Origin: Ignatzschineria larvae DSM 13226
Lineage (GTDB): Bacteria; Pseudomonadota; Gammaproteobacteria; Cardiobacteriales; Wohlfahrtiimonadaceae
DNA: 64,000 bases
Reading direction: 5' to 3'
Assembly (NCBI RefSeq): GCF_038500265.1
Contig: NZ_CP150637.1
Span: 1,587,001 to 1,651,000, forward strand
Shown one piece after another: positions 1 to 64,000 of the stretch (within the stretch, counting starts at the first letter, position 1; every line of letters starts with the position of its first letter). A program made the position numbers and the translations under genes. The notes beneath the pieces were generated by a model. That model saw only the letters and a list, made by a program, of their open reading frames with translations. It was not told the DNA's origin and searched no databases.

Positions 1-164
1 ATCTCGTGCATACCAATCACATCATCAAGCGAGTAGACAGTTTTTAATTCATTAAGACTCGTTAACCCTCTAGAAATCGGCGACCAAACAAACCAATCTA
101 CATCACTTTGCCCGCCACTTCCTCCAAGTTCAAAGTACTTATCTTGGATTCGAGGCCACTCGGT
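1..164 (-). CDS. Tail assembly chaperone, -1 frame extension (partial)
   Basis: In the -1 frame relative to the chaperone gene at 98-505, the sequence is open from the slippery site at 164-170 to the window edge. It encodes a glycine/serine-rich linker (LGGSGGQSDVDWF) and then a helical stretch ending VYSLDDVIGMHE. No start codon or ribosome site precedes it, so it is most simply made as a fusion by -1 frameshifting, as in the G/GT tail chaperones of lambda and many other tailed phages. The 3' end lies outside the window. Confidence 0.6.
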
Positions 165-505
165 AAAAAACCCAAAAAATGGAATTTCAAGCCCTCGAAA
201 ATCACTTGATAATAATGAGAGCGGTGCTTATTGAAGAATTTATTGATCTCTTCAGGCTTGTTAAATAGCACCTTTTCACCGTTTTCATCTGTAGCTGTTA
301 AGTGATGAAGAATAAACTTCTCAACATTTGCAAACGATTCAGAGCCGATGTTTGAGATCAACTCACCTACATCAAAGCCTGTTTTGCCGTCTTGCATAGT
401 AAAACAGCCCTTCATGAGGGCTGTTAATGTTTTGAGTTGTCTGTTCGCTTCAAAGAAACTTGATTGCTGAAACTCGTAAGTAATATCGTCAATTCTGATT
501 TCCAT
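98..505 (-). CDS. Phage tail assembly chaperone (upstream frame)
   Basis: A 135-residue acidic protein placed directly after the tail-tube gene, where contractile and siphophage genomes carry the first tail assembly chaperone. It begins MEIRIDDITYEF and its start overlaps the stop of the tube gene by one base, which suggests translational coupling. Near its end two T-rich heptamers fit the X XXY YYZ rule in frame, so ribosomes probably produce both this short form and a longer fusion. The role (holding the tape measure during tail building) comes from synteny and the frameshift, not from a conserved motif I can name. Confidence 0.7.
   Translation of the reverse strand: MEIRIDDITYEFQQSSFFEANRQLKTLTALMKGCFTMQDGKTGFDVGELISNIGSESFANVEKFILHHLTATDENGEKVLFNKPEEINKFFNKHRSHYYQVIFEGLKFHFLGFLPSGLESKISTLNLEEVAGKVM
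164..179 (-). promoter_or_regulatory. Candidate -1 frameshift slippery sites
   Basis: On the minus strand, codons CAT TTT TTG GGT TTT TTA of the chaperone gene create two in-frame slippery heptamers: T TTT TTG (179-173) and T TTT TTA (170-164). Slipping at either gives the open -1 frame that continues to the window edge. The TTA version is the more canonical. Confidence 0.55.
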
Positions 506-939
506 TAAATATAGCCCTCTGTAAGTTTAATCTCTGCTTTCACCGCTTTAAGCGTCCATGTGTTGCCGTTATGCGCAGTGCCTCGACCGTGTGTTGGTGG
601 TGTTGTGAACCAGCAACCTGTCAATGTAAACTCATCGCCATTTCGTAAGTCTTTGAATGAGATAATATTGCCCGAAGCTGTGCGCATATTGTTGATTTGA
701 CGTGAACGTAAATCGTTTAAAATGCGATTCATTTCAGAGTGTTGAAGTCCTTTAATTGCGATTGTTGCTCCCTTGTTACAAGAGCTTACAAATACGCCAT
801 CGCCATTGATACCGTAAGTAATGTCGCCATCATCACCCACCGGCGTAATGACTACTGCATCTTGAGCATTCTCAAAACCTCGTAATTCGATTCCATTAAT
901 TGTCAAAACGCAATCATCTAAAGAAAAAGCATGACTCAT
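505..939 (-). CDS. DUF3277 family phage tail tube-like protein
   Basis: A 144-residue protein with the beta-rich character of the DUF3277 family (MSHAFSLDDCVLTINGIEL; an xHxRGTAHNGNTW-type C-terminal segment). The family sits next to DUF3383 sheath-like proteins in contractile-tailed phages and is taken to be the inner tail tube. Here it follows the DUF3383 gene by 8 bases and its stop overlaps the chaperone start. Family assignment is from recall of sequence character and synteny. Confidence 0.75.
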   Translation of the reverse strand: MSHAFSLDDCVLTINGIELRGFENAQDAVVITPVGDDGDITYGINGDGVFVSSCNKGATIAIKGLQHSEMNRILNDLRSRQINNMRTASGNIISFKDLRNGDEFTLTGCWFTTPPTHGRGTAHNGNTWTLKAVKAEIKLTEGYI

Positions 940-947
940 AATTCCCC

Positions 948-2450
948 CTATCTATCCATCATTAATACGATATCTGCAAAGTGACCAGCGCCTGCAAGCT
1001 TTGCGCACACCATTATTGGCATCATCTTTCTTGATTCACGATCTGATTGATCTTGCATATCAAAAGATTCTGAATAGAAGTAGTAGCCATCTAACGTATC
1101 GCCGTCTTTTAATTCGCCAATATCGCCGTTCATCCAACGACCTTCACCTAAGAAACCGTTAGTCTTGAACTGCTCGCCCACAACTTTAAGAGAATCAATG
1201 AGAATTTGTTGTCCGCGATCTGTTTGCGGGATCTTCTCTGCTTTCTTGAGTCGATTGAATGCTTGAACTTGAAGCGCATCTGCAAAAGCATCTGTGCCGG
1301 TTGTTTCATCAATGAATTGACCGCCCAACATCGTACCCTCTGCCAACATGTTCACACTTGCATAATCGGTGTAGAAGTTAATACCTAACTTGCGACATTT
1401 TGTTGCTTCATTAAGCGTAATACGATCATCTGATTGAACGCTTGTTTGCTCTTTGAATTTCACTGTTTTAGCAGTGTTTACGCCATTCCAAATAGTCGTT
1501 ATTGCAATACCGAGAAGCTCTGCACCTGCATGAACATCGCCTGTATTGTTGTATTGCACCATCAAGCGTTTACTGTTCTTTTTCGCTAGTCGCTTATAGA
1601 TATTTGAATCAGTGTATTCAATATCTGCCGGTCGGACTGCTGTAACAGCCATTACCTTTTTATCAGCAGAAGCAACCCAATCATGAGCCTCTTCTAATTC
1701 ACCATCTGTTAAACGATCAGCAAAGTAAACACCGTAAAAGCCTGTGTTTGCATTGTTTAAAGCAGTTAATGCTTCTGACGGACTCTCTTTCTTAAACTCT
1801 TGAGAATCTTGGCCATTAATGATCGTTGCATACCCATCTGTAAGATTCAAAGCTGTACCGATATATGCGCCATCTAAGCCATCATCAAACACATAACCAA
1901 AGTTAGCGCCTGCACCTGCTTCTTTTCGAGTGAGGATAAAGCGATTACCGACCTCATCGAAAATCATCTCAATGCCAAGCTCTTCATTAATCGCTGTATT
2001 GATAATTGTCGCAACATCATCGAGTGATGAAACTAACGTAAAATCAAGATCTTCAGTGGTGATAGGTTTGCCATCTAGCACGAAAGAGAAATAACCGTTC
2101 TCGATCTCTTTAAATTTAATATACGGCGTACTAGCAGTTGCCCCGACAATTTTTGAGGCTGTCGCTTCTGTTTTAAAGCCGTCTTTAACGTATTTTGCGA
2201 TTAGCGCTTGTCTTGGCTTGGGATTCGCCGAAAAGAGCGATCTTGAAGCCTTATAGGCCTCTGAATTACTGCCAAAAAGATTTGCAACATCATCGGCGCT
2301 TGATACCGTTACATAACGTGAATTAGGATTCGCGAACTCTTCACACATATCACTTGTGAAAATCGCTGCAATGCTAAAATCACGTTTTTTAGCACCTTGC
2401 CCCTGCTGTAAAATCCGAACATTTACAACATCATTCATTGATAAACTCAT
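948..2450 (-). CDS. DUF3383 family tail sheath-like protein
   Basis: A 500-residue protein beginning MSLSMNDVVNVRILQQGQG, characteristic of the DUF3383 family, the putative contractile tail sheath of a group of myoviruses. The central region has an immunoglobulin-like insertion and the C-terminus (QDQSDRESRKMMPIMVCAKL) is the conserved sheath-closing part. It lies one base after the upstream minor tail gene and just before the tube gene, the normal sheath-tube order. It is the main reason for calling this a contractile-tail phage. Confidence 0.8.
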   Translation of the reverse strand: MSLSMNDVVNVRILQQGQGAKKRDFSIAAIFTSDMCEEFANPNSRYVTVSSADDVANLFGSNSEAYKASRSLFSANPKPRQALIAKYVKDGFKTEATASKIVGATASTPYIKFKEIENGYFSFVLDGKPITTEDLDFTLVSSLDDVATIINTAINEELGIEMIFDEVGNRFILTRKEAGAGANFGYVFDDGLDGAYIGTALNLTDGYATIINGQDSQEFKKESPSEALTALNNANTGFYGVYFADRLTDGELEEAHDWVASADKKVMAVTAVRPADIEYTDSNIYKRLAKKNSKRLMVQYNNTGDVHAGAELLGIAITTIWNGVNTAKTVKFKEQTSVQSDDRITLNEATKCRKLGINFYTDYASVNMLAEGTMLGGQFIDETTGTDAFADALQVQAFNRLKKAEKIPQTDRGQQILIDSLKVVGEQFKTNGFLGEGRWMNGDIGELKDGDTLDGYYFYSESFDMQDQSDRESRKMMPIMVCAKLAGAGHFADIVLMMDR

Positions 2451-2451
2451 A

Positions 2452-2946
2452 TTAATTTCCCTCTATTGAGATTTCTACGCTATCGCCACGATTCACATCA
2501 GCGATTAGTCTGTTATTGATTGAGAAGATTAGATCTACTTGCGCTCGTTGCTCTTTGCCACCTGAAATAGCCGTTGGTAAGCTTCTTATTTGTGAAGCCC
2601 TAAGAAACCCTATACCAATCCGTTTAAGCTCTCTATAAGCAAAATCTAAGCGCATAGACATTACTAGCTTATTGATAACCTCATAAGCGTTTTTGCCATA
2701 AGCATTGACTGATACTGTCATCTCGCTAAGATTGCTTAATTTCTCGACTTCTTCTACGCCGTTAAAGATCACTTCTGTGCCGAGATCATCTTGCATTATC
2801 GGTAATACTGTAATGAAGAAACCAAGCTTTGAAACATCAACTTCTTCATTACCGTCAATCACTCGATCACTAGGTAACGACAAAACCGTCGCTATCATTT
2901 GTCTGACTTCCTTCATATCTAGTCGCAAGACAGTGGTAATAGCCAT
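2452..2946 (-). CDS. Phage minor tail/terminator-like protein (LIC_12616-like)
   Basis: About 164 residues from the ATG at 2946, which has GGAG five bases upstream; an earlier in-frame ATG at 2964 lacks such a site. The sequence MAITTVLRLDMKEVRQMIA and its position between a neck protein and the sheath match the small LIC_12616-type proteins of DUF3383-containing phages, which probably act as tail terminator. It overlaps the preceding gene by 77 bases in another frame. Function is inferred from order only. Confidence 0.6.
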   Translation of the reverse strand: MAITTVLRLDMKEVRQMIATVLSLPSDRVIDGNEEVDVSKLGFFITVLPIMQDDLGTEVIFNGVEEVEKLSNLSEMTVSVNAYGKNAYEVINKLVMSMRLDFAYRELKRIGIGFLRASQIRSLPTAISGGKEQRAQVDLIFSINNRLIADVNRGDSVEISIEGN

Positions 2947-3196
2947 AATCGCTCCATATTGCATTAGAGATAACGCGGTATCTCATTCCGTTGTGATTAA
3001 ATAGATCAGTGTTTTCAATTGCTTCTTTTGAGAAGATGCTTACCGTTGGATTGAACCTGTTACCCTCCGGTAATATCTGCAAATCATCACTAGAAGCGGG
3101 TTGAATCACGCAAACGATCTCGCCCTGTTTTTCAAAATCGACTTTAGTTGCAAAGAAAGGATCACTTAAAAACTCACTGATAAACTCTCTATTCAC
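2870..3196 (-). CDS. Phage neck/head-tail joining protein (hypothetical)
   Basis: A 108-residue protein (MNREFISEFLSDPFFATKV) placed between the gp10-like completion protein and the tail terminator-like gene, a slot usually held by a head-closure or joining protein. Its start overlaps the previous gene by 8 bases and its end overlaps the next by 77 bases. The 3' overlap is long, but both frames look protein-like. I do not recognise a conserved domain. Confidence 0.6.
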   Translation of the reverse strand: MNREFISEFLSDPFFATKVDFEKQGEIVCVIQPASSDDLQILPEGNRFNPTVSIFSKEAIENTDLFNHNGMRYRVISNAIWSDYGYYHCLATRYEGSQTNDSDGFVVT

Positions 3197-3764
3197 GATC
3201 TCGCACCTCGTAGTTGATTGAATTCCGCAATTTTCCTTCGTCGATCAGCGTTCCGCTTGATTTCTTGCGCTTGATTGTGGCCGAGCTTAGAGGTGCAAAG
3301 TCATTTTCTATGAACGTATTAACGACCGTAGTCTTTAAGAACCTACCCACCTCTTCATAAGCCTGATCTGCTGAGATATCACCATTTAAGCACTCAGCAA
3401 CACTCTTACTTAATAGCTTTTGAGCGCCTTTTTTTGCTTTTTTGAGTGATGTCCGCATCAGTGGTCGCTCCGGAATGACAATTGTATGAGCACCTGTTTT
3501 ACCAAGCTCCATATACCCCTGCCCTTTTCCTAGAAATCTAACTTTACCTTGCTTGGCTTGCCTTTCTGTTCGATACCCATAACTTGTTCCGCCAGGATGA
3601 CTAATAACAGCACCAAATTCATGAATTGCCAAAAGCTCAGCATTGGTCATTCCATTTTCACGAACACCGCCATCGATTGCACCGACAACTACCTGCTTAT
3701 TTGACAGCTCTTCAATGCGCTTTTGAATCATCTTCAATCGTTCAACTACTTTTAATTTACTCAT
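3189..3764 (-). CDS. HK97 gp10-like tail completion/morphogenesis protein
   Basis: A 191-residue basic protein. Residues 25-55 have the pattern VVVGAIDGG...NAELLAIHEFGA, followed by a PERPLMRTS segment, as in the HK97-gp10/Mu gpG-like neck proteins (typically VGxxxG, IHEFG, IPPRPF). These proteins sit at the head-tail joint. The gene overlaps its neighbours by four bases upstream and eight downstream, so the morphogenesis genes form one tightly packed operon. Confidence 0.65.
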   Translation of the reverse strand: MSKLKVVERLKMIQKRIEELSNKQVVVGAIDGGVRENGMTNAELLAIHEFGAVISHPGGTSYGYRTERQAKQGKVRFLGKGQGYMELGKTGAHTIVIPERPLMRTSLKKAKKGAQKLLSKSVAECLNGDISADQAYEEVGRFLKTTVVNTFIENDFAPLSSATIKRKKSSGTLIDEGKLRNSINYEVRDRE

Positions 3765-4141
3765 ACAACTACCCCAAACGGACTTGCGAGATTGCGCAAG
3801 CTCAAGTATTCACGACCGTAGCTTGTTGAATCTAAATCACCATCACTTGCTCTACCACTTCCTGAACTTCCCTGCTGACTATAAGAGATCGACAAACCGC
3901 CTGCGGTCTTACTCGCTACAGACTTAAAGCCCTCGCCATTACTGAAGATTGGATTGCCGTTCAAATCAGTATTGAGAAAACCTTTCAGCGCTAGTTTATG
4001 AGCTGTATACGCATAAAGCGCCTGCTCATACAACTCACCAAAAGGCTTTTCTTTCACAACTTGCTTGCTGATCTTAATGAAGTTATCGATTACTACAGGA
4101 TCAACCTTAGAAAATTCAGGGTGATATGTTAAAAAGTTCAT
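3761..4141 (-). CDS. DUF4054 head-tail connector protein
   Basis: About 126 residues: MNFLTYHPEFSKVDPVVIDNF at the start, helix-rich middle (YEQALYAYTAHKLAL), glycine/serine-rich loop and a C-terminal YGREYLSL segment. This matches DUF4054, a connector family that follows the major capsid gene. The ATG at 4141 has AAGGA eight bases upstream; the ATG at 4150 lies directly on that site and is less likely. It ends by overlapping the gp10-like gene by four bases. Confidence 0.7.
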   Translation of the reverse strand: MNFLTYHPEFSKVDPVVIDNFIKISKQVVKEKPFGELYEQALYAYTAHKLALKGFLNTDLNGNPIFSNGEGFKSVASKTAGGLSISYSQQGSSGSGRASDGDLDSTSYGREYLSLRNLASPFGVVV

Positions 4142-4155
4142 AACACCCATCCTTT

Positions 4156-5109
4156 TTAAGCTTTATAGTCTAAGTAAGTCGCTGAATCAGGTTCTTTCCA
4201 CAGTGCGCCGGTGAATGATGCACGATAACCGCACTCGAACGTTAACAAATCACGTTGACGGGTTGGCAACAATTCAGGCATGTGGACTTTCATCGCAACA
4301 TATTGCTCATCGTAGACGTAGCAAACTAAGCGATTGAAGCCTTTATTGATTCCCTGCGCATAACGTGAAGGCACTTTCACGAAGTTAACTGTGAATGTAC
4401 TATCGTTTGTCGCTTTACGAAGCGCTGCCATGATTCGATCCATTGCACCGATTGGAAGCATATCAGTACCAACCACAGTTGAAGCAACTTCGAACTTCTG
4501 AACAAGCGTCATAAAGTCGATCGCGTCAATTGCGATATGCGTTGGCTGGATACGATAATCAGACTTAGCCCATGCACGATTGTAAACATCCAAGATCATC
4601 TCAACAGCTTCAGTAGAAGTCATATCTTTCAATGCTTTACCTGAGGCGTCTTTCACGACTTCAACATCATCGCTATTTAAAAGCCCAACTTGACCAACAA
4701 CGCCCTGATGACCGATATACCCTGCGTACTGAATGGTGGCTAGTGCGTTGGCATACAAGTCATCTTGCTTCTTAGAATCAAGCGTAATGCCGAGTTTTGC
4801 GATCTTCTCAAGCTCTTGTAAAGTCCATACTGCTGCTTTACCCCAAGAGCCGACATTTGCTTTACGCCACTCGATCTCTGAATCGATTGTTACAAGTGAG
4901 TTAGTCTTGTTGCCAATGATTCCGTCTTTAACAGAACCGATCACGCTTGTTACGCCGTAATCTTCAGTCTCAACACCGAACTCTAAACCTTCAACAACCG
5001 GCAAAGCTTCAGCAATATTGATCTCCGGTAATACCTTCTCTTGAAGCTGTACGTCACGCTCATTAAGCGCTTCTTCTAATACTAATTCAAACTCTTGATT
5101 TTCCATCAT
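4156..5109 (-). CDS. Major capsid protein (DUF2184 family)
   Basis: A 317-residue protein, the size expected for a HK97-fold capsid protein. Internal motifs TNSLVTIDSEIEWRKANVG and a C-terminal LTFECGYRASFTGALWKEP fit the DUF2184 capsid family. It follows a small decoration-type protein and a protease/scaffold-like gene in normal head-operon order. No separate scaffold gene is seen; the coiled-coil part of the DUF2213 protein upstream may do that job. Confidence 0.8.
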   Translation of the reverse strand: MMENQEFELVLEEALNERDVQLQEKVLPEINIAEALPVVEGLEFGVETEDYGVTSVIGSVKDGIIGNKTNSLVTIDSEIEWRKANVGSWGKAAVWTLQELEKIAKLGITLDSKKQDDLYANALATIQYAGYIGHQGVVGQVGLLNSDDVEVVKDASGKALKDMTSTEAVEMILDVYNRAWAKSDYRIQPTHIAIDAIDFMTLVQKFEVASTVVGTDMLPIGAMDRIMAALRKATNDSTFTVNFVKVPSRYAQGINKGFNRLVCYVYDEQYVAMKVHMPELLPTRQRDLLTFECGYRASFTGALWKEPDSATYLDYKA

Positions 5110-5113
5110 TCCC

Positions 5114-5578
5114 TTATTCTCCTGCCTTTGGTGCTGTTACTTGATAGCCGAGTGTAATCGCTACACAATCACCGCTCACTGTTTCGATCCAATAACCTAG
5201 ATCGACTGTTGTCGCACTCGCTTCATTCGTTACTTTACCCGCATCTGCACCAGAACAGATTACAAACGCTTTATCACCACGTTTAAACTCAACGCCCTCA
5301 ACGCCTTGCGCTACTACGCTATCGCCATGTGAAAAGTGACCTACATTAACTGTGCGATCTTTGCGAGCTGTTTCATAAACATCACGAACAACGATCCCAT
5401 GAATCACATCTTTTGCAGACTTAATCGCTGTTACGCCTTTTTCTGATACTGCGCAAAATACGCCATACGCTAGATCAACATCTGATTGCTCACCCCACAC
5501 CTTGTTATCTGAAGATGAAGCTCGGCGAATCGTACCCGCTCGCATTGTTTTATCGTTATCCCATTGTGTAAAAGCCAT
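5114..5578 (-). CDS. Capsid cement/decoration protein (DUF2190-like)
   Basis: A 154-residue beta-rich protein (RRASSSDNKVWGEQSDVDLAYG) of the type that binds the outside of capsids as cement or decoration. It is encoded four bases before the major capsid gene, and its start overlaps the stop of the DUF2213 gene by one base. The assignment rests on length, position and general resemblance to structural cement proteins. Confidence 0.65.
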   Translation of the reverse strand: MAFTQWDNDKTMRAGTIRRASSSDNKVWGEQSDVDLAYGVFCAVSEKGVTAIKSAKDVIHGIVVRDVYETARKDRTVNVGHFSHGDSVVAQGVEGVEFKRGDKAFVICSGADAGKVTNEASATTVDLGYWIETVSGDCVAITLGYQVTAPKAGE

Positions 5579-6696
5579 TATTTACCTCCTAAGCGCTGGG
5601 TCGCTGTTTTGGTTGGTTTTGCGCTATCGTTCAGTAAGCGCTTGCCGATTTTGTTCGCTCGTGTTGAAGCTTTAAGCCCTGCATAAGCCGCACGAATTTC
5701 AGCGTCTGTAAGTTTTTGTGCTTCTTCTTTCGTGTAGATTCCATTATCCACTAACACCGCTACATGAACGTCTTTCGCTGTTTTAGCATCATTCAATTTC
5801 ACTCGCGGGAACTTCGCTTTTGCGTCATTTAAAGCTTGATCTGTTTCAAGTGAGTTTTTGAGCGCTTCTAATTCAGTTTTAAGCGTTTCATTCTCTGCTT
5901 TTAAACCCTCATTTTCCGCTTTAAGCTCTGCGATTTCAGCCTTTAAAGCGCCAACATCTTCTGTTGCAGGCTCTTCATCATTGATAGGCGCTTTCGCTTC
6001 TTCTAGCTGTTTTTTGAGCGCTTCGATCTGATCTCTAAGATCTTCTTTTGCTTCTTCATCTTCACTCTCTGCGAGCGCTAATTCCAAAGATGCGATTAAC
6101 TCTTGAATCTCTTCAGCGGTTAATTCAGCACCGCCCTCATCGTTTAATTTTTTGCCTTTCAAAAAGGCTAGTAAACCTTTGATTCCCATTGTTTTAACTC
6201 CCTTTGAGTCTTGTAAACGACAATCAGAACCAGCACGACCCTCTGCAACGATCGCAACGTGGTTAGCTCTGATATTTACGTGATAAAACTTACCACCCCT
6301 CTCTTGAATATCTGCCGGTTCATAGCCAACTGATAATTCTCGAATCTTTTTATTCTCTTTTAATAGCTCAATAGCATTCTTGTCTTTGACGTAAGCATCA
6401 CAAACGAGGTAATTGCCTTCACGCCTTACGTTTTGAATATGACCGATTGATTTTTCTTTCCAATCATTAGCTCTAACCTCTTTATCTTCAGGATGCGTCA
6501 TCGTTAATGGCATACCCTCAAACGATCTTAAAGTTTCAGGCTTTGCAAGCTCTTCTATTGATCTGTGAACTTCGACTCTTTTAACTGCATCACTGCCGGT
6601 TAAGCCGATCTCTTTACCGAGATACTCTAAGACTGCGCCTTTTGTGATCGAGGCTTTAGTTTTTAGATATCCCTGTGGTGTTATTTCCCAAGCCAT
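5578..6696 (-). CDS. DUF2213 domain prohead protease/scaffold-like protein
   Basis: A 372-residue protein. The N-terminal 160 residues carry the DUF2213 pattern (TKGAVLEYLGKEIG, FEGMPLTMTHPEDKEV, IRELSVGYEP, IRANHVAIVAEGRAG), a domain related to phage prohead proteases. Residues about 195-290 are a long Glu/Lys/Leu-rich coiled coil with repeating KAEIAELKAENEGLKAENE units, typical of scaffolding. A protease fused to scaffold would fit the place just upstream of cement and capsid genes. Enzymatic activity is inferred, not shown. Confidence 0.75.
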   Translation of the reverse strand: MAWEITPQGYLKTKASITKGAVLEYLGKEIGLTGSDAVKRVEVHRSIEELAKPETLRSFEGMPLTMTHPEDKEVRANDWKEKSIGHIQNVRREGNYLVCDAYVKDKNAIELLKENKKIRELSVGYEPADIQERGGKFYHVNIRANHVAIVAEGRAGSDCRLQDSKGVKTMGIKGLLAFLKGKKLNDEGGAELTAEEIQELIASLELALAESEDEEAKEDLRDQIEALKKQLEEAKAPINDEEPATEDVGALKAEIAELKAENEGLKAENETLKTELEALKNSLETDQALNDAKAKFPRVKLNDAKTAKDVHVAVLVDNGIYTKEEAQKLTDAEIRAAYAGLKASTRANKIGKRLLNDSAKPTKTATQRLGGK

Positions 6697-6704
6697 ATAA
6701 GCTC

Positions 6705-7541
6705 CTAAAAATTAATCTGTGGCAAGCCAAGACAGCGACATTGATAATCAGTGCCGGGATTACCCTCATAGGCACCAATACTTGATCTTTTCTTCCACGT
6801 TTTGCCCTCATCATCTGAATAAACGGTTGGATCTGAATACTTACAAAGCATTCCATTCAGCACAAAATGAGAATGACGCTCGCGCTCATCGCCTGTACCG
6901 CTCCATCGATAGATGTCGACACCTAGCTTGCGCTCTCTTGCTTCGTTAAATGCTGAATTGATCTTTGCTGTCTGATCTCTTGCGATAAACTTCGCTCTAC
7001 TTTTTGTAACTTCGCCCCGCTCGTAGATGCTCTTGATGAGATCTGATTGACGCTTACCTTTCTTAAAGTCTTCAAAGACTTGTGAGCCGATATCTTTAAT
7101 AAAATCCGTCTTGATTGACTTAATCAGATCGACATTGTCTTTGATCGCTTGCGCCACAACATCGCCAATATCCATCTTGTCGATAATGCTAGTTACATCA
7201 ATTCCTCTTGCTCTCTCAATTGACCAAACAAAGCGCTTTTTGTTCTGTGTGTTGCTTCTACCAACAAAACCTAGCGCAACACGTGTAGCACTCTGAGTGA
7301 TGTCTTTATCTGCGATGCTTGTAAGAGCTATCAATAAGCGATTAATACTGTCATCATCGCCGATCTCATCGCTGTCATTGAGTTTTGGCTTTCTAACCGC
7401 ACTCAATACTTCATCGAGCATCGACTTAATGAGATTATTGATCTGCTCTCGATAATAGACTTCTGCCCTTTTGCTCGGCGCTACTGCCTCAATAAACCGC
7501 TTCCCACGAACTTTCGGTTTCTTTCGTTTCATTGAACTCAT
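6705..7541 (-). CDS. Phage head morphogenesis protein (SPP1 gp7/Mu gpF-like)
   Basis: A 278-residue basic protein with the minor-head signature in its C-terminal half: RAKFIARDQTAKINSAFNE, then YRWSGTGDERERHSHFVLNG and a closing NPGTDYQCRCLGLPQ with the paired cysteines of this family. These proteins attach to the portal inside the prohead. It overlaps the portal gene by 53 bases, common for portal/minor-head pairs. Several start codons lie close together (MSSMKRKK), so the exact start is open. Confidence 0.85.
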   Translation of the reverse strand: MSSMKRKKPKVRGKRFIEAVAPSKRAEVYYREQINNLIKSMLDEVLSAVRKPKLNDSDEIGDDDSINRLLIALTSIADKDITQSATRVALGFVGRSNTQNKKRFVWSIERARGIDVTSIIDKMDIGDVVAQAIKDNVDLIKSIKTDFIKDIGSQVFEDFKKGKRQSDLIKSIYERGEVTKSRAKFIARDQTAKINSAFNEARERKLGVDIYRWSGTGDERERHSHFVLNGMLCKYSDPTVYSDDEGKTWKKRSSIGAYEGNPGTDYQCRCLGLPQINF

Positions 7542-8757
7542 TGAAATCCTCTACTTTCGTGTTGATTAGACATTTGCGAGCGATAAGCTCTTTCTGTGCA
7601 ACTTCATCTGATATCACTTGTGCTGTCACAAGCCCTGTCATTGCCGTTGCAATATTTGAAAAGATTGTTGATTCTTCTATTTCATTGGATGAATCAATTG
7701 TTGGATAAGTGAACTCAACATCACTAATCATCTGATTCAAAATAAATTGATCAATAAACTCTTGAAGCGGTCTTAAAATCGACTCTTGTAGATTATTGAT
7801 CGTTTCGTAATAAGCTCTGTTATCTTCTTCACCGCTTGCAAAACCGCTTGCTGATTGACCAAATAGAACAGTGATTGGACGATCTAAAGCACCTGCCAAT
7901 ACGCTCATCATCTTGACAAGAATGTCAGACAGACCGCCGTAACTTGCCTGCTTCTGTTCCCATCTGCCTTGTACTTCACTTGTGCCGGCATCGAGAACAA
8001 TCATGTTTGAAGAAGATTTCACAAGCTTCATGAGCTTTACATACTCTTTAATCTTCTCTTCTTGACCTGCTGCGATCCTTTGCAGAAGATCAGGCACATA
8101 AAGCACATCAACATTACTCTCTTCTACGATATCAGCGATACACGTTACGATAGTGTCGAACAGCTTAATTGCCCTGAACGGCGCTTGAAGTGGTGAAATG
8201 CCATTCTTCTTACCGTCTTTAATCGAGAATTTACCTAATCGTATTCTGTGGCAACGTGAAGCATGAACCTTGATATTGCCCATTTTGATCGTGTAGCTTT
8301 CAGGCATTCCAAACGTTTTAGACTTAATATCTTCATCAAGATCTTTATCGATCTTGTAATCGTTTTTCTTTAGAACGATAAACTTATTGATGTTTGAATA
8401 ATCAGTGATCTTGGTCGACAAATCTTCATCATCATTAATCGCAACAACAAGACAATCGCCAAGCAGAATTGACCATGTTAAAGCATCGTTCAATACATCA
8501 TTGATCTTGAGCGCTTTCTCTTGTTTAAAGACCCGCTCTAATACCGACTGGTTAAAAGAACCCGCAAATTCACGCTCTTTTTTAAGCATATCTCTAGCGG
8601 TTTTATCAACGTACTTTGCAACAATCCACGAATTGACGTAAGCATTCATCAACTGCCGATCTGATACTGTTATACCTGTATACGTCACTGCCTCAGACTT
8701 TATACCTAGATCTGTATAAAGACTTTGAACGCTGTCTATTAATCCCATACGTCCCAT
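7489..8757 (-). CDS. Phage portal protein (DUF1073/phage_portal_3)
   Basis: A 422-residue protein after terminase. Motifs YVNSWIVAKYVDKTARDMLKK, SPLQAPFRAIKLF, RPITVLFGQSASGFASGEEDN and YYETINNLQESILRPLQEF are those of the DUF1073 portal family. The portal dodecamer is the DNA entry channel of the head. The family name also covers the N-terminal part of the anti-CBASS protein Acb1; I see only the portal part here and its context is structural. It overlaps terminase by 19 bases. Confidence 0.85.
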   Translation of the reverse strand: MGRMGLIDSVQSLYTDLGIKSEAVTYTGITVSDRQLMNAYVNSWIVAKYVDKTARDMLKKEREFAGSFNQSVLERVFKQEKALKINDVLNDALTWSILLGDCLVVAINDDEDLSTKITDYSNINKFIVLKKNDYKIDKDLDEDIKSKTFGMPESYTIKMGNIKVHASRCHRIRLGKFSIKDGKKNGISPLQAPFRAIKLFDTIVTCIADIVEESNVDVLYVPDLLQRIAAGQEEKIKEYVKLMKLVKSSSNMIVLDAGTSEVQGRWEQKQASYGGLSDILVKMMSVLAGALDRPITVLFGQSASGFASGEEDNRAYYETINNLQESILRPLQEFIDQFILNQMISDVEFTYPTIDSSNEIEESTIFSNIATAMTGLVTAQVISDEVAQKELIARKCLINTKVEDFNEFNETKETESSWEAVY

Positions 8758-10148
8758 AAATTGATTTCTCCGCCTAATAATTCGTTAATTGCCATCACTA
8801 AGCTGTCGACTTGGTCATCGTGCTTATGCGCATTATTTGCTGTAAATTTTTCACACTCATCAAGAAAATCAAATCGCCAGCTTGCTTCTTTGGGTAAGTA
8901 AACATAGCCCGATTCTAAATAACCCGTCACACCCATCACTCTCGTGTACTTGTCTTTATCGACTTGCACTGCTTTGATTGGAAATGAGTTTTTTCGCTGA
9001 ATGTTTTGTATGAGTGATGTTCCACTTGCTTTATCTTCAACGAATATCGCTTGCGCATTCATCGCTTTGTATTTACCCCAAACATCAATCATCTTCTGCT
9101 CAAGATCAGGCGCTTCCCATTTGCCACGAATCACATCAAGAACATAAAGCCCGCCTTCATGCGATAGCCCTGCGACTAACAACACTGAATAGTCGTTATG
9201 CTCTTTTGTTTTTGAAGCTGTATCAGAGAAGATTGCTAATCGTTTAAGTCGCGGTAAAACATCGTAGTTTCTGAACCACTCGCTTTTGATAATGTCACCG
9301 CCTTTGGGTGACGGTCTTTGCATATATTGAGAGCTGAAAACATAGCTATTTGAGGCTCTCATTTGTAGCAATTTCTCTTTAGTATGTTTCTCTGGCCACA
9401 GCGGATTCTCGTTTTCATCGAGAACGGGAATACTTAATAATTCCCACTCTTCGCCGTTTCCACCTTCTTCTAGCCAACCCGCCAAGTCTTCCTCATGAAG
9501 CCTCTGCATGATTAAAATAATCGGCGTATCAGGGCTATTTGTACGGCTCTCTAATGTATTCTGAAACCAGTCGATAACGCCTTGACGGATCACATCACTG
9601 AATACTTCATCGGGCTTATGCGGGTCATCTATGATGATTGCACCATTAAAGCCCTCGCCAAATCCACCCGCACCAAATCCCGTAATAGATCCGCCTGACC
9701 CAGTAGCGTAAACACCGCCACCTTGAGCTGTCGCCCACTCGTTTTTAGCGTCACTTGATTGACTTAATTCAAAATCAGGGAATATATTGCGATACTCTTC
9801 GTGCTTTACTAGCTCTCGTGTTTCACCTGAGTTTTTATGAGCAAGCATTGCCGAGTAGCTTGTATGGATGAATTTAGCTTGAGGATTTTTACCTAAGCAC
9901 CACGCCATCCAATTGATAACTGCTAATTCAGTCTTAGAGTAACGAGGCGGTATATTGATGATTAATCGCTTAATCTCACCCTTATAAACTCGATCTAACG
10001 CATCCGTAATCGCTTTATGATGCCAATTTTGAAGCCAATTGAAATTACGCCGAGCAAGAAACATATACCGAGCAAAAAAATAGAAATCTTCTTGCGCCAT
10101 AACTCGAGCGACTTCTTTCCTTTCTTCGCTCAAGTCTGTAAATCGCAT
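8739..10148 (-). CDS. Terminase large subunit
   Basis: A 469-residue packaging motor. The ATPase half has an NIPPRYSKTE Walker A-type loop, the coupling strand AKFIHTSYS, and GAIIIDDPHKPDEVF as Walker B. The nuclease half has LAIFSDTASKTKEHNDYSV and, near the end, HKHDDQVDSLVMAI, which supplies metal-binding aspartates of the RNase H-like fold. It begins one base after the small subunit stop. Length and motifs are complete, so packaging function is likely intact. Confidence 0.92.
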   Translation of the reverse strand: MRFTDLSEERKEVARVMAQEDFYFFARYMFLARRNFNWLQNWHHKAITDALDRVYKGEIKRLIINIPPRYSKTELAVINWMAWCLGKNPQAKFIHTSYSAMLAHKNSGETRELVKHEEYRNIFPDFELSQSSDAKNEWATAQGGGVYATGSGGSITGFGAGGFGEGFNGAIIIDDPHKPDEVFSDVIRQGVIDWFQNTLESRTNSPDTPIILIMQRLHEEDLAGWLEEGGNGEEWELLSIPVLDENENPLWPEKHTKEKLLQMRASNSYVFSSQYMQRPSPKGGDIIKSEWFRNYDVLPRLKRLAIFSDTASKTKEHNDYSVLLVAGLSHEGGLYVLDVIRGKWEAPDLEQKMIDVWGKYKAMNAQAIFVEDKASGTSLIQNIQRKNSFPIKAVQVDKDKYTRVMGVTGYLESGYVYLPKEASWRFDFLDECEKFTANNAHKHDDQVDSLVMAINELLGGEINLWDVWD

Positions 10149-10583
10149 TTAGATTTCCTCTTTTAAATCTCTCACAATCTCTTTAATCTGGTCATTTGTT
10201 ATTGGTGACTTTGGTGTCATAGAACCATCGCTAGATTTAGTGTCGATCTCTTGCTTATCTGAGTAACCATGATTTGCCAAAGCGAGTTTTGAGATTGTAG
10301 GGTTAAATCGTCCTCTTAGACCGCCGTTTAGCAAAGAAACCTCCTGTACATCTTGAAGACTTGCTAACGTGTCCGAAAAGTCTTTATTTTGCTTTCCCCA
10401 TTCATATAAGGTTGAACGAGCTACTCCGAGATATAAAGCAAGCCCAGCAACACTTGGAATCACCTCAACATTATTTTCAATTTCTTCCGGTGTTTTTGAC
10501 TGTTGAAAGAGCCAAACATATTCCCGAGCCTTTTTAACCATCTCTTGGCTAAAAAGAGAGGGTCTGCCCATTTCTTTAGTCAT
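10149..10583 (-). CDS. Terminase small subunit
   Basis: A 144-residue protein directly upstream of the large terminase. Residues 45-75 (VAGLALYLGVARSTLYEWG) form a helix-turn-helix typical of small terminases that recognise the packaging site, followed by a helical oligomerisation region and a Lys/Asp-rich tail. The start MTKEMGRPSLFS, with the GRPS motif, is frequent in the family. Confidence 0.85.
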   Translation of the reverse strand: MTKEMGRPSLFSQEMVKKAREYVWLFQQSKTPEEIENNVEVIPSVAGLALYLGVARSTLYEWGKQNKDFSDTLASLQDVQEVSLLNGGLRGRFNPTISKLALANHGYSDKQEIDTKSSDGSMTPKSPITNDQIKEIVRDLKEEI

Positions 10584-10608
10584 TACTTATCCTTTTAATT
10601 CTTTTATA

Positions 10609-11223
10609 TCAATCATCACAGATGATATTCCTTGAAGCTTGTCGCATATCTAGACGAACGGCACTTGTTGCTGTCTGCTCCTTGTCGAAGTAAACACTGA
10701 TAACACCGATCATATTGCTACTTGTTGGTGGCACAGGAACTGAGCAGACATAAGAGATATCGTCTGATTCTCTGATTCTTCTCTCTACTTCTGAATGCGA
10801 TTCGAACGGACTACAAACAACACTTCCCTCTAGCAGATAAGTCATATCCAATCTATTTCGTTCGCTTGCATAAAGTGGTGCGGACTTTCCTACCCATGAT
10901 TCTGTAACGTGCTCGCCACCGTCTGAATCATAAGCAAACATGACTGTTTTAGATGCTTGATTACCGCTTATATCAGTTGCCCATACAACAACGCTTTTAG
11001 CCTCTAAGCTGTCTACAAGCTTCTGTGACTCAATTAGAAACTTCTGAGGACAAAATCTTGATTGTAGATCCCTCATATCAATTAAGCGTGCTATTGAATT
11101 TTGCACAGGCTGACTTGTTGTGATTAATGTTGCTAAGGATAGCAGTGCCACAATCCATGTTGTGATTACCGCTCCTTTCCATGTTTTTGGGAACTTCTCT
11201 ATAATTCCTGCGATTTTAAGCAT
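10609..11223 (-). CDS. Hypothetical phage membrane protein
   Basis: About 204 residues from the ATG at 11223, which has GAGGAG four to five bases upstream; a longer frame from GTG at 11265 lacks a usable site. One membrane segment (about residues 19-36) is followed by an exported or cytoplasmic domain with several cysteines and no motif I recognise. It stands between the lysis genes and terminase. A tiny frame (MADERTTSEESYA) with a good AAGGAG site ends across its start and could couple its translation. A lysis or superinfection role is possible but unsupported. Confidence 0.6.
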   Translation of the reverse strand: MLKIAGIIEKFPKTWKGAVITTWIVALLSLATLITTSQPVQNSIARLIDMRDLQSRFCPQKFLIESQKLVDSLEAKSVVVWATDISGNQASKTVMFAYDSDGGEHVTESWVGKSAPLYASERNRLDMTYLLEGSVVCSPFESHSEVERRIRESDDISYVCSVPVPPTSSNMIGVISVYFDKEQTATSAVRLDMRQASRNIICDD

Positions 11224-11275
11224 AGCTCTCCTCGCTTGTTGTTCTTTCATCTGCCATTGCGGCACTCCTTTTTGT

Positions 11276-11371
11276 TTATGCCGCTGGCATTTTGAACTGT
11301 TCTGGATTTCCGAATAGTTGAACTACGCGGTTTTTCCTCGCAGTTGGATTTGTATACAGTACGCTAGACAC
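11276..11371 (-). CDS. Possible 31-residue phage peptide
   Basis: From GTG at 11371 a short frame encodes a peptide with the segment ARKNRVVQLFGNPEQF. The composition looks protein-like and the frame ends just before the AAGGAG that serves the next gene. There is no clear ribosome site, and the proposed start lies in the loop of an inverted repeat. It may be real or chance. Confidence 0.25.
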   Translation of the reverse strand: MSSVLYTNPTARKNRVVQLFGNPEQFKMPAA

Positions 11372-11392
11372 TAATTACTTTGCGTACTGTAT
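11354..11392. repeat. Perfect 11-bp inverted repeat
   Basis: ATACAGTACGC at 11354-11364 is repeated exactly in inverted orientation at 11382-11392, with a 17-base spacer. It follows the Rz1-like gene (ends 11422) in the direction of transcription. There is no T-run, so it is not an ordinary terminator. It could be a protein-binding site, an RNA processing hairpin or a packaging-related site. Confidence 0.7.
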
Positions 11393-11421
11393 TTTGCAAT
11401 TCTCGATACACAAAGCAGTTG

Positions 11422-11667
11422 TCAATTTTTACTTGATAACTGACTGCAATTTTCATCGTAATAAATAATATGTCTGAGCACCCACTTCTTAGTCTCTGAC
11501 GTTAAAACATCATCTCTACTGATAGAGCCTCTTTCTAGCCCTGTGCATTTAATCGCCTGATAATCAATCTCGAAATGCTTTGCGCTCATCGAGCATGCGG
11601 TCAATATCAGACTCAGAAGCGCTATTGATGCGATCTCTAACATGCCGAGCGTTTTTTTCTGATTCAA
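11422..11667 (-). CDS. Rz1-like outer-membrane spanin lipoprotein
   Basis: Encoded in another frame inside and beyond the Rz-like gene, the hallmark of Rz/Rz1 spanin pairs. The frame carries a lipoprotein signal: basic NQKKTLG, hydrophobic core MLEIASIALLSLILTAC, with LTAC as the lipobox. The mature part is about 57 residues. Starting at TTG 11667 gives the best signal peptide; ATG at 11643 or upstream starts to 11730 are alternatives. It would be anchored in the outer membrane and pair with the inner-membrane spanin for the last step of lysis. Confidence 0.65.
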   Translation of the reverse strand: MNQKKTLGMLEIASIALLSLILTACSMSAKHFEIDYQAIKCTGLERGSISRDDVLTSETKKWVLRHIIYYDENCSQLSSKN

Positions 11668-11818
11668 TGATTCGCTCTTGAGTTTCTGCTTTAGATTTAT
11701 ATCGTTCTGCTTCATCTTTATGTTTCTCAATCTTTCGATCTTTTGATTTCAATAAGGCATAAAAAAAGGCGAGGATTAACCCGCCTATCGTTAAAATAAT
11801 ATTTTTCAGTTTATCCAT
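11564..11818 (-). CDS. Rz-like inner-membrane spanin (DUF2681-like)
   Basis: An 84-residue protein with one N-terminal membrane helix (NIILTIGGLILAFFYALL) followed by a highly charged coiled coil (KDRKIEKHKDEAERYKSKA). This topology and its overlap with a lipoprotein frame are diagnostic of the i-spanin. DUF2681 proteins of Haemophilus-type phages look similar. It sits at the end of the lysis block. Confidence 0.75.
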   Translation of the reverse strand: MDKLKNIILTIGGLILAFFYALLKSKDRKIEKHKDEAERYKSKAETQERIIESEKNARHVRDRINSASESDIDRMLDERKAFRD

Positions 11819-11827
11819 GCAACTCCA

Positions 11828-11950
11828 TCACATCCCTTTGTACCCTGAAGCTGAGAAAAACAAACCGTAACCTATAGCGCCGCCAAAAAGAGCTATAATC
11901 AATACTACGGCAACCACTACTACCAACATAATTATTCCAAATTTATTCAC
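11828..11950 (-). CDS. 40-residue phage membrane peptide
   Basis: From GTG at 11950, with AAGG eight bases upstream, a 40-residue frame encodes a single strongly hydrophobic helix (IIMLVVVVAVVLIIALFGG) with a short basic tail. It lies between the holin-like gene and the Rz gene, nine bases from the latter. Single-helix peptides in lysis blocks can be pinholins, antiholins or anchor subunits. No family is recognised. Confidence 0.5.
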   Translation of the reverse strand: MNKFGIIMLVVVVAVVLIIALFGGAIGYGLFFSASGYKGM

Positions 11951-12017
11951 AATATTAGCCTTATATAAAACCCAGAAAGATAGGATAACATATTAAATTT
12001 AAACAAATTATATTGCG

Positions 12018-12239
12018 CTAAGACTCATGATCTAACTTCTCTTTTGAGTGATCTTTCACGCCTTTAGTAACCGTCAATGTCCCAGCAATCGAAAGGTAGA
12101 ACCCCAATACCCCCGTAAGATGATCGGGATTAGCGACCATCGTATAAAGAACAACTATTGATGACACGATGAACGCACTTACTAATATGAATTTGTTGGT
12201 TGAGTACTTTTCGTTACTCATCAATAGCTGTTTAATCAT
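12018..12239 (-). CDS. Holin-like protein (DUF2644-like)
   Basis: A 73-residue protein with two membrane helices (FILVSAFIVSSIVVLYTMV and LTGVLGFYLSIAGTLTV) joined by a short loop and ending in a charged tail (GVKDHSKEKLDHES). This is class II holin topology; small DUF2644 proteins of Pasteurellaceae phages look alike. An AGGA-type ribosome site precedes the ATG. It lies downstream of the amidase and would make the inner-membrane holes that release or activate it. Confidence 0.65.
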   Translation of the reverse strand: MIKQLLMSNEKYSTNKFILVSAFIVSSIVVLYTMVANPDHLTGVLGFYLSIAGTLTVTKGVKDHSKEKLDHES

Positions 12240-12243
12240 AAAA

Positions 12244-12408
12244 TCAATCCTTTAATGTTTCCTGTATCTCATTATCAATTTTTTCAAGTCTCTTTTTTAC
12301 ACTCGACTCTTCATCTGTAGCTATACCACCCAAAGTAACAACATCTTTTACTACATCGACCGGCAACTTTGCTGTTTCGTAAGTAGCTCTTAATAACCCT
12401 TTAATCAT
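12244..12408 (-). CDS. 54-residue hypothetical phage protein
   Basis: From ATG at 12408, with AAAGG upstream, a 54-residue frame ends four bases before the holin-like gene. It begins MIKGLLRATYETAKLPVDVV, a semi-hydrophobic amphipathic stretch, and ends in a charged helix. Similar short proteins occur in phage lysis and morphogenesis blocks without known function. Coupling to neighbours and the ribosome site support it as a real gene. Confidence 0.5.
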   Translation of the reverse strand: MIKGLLRATYETAKLPVDVVKDVVTLGGIATDEESSVKKRLEKIDNEIQETLKD

Positions 12409-12435
12409 AAAATACCTTTAAATCTGTCTAGTTCT

Positions 12436-12879
12436 TCATTTCATTAACTCATCTAAATGCACTAAACGATAATTGATATATTCGTATTGCTCTTTCGCTT
12501 TAAAGCTCGGACAAGCTTTCATATTCGTGTAATCGTTATGACCTGAAATTGGCGCATTAAAGCGATAAGCAAGAAACGTCAATAATTGATCTAACGACTC
12601 TTTTTGCGCTTCTGTTCGTGTGTCTTTCGGTTTTCCTGCTTCGTCAACGCCACCGATATAGCAAACGCCAATAGAGTCAGCATTATGACCTTTTACATGC
12701 GCCCCTGTTTTCTCAAGCGGTCGACCTTTTTCAATTGAACCATCTAATCTCACAATGTAGTGATAGCCTACATCTGACCAGCCTTGATTTTTATGCCAAG
12801 ATCGAATGTCGTGAACACTGAAATCTTGGTCTGGCTTTGTTGCTGAACAATGCACAATGATTTTGTTTATTTCTCTCAT
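12436..12879 (-). CDS. Endolysin: N-acetylmuramoyl-L-alanine amidase
   Basis: A 147-residue amidase of the T7 lysozyme/PGRP type. Zn ligands by alignment are H10 (VHCSAT), H114 (ISGHNDY) and C123 (KACPSF), with Tyr39 and Lys121 at the catalytic positions; GYHYIVRLDGSIEKGRP and SIGVCYIGG complete the fold. It cuts the bond between muramic acid and the stem peptide. There is no signal peptide, so release should depend on the holin encoded just downstream. It lies directly after a terminator, so late antitermination is needed for full expression. Confidence 0.92.
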   Translation of the reverse strand: MREINKIIVHCSATKPDQDFSVHDIRSWHKNQGWSDVGYHYIVRLDGSIEKGRPLEKTGAHVKGHNADSIGVCYIGGVDEAGKPKDTRTEAQKESLDQLLTFLAYRFNAPISGHNDYTNMKACPSFKAKEQYEYINYRLVHLDELMK

Positions 12880-12893
12880 TTTCTTTCTCGCAT

Positions 12894-12917
12894 AAAAAAG
12901 CCCTCAATTAAGAGGGC
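12894..12917 (-). terminator. Rho-independent terminator upstream of endolysin
   Basis: On the minus strand GCCCTC-TTAATT-GAGGGC is followed by a run of six T. It ends transcripts coming from the 69-residue gene and the structured region before the endolysin, unless antiterminated by Q. Confidence 0.85.
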
Positions 12918-13166
12918 ACTATTAGAATTTTGGGCTAGCTACGCTAGCAAGTCGCACGAATCATAATAGTTAGCTTGTCGTGAATTGCATTATAAACGGC
13001 TGTTATTCCGCCCTACGTCTATCCGTAGTGTTTACTCAACTAATCTATCTTAGATTCTCTTAATACTAAGAGAAGCTAAGATAAGCGAGAAATTATTAAC
13101 GCATTAACGCCACTTTTGAAAGCCATGTCGTACGACTAATCGCAGAGGAGCATGGGCGTATTTCAT
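12918..13166 (-). other. Structured noncoding region, possible RNA
   Basis: Some 250 bases with no convincing frame but several hairpins. They are GCTAGC-TAC-GCTAGC (12934-12948), CTACG/CGTAG (13013-13028), and a long near-perfect stem at 13047-13082 with arms of 15 positions, one A/G mismatch and the loop ATAC. A 10-bp palindrome GTCGTACGAC lies at 13127-13136. The region is followed by the terminator at 12894-12917, as a small RNA gene would be. No promoter was identified with confidence. Confidence 0.4.
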
Positions 13167-13376
13167 TTAAAGGGTACAAGCTCCGCCGGCACAACCGACA
13201 TCTTCTATCTCTTCTGGTGTAACATTGATCTTTCTTCGCTCCACGATCTCTTCGTCTGTCTCAACGATTCGAGCATTCGGGTAAATAATTTTAAGTTTTT
13301 CTAAACGTATAAGCGCTTCCTCTATTGAGATCACTTTCGAAAGAATTAAATCACCGTTTTTAATAGTTGCATTCAT
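13167..13376 (-). CDS. 69-residue hypothetical phage protein
   Basis: Starts at ATG 13376 with GGAG upstream, only 16 bases after the terminator of the cargo cassette. The protein is helical and charged (IEEALIRLEKLKIIYPNARIV) and ends GCAGGACTL, a small Cys-Gly tail. That tail resembles short metal- or thioether-type motifs, but one pair of cysteines is weak evidence. I do not recognise the family. Confidence 0.5.
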   Translation of the reverse strand: MNATIKNGDLILSKVISIEEALIRLEKLKIIYPNARIVETDEEIVERRKINVTPEEIEDVGCAGGACTL

Positions 13377-13391
13377 TTTCTTTTCTCCAAC

Positions 13392-13414
13392 AAAAAAAAC
13401 CCGTATTACCGGGG
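13392..13414 (-). terminator. Terminator of the 13436-16081 cassette
   Basis: On the minus strand CCCG-GTAATA-CGGG is followed by eight T. It lies 22 bases beyond the stop of the large membrane protein gene and closes the cargo transcription unit. Confidence 0.8.
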
Positions 13415-13435
13415 AGCTTAAAATTCATACTAAAC

Positions 13436-15010
13436 TCAGAAAAAGTAACTTTTTATACCAAAAAATATTGGTGAGAAAAAATCATATAGCTTATTCGTGA
13501 TTTTTATCATTTCAGAGGAAAATATACATAACCACACCATAGTTATTAACGCATTAATACTAGACCAATATCTAGTATATTGTTTTTTCTTCTTATTAAT
13601 ATAGTCAATCTCTATTTGCTCTGAAGAGCTACCATTAGATGGCCTCAATATTTTTTCTAAATCGGCTTCATTTAATAAGTCTTTATACCTATTTGATATT
13701 TCATTATACTTAGAAATTAAGCGTTGCAGCTCATCCTCAACTTCTTTGCGGGCAAATAAGATATATAAAAATGAAAATATTATAAGTGCTATTCCAATAC
13801 CAAATACAGCACTCCCTTTATCTCCTGAACTATTTAAGCTTGATCTAAATAAAAAGACCGTTATAAAAAAAGTAACAAATGTCCACATGCTGGTTTTAAA
13901 CATATTAAACATGTCTTTTACAATTGCAGATGATTTTTCAGATTGAGAGTGCAACATATCTGCTATCTTATTTTTAACCTCTATATACTGTTTAACATTA
14001 TCTTTCAAATAAAGATCATAACCCGATTGAGCTGAAGCGCATGTCCCTATCTCTAGGGTTCTAATATCATCATTTACTATATGTATAGATAGTACATTTC
14101 TGGCTATTCCTATTTTATCAATAAAAGGACCTTCACTATAAGCCCACTGATATATTTGCCTCAACTCCTCAATGACATTATTGGGGACTTTCCCATCAGA
14201 AGTACAATTTAACGTTTTGTACCCTTTAATTTTGAAACTGACAATATCATCCTTGATAGAGGAGTAATCACTTAAATACACCAAATAAAAGATCGTCTCC
14301 CATCTTTCAAAGATATTTCTCCAACGAATATCATTAATTTTCGCATCAAAAATGAAATGTTCAGGAATAAATCGTAGAGTCTCAGCATTAAAAAAATGTC
14401 CGGCTTTATTACGAAGCTCAACCTTTTCATTATAAAGATCTACCTGAAAATTGGGCTGATCCAAGCGATTGTTAAACTTACTTAGATCCTGAGCATCTGA
14501 TCCAACATTAATAAAATTAAAGTAACCATTAGAAAAATCATTTAAATCTTCAAAGCAATAAAATTGTATATTTTGATAATTAAATCTGCGGGACACTTCT
14601 TCTAAAGTGTATGCCAATGGCTTGCTACTTAAAAAATCAATAAAACTGACTACGTCAAATATAAGTATCCTATTGTTTTCACTTTCTTTTTTTGACCATT
14701 CCACTTTGAAGCTTGTCGATTCATCAGCTTCGAATGACTCTATAAGTCTCCTACACTTTTCTGTAATGGCATCCGCATCGTTATTGCTACTAAATAATAC
14801 AGTATCATTATCACCATTTTTTATTTCAACAGTAAAGGATTCGTCAATTATCTTCAGACATGAAAAAACATCTTTCAAATACGCAAACGACCCTTCATTT
14901 AAGGAAAGATCTTGAAAGCAACCAACAGCTTTGTAATAAGAAAAGCTCTGCTGTATCGTTATAGCTTCGGGCTTTCCAATAGATTCTATTAACCTACTTG
15001 TAAACGTCAT
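13436..15010 (-). CDS. Unknown 524-residue membrane protein (cargo pair, partner B)
   Basis: I do not recognise this protein. Residues 1-360 are a soluble, acidic domain. Two membrane helices follow at about 371-390 and 402-420, then a charged coiled coil (421-452) and a third helix at about 481-498 near the C-terminus. It begins nine bases after the NdpA-like gene, so the two are co-transcribed. The cassette has its own promoter and terminators, is richer in A+T than the phage structural genes, and has no part in known phage assembly. This fits a lysogenic-conversion or defence module whose membrane partner could be the effector; that is inference. Confidence 0.7.
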   Translation of the reverse strand: MTFTSRLIESIGKPEAITIQQSFSYYKAVGCFQDLSLNEGSFAYLKDVFSCLKIIDESFTVEIKNGDNDTVLFSSNNDADAITEKCRRLIESFEADESTSFKVEWSKKESENNRILIFDVVSFIDFLSSKPLAYTLEEVSRRFNYQNIQFYCFEDLNDFSNGYFNFINVGSDAQDLSKFNNRLDQPNFQVDLYNEKVELRNKAGHFFNAETLRFIPEHFIFDAKINDIRWRNIFERWETIFYLVYLSDYSSIKDDIVSFKIKGYKTLNCTSDGKVPNNVIEELRQIYQWAYSEGPFIDKIGIARNVLSIHIVNDDIRTLEIGTCASAQSGYDLYLKDNVKQYIEVKNKIADMLHSQSEKSSAIVKDMFNMFKTSMWTFVTFFITVFLFRSSLNSSGDKGSAVFGIGIALIIFSFLYILFARKEVEDELQRLISKYNEISNRYKDLLNEADLEKILRPSNGSSSEQIEIDYINKKKKQYTRYWSSINALITMVWLCIFSSEMIKITNKLYDFFSPIFFGIKSYFF

Positions 15011-15019
15011 AGTATCAAC

Positions 15020-16081
15020 CTATTTTTTCTTAAAGGTTTCATATCCTTGGTCTGAATATAGTTTCACATACTTTCGCCCATCACCATCTTTACCTACATC
15101 AAGCTTATTTTCTAAATCCTCGATAGGCTGTTTCACTTTAAGCTCAAATATATCATCAATCATAATACTATTTACTACCCTAGCCTTTATTATATTTTCT
15201 GCAATATCAAACTGCGTATCAAATTCTTTATTAGGCGTTTTTGGCAAATTTTGTAGTTTATTAATAAACGTACTCATAGCAGCATCATCTAAATCAGGAT
15301 TAACAGGAGAATAATCTTTAAATTTATCAACCAGCTCCGTAAAATCAAAACTGTCTTTTCTAAAATCTAAGACTAACTGATTCCTTAAAAAATAATAATC
15401 CTGAATAGACGCCTTCTTAATCTCTCTTTTCAGCAACTTATCAATAGCATCAAAAGCTAAACGAGTATTAATTGATGCCTCCCTTATTTCAACAGCCTCT
15501 AAGAAATCATTGCGCCAATACGCTGAAATTTTTGTATTAGTATCTGACAGCAACAGACTAGCTACTTCTCCATCATCTTTAAATGTTACAAGAGCTACTT
15601 TTTGCATTCTTGTATTTAAAGGCAATCCTGTTTTTAACGCCATTACATCAGAATCTAAGAATGTATTATCATCAATCTTTAATACAGCTATTGATAACTC
15701 ATTGTCGTTTCTATAAACCACCTGCAATAAGCACCCCTTCCTAACTTCATGCTTTAAGTGATCTATACTTCTTTGCACATCAATTTCAACGTCTAACAAC
15801 TTCTTCGCATTATCCACTGCTCTTAACGCCCAGCTATCCGCCCCCAAGTCTTCAGTCATAGCCTTTAAATTCGCAGCGACTCGCTCATTCATAGACCTAA
15901 AATTATAAAACTGTCCTCTAATCCTAGTTTGATTTTTTGGGGGCGTAGTTACTTCCGTCAAAACATGTTTAATATAGTTCTCAACATCATCCTTGGTTGC
16001 CCCATCAAAAGCACGCTCCTCAACAAGATTACTCTTAACAGAAATAGAATGAAAGGAGAAACATTTTAACTCAAACGACAT
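15020..16081 (-). CDS. NdpA/NA37-like nucleoid-associated protein (cargo pair, partner A)
   Basis: A 353-residue soluble protein. Its layout resembles the 37-kDa nucleoid-associated family (E. coli YejK/NdpA): a helical N-terminus, then KGCLLQVVYRNDNELSIAVLKI, a later KVALVTFKDDG strand, then SDTNTKISAYWRNDFLEAVE, where the family has an aromatic-rich segment before its conserved FL. The match is by pattern and needs a profile search. It is the first gene of a two-gene unit driven by the promoter at 16120-16148. A DNA-associated sensor paired with a membrane protein is a plausible reading. Confidence 0.6.
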   Translation of the reverse strand: MSFELKCFSFHSISVKSNLVEERAFDGATKDDVENYIKHVLTEVTTPPKNQTRIRGQFYNFRSMNERVAANLKAMTEDLGADSWALRAVDNAKKLLDVEIDVQRSIDHLKHEVRKGCLLQVVYRNDNELSIAVLKIDDNTFLDSDVMALKTGLPLNTRMQKVALVTFKDDGEVASLLLSDTNTKISAYWRNDFLEAVEIREASINTRLAFDAIDKLLKREIKKASIQDYYFLRNQLVLDFRKDSFDFTELVDKFKDYSPVNPDLDDAAMSTFINKLQNLPKTPNKEFDTQFDIAENIIKARVVNSIMIDDIFELKVKQPIEDLENKLDVGKDGDGRKYVKLYSDQGYETFKKK

Positions 16082-16119
16082 TTTACGTTACCTGCTGACT
16101 TTGCTTAATAGTAGATTGC

Positions 16120-16148
16120 AGTGTACTCACGTAATAAAAAACAGTCAA
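16120..16148 (-). promoter_or_regulatory. Sigma70-type promoter of the cargo pair
   Basis: On the minus strand TTGACT (16148-16143), a 17-base spacer and TACACT (16125-16120) stand about 40 bases upstream of the NdpA-like start. An imperfect 25-bp palindrome (AATTAC...GTAATT, 16148-16172) abuts the -35 box and could be an operator. The promoter lies beyond a terminator, so the pair can be expressed independently of phage late transcription. Confidence 0.6.
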
Positions 16149-16180
16149 ATTACCTAGTTATACCAAGTAATTAACGCAAC

Positions 16181-16202
16181 AAAAAAGCCCGCCGTAGCGA
16201 GC
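16181..16202 (-). terminator. Terminator after Q-like gene (tR'-like)
   Basis: On the minus strand GCTCGC-TACG-GCGGGC is followed by six T. It lies 74 bases after the Q-like gene and about 40 bases after the candidate late promoter, the arrangement of lambda pR'-tR'. Confidence 0.8.
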
Positions 16203-16243
16203 TTTGAAAAATTGTTTAGATACAAATAGCACATCATATAAAA

Positions 16244-16272
16244 AATATATCAAAATAGTTCGGACTTCGCAA
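16244..16272 (-). promoter_or_regulatory. Candidate phage late promoter (pR'-like)
   Basis: TTGCGA (16272-16267) and TATATT (16249-16244) are separated by 17 bases on the minus strand, immediately after the Q-like gene and just before the terminator at 16181-16202. This is where lambdoid phages place the constitutive late promoter that Q modifies. Confidence 0.5.
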
Positions 16273-16276
16273 GACC

Positions 16277-16672
16277 CTATCCTTGTTTTTTATTATAAAT
16301 AATTGTTTCGAGCCTTACAGTGAACTCATCCAATGCCTCATAATAATCTCTTTTATTTTTAATCCCAACCTTTTTAATCACATCATCTATGCTTTCATTA
16401 TCCGATCTATTTTTAGTAATAACTTTAAGCAAATGACTTCTTTCTGCACCTTTATTGCAAGAATCATTCATCATTGCCAACACTAAATTCGCGCGCTCCA
16501 CATCTCGATTAAAAGGCTCAACTCCGCTTGGAATGCTTGACTCTGCTATATGAGCTGCCATTTCACCCAATTTACATAAAGGCGATCTATGAGGAAAGCC
16601 ATTGTGCTCTGTATTCCAAATAACCCATTGTTCTAAGCAGTAATTTGCGTAATTGTAATCTCTTCTACTCAT
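16277..16672 (-). CDS. Q-like late antitermination protein (putative)
   Basis: A 131-residue protein (MSRRDYNYANYCLEQWVIWN) that overlaps the rusA stop by four bases. It has the position of gene Q in lambdoid phages: last gene of the early leftward operon, after rusA and followed by a promoter and strong terminator. Residues SRRDYNYANYCLEQW and a helical C-terminus resemble small Q-type or DUF1133-like regulators, though I cannot name a family with certainty. It would let polymerase pass the terminators before the lysis and structural genes. Confidence 0.55.
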   Translation of the reverse strand: MSRRDYNYANYCLEQWVIWNTEHNGFPHRSPLCKLGEMAAHIAESSIPSGVEPFNRDVERANLVLAMMNDSCNKGAERSHLLKVITKNRSDNESIDDVIKKVGIKNKRDYYEALDEFTVRLETIIYNKKQG

Positions 16673-17010
16673 AATCCCTCAATCTCCACTCTTGCATTCT
16701 TCTTCCCTACACCATCAACTCTCTTAATTACGAGCGGATTAAAATTTGTATCATCAATACCTAACGCCTTTGCGAATCCGTCAAGATATGGCTTCATCGC
16801 AGCTAAAAGATTATCGTTATCTCGTCTATGATTCGTTGGTGCATAGAAAGTAATTTGAAGCCCATTTTCGACACTTATCAAGTCACTGCTCTTTGTTATG
16901 TAGTAAGCATCATTAATCGCTTTATTTTTAATTTTGTTCGTTACTGCCCAATGTTGACCATTTTTTCTATTCGGCATCAACTTGGGATCTGGGAATGGAA
17001 GTACTACCAT
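16669..17010 (-). CDS. rusA: RusA-family Holliday junction resolvase
   Basis: A 113-residue protein with the RusA motif RRDNDNLLAAMKPYLDG, where Asp residues bind metal, followed by LGIDDTNF. The N-terminus, LMPNRKNGQHWAVTNK, is also family-typical. RusA dimers cut four-way junctions. The gene lies between DUF1364 and the Q-like gene with four- to seven-base overlaps, as part of a nin-type region. Confidence 0.9.
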   Translation of the reverse strand: MVVLPFPDPKLMPNRKNGQHWAVTNKIKNKAINDAYYITKSSDLISVENGLQITFYAPTNHRRDNDNLLAAMKPYLDGFAKALGIDDTNFNPLVIKRVDGVGKKNARVEIEGL

Positions 17011-17273
17011 TTCACTACCCCCATTTTTACTAGCTCATTCTGTGTTCTTGCAACACCTTCTAAAAACTCTTTTCTGAACTTTGGATTACTCTCTGTAGCG
17101 CTATGACAAGCTGAACAGCACCAAGCGCCTAACAAGTCATTTGCTTTCATTCCTGCACCTGTAATACCTGCCATTCTGAGATGAGCAAGTACAGTTGTTT
17201 CAGAATTGAAGTTACAAATGCCAGCAATACGAACTTGACACCGTTGCCCTTTAGCTAGTTTTCTAAGGTTCAT
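17004..17273 (-). CDS. DUF1364 putative zinc nuclease
   Basis: About 89 residues from ATG 17273, whose ATGA overlaps the ninB stop; a TTG four codons upstream is less likely. The pattern MNLRKLAKGQRCQVRIAGIC, LAHLRMAGITG and WCCSACH with spaced Cys and His residues is that of DUF1364, a phage family with an HNH-like zinc site. It is typical of nin-type regions next to NinB and RusA. Activity has not been inferred beyond the family. Confidence 0.8.
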   Translation of the reverse strand: MNLRKLAKGQRCQVRIAGICNFNSETTVLAHLRMAGITGAGMKANDLLGAWCCSACHSATESNPKFRKEFLEGVARTQNELVKMGVVKW

Positions 17274-17737
17274 CTGTTCCCCCAAACTTCAAAGCCAAAC
17301 TTCACCGGATCACTTAGGTTATGCTCTACTTCCCCTATTTGCATATTAGTGAGAGCTTCAGCAAATTCTTGTGTAGTTAGAAAGCGAGTAGTACCAATAA
17401 CGCCTGTACCTAGAACTTTTAAAAACCGCTCATACCCCACTCTCTTCTCTGTTTCTTGCGCTACAAAGCTAGCTATGACTGCTTCTTCTTTTTGAGATAG
17501 AATAAGTAGTGGTAAGAAATACTGATACTTACAGCGTCCTGCTTCGTAGATAACACCATGCCCGGTACTTTTGGCGATATCTCTGAACCACATATGCATT
17601 AAGCGATTTTGTGCTTTTGAGCGGTCTTCTGTTTTATCTTTGATCTCAATGAGTGGGCTTTTATCTTCAGTCCACATTTTGTTAATCTGCGCCACTAGAT
17701 TGCCGAGCACTTCATAGTTTTTGACCTGGAATATCAT
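17270..17737 (-). CDS. ninB: NinB-like recombination protein
   Basis: A 155-residue protein carrying the NinB/Orf signature RSKAQNRLMHMWFRDIA followed by a helical middle and a PVKFGFEVWGNR end. In lambda this protein supports Red and RecBCD-independent recombination and can stand in for RecFOR. It overlaps both neighbours by a few bases within the replication-to-Q operon, and works with the bet/exo genes encoded on the other strand. Confidence 0.8.
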   Translation of the reverse strand: MIFQVKNYEVLGNLVAQINKMWTEDKSPLIEIKDKTEDRSKAQNRLMHMWFRDIAKSTGHGVIYEAGRCKYQYFLPLLILSQKEEAVIASFVAQETEKRVGYERFLKVLGTGVIGTTRFLTTQEFAEALTNMQIGEVEHNLSDPVKFGFEVWGNR

Positions 17738-17994
17738 TAGAAGTTGCTCCCATTATGCGCTTTCGTCTTACGAGCAATTGGAGAACCGTTAATAATTCCC
17801 TCTGACCTAAGCTCTGACAGTTTTGTTGTTATTGTGTTTACGCTCTTATTGAACTTTTGAGCAAGCTCTTCTTTGGTCATTGACTGATAGTTCTTGATCA
17901 GCCACTCAACACCCTCTTCATTCCAGCCGATCTTGGGTTGTGCCGGCGGTCTATTTTCAGGTTTAAATATCTTTAAAAGCGGATAATTTTTCAT
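17737..17994 (-). CDS. Small helix-turn-helix protein
   Basis: An 85-residue protein whose centre (WNEEGVEWLIKNYQSMTKEELAQKF) has the spaced aromatic residues of a Myb/SANT-like or GcrA-like DNA-binding helix bundle, followed by NKSVNTITTKLSEL as a likely recognition helix. Start and stop overlap the flanking genes by four bases and one base. Probable transcriptional or replication accessory factor of the phage. Confidence 0.55.
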   Translation of the reverse strand: MKNYPLLKIFKPENRPPAQPKIGWNEEGVEWLIKNYQSMTKEELAQKFNKSVNTITTKLSELRSEGIINGSPIARKTKAHNGSNF

Positions 17995-18167
17995 GCTATA
18001 CGCTCCCCGTCTTTGTAGAAGTGAGCCTTAATATGCAATTGCTCCTCCATCCCATCCGAGCTTTCGCAATAAACAGCGCTATTTTTATCTACGAAGTAAT
18101 ACCAAGAAGGCATATCCACATAACGCTTCAACTTTATATTCCAGAACTTAATTATCACTTTATTCAT
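17991..18167 (-). CDS. 58-residue hypothetical phage protein
   Basis: ATG at 18167 follows GGGGTGTAGGG and lies three bases beyond the DnaC-like stop at 18170; an upstream in-frame start at 18197 would overlap the DnaC-like gene. The small basic protein is aromatic-rich (KFWNIKLKRYVDMPSWYYF), probably beta-stranded. No family is recognised. Confidence 0.5.
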   Translation of the reverse strand: MNKVIIKFWNIKLKRYVDMPSWYYFVDKNSAVYCESSDGMEEQLHIKAHFYKDGERIA

Positions 18168-18169
18168 CC

Positions 18170-18928
18170 CTACACCCCTTTCCGATAATCCGACCAAGCG
18201 AACGGCAAGAAAAGCCCATCGTGTTGTATTCTGCTTGCGATACGTTGCCCAACTGCTCTTGTGAAGTCTTCAATTTTCAAGTTCGAGATCATAATCGTTG
18301 GCTTCATCTCTTCGTAACGACCGTTAATGATGTCGAATAGAATATTGCGCTCATTATCACTACCTGCCTGAACACCAACCTCATCAACGATTAACAGATC
18401 TACCGACCTATAAAGCTCAATGAGTTTCGCCTCTTCGCCGTTTCTCCCCCAACAATCACGAATAGAACGAATCAACGCCGATACTGATCTGAAAATTGAA
18501 TCGTATCCACGACTTGCGATCTCATTCGCAATAGCACACGCAAGATGTGTTTTACCCGTACCTACGCCGCCGAGTAACAGTACCGGCGTGCCCTCTTCAA
18601 CGTGTACGTCAAAATCACGCGCAAATTCTGCTAATGCTTGTTTGATCTCTGATTGACTCTCGTTATTGACTTCGTAGTTATCGAACGCGCAACGCTTAAA
18701 GCGCTTTGCAATTCCGTCCACACCACCAAGCTTGGCTTTCATTTCCAATTCACGCTTGCACTGCTGACACTCTTTGAAGACATCTTTGAGATAATCACCG
18801 TTCGAGAAGTGATAATCGTACAATCCATGTTTTTCACACTCTTTCTGTTCAATACAGCGATATTCTTGCTGAATTGGGGCGTAGATATTGCCACCTTTTT
18901 TTGTAACTATTTCTTGAATTGACATCAT
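18170..18928 (-). CDS. DnaC-like helicase loader ATPase
   Basis: A 252-residue AAA+ protein. The N-terminus has four cysteines (C25, C31, C54, C57) that could bind zinc. Walker A is GGVGTGKT (about residues 120-127), Walker B is VDLLIVDEVG, and RIASRIQHDG near the end holds the arginine finger. This is the DnaC/IstB-type loader that brings the host DnaB helicase to the phage origin. It follows the initiator gene by seven bases, the O-P order of lambdoid phages. Confidence 0.85.
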   Translation of the reverse strand: MMSIQEIVTKKGGNIYAPIQQEYRCIEQKECEKHGLYDYHFSNGDYLKDVFKECQQCKRELEMKAKLGGVDGIAKRFKRCAFDNYEVNNESQSEIKQALAEFARDFDVHVEEGTPVLLLGGVGTGKTHLACAIANEIASRGYDSIFRSVSALIRSIRDCWGRNGEEAKLIELYRSVDLLIVDEVGVQAGSDNERNILFDIINGRYEEMKPTIMISNLKIEDFTRAVGQRIASRIQHDGLFLPFAWSDYRKGV

Positions 18929-18935
18929 AAAACAC

Positions 18936-19643
18936 CTACTTTCTGAATTTTGCTGGAATTACTGCCGAACCATAATCTTGAGTATTGAAGTCGTTGACTG
19001 CCGTAGAACTTCCACCTAACGACCAATTGGCATTGAAACCTTGCCACCCTCGCTCTGCACAGATACGCACAACTTCCGAAAATTCCAAATTCGCTTTAAG
19101 TGCTTCTCGCTCAATCCCCTGAATTGCCGTAAACGTTAAAGGGGCTTTTTTGGCTTTTCGAATATGCAGAAAATCTTTTGCGACTTGTTCATCAACTCCA
19201 CGTGCAATCAATTCATCAAATGCCGTTGGCGCTTTAGGTTCTTTGATAGGTTCAATGATAGGTTCAGAAGAGTGACTGGTTCTATGTGCATCTCCTGCAC
19301 CACCCCCTAGTGAATCTCCTGCACTAGGTAGTGAATCTCCTGCACCACCTTTATCTGCTTCTTTGACCTGCGCTTTTTCGCTCAATGTGAGGTAATAGAG
19401 ATTTGATTGTTTTTCATTATTTTTTGCTCTATACTCCTTACGAAGAAATCCCATTTCTTCTAGTGCGTTTATGTGGTTTATTACAGATCTACGACTTATT
19501 TCACATTGATCTGCAATATGCTGATGTGACGGCCAACACTCTCCCAAGTCATTGGCATTGTCAGCAAGCTTAATCAGCACTAACTTGCGAAGCGGATTAC
19601 CAACCTTAATCCGCATCGCTTTTACCATCAGCATCATACTCAT
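18936..19643 (-). CDS. Phage replication initiator (O-like, winged helix)
   Basis: A 235-residue protein. Residues 15-75 form a winged helix (LVLIKLADNANDLGECWPSHQHIADQ, split here, with SRRSVINHINAL as recognition helix). A Gly/Ala/Ser-rich linker of GDSL repeats follows, then a C-terminal domain ending YGSAVIPAKFRK. This two-domain layout with a DnaC-like gene downstream matches phage replication initiators. The ribosome site is AAGGAG. Confidence 0.75.
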   Translation of the reverse strand: MSMMLMVKAMRIKVGNPLRKLVLIKLADNANDLGECWPSHQHIADQCEISRRSVINHINALEEMGFLRKEYRAKNNEKQSNLYYLTLSEKAQVKEADKGGAGDSLPSAGDSLGGGAGDAHRTSHSSEPIIEPIKEPKAPTAFDELIARGVDEQVAKDFLHIRKAKKAPLTFTAIQGIEREALKANLEFSEVVRICAERGWQGFNANWSLGGSSTAVNDFNTQDYGSAVIPAKFRK

Positions 19644-19873
19644 ATTTCATCTCCTTTCAGGCTATAAACAGCCCACTTGCGATTCCCTTCTCTTTCGAAT
19701 CGAGAATCTATTTGTAGATTATGATCTACTCTTAATTCGTGAATCCTTGCAGCTAATCTGCCAATTCCTAGCTTTAAAAGCGCTTCTTTGGCTGTAATCT
19801 CTTTACCACTCTCAAGATGTGCCTTAAGCAGTTGTAACTGACTTACACTGCGATGATTAATCGTGTCTATCAT
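19640..19873 (-). CDS. Small winged-helix regulator
   Basis: About 77 residues from ATG 19873, which has GGGGG just upstream; an earlier ATG at 19903 lacks a site. The core ITAKEALLKLGIGRLAARIHEL followed by basic NRKWAVYSL is a winged-helix of the sort often found between cro and replication genes (cII position). It overlaps the Cro-like gene by 17 bases and the initiator by four. A CII-like or replication-accessory role is inferred from position. Confidence 0.55.
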   Translation of the reverse strand: MIDTINHRSVSQLQLLKAHLESGKEITAKEALLKLGIGRLAARIHELRVDHNLQIDSRFEREGNRKWAVYSLKGDEI

Positions 19874-20090
19874 TAAGCCCCCTTTCTTCTTCCCCAAAAA
19901 CATCAGGACGAAGTTTATGCCTACTAATACCAGTCAATTCTTCAATCTTTAAAACATACTCAGCTGGCGGGGCTTTTTTATCTCGGTGCACCCACATGGC
20001 TACATGCCCCTGTTTAATACTTAATGCAGATGCTAATTGACTTTGCCCACCAGCTACATCAATAGCTTTAAGTAAATATTCTTTTTCCAT
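19857..20090 (-). CDS. Cro-like (YdaS-type) repressor
   Basis: A 77-residue helix-turn-helix protein (LLKAIDVAGGQSQLASALSI, then KQGHVAMWVHRDKKAPPAEY) of the YdaS/Cro type. It starts at ATG 20090 after GAGGAG and is transcribed divergently from cI across four operator-like sites. It should be the first gene of the leftward lytic operon and antagonise CI. Confidence 0.8.
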   Translation of the reverse strand: MEKEYLLKAIDVAGGQSQLASALSIKQGHVAMWVHRDKKAPPAEYVLKIEELTGISRHKLRPDVFGEEERGLNDRHD

Positions 20091-20114
20091 AAAAACTCCT
20101 CATTCGACAGCCTA

Positions 20115-20142
20115 ATAATAACAAATGTTTTCAATATATCAA
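20115..20142 (-). promoter_or_regulatory. Promoter of the cro/replication operon
   Basis: On the minus strand TTGATA (20142-20137), a 16-base spacer and TATTAT (20120-20115), 25 bases before the Cro-like ATG. Operator A (20120-20129) overlaps its spacer and -10 edge, and operator B (20142-20151) abuts the -35 box, so repressor binding would block it. Confidence 0.65.
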
Positions 20143-20186
20143 ACTTTTGTTATTTGATTGGCTACAACAATTGTTATACATTTGTT
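20120..20186. promoter_or_regulatory. CI/Cro operator cluster (four sites)
   Basis: Four 10-mers of the form AACAAWWGTT lie between cro and cI: A AACAAATGTT (20120-20129), B AACAAAAGTT on the minus strand (20142-20151), C AACAATTGTT, a perfect palindrome (20166-20175), and D AACAAATGTA on the minus strand (20177-20186). Centre spacings are 22, 24 and 11 bases, close to whole helical turns. The rightward cI promoter probably uses TATACA near 20175-20180 with a TG extension, overlapping C. Confidence 0.65.
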
Positions 20187-20206
20187 TTAATTGCACGATT
20201 AATTAA

Positions 20207-20890
20207 ATGAAGACTTTACCGATGGAATTAAAAGATAGATTAAAAGAAGCTCGTACTAGGAAGGGATATTCTCAAGCAAAACTTGGTGAGCTAGTTGGTG
20301 TATCTCAAACAGCAATTCAATATATTGAGAATGGGAGAAATCAAAGCTCTACCAAAATTTTTGATATAGCTAGAGCGCTCGGTGTTACTTCTGAATGGCT
20401 TTTATATGGCGATGAGGGCACAATTCCAACGACATCTGAAATTACCCCATCACCTAACACAATTACTTTAGACAGCGCAAATGAAAATATTTTTGTTCCT
20501 GTTATCTCTTGGGTTGCGGCAGGTAATTTTAACAATATAGAAACCGTCCCTGTAGATGAACTTATAAAATGGGTTCCTTGCCCAGTTCCCCATGGTAAAA
20601 ATACCTTTGCCCTAAAAGTTGTAGGATCTAGCATGGAAAATCCAAATGGAAAGCCCTCGTTTGAAGATGGTGATATTATCTATGTAGATCCCGAACGTGA
20701 ACCTGAAAATAAATCTCTTGTTGTTGTAACCTTAGATGGAAGTGCTTCCGCAACATTTAAACAGTTAATTATTGAACTAGATGGTAAATACATTCAGCCA
20801 CTCAATCCCAATTGGCATGAAAAAATTATCAAAATCAATGGAAATGCAACTATTAATGGTGTAGTTATTGGGAAATGGACGGATATTTAG
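20207..20890 (+). CDS. cI: CI-type repressor with S24 autocleavage domain
   Basis: A 227-residue repressor. Residues 8-65 are an XRE helix-turn-helix (SQAKLGELVGVSQTAIQYIE). The C-terminal LexA/CI domain has the Ala105-Gly106 cleavage site (WVAAGNF), Ser142 (GSSMEN) and Lys185 (ATFKQL), so it should self-cleave when RecA is activated. It keeps the prophage silent. No clear ribosome site precedes the ATG and the leader is about 20 bases, as for weakly translated or leaderless cI genes. ATG at 20222 is an alternative start. Two unknown genes follow in the same transcript. Confidence 0.9.
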   Translation: MKTLPMELKDRLKEARTRKGYSQAKLGELVGVSQTAIQYIENGRNQSSTKIFDIARALGVTSEWLLYGDEGTIPTTSEITPSPNTITLDSANENIFVPVISWVAAGNFNNIETVPVDELIKWVPCPVPHGKNTFALKVVGSSMENPNGKPSFEDGDIIYVDPEREPENKSLVVVTLDGSASATFKQLIIELDGKYIQPLNPNWHEKIIKINGNATINGVVIGKWTDI

Positions 20891-20899
20891 GGGATAAGC

Positions 20900-21823
20900 A
20901 TGATTACTATAAGCCCATACTCTCTGCGCTCGTACAATAAAGATAATAAGTCTTACGAACAAATAGATAATATTTTAGGAAAATTTGATCTTTTTGACTT
21001 GGTAAATGAATTTTGCCAGAAAAACATCAATATCAATCAAAAAGATGATGATGCAAAAGTATATTTTGAGCTAACTCACTATCAAATCGACAAAGCTGAG
21101 AGAAAGGCATCCCTTACATTTTCGGTCGGTGAATATGGAAGTAAATCCAACATTATTGATGTAGATACTAAGACGGTATCTCATGAAAAAAAACCTAATG
21201 AAGCAGAGATTAATGAATACATATTCGTGATGTATTTTCCTAAGAGTAAGGATGAATCATTCCTATTTATGCAATGCATTAGAGGCGTTGGCATTCTCAC
21301 CAAGTTTGGTGATTTATTCAAGCAATTTTATAGAGCAAAGACGGGGTTAGTGATTCAAATTAATCCAATTACATACAAAAAAGCTATGGAAAAATGGTTA
21401 GAGGGGGATGTTAAAGAGTATAGATTCATCAATTTCCAGCCATTTGAAGACAAGGCAGATTTCAAAGAAAGCTTCGGACATAATGAGGTACAAACTGAAT
21501 ATGTAGTTAAACCCAAAAGAAGCAGAGCTGGATTTTTAAAACTATTTAAACTCAAAGATATTCTTGATCAAGAATCTGAAGTTATTGAATTAATGGATGA
21601 CATCATCACTAGATCTGACAGAATGAAAGTTGTTGTTGAGCTTGATGGAAAACCTAAGACAATATCCGTTGGTCGTAGGTCTTCAAATACGAATTACCAG
21701 GTAGAGCCTGATGAGGATGATCTTGATTTTGATGATGGCAATAATCCAACTAAAGAAAGTCTAGAAAAATGGATTCACCGCATATATACTGATTTTATCG
21801 ATTCAATGTATTCAATGGAATAA
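20900..21823 (+). CDS. Unknown 307-residue protein co-transcribed with cI
   Basis: I do not recognise this soluble protein. It begins nine bases after the cI stop with a GGGGATAAGC leader. The first two thirds look like a mixed alpha/beta domain (GEYGSKSNIIDVDTKTV; MQCIRGVGILTKFGDLFKQF; GLVIQINPITYKKAMEKWL); a basic stretch (KPKRSRAGFLKLFKLK) follows and the C-terminus is very acidic (EPDEDDLDFDDGNN). Expressed from the lysogen with a membrane partner, it is a candidate superinfection-exclusion or abortive-infection component. That role is inference from position only. Confidence 0.65.
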   Translation: MITISPYSLRSYNKDNKSYEQIDNILGKFDLFDLVNEFCQKNININQKDDDAKVYFELTHYQIDKAERKASLTFSVGEYGSKSNIIDVDTKTVSHEKKPNEAEINEYIFVMYFPKSKDESFLFMQCIRGVGILTKFGDLFKQFYRAKTGLVIQINPITYKKAMEKWLEGDVKEYRFINFQPFEDKADFKESFGHNEVQTEYVVKPKRSRAGFLKLFKLKDILDQESEVIELMDDIITRSDRMKVVVELDGKPKTISVGRRSSNTNYQVEPDEDDLDFDDGNNPTKESLEKWIHRIYTDFIDSMYSME

Positions 21824-21832
21824 ATAAACAGT

Positions 21833-22333
21833 ATGAGCAAAAAGATAAATGTCTGCTCCATCATAAAAGGGCATATAAAAACTCTATCTAACAGCAAGAA
21901 CAGAATCCTCAAGAAGGACATAGTGTTTTTCTACGTGTTCCCGCTAATCTTAGGCGCCTCTTCTATACTCTTAACCCCACCAACAGAGGCGACTGTTAGT
22001 CTTTTTGTGAACTTTGGGTCCATATTAACCGCATTGCTATTATCAGTATTAGTTCTAATTTATGATAGGCAGAACCGATTAAACAAAACGCCTGATGAGA
22101 GTTTTTCTAAAGCGAAAAACATATTAATTCAAGAATTATTTTTCAACATATCTTATTCAGTAATAGTATCGCTTTCGCTAGTAATTACCTGCTTTCTATA
22201 CAGCATAATAGCCTACCCTCCCCTGCAAAAATTCTTATTCTTCCCTATAATATTATCCTTCAGCTTAAACCTCTTCCTAACAATTTTAATGATAGTGAAA
22301 AGACTACACGAGCTACTAACTAATAACTCATAA
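21833..22333 (+). CDS. Unknown 4-helix membrane protein co-transcribed with cI
   Basis: A 166-residue protein with four predicted membrane helices (about residues 29-47, 54-77, 102-128 and 133-154) and short basic loops. It starts nine bases after the preceding unknown gene and is closed by the terminator at 22372-22392, so cI and the pair form one lysogenic transcript. Three copies of ATAACTCA straddle its stop. A membrane effector or exclusion protein is plausible; no family is recognised. Confidence 0.65.
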   Translation: MSKKINVCSIIKGHIKTLSNSKNRILKKDIVFFYVFPLILGASSILLTPPTEATVSLFVNFGSILTALLLSVLVLIYDRQNRLNKTPDESFSKAKNILIQELFFNISYSVIVSLSLVITCFLYSIIAYPPLQKFLFFPIILSFSLNLFLTILMIVKRLHELLTNNS

Positions 22334-22371
22334 CTCATAACTCATAACTGCACTTTAACTTTACCAAAGCA

Positions 22372-22392
22372 CCGCCAATCGGCGGTTTTTTT
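22372..22392 (+). terminator. Terminator of the cI operon
   Basis: CCGCC-AATC-GGCGG followed by seven T, 39 bases after the membrane protein stop. Confidence 0.88.
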
Positions 22393-22423
22393 ACGCCTGT
22401 AAGAAATTAAAAAACAAAAAAAC

Positions 22424-22487
22424 AACAAAAGTTCTTGATCAAACTAAAAACAATTGTTATATTTAAACCACAAAACAAACAAAAGTT
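22424..22487. promoter_or_regulatory. Early-operon promoter with three CI-type operators
   Basis: Promoter: TTGATC (22435-22440), 17 bases, TATATT (22458-22463). Operators: AACAAAAGTT (22424-22433), AACAATTGTT (22449-22458) and AACAAAAGTT (22478-22487), identical to sites in the cI/cro region. The middle site covers the end of the spacer and touches the -10, the first abuts the -35, and the third lies in the leader. CI should therefore repress this second early operon as well, like lambda oL/pL. Confidence 0.65.
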
Positions 22488-22511
22488 TTAAAAAATACCA
22501 AGGAAAGAGAT

Positions 22512-22766
22512 ATGAGATATGACCACAACGCAGAAGATCGTTACTTAAATGGACTTCTAGCAGATGAGCTAGCAATTCAAGACTTAAGTGAAGAGATTGA
22601 TGATCGTATGGAACGTGAGATCGAAGAATTAGAGGCTGAAGGTATCAAGTTTGAAGACTTAGATGAGATCGATTTTAAAGAGATCAGAGCAAGAGTCATT
22701 GCAGATATCCAAGAAGAACGTCAACAGCGCTCAATCGATAAAGAACTAGATAGATACTGGATTTAG
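22512..22766 (+). CDS. 84-residue acidic hypothetical protein
   Basis: First gene of the rightward early operon, after AAGGAAAGAG. The protein is very acidic and almost wholly helical (SEEIDDRMEREIEELEAEG), with no recognised motif. Small acidic proteins in this position of phage early operons often inhibit host factors or mimic DNA, but nothing here specifies a target. Confidence 0.55.
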   Translation: MRYDHNAEDRYLNGLLADELAIQDLSEEIDDRMEREIEELEAEGIKFEDLDEIDFKEIRARVIADIQEERQQRSIDKELDRYWI

Positions 22767-22777
22767 GAGGAATAAAC

Positions 22778-23002
22778 ATGAGAGAAATGAACGATTGGCT
22801 AGACAGTCAGCAAGCACAAAACTTCTCTGCTCTACTCAAAACAGAAAGTGATTTTATTGAATTGGCAGTAACTGCTGAAATGCTGTTAAAAGCGATTAAA
22901 AGTAATAACCAGATGAATATAGAGGTTTGCACTGAGCGGTTAGAAAGCAAGTTAAAGCTACTTGATCAGATCACTAAACGCAGAAATGAAAGATTTAATT
23001 AA
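22778..23002 (+). CDS. 74-residue hypothetical protein
   Basis: Follows the acidic gene by 11 bases with GGAGGAAT as ribosome site. Predicted helical (FIELAVTAEMLLKAIKSNNQ), charged, without a recognised family. Part of the early operon leading to the recombination genes. Confidence 0.55.
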   Translation: MREMNDWLDSQQAQNFSALLKTESDFIELAVTAEMLLKAIKSNNQMNIEVCTERLESKLKLLDQITKRRNERFN

Positions 23003-23008
23003 AGAAAA

Positions 23009-23031
23009 GCCCTAAGCGGTGAACTTAGGGC
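23009..23031 (+). other. Stem-loop before bet
   Basis: GCCCTAAG-CGGTGAA-CTTAGGGC is a perfect 8-bp stem with a 7-base loop and no T-run, between the 74-residue gene and bet. It could be an attenuator, an RNA-stability element or a nut-like antitermination hairpin. Confidence 0.55.
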
Positions 23032-23066
23032 GATTCAGTACTAACAACACATAGGAGTATAGCAAA

Positions 23067-23771
23067 ATGAGTAACGCATTATCAACCCAAGTGAAGTCTT
23101 TAGCTAAAACATTGTCACTTGGCGGCAATGAGCAAGAGTTAATTGCAACACTTAAAGCAACGGCTTTTCGCGGTCAGCAAATCAATGACAGTCAAATGAC
23201 TGCTCTTCTTATCGTAGCAAATGAGCACAAACTCAATCCTTGGACTAATGAGATTTACGCTTTCCCACAAAACGGCGGGATTCAGCCGATCATTGGTATT
23301 GACGGCTGGTTAAAGTTGGCGAACAACAACAAGGAATTTGATGGACTTGAATACGATTACAAATTCAATGAAGCCGGAGAACTGCTTGCAATTACTTGTC
23401 GAGTGTACCGCAAAGATCGTAGCAGACCTATGGAAGCCACCGAGCTAATGGTTGAAAACAGACGTAATACAACGCCTTGGAAGCAATATCCAAGTCGTAT
23501 GTTAAAACATAGAGCGACAGCGCAAGCGATACGTTCAGCGTTTGGTTTGTCGGGAATTATGTTGGATGACGAAGCGCAAGCAATGAATGACAGTCAAGTA
23601 AATGCGCCCGAAGTCGATGAAGCGGTAAGAATTGAACTAGTCAAAAGAGCTGAAGAAGAAGCCAAGAAAGGCGTAGAAGCACTGCTTCACGAGTGTATGA
23701 CGTATGCGCTCGTGGCAAAAATGGACAGCCTTACTCTAAGTATCACGACTACAAAATGGAACTTGCTTTAG
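23067..23771 (+). CDS. bet: Bet/RecT-type annealing protein with altered C-terminus
   Basis: The first ~205 residues are a Bet-family single-strand annealing protein (AFRGQQINDSQMTALLIVAN, LNPWTNEIYAFP, PIIGIDGWLKLAN, MLKHRATAQAIRSAFGLSG). The last ~26 residues (HECMTYALVAKMDSL...) are read out of frame from the exonuclease gene, whose family homology begins at about 23678. The junction looks like a deletion that removed the end of bet and the start of exo. The conserved annealing core is complete, so it may still work. Confidence 0.8.
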   Translation: MSNALSTQVKSLAKTLSLGGNEQELIATLKATAFRGQQINDSQMTALLIVANEHKLNPWTNEIYAFPQNGGIQPIIGIDGWLKLANNNKEFDGLEYDYKFNEAGELLAITCRVYRKDRSRPMEATELMVENRRNTTPWKQYPSRMLKHRATAQAIRSAFGLSGIMLDDEAQAMNDSQVNAPEVDEAVRIELVKRAEEEAKKGVEALLHECMTYALVAKMDSLTLSITTTKWNLL

Positions 23772-24265
23772 AGCGCTTAACTGGTAAGCCAACAGAATCA
23801 TTCACAAGTAACGCAATGCAATGGGGAATTGATACAGAACCTAAAGCCAAAGAAGCCTACACACTGCAAACGATGAATGAGGTTCAAGATGTCGGATTTA
23901 TCGATCATCCTGAAATTGAGAATTTTGGCGCAAGTCCAGATGGACTGCTTCTTGATATGTTCGGCAAGCCTTTAAATAAAGCAATTGAAATCAAATGCCC
24001 TACCTCTAAGACTCATTTAGAAACACTCACAAGCGGTAAAGTCAATCCGCAGTACATTTATCAAATGGCTTCTCAACTGATGTGTTTAGGTATGAAAGAG
24101 TGCGTCTTTATGAGCTTTGATCCCCGCTTCCCTGCTGATCTTCAAATGTTCTTGTATGACTTTGAATTAACAACAGAAATGGAAGAAGAGATCACAGAGA
24201 AAGTGGTCAAATTCAATAAAGAAGTCGACCAAGTGATTAAGGACTTGGAAAAGAAGGTAGCTTGA
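23693..24265 (+). pseudogene. YqaJ/lambda Exo-type exonuclease, 5'-truncated
   Basis: Catalytic region intact: SPDGLLLD and IEIKCPTSK supply the Asp and Glu-x-Lys of lambda Exo (D119, E129, K131), with QYIYQMASQLMCLG following. The frame is open from just after a TGA near 23650; codons for STASRVYDV at 23678-23704 correspond to ITASEVHNV of lambda Exo. About 33 N-terminal residues, including the EWHKLRLG part that guides the 5' end, are missing and no good start exists; GTG 23693 is the first candidate. It might be made as a -1 frameshift fusion to Bet, or be dead. Confidence 0.65.
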
Positions 24266-24266
24266 G

Positions 24267-24452
24267 ATGAAAAAGATAATTGAAGTAATCCTAATCTTCT
24301 TCAATGAGCGCAAGGAAGCGCGCTTATATCGTGAATGGGCTCGCAACAGAGAAGATCAGCAACATAGCAAAATGCTAGAAGAAGCAGAAGTATTAGCAAG
24401 CCGACCAAGTTATCGGCCAGCAGAATCAGTTGAGCTTAAAAAGGTGGCGTAA
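24267..24452 (+). CDS. 61-residue hypothetical protein
   Basis: Begins one base after the exonuclease stop and ends overlapping the next gene by one base. It has an N-terminal hydrophobic stretch (IIEVILIFF) followed by a basic, helical tail (NERKEARLYREWARNREDQQ). It may be a small membrane-linked protein. No family is recognised. Confidence 0.5.
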   Translation: MKKIIEVILIFFNERKEARLYREWARNREDQQHSKMLEEAEVLASRPSYRPAESVELKKVA

Positions 24453-24901
24453 TGGCATATTCAGCTTTTAAAGATCGATATCAGCTCAACAAAACAAAAT
24501 ACGGCATTGAAGCGCTGGAAGCTGTAGAACGTAATGATCTAGTCTATATCTTTGAAAACATATATAGCTTATCAGGTGCGCTTGAATCAGAGCTAATAGA
24601 CGTTGATTTTGTCTATCGAAATATGTCGCAGTTAAACGATGAGCAACTAGAAAAAATGATGCTTGACGCTCACGACGAGGAGGCGGGACAAAGCAGGCGC
24701 GGTTTCAGCAGGAATCAGTGGCCAAGACTGCTACTAGATCCGGCTGAAGTCCACAGAAGAACATCAATGATCAAGGAAGATCTGTTTTTTGAGTATCGCC
24801 GTAGAAAATTCGGCGAACCAAGACCAGAAAGACGCTACGGCAAGATTGAAGCAACGCCGAAAATGATTTTAGAAAGTAATGGGCAAATGAGCCTATTTTA
24901 G
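24452..24901 (+). CDS. 149-residue hypothetical phage protein
   Basis: Start overlaps the previous stop by one base. The protein has a charged helical N-terminus, a Gly/Arg-rich middle ([21 protein letters not shown]) and a C-terminus ending GQMSLF. The final hydrophobic tip resembles short motifs that bind the sliding clamp (QxxSLF type), so an interaction with DNA replication is conceivable. It sits between exo and ssb. Confidence 0.5.
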
Positions 24902-24911
24902 AGGTAAAAAA

Positions 24912-25348
24912 ATGTCAAAAGGAATTAATAAGGTTATTTTAATTGGGCGCTTAGGAAGTGATCCGGATATACGTTACACACAAAATGGTAAGGCTGTTAC
25001 AACAATTTCGATTGCAACATCTGAACGTTGGAAAACAAAACCGGGGAACAGCAAGAGCGCACTGAATGGCATAAAACCATATTTTTCGGAAAATTAGCAG
25101 AGATTGCCGGGCAATACCTGAAAAAAGGCTCCCAAGTATATATTGAAGGCTCACTTCACACGAGCAAATATACAGATAAACAGGGTATTGATCGTTATTC
25201 AACAGATATCATTGCAACTGAAATGCAGATGTTAAGCGGAAATGAACGAATAAACAATCAAACACCGGCACAACCAAGCTCAGTGACACAGCAAAATCGG
25301 CAAGTAGATAGCTCGCAGTTTGATGTGTCTGATGATATTCCGTTTTAG
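24912..25348 (+). pseudogene. ssb: Single-stranded DNA-binding protein gene, frameshifted
   Basis: The first part encodes a normal SSB start ([20 protein letters not shown], then [15 protein letters not shown]). After TGG AAA at 25029-25034 the reading frame is lost and ends at 25097. The rest of SSB ([20 protein letters not shown], then [12 protein letters not shown], ending in the acidic DDIPF tip) continues in the -1 frame to 25348. One missing A in the A-run at 25032-25040 explains it. This is either a real mutation or a homopolymer sequencing error; a programmed shift is less likely because the site is not a good slippery sequence. Confidence 0.85.
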
Positions 25349-25358
25349 AGGAGGTTTT

Positions 25359-25673
25359 ATGAGCGGATTAAATGCTATACAAGATTTAATTAAATCAGAA
25401 CAACAAAAGGAGCAGGCAAACAATGAAAGTATGGAGAAGATACTAAGCACATTGTCAGCAATATCTATCGAGATAAAGAAGATAAAGCAACCTGATGAAC
25501 TGCTAGAAATAAAAGACGTGTGTGAGATTATTAAATTTAAACACGACTGGGTTTATAGAAACATTAGATTAGGATTATTCCCTGCCCCCATAAAAATCAA
25601 CACTGCATCTCGATGGTATCGATCAGAAATTGATCAATGGCTAGAGTCACAAAAATCTTACAGGGTAAATTAG
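25359..25673 (+). CDS. AlpA/excisionase-like DNA-binding protein
   Basis: ATG at 25359 has a strong GAGGAGG five bases upstream; a longer frame from 25320 overlaps ssb and is unlikely. Of 104 residues, the first half is a coiled coil (KSEQQKEQANNESMEKI) and the second is a MerR-like winged helix (LEIKDVCEIIKFKHDWVYRN, RWYRSEIDQWLES), as in AlpA/Xis regulators. It lies beside the proposed attachment site, so it could control excision. Confidence 0.75.
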   Translation: MSGLNAIQDLIKSEQQKEQANNESMEKILSTLSAISIEIKKIKQPDELLEIKDVCEIIKFKHDWVYRNIRLGLFPAPIKINTASRWYRSEIDQWLESQKSYRVN

Positions 25674-25698
25674 AGGGTAAAAAAAAATTCTAGTTAAC

Positions 25699-25725
25699 AA
25701 AAAGCCCCTATTTAAGGGGCTTTTT
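25699..25725. terminator. Bidirectional terminator at the prophage end
   Basis: AAAAAGCCCC-TATTTAA-GGGGCTTTTT has U-runs on both strands, so it can end both the AlpA-like transcript and the tRNA-Ser transcript. Confidence 0.85.
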
Positions 25726-25735
25726 GTGTTTCGTA

Positions 25736-25826
25736 TGGCGGAAAAGGAGGGATTCGAACCCTCGATACGCTATTAACGTATACACCCTTAGCAGGGGTGC
25801 GCCTTCAGCCACTCGGCCACTTTTCC
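25736..25826 (-). tRNA. tRNA-Ser(GCU)
   Basis: The minus strand folds as a 91-base class II tRNA with acceptor GGAAAAG/CTTTTCC, encoded CCA, a long variable arm and anticodon loop CTGCTAA (anticodon GCU). Its 3' end faces the prophage, the orientation expected if the integrase uses the tRNA 3' half as the attachment site. The matching att copy would lie left of the window. Confidence 0.93.
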
Positions 25827-25949
25827 AAATTGTGCTACTTGCTGTAAGTAGACGTCTATTATAATAATTCTTTTGCAGATGTAAAGTCTAAAATGTTTGC
25901 AATCCTACTTATTTTCTCTAAAGCGCAAAATTAATGCAATTATGAGCGG

Positions 25950-26615
25950 CTACTTCTCAAATGCCAATGCTCTACGCTCCATGAGTTTGGCAAAAATAAT
26001 GAGAATTGCGTTAATCACAAGGTAGATTAATCCAGCCATTGCGTAGTAAGTGACCGAATCATAGGTTTGACCGGCAAGTTCTCGAGCCCGCCCCATAATA
26101 TCTAATAGTGTAATACCTTGTACAAGGGAGGTACTTTTAAAGATAAGGACGATCTCATTCGAGTAACTCGGTAACGCTCTGCGAAGTGCTAAGGGGATAA
26201 GAATCTTCATTGCTTCAAATCGACTCATTCCTAACGCTAAACAGGCTTCCCACTGATTCTTAGAGATGTTTTTCACTGCACCATAAAAGAGCTGCGCTGT
26301 GTAAGCGGCTGAATTAAGTGATAATGCCAAAATTGCACAAAACCAAGCTTGCGAGAAGATATCCCATAAAAATGAATTTCGGATAAAACCAATCTGCCCT
26401 GGCCCTGTATAGAAGAGTAGAATCTGTACGAGTAGCGGAGTGCCGGTAAAGAAGATAATAAAACCGCGGGCAATTTTGGCTGGCCAGCGCTTTTCCCATA
26501 AGGTCAAAATGCCGGTTAATAATAAGGCAATAATAAAGCCACAAAAGAGTGAAGCAACCGTCAGAGCTAAGCTAAGGGGTGCGCCTTCTAATATAAATAA
26601 AAATTGATCTAACAT
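25950..26615 (-). CDS. artM: Arginine-type ABC transporter permease ArtM
   Basis: A 221-residue inner-membrane permease of the polar amino acid family (HisM/ArtM type), about five helices. The coupling-helix region (QWEACLALGMSRFEAMKILI) holds the EAA-type loop that contacts the ATPase. It is the last gene of artPJQM, nine bases after artQ. Specificity for arginine is inferred from the four-gene resemblance to E. coli art; other basic amino acids are possible. Confidence 0.8.
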   Translation of the reverse strand: MLDQFLFILEGAPLSLALTVASLFCGFIIALLLTGILTLWEKRWPAKIARGFIIFFTGTPLLVQILLFYTGPGQIGFIRNSFLWDIFSQAWFCAILALSLNSAAYTAQLFYGAVKNISKNQWEACLALGMSRFEAMKILIPLALRRALPSYSNEIVLIFKSTSLVQGITLLDIMGRARELAGQTYDSVTYYAMAGLIYLVINAILIIFAKLMERRALAFEK

Positions 26616-26624
26616 AGTACGCTC

Positions 26625-27371
26625 CTATTTCGCCGGCTCAAGGTCGTATGCAGTAATACGATTATAGAGAAGATCCTGGATCTTTTGACTCACGAGTGAA
26701 ATCACAAGATAGATCAGTGCTGCGATTGCGTACCAGATAAAATCATTCGTGGCACTATAGATATAGTCCGTTTCCTTCATCAACTCATGCACACCGATTA
26801 GAGAGACAAGCGCCGTATCTTTGAGTAGCACAAGCCATTGGTTACTTAACCCCGGGAACGCATGGCGCCACATCTGCGGCATAACAATATAGAGGAAAGT
26901 GGCCGGTTTAGAGAGTCCTAATACAGCCCCTGAACTCCATTGCTCTTTGGGAACGGCTAATAGCGCTCCTCGAATCGTTTGTGAAGCATAAGAAGCGTAG
27001 ATCAGTGAGAGTGCAAAAGCCCCTAACCCAAAGAAAAGGTATTCACCGTAACTATCGAGTAGCGAGAAATAGGCATCCATTACCCACTCAGGCAATACCA
27101 TCTCATATTCTAAAAAAAGATAGGGCAATCCTAAACCAATCAGGAAGATCACGATCAATTCCGGCAATGAGCGAACCACAGAAACAAAAAATGTCACAGG
27201 CCAGCGGATAATTCGCCATCGACTTAATTCTAAAACCGCTAAAATATTCGCCCATAAAAATCCAAGCACCAACGCCACTAATGCCAATAAAATCGTTGTC
27301 TTCGCAGCGATTAACATTGACTCAAAATAACGTGTCGTAAAGAGCTCAAAAAAACTAATTATGCCACTCAC
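26625..27371 (-). CDS. artQ: Arginine-type ABC transporter permease ArtQ
   Basis: About 248 residues from GTG 27371, which follows AGAGGAG by six bases; the ATG at 27395 has no such site. The permease has a long first helix (IAAKTTILLALVALVLGFLW), FVSVVRSLPELIVIFLIGLG, and a coupling loop (KEQWSSGAVLGLSKPATFLY). It pairs with ArtM to form the membrane channel of the transporter. Confidence 0.82.
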   Translation of the reverse strand: MSGIISFFELFTTRYFESMLIAAKTTILLALVALVLGFLWANILAVLELSRWRIIRWPVTFFVSVVRSLPELIVIFLIGLGLPYLFLEYEMVLPEWVMDAYFSLLDSYGEYLFFGLGAFALSLIYASYASQTIRGALLAVPKEQWSSGAVLGLSKPATFLYIVMPQMWRHAFPGLSNQWLVLLKDTALVSLIGVHELMKETDYIYSATNDFIWYAIAALIYLVISLVSQKIQDLLYNRITAYDLEPAK

Positions 27372-27445
27372 TGTATCTCCTCTATTTGCAAACAAAAAGC
27401 GATGTAGTTCATCGCTTTCTGCTCTACTGCTATTTCATTACACAA

Positions 27446-28183
27446 TTACTGCTGTTCAAACCACTTGCTGTAGATCTCATCATATTGACCGTTCTCTTTA
27501 ACGGTTTTTAATGCTTCATTGATCTCTTCGACAAGCGCTTTATTTCTTAAACCTGTACCAATGCCTAAACCTTGACCGAAATATTTAGGATCAGTGACTT
27601 TTTCGCCAACCATCACAAAATTATCGTTGCCTTGAATATATTCATTGACTACTTCGCCATCGCCGAAGACGACATCCACACGACCTAGCGCTAAATCATT
27701 CATCGCTGACGGATATTGTGGGTATACAGAGATATCGCTACCTTTGTAGGTATCTTTGATATATTGCTGATGCGTTGAACCTGAAAGTACCCCAATTTTA
27801 GCATCGGCAACATCATCGATTTTATCTGCTTTATCTTTAGTCGTGATATAGATTGAGTAGTTTTGATAATAAGGATCGCTGAATGCTAACTGTTTTGCAC
27901 GCTCTTCAGTAATATCCATTCCGGAAATGACTGCATCGTAACGGCGGAGTCGAAGATTAGGGATCAATGCATCAAATTCTGCTTCAGAAAAAACACACTC
28001 TTTTTGCATCGCTTCACATACGGCATTCATAAGATCGATATCAAAACCGAGTAATTCATTATTCTCACCTTTATACTCAAAAGGAGGATATGCCGGGTTT
28101 GTACCGATATTTAATTTATCTTGTGCCATTGCTGTTGTGCTCATTAAGCCTGCAGCAAGTAGTAAAAGTCCTAATTTTTTCAT
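27446..28183 (-). CDS. artJ: Periplasmic arginine-type binding protein ArtJ/ArtI
   Basis: A 245-residue solute-binding protein with a Sec signal peptide cut after AMA (MKKLGLLLLAAGLMSTTAMA). The mature part has NPAYPPFEYKGENNELLGFD, the family ligand-binding segment, and VISGMDITEERAKQLAFSDP. It collects the amino acid in the periplasm and delivers it to ArtQM. It lies between artP and artQ with an upstream gap rich in ATTCA/TGAAT half-sites. Confidence 0.88.
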   Translation of the reverse strand: MKKLGLLLLAAGLMSTTAMAQDKLNIGTNPAYPPFEYKGENNELLGFDIDLMNAVCEAMQKECVFSEAEFDALIPNLRLRRYDAVISGMDITEERAKQLAFSDPYYQNYSIYITTKDKADKIDDVADAKIGVLSGSTHQQYIKDTYKGSDISVYPQYPSAMNDLALGRVDVVFGDGEVVNEYIQGNDNFVMVGEKVTDPKYFGQGLGIGTGLRNKALVEEINEALKTVKENGQYDEIYSKWFEQQ

Positions 28184-28233
28184 AACTCAACTCCATCTAT
28201 TATTTTTTATTGATGATCACTCTATTTTGATCA

Positions 28234-28329
28234 ATTCAATGATTCTTGACATTCAATGATTTTTGAATTGATCATTCAGTCATTGTCTTAATTGCTTCTT
28301 ACAGCAAGAATCATTCAGTTTGACTGAAT
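28234..28329. promoter_or_regulatory. ArgR-like half-site cluster upstream of artJ
   Basis: The gap between artJ and artP holds ATTCA or TGAAT at 28234, 28251, 28264, 28274, 28313 and 28325. The best pair, TGAAT (28264-28268) and ATTCA (28274-28278), is separated by five bases where the E. coli ARG box has four. The cluster is suggestive for an arginine transporter but does not match the consensus exactly. Confidence 0.3.
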
Positions 28330-28398
28330 CAGATTCTTTATTTCCCAAAATCCCTTTGAAATGAATCCTCATCTTTTGCAGTATAGCGCGAAGATTAT

Positions 28399-29124
28399 TT
28401 AATGGGAAAGATACTGTTTAAATTCTTCTGTTTTGGGTGAAACAAAGATTGATGCATCGCCCTCTTCCACGACTTTACCTTGCTCCATATAGACCACATA
28501 CGTTGCAATTCGTTTTGCAAAATCGACATCATGCGTGACAACAATTTGCGTAATACCCGTTTGAGCTAACTCTTCAATAATTGTTGCCACTTGTGAAGTA
28601 ATTTCAGGGTCGAGCGCCGCCGTAGGTTCATCAAATAGCAGCACATCAGGATCCATCATTAAAGCTCTTGCAATCGCCACTCGTTGCTGTTGACCACCCG
28701 AGAGTTTGAGTGGATAGCGATCTTCTAATCCTTCAAGCTTTAAAGAGTGAAGCGCTTCAACCCCCCGTTTTTTCGCCTCGTCTAAAGACATTTTGCCTAA
28801 TTTAACCGGCGCATAAGTGAGATTTTGTAAAACAGTGCGATGCGGCCAGAGATGATATTGTTGGAAGATCATTCCCACTTTCTGCCGAAGATCGCGAATC
28901 GTCTTCTCAGAAATACTCTGAGAGAAATCAAATTCAAAACCGGCAATCTCTAATTGCCCCGCTTTAGGGCGCTCAAGAATATTTAAAATTCGAAGCAGAG
29001 AGCTTTTACCCGCACCACTTGGGCCTAACAACACAACAATCTCACCTTTTTTGGCTTGTAGCGAAACATCAAATAGTACTTGTGTTTCCCCATAAAAGTA
29101 GTTTAAGTCTTTCAGCTCAATCAT
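28399..29124 (-). CDS. artP: Arginine-type ABC transporter ATPase ArtP
   Basis: A 241-residue ABC ATPase with Walker A GPSGAGKS, the Q-loop [11 protein letters not shown], signature LSGGQQQR, Walker [15 protein letters not shown] and switch His in VVTHDV. Length and motifs match ArtP/HisP-class proteins that power amino acid uptake. It is the first gene of the cluster and is separated from artJ by 215 bases containing the half-site cluster, so artJQM may have its own promoter. Confidence 0.88.
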
Positions 29125-29745
29125 TTCATCCTGTCTCTCTACTTAGTGCATCTATCATTAAAGTTAGTGAAAACTCTGTCATTCAACTTAGGCAATTAAA
29201 GCATTTCTCTATAATCTTAATTTGATCTCTAGAATAATGCCGACACCGATTGAATAACCCTCATTTCCAACTATTACATTTAATATGATACTTGCGATTT
29301 ATACTCATCCGATACTGGGTTTGTAACAATAGGATTATCCCCTGCTACATCTCTATCACCCTATTTTGAGTATCGCACTTCTTTTTAACTCATATTATTA
29401 TTTTTAAACCTGCCTATTCTACGGTATTTTTTACTTTTCTGCTGAACCTTTTCCAAAATTTTCTACATCCAATCGCTATCAGAGTAATATCAAACCAATA
29501 ACCCTATGATATCTCTATCATCTTCCTATACTCTTCTCCCTTTAATGGAGAATTTATGGCAAATTTCTCTTCAATTCTTCTCCTCAAAAATAGCACTGAT
29601 AAAAGATACTTTGCGCCGATCAAAAGTTCTTTGCTAAGATGAAAACAATTTCGTAAATATAGTGAGTATGAATGCTATCTAATCGCAATCACATATTCTA
29701 ATTATCTAATTACCCATTTCACTGCCTTTGTAGAGCACGACGACC
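29125..29745. other. Intergenic region without a confident gene
   Basis: A 621-base divergent region between artP and the ATPase gene, AT-rich, holding presumably both promoters. A 28-codon frame at 29556-29642 starts ATGGCAAATTTC after a GGAG site and could be a leader peptide, but nothing else supports it. Confidence 0.5.
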
Positions 29746-30591
29746 ATGACTAAACAAGATCGCCTATTACAACTTGTCAATCAGCCTCAAAAACGCATTG
29801 CCCTTATGGGAATGAGTGGTGTTGGAAAAACGCATCTCTCCAAAAAGATGCCGGCATCTCAATGGTTTCACTACTCTATTGATTACCGCATTGGTAGCTT
29901 TCATCTCAAAGAAGCGATTCATGATTTCCTATTAGCAGCAGCGCTTGAGCAACCTCTGTTAGCCAATTTGATTCGGCAAGGGGCGATCTCAGTACAATCG
30001 CAGCTCACTATTAGTAATTTAGCACCACTCTCCGCTTATCTTGGAATGGTCGGCAATGAAGCGCTCGGCGGCCGTCCACTTGAGCTCTTTTTAGAGCGAC
30101 TAGAAAAACACCGTTTAGCAGAGATTGCAGCAGTCAAAGATATACCCTATTTTGAACAAAAAGCCTCTAAGCTTCTCAAGTTTCCCCATTTTATGATTGA
30201 TTTAAGTGGTAGCTTTTGTGAATTGCAAGATGAAGAGAGCTGGGATCTCATTGGCCAGCAATCGCTCTTGGTCTATATCAAGGCCTCAGAGAAAGCGAAA
30301 AACTATCTCATTGAGCGGGCAGTTACCCATCCTAAACCGCTCTATTATCAGCGGGATTTCCTACTCCCTAAAATCACCGAATACCTTGCAAATAACCAAT
30401 TAAATGGCCCTGAAGAGATTGATCCTGCTGATTTTACCCGCTGGATTTTCCCCCAATTGATCGAACACCGGTTAGCGCTCTATGAAATGCTTGCAGAACG
30501 ATATGGTGTTACGATTGATGCAGAAAAACTCTATCACGTTGCTGATGAAACCCAATTTTTTGAACTGATTAAGGAAGCTATTTATGGATAA
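29746..30591 (+). CDS. P-loop ATPase of unknown function
   Basis: A 281-residue protein with Walker A MGMSGVGKTHLSKK near residue 25 and HYSIDYRIG after it; the rest is helical. Similar ATPases with a serine/threonine-type P-loop are found in proteobacteria beside small DUF498 proteins, as here: its end overlaps the next gene by eight bases. The substrate is unknown. Its start ATG at 29746 follows a weak site. Confidence 0.65.
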   Translation: MTKQDRLLQLVNQPQKRIALMGMSGVGKTHLSKKMPASQWFHYSIDYRIGSFHLKEAIHDFLLAAALEQPLLANLIRQGAISVQSQLTISNLAPLSAYLGMVGNEALGGRPLELFLERLEKHRLAEIAAVKDIPYFEQKASKLLKFPHFMIDLSGSFCELQDEESWDLIGQQSLLVYIKASEKAKNYLIERAVTHPKPLYYQRDFLLPKITEYLANNQLNGPEEIDPADFTRWIFPQLIEHRLALYEMLAERYGVTIDAEKLYHVADETQFFELIKEAIYG

Positions 30592-30991
30592 TCAAACAGG
30601 CGCTACCATCAAAAAAGAGGTAACCGATAATCTTCATATTAAAAGTTATGCTCCGAACTTCTTCCGTTTGAACGATGAGAGTGAATGGCACAATACGCCA
30701 ATACTATTACAAAACAAAGAAGTATTCACAGATACCCCATTACTCCCCGCCACATTTGATGAGATTACCGAGGCACATATCCAAGCTTGGATTGCCCGGA
30801 AACCAACACTCATTCTAATCGGTACCGGTAATAAAATGGAATTTCTCGCTCCACAATGGCGCGCACTACTTTACCAAAATGGTATCGGCATTGAAACGAT
30901 GGCAACAGAATCTCTCTGCCGGACATTTGCGATTTTAGCAGCTGAAGATCGTAATGCACTTGGGATCTTCTTCCCCATCATCGAAGCATAA
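30584..30991 (+). CDS. DUF498/Mth938-domain protein
   Basis: A 135-residue protein with the Mth938-like pattern: ITEAHIQAWIARKPTLILIG, GTGNKMEFLAPQWRALLYQN, GIGIETMATESLCRTFAILA. Members occur from archaea to human (NDUFAF3, a complex I assembly factor), but bacterial roles are undefined. It is translationally coupled to the upstream ATPase, so the two probably act together. Confidence 0.75.
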   Translation: MDNQTGATIKKEVTDNLHIKSYAPNFFRLNDESEWHNTPILLQNKEVFTDTPLLPATFDEITEAHIQAWIARKPTLILIGTGNKMEFLAPQWRALLYQNGIGIETMATESLCRTFAILAAEDRNALGIFFPIIEA

Positions 30992-31105
30992 TTAGACAAT
31001 ACAATATCTTCTGTGAATAGTTATAAGGCTGATAATTGACGCGAATCTAAAAGAGAGTCATTCACCTAATCCTCTCTAATCTAATCCTCTTTAAAAATGC
31101 TCAAT

Positions 31106-31139
31106 AAAAAACCCGTAATCCTTTATGGTTACGGGTTTT
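31106..31139. terminator. Terminator after the DUF498 gene
   Basis: AAAAACCCGTAA and TTACGGGTTTT form a 12-bp stem around TCCTTTATGG, with A- and T-runs on either side, so it can act on both strands. Confidence 0.85.
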
Positions 31140-31643
31140 GCACATCATCTTGATGCTAATCTCATCCTTGATTGCCACGATCCTTCATAACAACCTCTCA
31201 ATTCTGTGCATCCTGCACACCTCATCCTGAGAATTGACCAAATAATCCATCAATGTTGAACGCTCTCCTGAGATTGAGGGAAACTCCTATTTCATCCTTG
31301 AGATGCAGCATCCTTGCTACGTGGATTAATTCTAATATGAATGTGTTAGCGGATCCAATTAAAAAAATTAATCATATTTTAAATTTTTATCACATAAATA
31401 ATTATAATAAACAACATAATGAACATTTATTCACTATTATTGAGTCCTTATTAAACATTCATTGGGATTTCTCTGATCAAATATCTCGGATCAGCTGATC
31501 TGATGATTTCATTCAACTCATTATAGAAGAAGTAGATTCAAAAAAATCACTTTGACTCTCTCTCCTCTACTTCTATTAAACTACTGAATATTGTTATTTG
31601 ATATCTAAAGTAATCCGCTTACTGCAACAATATTCCTATTCCT
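31140..31643. other. Intergenic region without a confident gene
   Basis: About 500 AT-rich bases between the DUF498 terminator and the end of rbsB. It holds several CATCCTTG/ATCCTT words, and a 12-bp palindrome GATCAGCTGATC at 31489-31500. The only long frame (31253-31498 plus) has no ribosome site and no protein-like character, so I leave it out. Confidence 0.5.
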
Positions 31644-32528
31644 CTATTCTGTAATCACTTTTAGCTCAACAGGAATATGGCTATCTGGTGTTTCACCTTT
31701 GATAATCAGATCTGCCGCTTCAACGCCTTTTGCACCAATGAGTTCTGGTTGTTGGGCAATGGTTGCCGCCATTTGACCACGTTCTACCGCTTTAATTGCA
31801 TCATCTGTACCATCAAAACCGACAATGACGATATTATTTTGCCCCGCTGAACGAATTGCTCTTAATGCCCCTAATGCCATTTCATCATTTTCCGCAAATA
31901 CCGCTTCTACATTGGGATTTGCCGTTAAGAGATTTTGCATGACATTCATCCCTTTAGCGCGATCAAAATCTGCCGGTTGAGCTGCAATAATCTCAAAACC
32001 ATTGGCTTCTTGTGATTGTTTAAATCCTTCACCTCGCTCCCTTGAAGCAGATGTTCCTACAATCCCTTGTAATTGAATCACTTTGGCATCTTTACCCAAT
32101 TTTTCAACGATAAAGTCTCCGGCAGCTTTACCACCGGCAACGTTATCAGAGGCAATATGCGTTACAACGTCCCCTTTTGCACTCGCTCTATCAAGCGTAA
32201 TGACTGGAATACCCGCTTTATTAGCCGCTAATACCGCATTACCCACAGCATCTGAATCTGTAGGATTGATGAGTAGAACGCGCGTCCCTTTTACAAGGAT
32301 ATCTTCCACATTCGCAAGTTCTTTAGCCGGGTTATTTTGTGAATCTAAAATCACCAACTCATATCCAAGCTCTTTCGCTTTCTCCGCGGCACCATCTTTC
32401 AATGTGACAAAAAATGGATTATTGAGGGTTGATACTACCAATGCAATTTTCTCTTGCGCCCACACACTACCCATTAATCCTAAGCCTAATGCGGCTACCA
32501 TTGCTGTTTTTAATACTCTCTTTTTCAT
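31644..32528 (-). CDS. rbsB: Ribose-binding periplasmic protein RbsB
   Basis: A 294-residue sugar-binding protein with a signal peptide ending VWA ([17 protein letters not shown] start). Mature motifs [48 protein letters not shown] and [14 protein letters not shown] are those of RbsB. It delivers ribose to the RbsAC transporter. Last gene of the operon, 17 bases after rbsC. Confidence 0.95.
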
Positions 32529-32545
32529 CGCACAACTCCTTCTAC

Positions 32546-33496
32546 TTAAGAACGAACAGTCTTATTATCTACTAAGACCGCCAATAAAATAACGGCACCT
32601 TTCACAATCATCTGATAGTACGCATCGACACCTAATAGATTTAGGCCATTATTGAGGAATCCTAAAATCAATGCCCCAATTAATGTGCCGATAATCTTAC
32701 CGCGACCGCCGGCCATACTCGTACCACCGAGCACAACTGCCGCAATGGCATCCATCTCATACCCCATCCCGGCAGTAGGTTGTGCCGATGAGAGTCGTGA
32801 AACTTCGATCATTGCCGCGACCGCACAGAGAAAACCACTCATCATATAAACAATGATTTTGACACGATCGACATTAATGCCCGACAGTCGGGTTGCCGCC
32901 TCATTACCACCAACGGCATAGATATGGCGGCCTAGTTTAGTAAATTTTAAGATATAACCGGCAATCATAAAGACTACCGCCATAATGATAATGGGTACAG
33001 GAATCCCTAATACACGACCAAAACCAATCCATTCAAACATATAAGCATAATCGCTCATACCAAGACCAATTGGACTTCCTTGTGTATAGACTTGCGTTGC
33101 ACCGCGAATAATGAGCATCATCACAAGTGTAGCGATAAAGGCTTGTAACTTCCCTTTTGCGATAATCACGCCGGAGACAAGCCCTAATGCAGAACCTAAT
33201 AAGAGTGCCGCAATAATCGCAAAGAAAGGGTTAATATCTTGCCCAATGATAGAAGCTGCCACAGCGCCGGTCAGTGCAAAGACTGAACCTACCGAAAGAT
33301 CAATGCCACTTGTGAGAATCACTAACGTCATTCCCACTGCGATAATGGCATTAATCGAAGTCTGTTGTAGGATATTAAAGATATTATTCAATGTGAAAAA
33401 ATTTTCATTTAACATTGAGACGCCGAGAATCAGAACAATCAGTGCCACCAATGATTTCTGATCAATTAAAAACTTCTTAATACGATTTGTTTGCAT
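32546..33496 (-). CDS. rbsC: Ribose ABC transporter permease RbsC
   Basis: About 316 residues from ATG 33496, preceded by AAGGA; an ATG five codons upstream overlaps the rbsA stop. The permease has the conserved [18 protein letters not shown] and [14 protein letters not shown] segments and about eight to ten helices. It is the channel of the ribose transporter. Confidence 0.93.
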
Positions 33497-33510
33497 ACTA
33501 TTTCCTTGCA

Positions 33511-35061
33511 TTATGCAATTCCTTCTACTTTGCCTACTGCTGCAGCCATAATTTTCTCTTGAGTTGCTTCACTTCTTGCAAATTCGGCCGTCATACGTCC
33601 TTCATGCATGACCATAATCCGATCACTCATTCCTAACACTTCCGGCATCTCTGATGAGACTAAAATCACGCTTAAACCGCGGCTTTTGAACTCATTAATC
33701 AGCTGATAGATCTCTTTTTTAGCGCCCACGTCTACGCCGCGTGTCGGTTCATCAAGAATTAAGACTTTCGGATTGGTCATCAAACCTTTGGCAATGGCAA
33801 TCTTCTGTTGATTCCCCCCCGATAGAAGCCCAATATTTTGCTCTATATGGGGTGTTTTAATATTAAAGGTATCAATATAGGTTTTGACCGCTAACAGCTC
33901 TTCTTTGAGTCGTAAATTATTCGCTTTCCCTTGAAAGAGATTCAGGGAACTTAAGGTCATATTCTCTTTAACACTCATCGAGAGCACTAAACCATCTCGT
34001 TTACGATCTTCAGAGATATAGACGATTCCCGCTTTTAAGGCATCCGCGGCTGAACGAATACGCACCGCTTTTCCTTCTAAGGCAACAATACCGGTACTTT
34101 TTGAATGCGCGCCATAAATTGCCCGCATTAGCTCAGTTCTCCCTGAACCCATTAATCCCGATACGCCGAGGATTTCCCCTCGTTTAAGCGTAAAGCTCAC
34201 ATCATTAATGCCGGCCGCTTTTAGATGAGAAACCGATAAAACAGTCTCTCCAATCGGCGTTTTAATACGGGGATATTGATCTTCTAATTTACGGCCCACC
34301 ATTAGCTCTATCAATCGATCTTCATTGAGTTCTGCCACCGGTTTTTCCGCAACAAATTGACCATCTCGAATCACCGTTACATCATCACAAATTTCAAAAA
34401 TTTCTTTAAGACGATGCGAGATATAGACAATCCCACAACCAGTGGCTTTCAGCTCTCGAATAACCCGAAAAAGGGCTTCAGTTTCTGTATCCGTCAAGGC
34501 ATCTGTAGGCTCATCCATAATGATCACGCGCGTCTCAAAACTAAGGACTTTAGCGATCTCCACCATTTGCTGTCCGCCAATTGATAATTCACCCACTAAA
34601 GTATCAGTGCTATAGGGGATACTGAGGCGTTTAAGCAATTTATCGGCCTCTTTGTGCATCTTTTTCCAATTGATACACCCTAAAGCATTGGTGAACTCCC
34701 GGCCTAAGAAGATATTCTCGGCGATAGAGAGTTCCGGAATGAGATTTAACTCTTGATGAATAATACCAATGCCGGCAATTTGAGAATCGCGAGGATTTTT
34801 AAAGGCAACCGGTTGACCCAAATAACGAATTTCACCGGCATCTTTACTATAGATCCCGGTTAATACTTTCATTAAAGTGGATTTACCTGCGCCATTCTCC
34901 CCTAACAGTGCCATCACCTTACCGGCATAGACATTAAGACTCACACCATCTAACGCTTTAACGCCGGGGAATGCCTTACTCACACCATCAATACTCAATA
35001 GTGTCGTCCCGACTTCAATCCGATCGCCCTTAGTGACCTTATTCATTAAAACATTGCTCAT
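33511..35061 (-). CDS. rbsA: Ribose ABC transporter ATPase RbsA
   Basis: A 516-residue twin-ABC ATPase. The first domain has [22 protein letters not shown] and [11 protein letters not shown]; the second has [18 protein letters not shown] and [16 protein letters not shown]. The degenerate second Walker A is normal for sugar importers. The ATG at 35061 overlaps the rbsD stop (TAATG), so an upstream extension to 35109 is not expected. Confidence 0.94.
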
Positions 35062-35483
35062 TAGAACACCACACCGGCTTCTAAAATAATATTGGCATAA
35101 GGGGAACATTCGCCGGTACGAATAATCGTTTTACAAGCAGGCTCGCCACTTTGCGCTTTGAGTGCCTCGTGAGTAATATAATCCACCATAATAGGCTTCG
35201 CTTCACTACTTTGTGTTTCCACCCACGCTAAAATCGCACTATGCAGATCAGGATTTTTAACTTTAATCTCATCTGCTAGCAATATCGTCTCAATTTGCAT
35301 CAATGACCCTACGGCTTCTAGCGTCTCCATAAAGCTTGGGACACCTGCAACTAACGCCAAATCGATCCGCTCTGTTTGATTAGGAATGGGAAGCCCAGCA
35401 TCACCAATCACAATACGATCCGTGTGTCCTAATTGGGCAAGTACGCGATGAATATCACTATTTAACAGCTTACTTTTAATCAT
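35061..35483 (-). CDS. rbsD: D-ribose pyranase RbsD
   Basis: A 140-residue mutarotase ([20 protein letters not shown] start; [26 protein letters not shown]). It converts beta-pyranose to beta-furanose ribose for ribokinase. First gene of rbsDACB. No ribokinase or RbsR gene is found nearby, unlike the E. coli operon. The end [12 protein letters not shown] is typical. Confidence 0.93.
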
Positions 35484-35624
35484 AATGACCTCGTTCTATT
35501 ATCAGAAACTATTATGCCACATCTTTCATAGCACTATACTACAGTGGCACATAATTACCCGATTAAGATCATTTTTCCCCATAAAATTTCCAATTACATC
35601 AATTGTCAGTATAGGGAATCTTTA

Positions 35625-35656
35625 CAAAAAACGCCCTAATTTCCATTATTAGAGCG
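35625..35656 (-). terminator. Terminator after the VIT-family gene
   Basis: On the minus strand CGCTCTAAT-AATGGAA-ATTAGGGCG (one G-T pair) is followed by six T, about 110 bases after the stop of the VIT gene and before the rbs promoter region. Confidence 0.75.
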
Positions 35657-35768
35657 ATCTTTCAGTCTTTATCTTTTATCGGCAAGACAATCATTCAATC
35701 AAATTCCATTGCCTATCGATTACCATTCATTACTAATGACTATTCCTTTTCCTATTGCTATTACCACC

Positions 35769-36494
35769 TTATATATGCACAAACTGTCCTAAGCCATAAG
35801 TCACAGCCATTGTTAACATCCCGACAATCACATTTCGGATCACGGCTTTTAATCGTGGTGCGCCGCCTAATGCCGCGCTGATAAAGCCCGTTAATGCTAG
35901 CGCCAATGAGACCGCGGCGAAAGTGCCCCAGATTTTATAGAGTTCAGGTAAAAAGAGGATAAAAAGTAATGGGATAATAGCACCACAAGAGAAAGAAATA
36001 ATGGATGAGAATGCCGCATTCCAAGGATTAACATATTCCCCTAGTGTGATATTGAGCTTCGCTTTGACTCTCGCTGCAAGGGCATCTTCTTTCATCAACT
36101 CTGTTGCTACTTGTTGCGACAACTCCGGCGAAAGCCCCCCATTTTGATAATATTCTGCCAATTCTGCCTTCGCGCCAGCAAAATCTTCTTTTAAACGTTT
36201 CTTCTCTTTCTCTACTTCAGATTTCTCCACATCTTTTTGGGTGCTGACTGAAGAGTATTCACCACCTGCCATAGAGAGTGCGCCTGCTAGTAACCCGGCA
36301 AGACCGGCAATCAAAACAGTCATCATATTCGTAGTCGCACTCGCAACACCAATCACCAGTCCAGCGGTAGAAATAATCCCATCATTCGCCCCTAAAACAC
36401 CGGCACGTAAGACATTGAGGCGGTTCTCAATATCGCCACTCTTCTTTTGGGTTTTCTCTACTGTATGTTGAACTTTGTCATTCTCTTGTGCCAT
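35769..36494 (-). CDS. VIT/CCC1-family iron or manganese transporter
   Basis: A 241-residue membrane protein with the VIT motifs LRAGVLGANDGIISTAGLVI and AGALSMAGGEYSSVSTQKD, a charged cytoplasmic domain (EVEKEKKRLKEDFAGAKAEL) that binds metal in this family, then three further helices. Such proteins move Fe2+ or Mn2+ out of the cytoplasm in exchange for protons. A Fur-like site lies about 130 bases upstream, consistent with iron control. Confidence 0.85.
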   Translation of the reverse strand: MAQENDKVQHTVEKTQKKSGDIENRLNVLRAGVLGANDGIISTAGLVIGVASATTNMMTVLIAGLAGLLAGALSMAGGEYSSVSTQKDVEKSEVEKEKKRLKEDFAGAKAELAEYYQNGGLSPELSQQVATELMKEDALAARVKAKLNITLGEYVNPWNAAFSSIISFSCGAIIPLLFILFLPELYKIWGTFAAVSLALALTGFISAALGGAPRLKAVIRNVIVGMLTMAVTYGLGQFVHI

Positions 36495-36622
36495 TGTAAT
36501 ATCTCCGTATTGACTTTATTCGATCCCAACTGTTCCCTGAACATTGATGGAAAAATAGTAAATTAACGGTCGTTATAATAACATAATAATTATCTTAACT
36601 AGTGGAAATATATTATAAAAAT

Positions 36623-36637
36623 AGAGAATGATTCTCA
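36623..36637. promoter_or_regulatory. Fur-box-like palindrome
   Basis: AGAGAATGATTCTCA has a perfect GAGAAT-G-ATTCTC core and agrees with the 7-1-7 Fur pattern TGATAATnATTATCA at most positions. It lies between the divergent VIT and FAH genes. Confidence 0.45.
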
Positions 36638-36664
36638 GTTACTTTCTGAGTTTAATAAGGCTTA

Positions 36665-36719
36665 TGAGCGAGGCTCATTGAAACTTTGCGAAAAGCGAAG
36701 GTTGCTCTACAATGAGAGC
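36665..36719. other. Competing inverted repeats upstream of the FAH gene
   Basis: Three stems share bases: TGAGC-GAG-GCTCA (36665-36677), CTCATTG/CAATGAG (36674-36680 with 36710-36716), and GCTCT-ACAATG-AGAGC (36704-36719). The middle stem excludes the other two, as in an RNA switch. An inner weak stem (AACTTTGC/GCGAAGGTT) adds to the middle one. No terminator U-run follows on either strand. Confidence 0.45.
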
Positions 36720-36827
36720 AATCATTATTATTAAGCGTTCCTATTTTTATCACTTATTTATCATTTACCTTCATTCATTAATGCCGTTATTGCCCAAATT
36801 TCTATCACAGATTCCCAGAGGTTTTCT

Positions 36828-37487
36828 ATGACAATGCCCCATATTCTACTCAATCAAGCAATTAAACCGGTACAAAATATCTTCTGTATTGGTCGTAATT
36901 ATGCCAAACATATTGCTGAACTCAATAATGCCACGCCGAGTGAGCCGCTTGTATTCTTAAAGCCGACATCATCACTCGCCCACTGCGATCTGCCGATTCA
37001 ACTTCCGACTTTTTCTGATGACATTCACTATGAAACTGAAATAGTGCTCTATATTAAAGAGAATTGTGATCACATTTCCAAAGAGAAAGCGCTCTCCATT
37101 ATTGGCGGTTACGGCATCGGTTTAGATCTTACTGCGCGAGATATTCAGAGCCAGATTAAAGCAAAAGGCGAGCCTTGGACGAAGTGTAAAGGATTTAGAA
37201 ATGCCGCGATTGTCTCGGATTTTGTTGCTCCTTCAGCCATTACGAACTTTGATAATATTCACTTCAGTTTTAAGCAAAATGGGGTACTCAAGCAACAAGG
37301 GGAAAGTCAGCTGATGCTCTACTCCATCGCAGATATCATCGTGTATCTTGTAGAGACTTATGGACTGACAGAAGGGGATCTCATCTATACCGGTACTCCG
37401 GAAGGTGTCGGTCCACTTGCGCCCGGCGATCAATTAGAGATGACTTTAGAATCAGTGATACAAACAACCCTCACGATTGCAAAGTAA
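36828..37487 (+). CDS. Fumarylacetoacetate hydrolase-family protein
   Basis: A 219-residue FAH-fold protein of the YcgM size class. Motifs IFCIGRNYAKHI, HYETEIVLYI with the metal-binding Glu residues, LDLTARDIQ, GEPWTKCKGF and IYTGTPEGVGPL are complete. Members hydrolyse or decarboxylate beta-keto acids (for example fumarylpyruvate or oxaloacetate). Substrate unknown. ATG at 36828 follows AGAGG. Confidence 0.88.
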   Translation: MTMPHILLNQAIKPVQNIFCIGRNYAKHIAELNNATPSEPLVFLKPTSSLAHCDLPIQLPTFSDDIHYETEIVLYIKENCDHISKEKALSIIGGYGIGLDLTARDIQSQIKAKGEPWTKCKGFRNAAIVSDFVAPSAITNFDNIHFSFKQNGVLKQQGESQLMLYSIADIIVYLVETYGLTEGDLIYTGTPEGVGPLAPGDQLEMTLESVIQTTLTIAK

Positions 37488-37515
37488 CATCTTTCAAATA
37501 ATATCTACCTAGCTG

Positions 37516-37546
37516 AAAGCCATCAACGATTTGTCGATGGCTTTTT
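37516..37546. terminator. Terminator between the FAH gene and bcp
   Basis: AAAGCCATC and GATGGCTTTTT flank a short loop; it serves the plus-strand gene and, with A-run, the convergent bcp. Confidence 0.8.
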
Positions 37547-37602
37547 CAATCGTTTAAGCGTTTAATCATCTAATCGCCTAATTAACTGATTTCCTTATTT
37601 AG

Positions 37603-38064
37603 TTATTTAAGCGTTGATAATGCTTCTAAAACTTCAGTTGCGTGCCCTGCTACTTTTACCTTACGCCACTCTTTGAGGATATTACCCTTACGATCAAGAA
37701 TAAAGGTACTGCGCTCAATACCAAAGCCTTTTTTGCCAAACATATTCTTCTCTTTAATCACATCAAGTGCTCGGCAAAGCGTTTCATCTGGATCAGAAAT
37801 AAGCGGAAATTGTAGATCAAATTTCTCTACAAAGCGCTGATGTGAAGCCACGCTATCCCGAGAAGCACCCACGACTGAAGCCCCTTTTGCGGTAAATTGT
37901 GACAATAACTGATTAAAGTCTTGCGCCTCATTACTACAGCCCGGTGTATTATCTTTTGGATAGAAATAGAGAACAATAAAATCAGAATCTAATGAAGACA
38001 ATGCTAATTCACCATTTTGTGTTGCGAATGCTTGATTCCAAATTGTTTGCTCGACTTGTGCCAT
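37603..38064 (-). CDS. bcp: Thioredoxin-dependent peroxiredoxin Bcp
   Basis: A 153-residue AhpC/Bcp-type peroxiredoxin. FYPKDNTPGCSNEAQDF contains the peroxidatic Cys43; the second cysteine normally five residues later in E. coli Bcp is Q48 here, so another Cys (about residue 94) or an external thiol must resolve it. IERSTFILDRKGNI is the family C-terminal strand. It reduces peroxides in the cytoplasm. Confidence 0.9.
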   Translation of the reverse strand: MAQVEQTIWNQAFATQNGELALSSLDSDFIVLYFYPKDNTPGCSNEAQDFNQLLSQFTAKGASVVGASRDSVASHQRFVEKFDLQFPLISDPDETLCRALDVIKEKNMFGKKGFGIERSTFILDRKGNILKEWRKVKVAGHATEVLEALSTLK

Positions 38065-38295
38065 CTTTGAACTCCTTAGCCTATAGTTATGATTGATATT
38101 ATTGAGAGATTGACCACGACTTGAAGATGATTCGATATTTTCTCAATATCTCCTCGATATTACAGCAATCTTTTATCCCATATCATTCATTCAATTCGCT
38201 GATGCTCTCAGATTATGCAATGCGTTAATGGATACGGCCGATCCGTATCTCTCGATTGTCTTTTACTATAACATAGTTCAATCAAAGGATTTTAA

Positions 38296-39534
38296 ATGTT
38301 ACCGGCATGGTTAACCCTCTATGCGACCCCCTATCTCGGCACTAAACGCTTACAACAGCTCTTACAATTCTTCCCGTCTATTGAAGAGATTATCGCCGCG
38401 AATGATCACGCGTGGCGAGAAGCCGGCATGCCGGAAAATGTGATTAGCCATCGGGAACGTATTAATCAGAGCATCATCGAGGAATCACTCCATTTTTCGC
38501 AAATGGAGGGGAATGCCATTCTCCCGATTGATCATAATGATTATCCCCCGCTTTTGCGGGAAACGTATAATCCGCCGATGCTCCTTTTTGTTCGAGGCTC
38601 GGTAAAGATTCTCTCTGATCCTCAAATCGCCATTGTCGGCGCGCGAAAACCCACTCAAGAAGGGCTCTATAATAGTCAGCTTTTCGCGGCAGAGCTCGCC
38701 GATCTTGGACTCATTATTACAAGTGGGCTTGCACTCGGCGTTGATCAGGCTGCTCATCGAGCCACCATTCAAAAAGAGAAGCCGACCATAGCGGTCTTAG
38801 GAACAGGTTTAAATAATATCTATCCCAAATCTCATCGTGGATTAAGCCACGAGATTATTGAAAAAGGGGGTGCTATTATCAGTGAGTATCCTCTCAATAC
38901 AGCACCGGTTGCACAGAATTTCCCCAGGCGAAATCGGATCATTTCCGGCCTCTCCTTGGCAACACTCATTATCGAGGCTACCACGCAATCAGGGTCTCTC
39001 ATTACAGCGCGGATGAGTATGGAAGAGAATCGAGATGTCTTTGCTATCCCAGGCTCTATTCACTCCCCACAATCACGAGGTTGTCATCAACTGATTCGTG
39101 AAGGTGCGGCTTTAGTTGAATCAACCGCAGATATCCGGCAAGCACTCTCAGGCTGGATTGATAGGCCACAGGGGCAACAATCATTAATACTTGATGATAT
39201 AGAAGAACCTCCATTATCACACCATTTGACTAGTCGGAACCGCACCGTAAGCACTCCACATTCACAAAACTCACAAAAATCTATTGCGCCCCAAACGGCG
39301 CCTGGTACTTCCCCTAATCACTCGACGCAACCAATTTCGCCGAAAGCTCTCCCCCAAGTTGAGGCTGATCATCCTTATAAAGCGATTTTTGATCTCTTAA
39401 TTCAACCACAATCCATTAATCAACTCGTAGAAACATTGAAGCAACCCGCTTCTGAGATCACAACAGGCTTAATGATGCTTGAAATTGAGGGGCTTATTCA
39501 GAGCGCTCAAGGCTTTTATCAGCAGATTCGTTAG
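38296..39534 (+). CDS. dprA: DNA processing protein DprA
   Basis: A 412-residue DprA/Smf. An N-terminal helix-hairpin-helix/SAM-like part is followed by the Rossmann core (QIAIVGARKPTQEGLYNSQL, IITSGLALGVDQAAHR, IAVLGTGLNNIYPKSH, FPRRNRIISGLSLATLIIEA) and a C-terminal winged helix (IFDLLIQPQSINQLVETLKQ). It loads RecA on incoming single-stranded DNA during natural transformation. The presence of pil-type genes elsewhere in the window fits competence. Confidence 0.94.
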   Translation: MLPAWLTLYATPYLGTKRLQQLLQFFPSIEEIIAANDHAWREAGMPENVISHRERINQSIIEESLHFSQMEGNAILPIDHNDYPPLLRETYNPPMLLFVRGSVKILSDPQIAIVGARKPTQEGLYNSQLFAAELADLGLIITSGLALGVDQAAHRATIQKEKPTIAVLGTGLNNIYPKSHRGLSHEIIEKGGAIISEYPLNTAPVAQNFPRRNRIISGLSLATLIIEATTQSGSLITARMSMEENRDVFAIPGSIHSPQSRGCHQLIREGAALVESTADIRQALSGWIDRPQGQQSLILDDIEEPPLSHHLTSRNRTVSTPHSQNSQKSIAPQTAPGTSPNHSTQPISPKALPQVEADHPYKAIFDLLIQPQSINQLVETLKQPASEITTGLMMLEIEGLIQSAQGFYQQIR

Positions 39535-40228
39535 TATTTACATTGAAGTAATCTTGATAGAGCTGATCACTATTTTTGAGCCACTCTGTTCTCGAAAAAC
39601 CTTTGCGATAAATTCCATTCGCATCTAACAGAATCAGATCAATCCCTTGATTAAAAAATCCTGTCAAGCTTCGTGTTCGTAACAACTGCTCAATAAAAGG
39701 AACCTCGATATTATCAATGATACGAATTTGATGATTTTTCAAAATTATTTGCAATGGTGCGGGTATAGTCCCGATCACAGAAAAAGATTGAGATAAATTA
39801 TAGCTAGTAACGTTCTCAATCAATTGTTGTAAACCCTCTTCATTTCCTTTATAAAAATAGAGAAGATGAGACTTTCCGATAAGATGATTGACCCCTTCTA
39901 GACGATCTTCCTGGCGCCATTCAAAATAAGGAATCGATCGATGGGGCTCTAATTGCGTATCTCGAGCAAAAACTAATCCAATCCCCTGATCTAAATAGTT
40001 CAAAAACTGCTCTAAACGAAGATAAGCGTCTTCAGCACTCATATTCCCAATCGTTTTTTGATAATGCAATCCGCGCCAACTATCCGGCATCGAAACACTA
40101 CGGCGAGGTGGTCGCCCCTCTAGCTTACGTTTTAACACCTCACTCTCCACATAGAACTCAGTAAGTGGTGAGATATAGTGTTGCTCTAATCGATCCAATA
40201 GCTGCTTTTTGGCATTCTGATTGATCAT
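39494..40228 (-). CDS. Unknown 244-residue protein, convergent with dprA
   Basis: Not recognised. A soluble charged protein (LDRLEQHYISPLTEFYVESE; GRPPRRSVSMPDSWRGLHY; RSLTGFFNQGIDLILLDANG). Its last 41 bases overlap the end of dprA on the other strand. ATG at 40228 follows GGGAAA; a TTG at 40240 after AGGATC is an alternative start. MITE copy 1 lies upstream. Confidence 0.65.
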   Translation of the reverse strand: MINQNAKKQLLDRLEQHYISPLTEFYVESEVLKRKLEGRPPRRSVSMPDSWRGLHYQKTIGNMSAEDAYLRLEQFLNYLDQGIGLVFARDTQLEPHRSIPYFEWRQEDRLEGVNHLIGKSHLLYFYKGNEEGLQQLIENVTSYNLSQSFSVIGTIPAPLQIILKNHQIRIIDNIEVPFIEQLLRTRSLTGFFNQGIDLILLDANGIYRKGFSRTEWLKNSDQLYQDYFNVNTNESADKSLERSE

Positions 40229-40352
40229 AGAATTTCCCAATATTGATCCTTAATGTTGATTTTTAAATATCGCGTACTATACAGTTTATCTGTTAGATTT
40301 ATCCGTTAAGCTTACCTATTAAGCTTATGCCCATTCATTTTTATAATCATAC

Positions 40353-40527
40353 TATAGTAAATTGGGTTTAAGAAAAATGGTTTTTAAGCAGCTAGCATGA
40401 GATTTTAAAAGAACATAAAACCTTACTAGGCAATACTTGCAAGATGCCGGATAGAACCGATTCCCCGCTTCTTACAGTCGATGCGCCGGCATTTAAATAA
40501 TGCTTATTTTGAACCGATCTTACTATA
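40353..40527. mobile_element. MITE copy 1 (Correia-like, TATAGTAA termini)
   Basis: A 175-base element matching 50358-50531 over its whole length, about four bases in five by eye. Ends are imperfect inverted repeats: TATAGTAAATTGGGTTTAAG at the left, TATAGTAAGATCGGTTCAAA as the complement of the right. An inner hairpin pairs ATGCCGG (40444-40450) with CCGGCAT (40486-40492). There is no coding capacity. TA at the ends suggests a TA target, as for Correia/IS630-type MITEs. Confidence 0.8.
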
Positions 40528-40637
40528 TTTTCAAAGCTTGAATAGAAACAGACAGAAACAGAAAGAGCGCTACAAGAGCGCTCTTATTCAATCAATTCCT
40601 CAAAACGATATTAAAGTTCATCGTCTCCTAGGTATCA

Positions 40638-41327
40638 TTAATCATTACTCGCTAAGATTAAACGAAGTAAGCTTGAGAAGATATTATAGAGCGCAATGTA
40701 AATATCAAGCGCAACACTAATATAGTTATCTTCCCCACCACGCACGACACTATTAATACGCCATAAGATAATCGCACCTGAGAATGGAATGATTAACATT
40801 GAAAGAATCAAGTTAATCATCGGCATTTTAAGAAACAGGAAGTTCAACGCAATCGTGACAATCATCACTAAACCTAATGCGCCGACATATTTGCCAATCG
40901 GTGAAAAATCTTTGGTTTTATCGCCACCAATCGCTGCTAATACGAGGAAGAGACCACCTGTCCCACCGGCGGCAATGCCGATATATTGCCATGCGTTGCT
41001 CTTAGTAAATGCAAGCGATAGAAGTGGTCCTAACATCATTCCCATTAAAAAGGTGAATACAAACATCAGGACTAAACCCATTGTTGAGCGCTTATTCGCT
41101 TCGATCGCAAATGATAAGCCATAAAAAGCCACCATAAAGCCTACAAAAAATAGGATTGGGCTTGTGACCATTAAATTCAAAATAACATTCGTTTGTACAG
41201 AAATATACGCACCAATAATGGTCGGAATCAGCGAAAGCGCAACTAAAGTATATGCCTGACGCAGTACTTTATGCATCCCTTGACGCTCAACACCATTATA
41301 GGTATTTGTTTGATAATAATTATTCAT
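40638..41327 (-). CDS. Bax inhibitor-1/YccA family membrane protein
   Basis: A 229-residue protein with seven predicted helices and the BI-1 features LRQAYTLVALSLIPTIIGAY, GLSFAIEANKRSTMGLVLM and C-terminal DIYIALYNIFSSLLRLI with the conserved Asp residues. Bacterial homologues (YccA, YbhL) interact with FtsH or act as pH-sensitive calcium leak channels. Single gene, divergent from lptD. Confidence 0.9.
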   Translation of the reverse strand: MNNYYQTNTYNGVERQGMHKVLRQAYTLVALSLIPTIIGAYISVQTNVILNLMVTSPILFFVGFMVAFYGLSFAIEANKRSTMGLVLMFVFTFLMGMMLGPLLSLAFTKSNAWQYIGIAAGGTGGLFLVLAAIGGDKTKDFSPIGKYVGALGLVMIVTIALNFLFLKMPMINLILSMLIIPFSGAIILWRINSVVRGGEDNYISVALDIYIALYNIFSSLLRLILASND

Positions 41328-41581
41328 TGACTACTCCTAAGGGTTATTCAAATATCCGTTCAACTATAGCATTTCTCTATAATCAAACATAGCTTCCTAC
41401 TTAATGTAGGTTAACGTGAGAAATTTCAAGTTGAATAAAAACAGAGCTTAAGTTTTGTATCGCACACAATTATAACATCTTTGCTTGAAAATTAATGCGC
41501 CTTACAATTGAAATTATTGTGAAAAAGTGCGATTCTACTCCATTATTATACAATGATTGTAGATCCCCTTCATTAATCGCA

Positions 41582-43870
41582 ATGAGCATGACGACTGTGC
41601 CACAGAAAAACTACCTCTATTCAAAAATTACCATTGCACTACTTTTTGGACTGCCATCACTCAGTCTAGCATCTCCTATCGCTTGTCAAATATCTCCACT
41701 TGCGCAATATATTACGCAGGATCAGCAAAAAAACAAAGCCGAGCTCTATGCTTCTTCCGATGATGGTTACTTAACGCCCACTGAAGGAGAAATTATCGGT
41801 AATGCCCAAGTATTTTTGGGTGATGATGAGCTAATGAGTGAAGGATTTCATTTAGATCGAATTAATAATGTTGTCACATCTACCGGTAAAAATGTCATTT
41901 ATGCAACACCGACAGCTGTATTAGAAGGGAAAGAGGGTGTTCACTATATTGATCAAAGTGAAACAATTTTCAAACAAGCAAGTTACTACATTAAAGGACT
42001 TTCCCCAATTCAAGGTCGCGCGACACGAATAGACCATAAAGAATTACAACAAAATACTTTATTACAAGATGCAACTTACTCTACTTGTGCCGTTGATAAT
42101 GAGATTTGGAAAGTAAAATCTCGGGATCTTGAAATTGATCATACCGCAGGACGCGCAATTGCCAAAAATGCAACTTTAGATATTATTGGCTTACCGATCC
42201 TTTATACGCCATATATCTCCTTTCCCATTGATAATAAGCGCCATAGCGGTCTTTTAACACCGGAAATTTCCATCTCGAAATCAGATGGATTTGAGCTATT
42301 TCTCCCTTACTACTTCAATCTAGCACCTAATATGGATGCAATATTAGCTCCTGGCTTTATTGAAAAACGAGGAGCTGCTGTAAAGGGGAATTTCCGCTAT
42401 CTCAATAAATGGCAAGAGTTAGAGCTATCTGGATTGCTCTTATTCAATGATAAACTCTACGATAATAAGAATCGCTGGTTTTATAAATTTGATCAAAAAT
42501 TCAATTTCAATAAAAATTTGACTGGGAATCTTCTCTACCAAGATATTTCTGACGATAGCTTCCAAGAAGATGTCAATGACCAAAGTGGATTACTACGTGA
42601 GCTCACGTTAGATCGAGAAGCAGTGCTCAACTACCGGACTCCCAATTGGGTCGCTAAAATTCGTTTCCAAGAGTTTGTGGTTACAGACCCTAAAATTATT
42701 CAATATTCCCCCTATGGGCGCGCGCCACAACTACTCTTCCATGGTAGTTGGGATCTAAAAGGCTTTGATGTTGGGCTTGATGCAGAATTTTCGCACTTTT
42801 TTTCCAAAGATAATGACAATCTTAAGCAAAAGCCGATTAAAAGCGCAAATCGTATCGATATTATGCCCTACATCAGCTATCGTTTAGGGAATCCTTGGAG
42901 TTTTTTTGAGACAACCGCACGCTTTAGATATACCCACTATAATTTAAACTATCGCGATAATGAAGGCGAAGGTAAAGAGACATCCATTACTCGTGCACTC
43001 CCTATTTTAAGTGCTCGCACAGGTTTAGTATTAGAAAAGGAACTAGCACTCACACATCTCTTTGGGGGTGGTGATTTTATTCAAACCATAGAACCCGAAC
43101 TTTTCTATCTCTATGCGCCCTATCGTAAACAGAGCAATATTCCTATTTTCGATACTTCGCCAACCTCGCTGAACTTTTTTAATCTCTTCAGCTATAACGC
43201 CTTTTATGGTGCAGACCGACAATCAAATGCGAACCAAGTCACAATGGCATTGACAACACGCCTCTTCCATTCTAAAACAGGTGCCGAGCGCTTTGTCTTC
43301 TCATTAGGGCAAACGCGTTACTTTGATCCACCTAGAATCCAAATTGGCAGTGATCTTGAACACAGCGATCTCAAGAAATCAGCACTTAATGCTAGGGTTG
43401 AAGTCACCATCATTCCTGGATTAAAAGTCGATAGTAATATGCAATGGTCACCGACAGATAAACGCATTTCTAATGCAACATTGAATCTGAAATACAATCC
43501 TGAAAGTCGGAAAATATTTAATATTAACTATCGTTACAATCGCTGGGGGGAAAATAATAAATCTGACTATATCGATACCTCAGGCTTCTGGCAATTAGAT
43601 CAAAAATGGGCGGTTGCCGGACGTTATAACTACTCAATCACTGAGTCCAAAATGATTGAAAGTTTAATTGGGGTTGAATACAAAGATTGCTGTGTTGCCA
43701 CCCGAGTTGGGGCTCGCTATTTTCGCAATAATGTGACAGATACAGAAAAACAGTGGAAAGTCTATCTCGAGTTTGAACTCGATAGCATCGGTAGCGTAGG
43801 TCAAAATAATCAGAAACTCTGGGCTGATAATATTTCAGGATTTACTGTACCTAAAGTACGACGTTATTAA
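41582..43870 (+). CDS. lptD: LPS-assembly protein LptD
   Basis: About 762 residues from ATG 41582; an upstream start at 41495 would add a non-signal extension. The signal peptide (SKITIALLFGLPSLSLAS) is followed by an OstA/beta-jellyroll domain (GYLTPTEGEIIGNAQVFLGD) and a large beta-barrel. The C-terminal CC pair (YKDCCVATRVGARYF) and the N-terminal cysteines (IACQIS and YSTCAV) allow the inter-domain disulfides needed for assembly. LptD inserts LPS into the outer leaflet, so the cell is diderm. SurA and PdxA genes, common neighbours, are not here. Confidence 0.93.
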   Translation: MSMTTVPQKNYLYSKITIALLFGLPSLSLASPIACQISPLAQYITQDQQKNKAELYASSDDGYLTPTEGEIIGNAQVFLGDDELMSEGFHLDRINNVVTSTGKNVIYATPTAVLEGKEGVHYIDQSETIFKQASYYIKGLSPIQGRATRIDHKELQQNTLLQDATYSTCAVDNEIWKVKSRDLEIDHTAGRAIAKNATLDIIGLPILYTPYISFPIDNKRHSGLLTPEISISKSDGFELFLPYYFNLAPNMDAILAPGFIEKRGAAVKGNFRYLNKWQELELSGLLLFNDKLYDNKNRWFYKFDQKFNFNKNLTGNLLYQDISDDSFQEDVNDQSGLLRELTLDREAVLNYRTPNWVAKIRFQEFVVTDPKIIQYSPYGRAPQLLFHGSWDLKGFDVGLDAEFSHFFSKDNDNLKQKPIKSANRIDIMPYISYRLGNPWSFFETTARFRYTHYNLNYRDNEGEGKETSITRALPILSARTGLVLEKELALTHLFGGGDFIQTIEPELFYLYAPYRKQSNIPIFDTSPTSLNFFNLFSYNAFYGADRQSNANQVTMALTTRLFHSKTGAERFVFSLGQTRYFDPPRIQIGSDLEHSDLKKSALNARVEVTIIPGLKVDSNMQWSPTDKRISNATLNLKYNPESRKIFNINYRYNRWGENNKSDYIDTSGFWQLDQKWAVAGRYNYSITESKMIESLIGVEYKDCCVATRVGARYFRNNVTDTEKQWKVYLEFELDSIGSVGQNNQKLWADNISGFTVPKVRRY

Positions 43871-43940
43871 TACTCCAATATGCTAATCAATATACTGGAT
43901 CAATATATCTAATACAGATAACGGATAATCTTCACAATAC

Positions 43941-43977
43941 AAAACCACTAGAAATTTTGAATGTTTCTAGTGGTTTT
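43941..43977. terminator. Bidirectional terminator between lptD and cdd
   Basis: AAAACCACTAGAAA and TTTCTAGTGGTTTT form a perfect 14-bp stem with a 9-base loop between convergent genes. Confidence 0.9.
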
Positions 43978-44021
43978 TGAATTTTTAGGGGCAGCTTACA
44001 GATCTAACGATTTATCAAGTG

Positions 44022-44429
44022 CTAATCTAAATCTTGAGGTGAAAAAGACCAAGGTAGCAATTCACCGACTGTTGTCTCTAAACTATCGCCTTTTAGATTG
44101 AGGAGCGTTACCGGCATCTCTTTACTACAAAACTCACTAATCACTTGCCGGCAGGCACCACATGGAGAAATAGGACCTTCTGTATCACCTATCACCACAA
44201 GATGCTTAAATCGCGTATGCCCCTCTGAAACAGCTTTAAAGATCGCAGTTCTTTCGGCACAGTTCGTCAACCCATAAGAAGCATTTTCAACATTACAGCC
44301 TAGAATAACTTCATCTTGTTCTGTGAGTAAAACTGCACCCACTTTGAATTTTGAGTAAGGGACGTAGGCATTTTCCATCGCTTTCATAGCTAAATCTTTC
44401 ATCTCTTTTTGATCCATTTTCTGATCCAT
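44022..44429 (-). CDS. cdd: Cytidine deaminase (short, tetrameric type)
   Basis: A 135-residue deaminase with zinc motifs NCAERTAIFKAVSEG (Cys, catalytic Glu) and PCGACRQVISEF (two Cys). It is of the small tetrameric type found in Bacillus and many other bacteria, not the 294-residue E. coli form. It converts cytidine/deoxycytidine to uridine/deoxyuridine. The start overlaps the nupG-like stop (TAATG). Confidence 0.93.
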   Translation of the reverse strand: MDQKMDQKEMKDLAMKAMENAYVPYSKFKVGAVLLTEQDEVILGCNVENASYGLTNCAERTAIFKAVSEGHTRFKHLVVIGDTEGPISPCGACRQVISEFCSKEMPVTLLNLKGDSLETTVGELLPWSFSPQDLD

Positions 44430-45730
44430 TATTCACCCACCTTTTGTAACATTGATAGTTCATCTTTTTTGTTCTTGAACATAAAGAAGAAGACAATCGC
44501 TAATAGTAACGCATAAGCTGCAAAGACAAACCAGATCGTAGTCCAATCGCGACTCACTAATTTATCAACAAGCTCACCATGGTCATTCATCACTTGTGCA
44601 TACACACTATATTTATCGACCACAAAGCCTGCAGCATATGAACCGATAAAACCCCCTACGCCATTCGTTAAGGTCATAAATAACCCCTGCGCACTATTTC
44701 GAATATGGGGACTGGTCGCCTTTTCAATGTAGATAGAACCCGAAATATTGAAGAAGTCAAAAGCACAACCATAAACAATCATCGATAGAATAATAAACAT
44801 GGTCCCCACCATCGAAGGATCCCCTAATCCTAAGAAAAGGAAGCGGAAAAACCAAGCCATCATGCTAATCAACATAATGTATTTGATGCCAAAACGTTTT
44901 AAGAAAAATGGTACTGATAGAATGAAAAAGACTTCAGAGATTTGAGATAAGGATACAATGAGTATCGACTGCGTCACCATAAAGCTATTTTGATAAAGCT
45001 CCAACTCAGCAAATGACTTCAAGAACGGGTCGGCCCAAGTGTTACTAATCTGCAATACGGCGCCTAATAACATCGTAAAGATAAAAAAGGTCGCTAAACG
45101 ATAATTTTTGAATAATACAAATGCATTTAATCCAAGGCGCTCCACTAATGAAGGGTTTTGATTCTCGCTCTTTGTAATTGCAATTTTGGGAATAATAAAA
45201 AAGACGACGACAGCTAAAAAGAAAGCCGCAGCTGAAGCAATATAAAATTGACCTACACTTACACTTAAATTAGATAATGAAATCACCCACATCGCTGCAA
45301 TAAAGCCAATCGTTCCCCAAATCCGAATCGGCGGGAATGCGGTAATAGGATCGAGCTTTTCTTGCTCAAAACAGGCATAACAGATTGAGTAAGAGAGTGC
45401 AATGGTCGGCATATAAACAAAGAGATTGATCAACATGATGATGTAGAACAATAGATAACTATCTGTTTGAGCCGCAGCGAAGAGCGTCACCCCCCCCACT
45501 AAATGACATAAAATAAAGAGATAATTCGCCGGAATCCATTTATCGGAGATAATCCCCATGATACTCGGTGCAAAAATGGAAGCAATCCCCATCGCCGCAT
45601 AGATACTCCCAATTTGCACCCCATTAAACCCTAATGTTGCGCCCATATAAGAGCCCGCGGTAATCAGCCACGAACCCCAGATAAAGAATTGCAAGAATTG
45701 TAATATTTTTAATTTTAAGCTTAAACTCAT
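44429..45730 (-). CDS. Nucleoside:H+ symporter, NupG/XapB-type
   Basis: A 433-residue major facilitator protein with 12 helices. LQFLQFFIWGSWLITAGSYM and IISDKWIPANYLFILCHLVGG are characteristic of the NupG/XapB nucleoside porters; the middle loop is IPKIAITKSENQNPSLV. It brings nucleosides into the cell for the phosphorylases encoded upstream. It begins four bases after deoD. Confidence 0.85.
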   Translation of the reverse strand: MSLSLKLKILQFLQFFIWGSWLITAGSYMGATLGFNGVQIGSIYAAMGIASIFAPSIMGIISDKWIPANYLFILCHLVGGVTLFAAAQTDSYLLFYIIMLINLFVYMPTIALSYSICYACFEQEKLDPITAFPPIRIWGTIGFIAAMWVISLSNLSVSVGQFYIASAAAFFLAVVVFFIIPKIAITKSENQNPSLVERLGLNAFVLFKNYRLATFFIFTMLLGAVLQISNTWADPFLKSFAELELYQNSFMVTQSILIVSLSQISEVFFILSVPFFLKRFGIKYIMLISMMAWFFRFLFLGLGDPSMVGTMFIILSMIVYGCAFDFFNISGSIYIEKATSPHIRNSAQGLFMTLTNGVGGFIGSYAAGFVVDKYSVYAQVMNDHGELVDKLVSRDWTTIWFVFAAYALLLAIVFFFMFKNKKDELSMLQKVGE

Positions 45731-45734
45731 ATTC

Positions 45735-46454
45735 CTACTCCCCTGCCCCTAATAAAACAGAATCTAACGCTACTGTAATCATCTCATTAAAACTTGTTTG
45801 TCGCTCTTCTGAGCTTAATGCAATCCCTTTGCGGATATGATCTGAAACAGTGCAAATAGTCAATGCTTTCGCCCCAAATTCAGCTGCAACGCCATAAATA
45901 CCCGCCGCCTCCATCTCAACACCTAAAATATTGTATTTTTCCATCACGTCAAACATCTCGGCATCAGGTGAATAGAAGAGATCAGCGGAAAAAAGATTAC
46001 CTACTTTTACCGGTACATTATTCTGCTTAGCTGCCGTCACCGCATGATGCACCAAATCATAATCTGCAATCGCGGCAAAATCATGATCCTTAAAGCGAAT
46101 TCGATTCACCTTTGAATCTGTGCATGCCCCCATACCAATAACAATATCTCGAACATTGATATCAGCGCTCACAGCCCCACAAGAGCCCACTCGAATAATA
46201 TTTTTTACGCCATAGAACTTAATTAATTCAGTTGCATAGATTGAACAAGAAGGTATCCCCATTCCATGCCCCATTACCGAAATCTTCATTCCTTTATAAA
46301 AACCTGTGTATCCTAACATTCCTCGAACGTTAGTAACTTCAATTGCATCATCTAGGAAATTCTCAGCAATATATTTTGCTCGTAGAGGATCTCCCGGCAT
46401 TAAAACCGTTTCGGCAAAAGCATTATCAGGGGCATTAATATGTGGGGTTGCCAT
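45735..46454 (-). CDS. deoD: Purine-nucleoside phosphorylase DeoD
   Basis: About 239 residues from ATG 46454 (AGGAG six bases upstream; the ATG just before is too close). The protein is very close to E. coli Deo[59 protein letters not shown] and ICTVSDHI with the catalytic Asp. It splits purine (deoxy)nucleosides with phosphate. Confidence 0.96.
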
Positions 46455-46612
46455 CATAGACTCCTACTTATAAATTTAATGGTGTTAATGGGTGCCTCTA
46501 TTTTTGGCAATTGAAACAAGGACAATGACCATAATGAGAGGGATTTGAAAAATAGAGGGCTGATTATTAATCAATACAATTAATATAATCAACCCCGACA
46601 ATGATGAATCGA

Positions 46613-47914
46613 TTACTCGGTAATAACGGTATAGATTAACTGCGGCTCAGTTGCTTGGTCGCTAATAGTAATATTGTTATAAAGTCGCTCTTTAATCGCT
46701 TCTACATCTGATTGATTTGCATGAATCGTCAGCAATGATTCCCCTGCCTCAACACGATCTCCAACTTTTTTATGTAACACCAAACCTACTGCGGGATCAA
46801 CATTATCCTCTTTCTTCGCACGACCCGCTCCTAACATCATCGCTGCAATACCGACTTCATCAGCCACAATATTAGAGACATAACCTGATATTTTCGCCGG
46901 TAATTCAATCTGATATTTCGCTGTTGGTAACTTCTCAGGATGATCGACGACAGAATCATCCCCACCTTGATTACGAAGCATGACTCTAAATTTCTCAATT
47001 GCCTTACCATTACGCATCACTTCTTCAAGCATTCCACGTGCTTCTTCTAAGCTCTCAGCTTTACCGGCAAGCACAACCATTTGGCTACCTAATACCAGTA
47101 CCAACTCATGCAGATCTTTTGGTCCTACTCCTTTGAGCGTATCAATCGCCTCTTTCACTTCGAGGGCATTACCAATAGCATATCCAAGAGGTTGTGACAT
47201 ATCTGAAATAATCGCCATCGTTTGCCGATTCACTTTATTGCCAATTTGTACCATTGCATGGGCAAGTGCCTCTGCATCTTCTAGGCTCTTCATAAATGCG
47301 CCAGCGCCTGTTTTGACATCAAGCACAATCGCATCACTTCCGGCGGCAATTTTTTTACTCATAATGGAGCTTGCAATGAGTGGAATAGAATTGACGGTTC
47401 CCGTCACATCACGAAGCGCATAAATCTTCTTATCTGCCGGCGTTAAATTCCCCGTTTGCCCGATTACCGCAACTTTATCATCATTCACTAAGCGAATAAA
47501 ATCTGCCTTTTCAATCTCAGTTTGAAATCCTGCAATTGCATCAAGTTTATCCGTTGTACCACCTGTATGCCCAAGCCCACGCCCCGACATCTTCGCAACC
47601 GGCACATCTAATGCGGCAACTAGAGGCGCTAATACTAAAGTCGTCGTATCACCAACACCACCAGTAGAATGCTTATCTACTTTGATTCCTTCAATAGCGG
47701 ATAAATCGAGTACATCCCCAGAATTCACCATTGCCATCGTCAAATCGGCACGCTCTTGATCATTCATATCCTGAAAATAGATCGCCATCGCCAGCGCACT
47801 CATCTGATAATCGGGAATCTCCCCATGGGTATAGCCCTGAATCACAAAATCAATCTCTTCTTTTGTCAAAGCATGTCCATCTCTTTTCTTAGAGATAATA
47901 TCAACCATTCGCAT
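46613..47914 (-). CDS. Pyrimidine-nucleoside phosphorylase (Pdp/DeoA family)
   Basis: A 433-residue phosphorylase with [20 protein letters not shown] and [19 protein letters not shown], the phosphate- and pyrimidine-binding segments. The start [20 protein letters not shown] and the end [10 protein letters not shown] look more like the Bacillus-type pyrimidine-nucleoside phosphorylase (thymidine and uridine) than E. coli DeoA. It heads the salvage operon. Confidence 0.88.
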
Positions 47915-48157
47915 AATTACATTCCTTATAATAATTTATATCAAAGTTAATTGGTCAAAGTTAATTAAATATGATCTTATTATACTTAAAGCCTGATATG
48001 GTTAATATTGTAATCTTTTTTAATTTAAAGCAAATTTATATTGGAATTTACTATTGTTTGAATCATTTTTATTGTAAAACATATAAAGCTATATATGTTA
48101 CTCAATGAGCATTTGGTAAACCCCGTCAAATTTCCCGCCATTTTTATTTTCGGCAAC

Positions 48158-48185
48158 AAAAAACCCCACAATAATGCGGGGTTTT
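48158..48185 (-). terminator. Terminator after the tRNA pair
   Basis: On the minus strand CCCCGCATTATTGTGGGG is followed by six T, just beyond the CAU tRNA gene. Confidence 0.85.
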
Positions 48186-48195
48186 GGCCTTTAGT

Positions 48196-48272
48196 TGGTG
48201 GGCCTTGCTGGTCTCGAACCAGCGACCGCTCGATTATGAGTCGAGAGCTCTAACCAACTGAGCTAAAGGCCC
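48196..48272 (-). tRNA. tRNA with CAU anticodon, probably tRNA-Ile2
   Basis: A 77-base cloverleaf with acceptor GGGCCTT/AAGGCCC, encoded CCA and loop CTCATAA. The body (GACTCATAATCG, GGTCGCTGGTTC) resembles E. coli ileX, whose C34 is changed to lysidine by TilS, more than elongator tRNA-Met. A separate CAU tRNA of Met type is at 62076. Confidence 0.85.
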
Positions 48273-48278
48273 TAAATT

Positions 48279-48355
48279 TGGTAGGCATAATTGGATTCGA
48301 ACCAACGACCTCCACCATGTCAAGGTGGCGCTCTAACCAACTGAGCTATATGCCT
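48279..48355 (-). tRNA. tRNA-Val(GAC)
   Basis: A 77-base cloverleaf with acceptor AGGCATA/TATGCCT, encoded CCA and anticodon loop TTGACAT (GAC). It is 6 bases upstream of the CAU tRNA and probably shares its transcript. Confidence 0.93.
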
Positions 48356-48577
48356 CTAATTAAGAAACAATATATTGCCCGATTATTAATATTTTGACAA
48401 GTACTTTTTTTATTTTGTTTAGCAATTAGACATATCCCCACCTAATTACTGAAAAATGGCGATCTAAATAGTGTCAACAAGGCAATTTCAGTAATAAACT
48501 GCTAAAATAGAGGCCATTAATTACCGATAACAATGAATTATCTTAACTCCCCCCTTTTGAACAGAGACTTAAATAAT

Positions 48578-50284
48578 ATGGCAGAAAAAAAACCAGGCTT
48601 TTTTAGTCGCTTATTTGGTGGCAAAAAGCAGAAAGAAGTAGAAAAAGAGATCGCTCCAGTCACACAACCTTCCGATAATCCCATCATTGAAGAAGTAACA
48701 GAAAGAGATTTAGAAAAACAGGATAAAAAAAATGTTCTTGAAACAGAAACTATTGATTCAGAAGCATCAACGACTGTTAAAGTAATTAATACCATTGCTG
48801 AAGGGATTATCACAGAAGTAAGAGAAAATCTTGAACCCCATAGTCATACAGAGGAAGATGCAACAAGCGATTCTGATGATACACCAATCAAAGCTCAACA
48901 TGGGTTTATCGAAGAGATTGCAGAAGCTACCAAGACCGAGATAAAAATCCATGATATTAATGAAGCTGTTGAGACACAAGCGGATGTAATTGATGCTCAT
49001 GAAGAGGCCGAAATAAACAATCGTATTAAGGGGGCTGAACCTGAAGGCATCATAAGTGATACAGCGGTCAATGATGAGATAGCTAAAACAACAATCAATG
49101 AAGAGTTCCTAAAGACTTCTGAAATATCTTCACCTGTAAATATAGATCTGCAAGATAATGACAATGCTGAACTTGATACCCAAAAGGCTGCCGATGAAGC
49201 TATTTCAACACCGGTCAATGAAGTACCAGTAGAAGTTGAAGAAATTAAAGAAGTTGAAGCATTGGTAGAACCTGCTGCTATAGAGATAGAGACAACCGGG
49301 GTTGAAGCATCCTCCATTCCTGAATCCCATCAAACTGCGGAACGTCCTGCGAAGAAGCCGGGATTTTTTGCCCGGCTCAGTGAAAAACTGAGCAAAACAC
49401 GCAGTAGCCTCACAGAAGGACTTGCTGATCTCTTCTTAGGTAAAAAAGAGATCAATGAAGAGATTCTCGAAGAGCTTGAAACTCGACTTTTGATGGCGGA
49501 TGTGGGAATCAATGTCACCACGCAATTATTAGATCAAATTAGAGATTCTGTATCCCGTAAATCCCTGTCAAATGTGGATGAGCTTTTTGCGGCACTGAAA
49601 GTACAGATGAAAGAGATTCTTGCACCGGTTTCTAAGCCGCTTGTAATTGATACCTCTCATAAACCCTATGTATTACTGATGATCGGTGTGAATGGCGTAG
49701 GAAAAACCACGACTATCGGTAAACTCGCTAAGAAATTTCAAAATAAGGGGAAATCTGTCATGTTGGCCGCTGGTGATACCTTTAGAGCCGCCGCCGTGGA
49801 ACAATTAGAGATCTGGGGTGAGCGGAATCATATTCCAGTTGTTTCGCAAAAAGAGGGAGCTGATCCTGCTTCTGTGATCTTTGATGCGATGGAATCAGCT
49901 AAAGCGAAAAAAGTAGATATCCTGATTGCTGATACTGCCGGTCGACTACATACAGATTCAGGGTTGATGCAAGAATTAGCGAAAATTAATCGTGTTATTA
50001 AACGCCATGATGAGAGTGCGCCCCATGAAGTGATGCTTGTTGTCGATGCATCCACAGGGCAAAATGCACTCAACCAAGCAAGACAATTTAATGCAACAAT
50101 TCCTCTTTCTGGCATCACCTTTACAAAATTAGATGGGACAGCAAAAGGCGGTATTATTTTCGCTATTGCCGAAGAATTGAAGATTCCTATCCGCTTTATC
50201 GGTGTTGGGGAAACGATTGATGATCTTCGCCCATTTAATGCCGAAGAATTTGTCGATGCACTTATTGGTGAACCCGACGCTTAA
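48578..50284 (+). CDS. ftsY: Signal recognition particle receptor FtsY
   Basis: About 568 residues from the ATG at 48578 (MAEKKPGFFSRLFGGKK, the usual amphipathic membrane-binding start); an ATG 15 codons earlier is less likely. A long acidic A domain (to about residue 265) is followed by another KKPGFFARLSEKL segment and then the NG GTPase domain: GVNGVGKTTTIGKLA, AAGDTFRAAAVEQL, DTAGRLHTD, TKLDGTAKGG. It docks SRP-ribosome complexes at the membrane. The A domain is longer than in E. coli and repeats its start motif. ftsE/ftsX are not adjacent. Confidence 0.95.
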   Translation: MAEKKPGFFSRLFGGKKQKEVEKEIAPVTQPSDNPIIEEVTERDLEKQDKKNVLETETIDSEASTTVKVINTIAEGIITEVRENLEPHSHTEEDATSDSDDTPIKAQHGFIEEIAEATKTEIKIHDINEAVETQADVIDAHEEAEINNRIKGAEPEGIISDTAVNDEIAKTTINEEFLKTSEISSPVNIDLQDNDNAELDTQKAADEAISTPVNEVPVEVEEIKEVEALVEPAAIEIETTGVEASSIPESHQTAERPAKKPGFFARLSEKLSKTRSSLTEGLADLFLGKKEINEEILEELETRLLMADVGINVTTQLLDQIRDSVSRKSLSNVDELFAALKVQMKEILAPVSKPLVIDTSHKPYVLLMIGVNGVGKTTTIGKLAKKFQNKGKSVMLAAGDTFRAAAVEQLEIWGERNHIPVVSQKEGADPASVIFDAMESAKAKKVDILIADTAGRLHTDSGLMQELAKINRVIKRHDESAPHEVMLVVDASTGQNALNQARQFNATIPLSGITFTKLDGTAKGGIIFAIAEELKIPIRFIGVGETIDDLRPFNAEEFVDALIGEPDA

Positions 50285-50306
50285 CTAACTAACAAGCAAT
50301 CAAATA

Positions 50307-50339
50307 AAAAGGGATCGATTGTCATATCCGATCCCTTTT
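50307..50339. terminator. Bidirectional terminator after ftsY
   Basis: AAAAGGGATCG and CGATCCCTTTT form an 11-bp stem just beyond the ftsY stop. Confidence 0.88.
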
Positions 50340-50357
50340 CTGTTTAACTTTTCTATT

Positions 50358-50531
50358 TATAGTAAACTTGGTTTAAGAAAAATGTTTTTTATGTAGCTAG
50401 TGTGGAACTTTAAAAGAACATCAAACCGTACTAAACAACACTTGCAAGATGCCGGATAGAACAGCATCCTCGCCTCGATCAGCTTATGCGCCGGCATTTA
50501 AATGAGTTTATTTTAAGCCGATCTTACTATA
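50358..50531. mobile_element. MITE copy 2 (Correia-like, TATAGTAA termini)
   Basis: A 174-base relative of 40353-40527, in the same orientation, with ends TATAGTAAACTTGGTTTAAG and, complemented, TATAGTAAGATCGGCTTAAA. The inner ATGCCGG/CCGGCAT hairpin is conserved. It lies between ftsY and the acidic TPR gene without interrupting either. Confidence 0.8.
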
Positions 50532-50630
50532 ACTCTTCTATTTAATCTTTCTGCTTAGACTTTTCTAGCTAACAATATATCGCTCATTCCCACTATCTAA
50601 TCAGAATATCTTGAGATTAGAGCTCATCAG

Positions 50631-52088
50631 CTAGAAATCAAAGTTGAAACTATCATAATTAGGTTGTGCTCCTACATTAGAGGATTGCGTAGATTGCATC
50701 TGCTCAACTAATTGTTGTAATTGCAATAAGGATGAGTGATTTGGTTGTACCGCTAATCCCAATGCAACATACTGCGCCGCCACATCATAAGTACCATAAT
50801 TATAAGCATCTCTTGCACTTGCGTAGTAAACATTGGCAATGTTCGCAATACCTTGCTGTGCTTGCGCATTATTCGGATCAATCGCTAAAGCCGATTGGTA
50901 ATAGTGATAAGCATCATCCTGATTTACGCCTACATAAATACCCTGCTCGTAGGCAATATCCCCTTGCAACAGAAAACCATCGATAAGTGCTAAATCTTCT
51001 GCTGAAAGGCCTGTTGCATTATGATCTACAGATAAAAGCTCTAAACCTAAACTACCATGATTTGTCTCTGTATTCTCTTCGCTCACCACGACCTCTTCAG
51101 AACCATCCATATTATTGGCTAACTCGACTTTAGTGACTTTCGCATCTTGAGTTGCATCTAATACCGGACGCTCTTGTAAAATCTCCAAATCTTCTGTTCT
51201 AGTCACTTTAGGTACATAAATATATTGCTGACGAACCTCTTCAGGAATAGCCGGATTTAATGCCGCCATCGCACCGGAGTCTTCATTTCCAATCACAACA
51301 TATTTCGGCACATCACCATCATAAAGCGGTTTATCGCCTAACATAAAGTAAGCAAATACTGCTAAAGCACTAAATACTAAAAAAGCTATAAATAGACTAA
51401 ATCCTTGAAACCAGCCCATACCTAATTTACTCCCTCTCTGTTTTTTAACCGGTGGTTTATCCTGTGCGGTCGCTTCATTCTCTTCTTCAGCAGCTTGAGT
51501 AGGATTTTCTACAGAACCTCCCAGCATTGCCAAAGGTTCCGCCGGCATTGCGCTCTGATCTGCAACCGCTGAAAAATGTTCCTCTGAAAAACCTTGAGTC
51601 TCCCGTAACTGAGGTTCTCTACGAATATCATCTTGTTCAGTGATTAACTTAGGTTCTGCATGCATTGCCGGAATGGTATCAATGGCCTTTTGTAATAATT
51701 CCTGATCGTCCGCTACGCTAAATTGTTCCGGCGTATTTTCTGCAAGTAGTGATTCTTGCGCGGTATTGTGAATCGAAAACTCTAAAGTACCTTTCTCTTC
51801 CAAATGTTCAGGCTCAAAAGTTACATCATTATAAAGATGACGAGTATTCCCATCATTGATAGATGAGAGCGTTAAATCATTCTCATCGCTATCATCATTC
51901 TCATGCAAGGATCCGATTGTTACAGATTCATCTTGTAACTGCTCTTGTACTGAATTTTGTATCTCCATTGATTCATCAGCAATAGAACGCGCTTCATTGG
52001 AAGAAGGAGCGCCCGTCACTAGAGTTTTATCATTAGCATCCTGCTTATTCGAAGGTATTGCCTTACTATCTGACTTCATATTATCCAT
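50631..52088 (-). CDS. Acidic TPR membrane protein of unknown function
   Basis: A 485-residue protein. The first ~215 residues are a long, acidic, Glu/Ser/Asp-rich region likely to be disordered; a basic stretch KKQRGSKLGMGW precedes one membrane helix (FSLFIAFLVFSALAVFAYFM, about 230-250). The C-terminal part has TPR-like repeats (AYHYYQSALAIDPNNAQAQQ; AAQYVALGLAVQPNHSSLLQ). This cytoplasmic tail-membrane-periplasmic TPR layout suggests an envelope assembly or pilus accessory factor; no family is recognised. Confidence 0.65.
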   Translation of the reverse strand: MDNMKSDSKAIPSNKQDANDKTLVTGAPSSNEARSIADESMEIQNSVQEQLQDESVTIGSLHENDDSDENDLTLSSINDGNTRHLYNDVTFEPEHLEEKGTLEFSIHNTAQESLLAENTPEQFSVADDQELLQKAIDTIPAMHAEPKLITEQDDIRREPQLRETQGFSEEHFSAVADQSAMPAEPLAMLGGSVENPTQAAEEENEATAQDKPPVKKQRGSKLGMGWFQGFSLFIAFLVFSALAVFAYFMLGDKPLYDGDVPKYVVIGNEDSGAMAALNPAIPEEVRQQYIYVPKVTRTEDLEILQERPVLDATQDAKVTKVELANNMDGSEEVVVSEENTETNHGSLGLELLSVDHNATGLSAEDLALIDGFLLQGDIAYEQGIYVGVNQDDAYHYYQSALAIDPNNAQAQQGIANIANVYYASARDAYNYGTYDVAAQYVALGLAVQPNHSSLLQLQQLVEQMQSTQSSNVGAQPNYDSFNFDF

Positions 52089-52156
52089 TTTTATTTATTC
52101 ATCGTTCAATATGGGATTCAATACTTGCACACTACCCGATTCATATATTTGTAGAT

Positions 52157-52756
52157 CTAAATATAATGATCAAATGCTTCCAAAGCTTCCCGTAATTCAA
52201 AAAGTGGTAACCCCATTACTCCAGAATAACTGCCTTTAATAGATTGAATATAACCCGCCATCTTTCCTTGAATTGCATAGCCACCAGCCTTATCTGCAGG
52301 CTCACCACTTTGCCAATATTCCAATACAAATTGCTCGGGCAATAGGGAGAATTGTACCGTTGTTTCGCTCAACATGGTTACAAATTTCTCTTCTCCATCA
52401 ATCATTCCGACTAGTGTTAAAGCAGTAAATACTTGATGCGTCCTATTAGAGAGCTTTTTCATCATATGCAAATAATCTTGAAGATCTTTAGGCTTCCCAA
52501 TTATGTCACCATCAACACTTAATGTTGTATCTGCGGTGAGTAGAATATCCCGCTCACTGACACAGATCTCACCATTAGCGAGCGCCATCAATGCTTTCTT
52601 CTCTGAGATCTCTTTTGCATAGACTTCTGGTAATATCGGTTGCACAATCGATTCGTCGACTTCAACATCAATCACTTGATAATTAAGCCCTAATTGGGTC
52701 AATAACTCTCTTCTTCGTGGTGAACGAGAAGCTAATAATATCTTTAAATTTTGCAT
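52157..52756 (-). CDS. maf: Maf-like nucleotide pyrophosphatase
   Basis: A 199-residue Maf protein: ILLASRSPRRRELLTQLGL at the start, TADTTLSVDGDIIGKPKD, and ADKAGGYAIQGKMAGYI near the end. E. coli YhdE of this group hydrolyses dTTP and UTP, a house-cleaning function also linked to septum arrest. Specificity here is not resolved. Confidence 0.92.
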   Translation of the reverse strand: MQNLKILLASRSPRRRELLTQLGLNYQVIDVEVDESIVQPILPEVYAKEISEKKALMALANGEICVSERDILLTADTTLSVDGDIIGKPKDLQDYLHMMKKLSNRTHQVFTALTLVGMIDGEEKFVTMLSETTVQFSLLPEQFVLEYWQSGEPADKAGGYAIQGKMAGYIQSIKGSYSGVMGLPLFELREALEAFDHYI

Positions 52757-52823
52757 GAATTATTGAGATGCTCCGTTATCTAGCTATTTTGAATATCATT
52801 CATATTCGGCAATCACTATTGAT

Positions 52824-52880
52824 AAAAAAATGATCTACCTAGTAAAGTGACACTATCATCTTACTTTACTAGATAAATCA
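52824..52880 (-). terminator. Terminator after bamE
   Basis: On the minus strand a long stem built around CTAGTAAAGT/ACTTTACTAG is followed by seven T, starting 22 bases beyond bamE. Confidence 0.8.
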
Positions 52881-52901
52881 TATTGCTAATGTAGGATCAA
52901 A

Positions 52902-53273
52902 TTAACCTTCTTGAACAGAACCAACGTCTACTGCTGAAGATTGTTCAGGGGTAATATCACCATCATAATAGAGATATTTGCCATTTTGATCAAAATGTAA
53001 ACGAAGTCTTTGTAACTCCTTAATATCACCTTCTGAATTTGAATGGTAGAAGGTATAGTACCAAGTTGAAGGATCATACACATCTCGCACTAAAGGTGTA
53101 CCTAATAAGAGCTGAACATCTGCCTTGCTCATTCCAGGCTTCAGATTTTCAAGACGTTGTACTTCAATATAGTTACCTTGATAAACATCTACACGATGTA
53201 ATGACAACTTCGAACAACCTACTGCTAAGAGCGAAACTATTGTTAACAGCAGGAAATATTTCATTTTTTTCAT
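52902..53273 (-). CDS. bamE: Outer-membrane assembly lipoprotein BamE
   Basis: A 123-residue lipoprotein with lipobox LAVGC near residue 20 and the BamE (SmpA) motifs YQGNYIEVQRLENLKPGMSK and VQLLLGTPLVRDVYDPSTWYY. It stabilises the Bam complex that folds outer-membrane beta-barrels such as LptD. A single gene with its own terminator. Confidence 0.93.
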   Translation of the reverse strand: MKKMKYFLLLTIVSLLAVGCSKLSLHRVDVYQGNYIEVQRLENLKPGMSKADVQLLLGTPLVRDVYDPSTWYYTFYHSNSEGDIKELQRLRLHFDQNGKYLYYDGDITPEQSSAVDVGSVQEG

Positions 53274-53329
53274 TTTAATCTTTCTCCTAGAAGAATAGAG
53301 GTCAATGATACCCTTTTTCGTGAAAAATT

Positions 53330-55309
53330 CTATTCATTATTTTCAAGTTCCAACCATCGCTCATATTTTTGCTCAAGAAGTTGATTTTGCTCCGCAAGTT
53401 CTGTGAGCTTTTCAGTCTGAAATTGATGATTTTCTTGATAAAAAGAATTAGCTTGCACTAATTTTTCTAATTCTTCAATAGTTTGTTCTATCTTGGCAAT
53501 CTCATTGGGTAAAGCTTCAAGCTCTCGTGTCTCTTTATAACTCAATTTACGCTTCGCTTTCACTTCTGATGATTTTATATTATTCGTGCTATTCGTTGCA
53601 TTATCTATATCAGCGTTATTGGATTTTGATGATTGAGAAGCATTTTTATGCTCCTCTATGCGCTTTCCATCACTCCCTTTACTTTTAGCTTGCTTCTCTT
53701 TTGCTTGCCTCTCTTTTTCTTGTGCGATAACACGTGCTTGCCAGTCACTATAACCGCCAATATACTCCTCAATGCGCCCTTCGCCTTCAAACACCAGCAC
53801 CGAAGTCACAACGCTATCTAAAAATGCACGATCATGAGAAATGAGTAATAGAGTACCATCATAATTAGCGACTAACTCTTCGAGTAATTCTAATGTCTCA
53901 ATATCAAGATCATTCGTCGGCTCATCCATCACAAGGAAGTTAAATGGTTTTGCAAAAAGCTTCGCTAATAGTAGACGATTACGCTCTCCACCTGATAGAG
54001 AGTTTACAGGACTGCGCGCCCGCTCCGGCGTAAACATAAAGTCTTGTAACCAACTAATAACGTGTCGCTTTTTACCATTAATTTCAATAAAGTCACTTCC
54101 TTCACCCACGTTATCAACGACTGTGGCATCAAGATCAAGTTTCGCACGTAATTGATCAAAGTAAGCAATCTCTAATTGCGTCCCTTGCTCAACAAGCCCG
54201 CTATCAGGAATAATATCGCCTAATAGAAGCTTCACTAATGTAGATTTACCGGCGCCATTTGGACCGATAATCCCGACTTTATCGCCACGCATTAAGGTGA
54301 AATTAAAGTTTTTAATAAGTGGTTTTTCACCCAATGTCAGATAAACATCCTCCGCTAATATGACCCGTTTACCTGATTTTTTCGCTTCCTCATGGTGCAA
54401 TGTTGCTTTTCCTTGACGATCTAAACGTTCTTTTCGCTCTTCTCGCATCGATTTTAAAGCCCGCACTCGACCTTCATTACGTGTTCGGCGTGCTTTGATT
54501 CCTTGACGGATCCAGACTTCTTCCTCAGCTAATTTTTTATCAAAAAGCGCCCGCTCCATCTCTTCATTATGTAGCTCAATCGCTTTAAATTTCTGATAAT
54601 CGCTATATGAACCGGGGTATTCTGTTAGATGACCACGATCTAATTCAATAATCTTCGTGGCAATTTTATCTAAGAAGTGACGATCATGAGATACAAAAAG
54701 AAGCGCGCCTTGATAGAGCTCGGTCAACATCTTCTCAAGCCATTCAATCATCTCAATATCAAGGTGATTTGTCGGCTCATCAAGCAAAATAAGATCAGGA
54801 TCACTCACCAATACTTTCGCAAGTAGCACTCTGCGAATCCATCCGCCCGACAATGCTGACATCTGTTTGTCACCATCTAGCTCTAAACGAGTCAAAATTT
54901 CTGAAATCCGCTGATCAATCGTCCAAGCATTCAGACGATCTAACTCTTGTTGTAAACGCCCTAAAGCATCTAAATCGACATTTTCACCCGCTTCAATTAG
55001 CTGATGATATTGTTGTAATTTCTCACCGATGTTACTCAAGCCACTCGTCACAACTTCGTAAACAGTTTCAGTTAAATCCTCAGGGATTTCTTGATTTAAT
55101 TTTGCAATTTTAAGATCATTATTATGGATAATCTCCCCATCATCGGGGATAACTTCTTTAGCAACAACCCGAAGAAGCGATGATTTTCCCTCCCCATTAC
55201 GTCCGACTAAACAGACTCGCTCCCCTTTAGAAATGGCAAAATTAACCTCTTTCAGTAGAGGTCTTGCGCCATAAGAGAGGGAGATATCTTGTAAACGAAG
55301 TAAAACCAT
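53330..55309 (-). CDS. uup: ABC-F ATPase Uup
   Basis: About 659 residues from ATG 55309 (GAGGA six bases upstream). Two ABC domains: GRNGEGKSSLLR, LSGGWIRRVLLAK, LILLDEPTNHLD, then [38 protein letters not shown]. The C-terminal coiled coil (ELEALPNEIAKIEQTIEELE) is the Uup-type DNA/ribosome-binding tail, joined by a low-complexity Ser/Asn/Lys linker. ABC-F proteins act on the ribosome; Uup mutants show raised transposon excision. Confidence 0.92.
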   Translation of the reverse strand: MVLLRLQDISLSYGARPLLKEVNFAISKGERVCLVGRNGEGKSSLLRVVAKEVIPDDGEIIHNNDLKIAKLNQEIPEDLTETVYEVVTSGLSNIGEKLQQYHQLIEAGENVDLDALGRLQQELDRLNAWTIDQRISEILTRLELDGDKQMSALSGGWIRRVLLAKVLVSDPDLILLDEPTNHLDIEMIEWLEKMLTELYQGALLFVSHDRHFLDKIATKIIELDRGHLTEYPGSYSDYQKFKAIELHNEEMERALFDKKLAEEEVWIRQGIKARRTRNEGRVRALKSMREERKERLDRQGKATLHHEEAKKSGKRVILAEDVYLTLGEKPLIKNFNFTLMRGDKVGIIGPNGAGKSTLVKLLLGDIIPDSGLVEQGTQLEIAYFDQLRAKLDLDATVVDNVGEGSDFIEINGKKRHVISWLQDFMFTPERARSPVNSLSGGERNRLLLAKLFAKPFNFLVMDEPTNDLDIETLELLEELVANYDGTLLLISHDRAFLDSVVTSVLVFEGEGRIEEYIGGYSDWQARVIAQEKERQAKEKQAKSKGSDGKRIEEHKNASQSSKSNNADIDNATNSTNNIKSSEVKAKRKLSYKETRELEALPNEIAKIEQTIEELEKLVQANSFYQENHQFQTEKLTELAEQNQLLEQKYERWLELENNE

Positions 55310-55556
55310 ACTAATCCTCAATAAATTGTGAGATAACAGGCTGTTTATAAGTTAAACGCATTGAACACATTAAAACGCCAATATTTCTCAATACTTTTCA
55401 ATCATGTTGCGTAACACGATAATAACAATAGGGTAATATTACTAAGAATAAGGGTTAAAATATATCACTTCGGCAAAAATAGCGCTAATATTCTGCAATA
55501 AACGTGATTATCTTACCTTACTTTCATCTACAGATATTGATTGAAGCGCTATCTTA

Positions 55557-56579
55557 TTAAGGAGATTTAGGGATCTCATTATAGGAAGCACCGTTCAATA
55601 TATCACCATTAGTTGCATCATTATTAGGTATATCAGGATTTTCCATCGACCCACTCTGAATAATGATAATGCCAGCATAACGATCATCATCGCGTTTCTC
55701 TGCTCTTTCAAAGGCTTCGATTGCTATCTGTTCATGAAAAGGTGTCAGAGCTGATCGTCCTGTTTCTGCTAGGGTAATAGGGGGCGGTAATAGGTCATCA
55801 AAGCCAAGAGCCTCTAATAGTTCATCGCGATAATGAATGCTAAATATTGTTACAATTATTAATAGGATCAATGAAAGAATCGCCGCAATGTGCCAACCTT
55901 TAATTTTAAAATAAGGTTCAAAATCATGGGCAATCAATCGGACAACGCGTCCAGGATAACCATACGAAAATGCGTGTAACTGCCGTAATTTGGCCATAGA
56001 GTAATCATGAGTTTTACCATAATACTGATAAACGTGCGTCAATAGATCCCGTACCTGCATTAAATTCACAGGTCCTAAGGTATAACTATTAGAGTGACGT
56101 AAGATTTCCTTAGAGAAGATATCTTGATTATTAAGATCCATAAAGAGCACTAGCACAAGATCAGGATGTCGATTAATACGATTAATACGCTCTTTAGTGC
56201 GATAGAGAAAAGCCAGCTCTTCATTTGAAAGGCAATCTGCACCATCGACTAAAAGCACCATTTTTAATCCGGTAGGCGGGACTTCTTCTAACCGCGCAAT
56301 AATCTCCTGCTCATTCTCTTCGCAACCTAAAATATCTGATATTTGTCGATAAAAGCCTTTACCACATGCAGTAATACTACGCGCAACAATATGTTCATGT
56401 TGTTGCAAACGTTCAGCTAATTCCAGCATGAATCGTGTTTTACCACAACCTGAAGGACCGAAGACAGAGTAAAAATCCCCCCTATTAGCACTAATATGAT
56501 ATTCAATTTTCTGCAAAACCTCTTCGGTAGGCCCTAAGGGAAGCCAAGGAAGATTATGCAAAAGCTCTAATTTTCGCAT
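55557..56579 (-). CDS. ExeA/DamX-type AAA ATPase with membrane helix
   Basis: A 340-residue protein in the damX position after aroK-aroB. N-terminal AAA domain with Walker A GPSGCGKTRFML and Walker B MVLLVDGADCLS, then a helical lid and one membrane helix (IAAILSLILLIIVTIFSIHY, about 235-255). The C-terminal 90 residues, periplasmic by topology, show no SPOR domain or other known domain. ExeA, GspA and MshM share this ATPase-membrane layout and are involved in envelope secretion or pilus steps. It starts directly after the aroB stop. Confidence 0.7.
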   Translation of the reverse strand: MRKLELLHNLPWLPLGPTEEVLQKIEYHISANRGDFYSVFGPSGCGKTRFMLELAERLQQHEHIVARSITACGKGFYRQISDILGCEENEQEIIARLEEVPPTGLKMVLLVDGADCLSNEELAFLYRTKERINRINRHPDLVLVLFMDLNNQDIFSKEILRHSNSYTLGPVNLMQVRDLLTHVYQYYGKTHDYSMAKLRQLHAFSYGYPGRVVRLIAHDFEPYFKIKGWHIAAILSLILLIIVTIFSIHYRDELLEALGFDDLLPPPITLAETGRSALTPFHEQIAIEAFERAEKRDDDRYAGIIIIQSGSMENPDIPNNDATNGDILNGASYNEIPKSP

Positions 56580-57656
56580 CTATGGTGTACCAAACTCTAT
56601 TGCTTCAATAATATATGCTTCCGGAATATCATCTGTAATCATGGCCTTGCCAACCGATTCAAATAAAACAAACCGGATCTTATTCGTGGTATTTTTCTTA
56701 TCTAAACGCATCGCATTTAAAAATGCATGAATATCAAAGGCTACAGGCGCCTCACAAGGTAGGCCAAAGAGATGTAGTAACGAAGTAATGTAGAGCTGAT
56801 CTTTCTTGTCAATCAATCCCATACGACAAGAGAGGTAGCCCGCCATATTAATTCCGATTGCAACTGCTTCTCCATGTAATATCCCTTGATACTTCATCAA
56901 TTTTTCAATCGCATGTCCAAAAGTATGTCCAAGATTTAAGGTTGCCCGAATCCCGGATTCCCGTTCATCTTGATCGACAATCCCTTTCTTATATGAACAT
57001 GATCGATAGATCATCTCCGCAACTGTATCACTCTCTTTCCCGAGAATTTCTTCATAATGTACCCTCATCCATTCTAGAAACTCTGCATCCTGAATAAAAC
57101 CATACTTCAGCACTTCAGCTAATCCACTAATATATTCCCGCTGAGGCAGCGTTTTAAGTAGTGAAAGATCAATCAACACTCGTTTTGGCTGATAAAAAGT
57201 TCCAATCATATTTTTACCAAGAGGATGATTCACTGCGGTTTTTCCACCTACTGAGCTATCTACTTGCGCTAATAGTGTTGTAGGAATCTGTACAAAATCA
57301 ATCCCACGTTGATATGTACTTGCAACAAAACCAGCTAAATCTCCAATAACACCACCACCAAAAGCAATTAAAAGGGATTTGCGATTAAATTCTAATTCCA
57401 ATAAACGCGTATGCACTTCGGCAAATGACTGTAAGTTTTTATAGCGCTCACCATCTTCAATAATCACAACTTGATTACGATTTCCATCTACTAAAGAGAG
57501 AATACGATCTGAATGAAGCGCATAAATGGTTGTATTGGTTAATACTAATCGTTGTTCATAAGGAAACGCTTCTGCAAAACGCATTGATGCCAAAAGATTA
57601 CAATCGATATCAATGTTATATGAACGATCTGCTAAATCAACGGTTAAACTCTTCAT
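56580..57656 (-). CDS. aroB: 3-dehydroquinate synthase AroB
   Basis: A 358-residue AroB: IIEDGERYKNLQSFAEVHTR, FGGGVIGDLAGFVASTYQRG, QIPTTLLAQVDSSVGGKTAV, and the zinc region with LNLGHTFGHAIEK and HGEAVAIGI. It closes DAHP to dehydroquinate with NAD in the shikimate pathway. Overlaps aroK by four bases. Confidence 0.95.
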   Translation of the reverse strand: MKSLTVDLADRSYNIDIDCNLLASMRFAEAFPYEQRLVLTNTTIYALHSDRILSLVDGNRNQVVIIEDGERYKNLQSFAEVHTRLLELEFNRKSLLIAFGGGVIGDLAGFVASTYQRGIDFVQIPTTLLAQVDSSVGGKTAVNHPLGKNMIGTFYQPKRVLIDLSLLKTLPQREYISGLAEVLKYGFIQDAEFLEWMRVHYEEILGKESDTVAEMIYRSCSYKKGIVDQDERESGIRATLNLGHTFGHAIEKLMKYQGILHGEAVAIGINMAGYLSCRMGLIDKKDQLYITSLLHLFGLPCEAPVAFDIHAFLNAMRLDKKNTTNKIRFVLFESVGKAMITDDIPEAYIIEAIEFGTP

Positions 57657-58207
57657 TTACTATTTCCTATCAACCATTCTGGGAGCATTGCTTTTTTTTC
57701 AAGAATGCTCTCTATGATACCACTGACGACTATCTTCGGGGGGATATTATCTGAATAAATTATATAATCAGCAATCTCTCTATAAAGAGGATCTCGTACA
57801 TTGTACAACTGCTGCAATACAGATTTAGGGTCATCATGCTTTAATAATGGCCGCTGTTGATCAAAACGCACCCGATCAAACTGAGTTTCAGGTGAAACAT
57901 TGAGATAAAAAATAAGGCTATTTTCTCTCAATTTCTGACGATTTTCAAAGCGAAGTACTGCCCCGCCTCCAGTTGCTAATACGATTTTCTCTTTACAACA
58001 GAGTTCTTCAATCGCCCTGCTTTCTCGATCTCGGAAGCCTGCCTCCCCTTCCATCTCAAAAATATAAGGAATATTGACCCCTGTACTGGCCTCAACATGG
58101 TGATCGCTATCTGCAAACTCATACCCTATTGTTTGCGCTAACAATCTCCCAACAGTAGACTTCCCTGACCCCATCGGTCCTATTAAGTAGATATTACACT
58201 GACACAT
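57653..58207 (-). CDS. aroK: Shikimate kinase AroK
   Basis: A 184-residue kinase with P-loop GPMGSGKSTVGRLLA, the shikimate-binding DSDHHVEASTG and FRDRESRAI, GGGAVLR, and the lid region RPLLKHDDPK. It phosphorylates shikimate. First gene of the aroK-aroB-ATPase unit, following pilQ by 186 bases, the common gammaproteobacterial order. Confidence 0.94.
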   Translation of the reverse strand: MCQCNIYLIGPMGSGKSTVGRLLAQTIGYEFADSDHHVEASTGVNIPYIFEMEGEAGFRDRESRAIEELCCKEKIVLATGGGAVLRFENRQKLRENSLIFYLNVSPETQFDRVRFDQQRPLLKHDDPKSVLQQLYNVRDPLYREIADYIIYSDNIPPKIVVSGIIESILEKKAMLPEWLIGNSK

Positions 58208-58393
58208 ATTGTTTTAGTCATCCCCACAATATCATTATTATTATAATTTGCTCTCATACGTTCTTATTATTACACAATATACACCATTAAGTTTGATCTC
58301 GCAGACTCTACATCATCAATATATATATGTATATTTATGGGTGAATGTATCTGATATATTTACTTAGACTTAAATATCTAATGCAACCCTATT

Positions 58394-59830
58394 TTAATGC
58401 ATCAGTGTATCAACAATTTTCGGACTAATAAATATTAAGAGCTCTGCTTTTCGCCGCCGGCTCGTCTCTTTTTTAAACATATTACCAATAAATGGTAATC
58501 CGCTTAGAAAAGGCACAGACTCAACGCCGGTCACATTTTCATATTCATAAATTCCGCCTAACACCACAGTTTCTCCATGCCCAACAGTTGCCTGTGTTTT
58601 CAGCTCTTTCTTACCAATAATCGGTTCTCCTTTACTCTCATAACCAATAATTTCATCTTTTGAGATAAAAATATCGATTAAGATTTTCCCTGTCGGCGTA
58701 ATATGTGGTTTAACGTTGAGCTCCATTACCGCTTCTTTAAACTCAGTATTCGTCCCATCATTAGAGCTTGTGGAATAAGCAACTTCTGCGCCTTGCTTAA
58801 TATACGCGGGCTTTCGACTTGTCGTTAGCACAATGGGATTTGAGATAATCTCACCACGCCCTTCCGATTGCATCGCCGATAATTCTAAGCCTAAATTCAG
58901 CCCTTTCCCTAAAATCATATAGGCCATTGAGAAATTAGGATCTTTGACCCCTAATGAGGTTAATGAACCTACATTTCCCCCAAAATTACCCGAGCCGGGT
59001 CGATCTGTAATATTACCGCCTATAGAATAATCTCCTTTGGCATAATTTAAACCCCAATTGACCCCAAGCTCTTTGGCAAAATCATCAAAAGCAGCGACAA
59101 TATAAGCAGAAATCTCTACCTGCTTCGCTGGCCGATCAAGTGCTTGAATGACCCGCTTCATCTTCTCTAATTTACCGGCTTGATCTGTAATCACTAGCTG
59201 ATTTAAACGATGATCTGCCCCAATAGATCCTTGATAACTTTTAGGCACGCCGCCATCAAAGAGATGACTCTCCAATACCGGCAATAGCTCTTCTGCTTCT
59301 GCATAATGTAAAGTAATCACTTCTGTTCGCAACCCTCCTTGTGCAAGACGCTCATATTCAGGCTCATTCATAATAAAAAGCAGATCCCCTTTCTGATATT
59401 TGCGCAAATTTGCATAGAGTAAAATAGCTTCTAAGATCTCATCGAGCGTCATCTGTTCAAGACTTAAAGTAACATTCTGCTCTGCAGATGGATGCACCAT
59501 AATATTTCGCCCACTCTCTTGCGCTAACAGGTTGAGAAGATAGGAAAGACTGACATTATGAAATGTTAGACTCATCCTGCCGGCATCATCCGTCTGCAAT
59601 TGATTTTGAGAAATTTTAAGCTCTGGGTTTACTATCGACTCATTCTGCGAACGACTCTCTAATTGCAATGCCGGAAGATTCCCAGATTGAGCAAAAACCA
59701 CAACCGGCAATATTAAGAGGGAGATAGACAATAATCTTGTTATAAACTGCTTCTGCTTTAATCGTACAGTCTGCATTGATAAACCCAATACAAGTAAAAT
59801 GCCCCATAAGGGTAAGATAAAATGCACCAT
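58394..59830 (-). CDS. pilQ: Secretin PilQ/HofQ-type
   Basis: A 478-residue secretin. A signal peptide probably covers QKQFITRLLSISLLILPVVV. Then N-domains (MSLTFHNVSLSYLLNLLAQE; VITLHYAEAEELLPVLESHL), and the secretin domain (EISAYIVAAFDDFAKELGVN; GRGEIISNPIVLTT; HITPTGKILIDI; VVLGGIYEYE; LPFIGNMFK). It lacks AMIN domains and is shorter than full PilQ, nearer to the HofQ/ComE competence secretins. It forms the outer-membrane pore for pilus or DNA. Confidence 0.9.
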   Translation of the reverse strand: MVHFILPLWGILLVLGLSMQTVRLKQKQFITRLLSISLLILPVVVFAQSGNLPALQLESRSQNESIVNPELKISQNQLQTDDAGRMSLTFHNVSLSYLLNLLAQESGRNIMVHPSAEQNVTLSLEQMTLDEILEAILLYANLRKYQKGDLLFIMNEPEYERLAQGGLRTEVITLHYAEAEELLPVLESHLFDGGVPKSYQGSIGADHRLNQLVITDQAGKLEKMKRVIQALDRPAKQVEISAYIVAAFDDFAKELGVNWGLNYAKGDYSIGGNITDRPGSGNFGGNVGSLTSLGVKDPNFSMAYMILGKGLNLGLELSAMQSEGRGEIISNPIVLTTSRKPAYIKQGAEVAYSTSSNDGTNTEFKEAVMELNVKPHITPTGKILIDIFISKDEIIGYESKGEPIIGKKELKTQATVGHGETVVLGGIYEYENVTGVESVPFLSGLPFIGNMFKKETSRRRKAELLIFISPKIVDTLMH

Positions 59831-60007
59831 CTCTTATCTCTCTCTTTGATATGTAATATGTTTTTTTGTTATCAATGTGTCAACAGCACATCATCAATAC
59901 GGTATCGATACGCTTCTTAGGAATATCATCTACTATGCACACAAGCAGAATCTCTCTATTTCTCTATTTTTCTGTTTCTCTATTCATCTACCAACAATTC
60001 GTTACAA

Positions 60008-61252
60008 TCAGTTTTCCTCCCTATTGATAGGATCAAGAATGACTTGCCTTGCAGGAAGATCAATCATCACAAGTCCAAACATTCCTTCTGTAATAACCTG
60101 TGACTCTTGTATATTTCGCTCCGATGCAATAATAGCGTAACGCTTTCCACCTCGAACAAAGAGCCCCATCAAACGATACCCCTGGTAATTGTCGCCGACC
60201 TTCCAAATAAAAGTATCGCTGCCATCCATCTGAGTTGCTCCTAGCGCCATTGCCGAGGTAAGAAATAAGGAGTGAATATGAGAACCTGCAATCAAAGAAT
60301 CCTGCTGAGCACTTTGGGATTGCTCTAACCACTGAGAACTCTCTTTCATCTTCTCGTTTATCTTCTCGTTCATCTCTTCCCTATTTGCCCAACTTAATGA
60401 AACCTGAGCAATATCGCGAGGTAAATCAATAGGAGAATTTTGCAATAATATCGGCACATAATCCGATAGTTGTAATAATGCATAGAAATGCAGGGTTGCT
60501 TGCAAATGTCCGTTATAGTCACTACTACAGGTTTTCTGAGAATAATCATTACCCTGCCATTGCAGAGATTCCACGTACATTAGGTAATGGGGTATATGGC
60601 TCAGTTGATACAGTAAACGATACAGATCCTCCTGATTACCACAAAGATCAAATGTCAGATTTAACCGCTCAAATGCGCTGTCTAATAAATTTCGTTCTGC
60701 TTGTGAGTTGGCCACTAAATTATCCCACAACAATGGGAGGTTATAAGATGTCAAAGAAGTAACGGTTTGCCTAGCTTGAGATTTCCGTTGAATACCTGCC
60801 CGATAACCGCCAATTTTACTAGGCTTTGTTCGATTCGTTAAAGATTCTAACTTAGGGGAAAACTGTCGAACTTCGCCGGTAAAGGATGTCATCTTCCCCA
60901 TAATTTCATTGAGGATATCACGAGTAACCTCTCCATCTAGTGCCATCTGCTCCATCACAAGATTCACCTCTTGCATTCGCGCTTCTGTTAAAAACGTTTG
61001 ATACTGCCCATTTTTTAGGTTCAATAATTCAATTTGTCGAGATAGATCGACTTTTTCCGCATATTGAGCACTCTGCCAATCATGAAACCATATCATTCGC
61101 CAGCCCATAATCACTACAAATAAAAAAAGAATAGAAATACAACCTAGCAACAACCAACGAGCTTTTGCCGGTAGCGCATCGTAATCTTTGAGCCGATAAT
61201 CTCGTAAATCTTGCTGTAAAAAAGCCCGTAAAGCTTGCCAATTAGCACGCAT
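60008..61252 (-). CDS. PilO-like (possibly PilO-PilP fused) protein
   Basis: About 414 residues. Cytoplasmic N-terminus, a membrane helix (LLLGCISILFLFVVIMGW, about 34-52), coiled coil, then an alpha/beta region with LYRLLYQLSHIPHYLMYVES, which is PilO-like. The C-terminal part (GYRLMGLFVRGGKRYAIIAS; GMFGLVMIDLPARQVILD) resembles the closing beta domain of PilP (LxMVGTLxxGGxxWALV), suggesting a fused PilO-PilP. It lacks a separate lipoprotein signal. It overlaps the pilN stop. The fusion is inferred by pattern only. Confidence 0.5.
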   Translation of the reverse strand: MRANWQALRAFLQQDLRDYRLKDYDALPAKARWLLLGCISILFLFVVIMGWRMIWFHDWQSAQYAEKVDLSRQIELLNLKNGQYQTFLTEARMQEVNLVMEQMALDGEVTRDILNEIMGKMTSFTGEVRQFSPKLESLTNRTKPSKIGGYRAGIQRKSQARQTVTSLTSYNLPLLWDNLVANSQAERNLLDSAFERLNLTFDLCGNQEDLYRLLYQLSHIPHYLMYVESLQWQGNDYSQKTCSSDYNGHLQATLHFYALLQLSDYVPILLQNSPIDLPRDIAQVSLSWANREEMNEKINEKMKESSQWLEQSQSAQQDSLIAGSHIHSLFLTSAMALGATQMDGSDTFIWKVGDNYQGYRLMGLFVRGGKRYAIIASERNIQESQVITEGMFGLVMIDLPARQVILDPINREEN

Positions 61253-61254
61253 CA

Positions 61255-61899
61255 CTATCCCGCCGTAATGTTAAAAGTGTCATTGGAGAGAATGTGTAGA
61301 TTAATTGGTGAACCAATCGGCGTAATCCACACCGTAATATCTTGCCCATTAGGAGCCTCTTCATCCCTTTTTGTTGTACGAGGATTTTGCCATATCACTT
61401 CACTCTGAAAACCTAACTCACCGGCAATCGTTTCAAGCTTCATCAAATCTTGATATTGCACTATTCTCCCCTCTATCCGCCACGACACATCATCCTCGGT
61501 TTTATTGATCGTTAAAATTTGCAGGGAAATCTGATTCTCTACCCACATTTGTAATAGCCGATCAAAGGCCAACATATTCGCCCAATGAGACTGAATAAAA
61601 TCTCGAGTTAATACCGTCTGGAAAGGGACAAGGCTTCCATCGAGATCATTCTGCTGTTGTTGCAGTTCAGAAAGCCGTTCTTTTGATTGCGTGATGATTC
61701 GTTGATTAATCCCTATTTTTACCCAATCATACCCAAAAATCATCATCAGAATGACAAGCACTAAACAGACCATAAACCATCGTTCTTGCCGAGCCGTTTT
61801 AGGCCATAATTTTGCCCCAAAAGACTTTAAAACAGCCTTTATCTCGGCACGTTTACTCACGGTTACTTTTTGCGGGATCTCTTCAATTTTGAAATACAT
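61255..61899 (-). CDS. PilN-like inner-membrane protein
   Basis: About 214 residues from ATG 61899, which has AGAGGA eight bases upstream; GTG at 61920 is an alternative. Cytoplasmic N-terminus, one membrane helix (FMVCLVLVILMMIFGYDWV), coiled coil (RIITQSKERLSELQQQQNDL) and an alpha/beta C-terminal domain (ILTINKTEDDVSWRIEGRIV) as in PilN/HofN. It should form the alignment subcomplex with the PilO-like protein. PilM, its normal partner, is not encoded upstream. Confidence 0.65.
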   Translation of the reverse strand: MYFKIEEIPQKVTVSKRAEIKAVLKSFGAKLWPKTARQERWFMVCLVLVILMMIFGYDWVKIGINQRIITQSKERLSELQQQQNDLDGSLVPFQTVLTRDFIQSHWANMLAFDRLLQMWVENQISLQILTINKTEDDVSWRIEGRIVQYQDLMKLETIAGELGFQSEVIWQNPRTTKRDEEAPNGQDITVWITPIGSPINLHILSNDTFNITAG

Positions 61900-62036
61900 A
61901 GCTACATTCCTCTCAATCACAGAAGAAAGATAGTATGTGGAAATTAAAAGTGGGGATTATGAAAAGGGATTAAGAGAATAAATTGAGAGAATAAATGAAT
62001 CTCGCCAAAAATCCCGTCAAACAGGTTTTAGGCAAA

Positions 62037-62063
62037 CAAAAAGCCCGCTATTAAGCGGGCTTT
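62037..62063. terminator. Terminator between tRNA-Met and the pil cluster
   Basis: AAAAGCCCGC and GCGGGCTTT form a stem that can act on both strands, immediately after the tRNA. Confidence 0.85.
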
Positions 62064-62075
62064 CATTCTTGTATA

Positions 62076-62152
62076 TGGTGGACATAGCTAGATTCGAACT
62101 AGCGACCCCAACATTATGAGTGTTGTGCTCTAACCAACTGAGCTATATGTCC
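62076..62152 (-). tRNA. tRNA-Met(CAU), elongator type
   Basis: A 77-base cloverleaf with acceptor GGACATA/TATGTCC, encoded CCA and anticodon loop CTCATAA. The anticodon stem CAACA/TGTTG lacks the three G-C pairs of initiator tRNA, and the sequence is close to E. coli metT. Confidence 0.9.
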
Positions 62153-62298
62153 TAAGAACTGATGAGAATTTTATAGGTTATCATACTTTCTGTCAACACT
62201 ATATTTTTACTTGCGCACTATTTGCGCTAGACCTGATTTTGTCACTTTAGAACGGTCATTATTTCAAGGAATTAGAGAAGTGGATTGTGAGCAATCTC

Positions 62299-62457
62299 TT
62301 AGCTTTTAAGCCCTGCCATCGTCATAAAGAAACGAATAATCATTACAACGATCAATAATGATACAACACTCCCACCCCAAAGTAGAATCAACCAGCCAAA
62401 TTGTTTTAATTTAGAGGTTGAATGCGTTGTGTTATCGGGGATATTGTCTATTTGCAT
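62299..62457 (-). CDS. DUF2474-like small subunit of cytochrome bd oxidase
   Basis: A 52-residue protein from ATG 62457, preceded by AAGGAG. Polar N-terminus, then KQFGWLILLWGGSVVSLL and a helix ending MIIRFFM. This WLILLWGGS pattern and position after cydAB fit the DUF2474 subunit that accompanies cyanide-insensitive bd oxidases, a functional analogue of CydX. Too short for most gene finders. Confidence 0.7.
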   Translation of the reverse strand: MQIDNIPDNTTHSTSKLKQFGWLILLWGGSVVSLLIVVMIIRFFMTMAGLKS

Positions 62458-62567
62458 ATTTGTTCTCCTTATATTCTTTATTCATTCACCTATTAATAGT
62501 GACATAGTGAATCGTGTGATTATAGCGCTATCGCCCTAATTGAATAAGCCTTAGCGAATGAGATGAA

Positions 62568-62597
62568 GGGAAATATTCACAATTATGAATACTTCCC
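62568..62597. other. Hairpin between cydB and the small subunit
   Basis: GGGAAATATTCA pairs with TGAATACTTCCC with one mispaired position around a six-base loop. No U-run on the minus strand, so it may set the ratio of the two transcript parts rather than stop transcription. Confidence 0.5.
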
Positions 62598-62630
62598 CTT
62601 TGATATCTATCATTCAACGATCATTATGGA

Positions 62631-63635
62631 TTAATAGCCATCACCTTCTGATACTTTTCCACGGAATATATAGTAAGTCCATAGAAGGTAAGCAATGATA
62701 ATGGGTAATAAAATCACCGTTCCTACTAAACCGAACATCTGACTAGATCCGGCAGATGCAGCCATCCCGAGTGTGATGCTTGGTGGAATGATATAGGGGA
62801 AGAATAGTGATACATAACCGATCATCCCGCAAACAACAGAGAGCATTGTTAAGCCAAAACGCGCCCCATTTCTCATCGATTTAAAGAGTAATAGAATCAC
62901 AATTAATGCAATGACAATCATACTACCCGCTACAAGATAAAGCCTTGTGCCTGTTAATACCGGTGCTAAGCGACCTGATAAGCTCATCGCGACAAAGATT
63001 GCCACTAATACCAATAAGAAGAGATAAATAACCCCTTTATATTTGCTCTCTAACTGTAATCTGAGCGTATCATGCCCTTTCATTGCGCCCCAAAAGCTCG
63101 CTAACAAGGCAAACATCACGACTAAGCTTACACCCGTTAAAATCGAGAATGGTGAAATCCAATCTGTCCCCTTACCGACAAAACGAATGACAGAATCGAC
63201 ATTGCTCACACTAAAGCCCTCTAAGAAGGCGCCAGCCATCATACCTTGCATAAAGGTTGTCACATAAGAGCCTACCACAAATGCGACGGTCCAAAGCCCT
63301 TTATGACCACTTGGGGAATGAACACGAAACTCAAATGCAACGCCCCGTAAAATTAAAGCAAAAAGCATAATGATAATCGGCAACATAAAGGCATCTAAAA
63401 TAACCGAGTAAGCAACCGGGAATGCGCCCATTAATGCCGCACCGCCCAATACCAACCAAGTTTCATTACCATCCCATACAGGCGAAATAGTATCAATAAA
63501 CTCATCTCTAGAGGCTTCATCTTTGACAAAGGGGAGTAAAATCCCAACCCCTAAATCGAAGCCATCGGCAATAATATAGACAGTCACACCGACAAGGATA
63601 ATCACTGCCCAAATAAATGAAAGATCAAAAGTCAT
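62631..63635 (-). CDS. cydB: Cytochrome bd-type oxidase subunit II
   Basis: A 334-residue protein, about eight helices, with FIWAVIILVGVTVYIIADGF-DLGVG and PVWDGNETWLVLGGAALMGA, the conserved CydB start, and RGVAFEFR. With subunit I it reduces oxygen at the membrane using quinol. The length (334) and the small DUF2474 neighbour point to the cyanide-insensitive (CioAB) class. Start overlaps the cydA stop by one base. Confidence 0.92.
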   Translation of the reverse strand: MTFDLSFIWAVIILVGVTVYIIADGFDLGVGILLPFVKDEASRDEFIDTISPVWDGNETWLVLGGAALMGAFPVAYSVILDAFMLPIIIMLFALILRGVAFEFRVHSPSGHKGLWTVAFVVGSYVTTFMQGMMAGAFLEGFSVSNVDSVIRFVGKGTDWISPFSILTGVSLVVMFALLASFWGAMKGHDTLRLQLESKYKGVIYLFLLVLVAIFVAMSLSGRLAPVLTGTRLYLVAGSMIVIALIVILLLFKSMRNGARFGLTMLSVVCGMIGYVSLFFPYIIPPSITLGMAASAGSSQMFGLVGTVILLPIIIAYLLWTYYIFRGKVSEGDGY

Positions 63636-64000
63636 TATTTATCTCCTTCTGTAACTGATTTTGTGCTGTGATGACCACCATTCGGATCAATGCCTTTGCG
63701 CATCAAGCGAATCATGTAGTAATAACCTGTCACAAAGATTAAACAGTACACAACCACAAAGCTCACTAAGCTAATGCTCATATGTAAATTGGTATGCGGC
63801 GAGACAGCATCAGCCGTTCTAAGTAATCCTTCAATCACCCAAGGCTGACGGCCGGCTTCCGTAACAAACCAACCTGCTAAAATCGCGAGTAATCCCGCAG
63901 GCCCCATATACACCATAAAGGTGAGCCAAGGTTTACTAGTGTAGAAAGTGCCTCGCGCACGTTGATAAAGGCTTACAACAGCAGCTAATAACATTAAGCC
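63635..64000 (-). CDS. cydA: Cytochrome bd-type oxidase subunit I (C-terminal part)
   Basis: The 3' 120 codons or so of subunit I, cut by the window end. GWFVTEAGRQPWVIEGLLRT is the conserved segment of the quinol oxidase; this region follows the haem b595/d domain. A last helix (ISLVSFVVVYCLIFVTGYYY) and a charged tail close the protein. The short Q-loop class cannot be read here because the Q-loop lies outside the window. Confidence 0.93.
   Translation of the reverse strand, partial: GLMLLAAVVSLYQRARGTFYTSKPWLTFMVYMGPAGLLAILAGWFVTEAGRQPWVIEGLLRTADAVSPHTNLHMSISLVSFVVVYCLIFVTGYYYMIRLMRKGIDPNGGHHSTKSVTEGDK

Follow-up and report, generated by a model that had tools for sequence, protein, structure and literature searches.

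The locus lies within the window, the whole analysed stretch of 64,000 nucleotides, and carries on the forward strand the remains of a bet gene followed by those of an exo gene. The bet open reading frame occupies positions 23067-23771 (234 codons), and its first 206 codons (23067-23684) encode a RecT/Red-beta-type annealing domain, assigned using the Pfam RecT profile (PF03837, residues 23-177, E = 2.5e-25), phrog_252 (E = 1.7e-64) and the Bet protein of a genome of the same genus, here called G003 (162 of 206 residues identical). The last 28 codons and the stop codon (23685-23771) constitute a foreign tail in which exo sequence is read out of frame. The exonuclease frame lies at -1 with respect to bet. 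A stop at 23651 bounds it on the upstream side, and it is open over 23654-24262 and matches Pfam YqaJ (E = 1.6e-24), both frames being open across the 118 bases from 23654 to 23771. The remaining exo sequence, as defined by this profile and by alignment with G003 Exo, runs from the equivalent of Thr20 in the 211-residue G003 protein to the stop codon (23681-24265) and is free of internal stops but has no start codon of its own. The longest exo frame with a start codon begins at a GTG (23693-24265, 190 residues) and matches YqaJ from profile position 22.

Downstream, an ssb gene is split between two reading frames (24912-25348, as 24912-25097 and 25028-25348), whose products match positions 1-46 and 38-104 of the Pfam SSB profile; G003 has one ssb open reading frame of 157 residues, and the split is either a true mutation or a read error. 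An excisionase/AlpA-like regulator (25320-25673; phrog_66, E = 1.9e-8) is the final prophage gene before a tRNA-Ser (25736-25826), and the prophage seems to end nearby. Two exact direct repeats were observed, one of 16 bases linking the tRNA-Ser end (25734-25749) to L026:7936-7951, a locus of the same genome outside the window, and one of 19 bases linking 25662-25680 to L026:8070-8088; these repeats flank the prophage and are probably attachment-site sequences, which suggests that its left end lies about 18 kb left of the window. An integrase gene is found there, within L026:8123-9862, with arm-binding and central domains; no match to the catalytic domain was obtained, the gene being cut short after the central domain. 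The shortened gene is adjoined by a transposase pair on the opposite strand, presumably belonging to an IS3-like element, and inspection by eye beyond this pair revealed no remainder of the integrase. Tail sheath, major head and portal proteins gave long profile matches, indicating that the prophage is not wholly ruined, and the picture as a whole fits a prophage in decay.

Relatives of the two proteins were sought in 188 whole genomes, including that of the organism itself, at a threshold of E ≤ 1e-10, yielding four matches for Bet and four for Exo, of which the only close ones were those in G003; the Bet matches L004 and L005 stand outside the comparison. Among the eight other genomes of the genus, G003 alone matched both proteins, and its pair (G003:C1:2656762-2658133) is intact, with Bet (243 residues) and Exo (211 residues) encoded by separate genes in different frames, exo starting 10 bases past the bet stop and being preceded by AGGAGG. 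Comparison with the closest intact pair had been proposed in the preliminary description and, carried out codon by codon, showed two separate full-length genes in G003 with 185 net bases more than the window, which lacks the last 37 codons and the stop of bet along with the ribosome-binding site, start and first 19 codons of exo. The window is colinear with G003 bet through codon 206 (ending at 23684); beyond it the bet frame has no codon-level match to G003 bet and holds exo sequence in the -1 frame. Similarity to exo (146 identical residues, 46 different and 2 gap positions) is clear from 23681, or from 23675 when weaker matches are counted, and the junction (23675-23685) thus has an overlap of about 4 bases that is clear, or of up to 10 with the weaker matches. 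With 185 bases absent relative to G003 and homology preserved on either side, the junction is more than a chance arrangement, and the size of the loss (2 modulo 3) accounts for the -1 frame of exo. The original placement of the end of Bet homology near residue 205, and of the start of Exo homology near 23678 without a start codon, agrees with codon 206 and position 23681 in this comparison, and the -1 offset was borne out by the overlapping open frames. The estimate of about 33 missing Exo residues is correct in lambda numbering, in which 32 residues precede Thr33, and does not hold against G003, relative to which 19 residues are missing from the DNA and 23 from the GTG-initiated frame.

The missing pieces were searched for using G003 Bet residues 200-243 and Exo residues 1-26 as queries, and nothing convincing was found in 90 kb, comprising the window and the 26 kb to its left (best E = 0.14 and 1.4, respectively, versus 9e-27 and 4e-16 in G003). 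The N-terminus of lambda Exo, employed as a third query, had no power, giving E = 0.081 even against the intact G003 gene. At E ≤ 1e-10 the organism's own genome contains one Bet match and one Exo match, and hence no second copy of either family at this threshold. No second lineage with the junction was found among the 188 genomes or in scans of IMG/VR, the latter reaching close relatives only; the scans with Bet and with Exo each confirmed one contig, the same in both cases (L011), which is identical to the window over 5,020 bases including the junction and ssb and, as its source may be the same strain or assembly, was not counted as independent. With regard to how the bases were lost, GAAGCACTG occurs once in the window (and at least once in 37 of 100 shuffles) and no such repeat is present at the two corresponding sites of G003; given this, deletion by slippage between short direct repeats is considered possible and is put no higher.

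The part of exo that is gone includes the equivalents of lambda Exo Trp24 and Arg28, which form part of the 5'-phosphate pocket. The available portion of a review (PMC7496540) has both residues touching the 5' phosphate and groups their mutants with those whose activity is lost or hardly measurable, and a milder account of R28A, as impairing end recognition and processivity, appears in the accessible part of another article (PMC3118119). Exo had matches in 220 phage and 24 plasmid records. Twelve relatives were aligned, ten of them from phage records, one from a plasmid record and the twelfth from G003, leaving out a Klebsiella record, the genome loci L008, L009 and L010 and the remaining phage and plasmid records. 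The W-x3-R motif of the Exo N-terminus, formed in lambda by Trp24 and Arg28, is present in all twelve and absent from the window's reading frame, while the catalytic core motifs SPDG and [ILV]E[ILV]KCP are kept. The only in-frame ATG, GTG or TTG codons between 23654 and 23800 are the GTG at 23693, which comes first, and an ATG at 23756, and no Shine-Dalgarno-like run was apparent by eye in the 20 bases before either of them. Exo would be translated poorly if at all, from the GTG, into a product devoid of the 5'-phosphate pocket and probably inactive. A naturally short exonuclease was also considered and rejected, as none of the twelve aligned relatives starts where the window's GTG frame does.

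The locus is very probably a deletion scar that inactivated the Red operon of a decaying prophage, reflecting ordinary gene decay and not the birth of a new fused enzyme. On this reading, it is what survives of a Red-type operon, in which relatives carry bet and exo as separate genes in that order, after one deletion of about 185 bases removed the 3' end of bet together with the ribosome-binding site, start and first 19 codons of exo. The bet frame would then yield the annealing domain followed by 28 foreign residues, a protein that might still bind or anneal single strands but would not support recombination, and Red-type recombination is most likely disabled. The earlier proposal of a deletion scar with a broken Red system is well supported by the intact G003 pair and by two other damaged prophage genes, ssb and the integrase gene, this support resting on one close intact relative and on a junction represented by no independent copy. 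Against decay, neither remaining frame has closed and both are well conserved, which is what retention of their products would look like; a recent deletion would give the same picture.

A second explanation is that the truncated Bet still has a use purely in annealing, in which case losing Exo and the Bet tail would be tolerated or even favoured. The RecT core (residues 23-177) is indeed kept, and C-terminally shortened lambda Red-beta is described in the consulted portion of one study as still annealing (PMC5052646). However, the absent C-terminal region, corresponding to those last 37 codons of G003 Bet, is needed for recombination in lambda Red-beta, and in the same portion of that study truncations of this kind block recombination, which was lost in constructs 1-217 and 1-185, with about a quarter retained by construct 1-237 in one assay (PMC5052646). 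As the same prophage has also suffered damage to ssb and the integrase, and the junction recurs in no second lineage within the searches given above, this explanation is regarded as very unlikely. An assembly or sequencing artefact is very unlikely: the window rests on a single assembly, with which the L011 contig may share its strain or assembly, and a minor read error might on its own account for the ssb split, but a 185-base loss at a junction where the clear overlap amounts to about 4 bases is atypical of read error or repeat collapse, and the read error raised in the preliminary description is an unlikely cause of it. It is likewise highly improbable that a minimal annealing-only protein, composed of the Bet core and the new 28-residue tail and perhaps accompanied by a trace of Bet-Exo fusion made by rare slippage, serves the prophage or its host.

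Lastly, a -1 ribosomal slip within 23654-23771 had been proposed to yield a fused annealing-nuclease protein. The exo frame is -1 relative to bet with both frames open over this stretch, and half-matches to a slippery heptamer occur at 23717 and 23753 (containing AAA) and at 23714 and 23750. However, a frame-0 scan of 23640-23768 found no X XXY YYZ heptamer in the bet frame, and any slip product would still be without the exo phosphate-pocket residues and the rest of the N-terminus, since that DNA is gone. In seven phage records bet and exo overlap as distinct genes and every exo has a start of its own; in G003, too, the two are separate. The annotated overlaps of 4 to 47 bases show that an overlap is ordinary, the abnormality here being the missing exo start and N-terminus. 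A narrow literature search for fused or frameshifted bet-exo pairs, including the accessible part of PMC3945230, found no description of such a natural fusion. The fusion is regarded as extremely improbable and was rejected on account of the absent slippery site and the failure to find the deleted segments in the 90 kb.

Taken as a deletion scar, the locus matters little and illustrates a single step in how a prophage's recombination operon decays. It serves as a warning that, where neighbouring genes overlap at -1, the overlap may be the scar of a deletion and not a recoding site, and, if the truncated annealase were active, it would offer a natural test of the role of the Red-beta tail.

Among known systems, the lambda Red operon (NC_001416) has the same families in the same order; the annealing domain of the window Bet aligns with that of lambda (7ujl, E = 2.7e-43), and Exo retains the catalytic motifs that lie further along. 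Unlike the window, which is without the Trp24/Arg28 equivalents and the Bet tail, lambda has complete genes (261 and 226 residues) with a 4-base overlap. The best match of Exo to a solved structure is the exonuclease in PDB 3syy (E = 7.7e-40, open-frame residues 8-202); it begins at chain residue 15, so that the N-terminus before this residue has no counterpart in the window. The closest system is G003, with 78% identity in Bet (residues 1-207) and 75% in Exo, in which sequence comparison shows the same order of bet, exo and, later, ssb and an AlpA-like gene, but in which, in contrast to the window, bet and exo are complete and separate and ssb is undivided.
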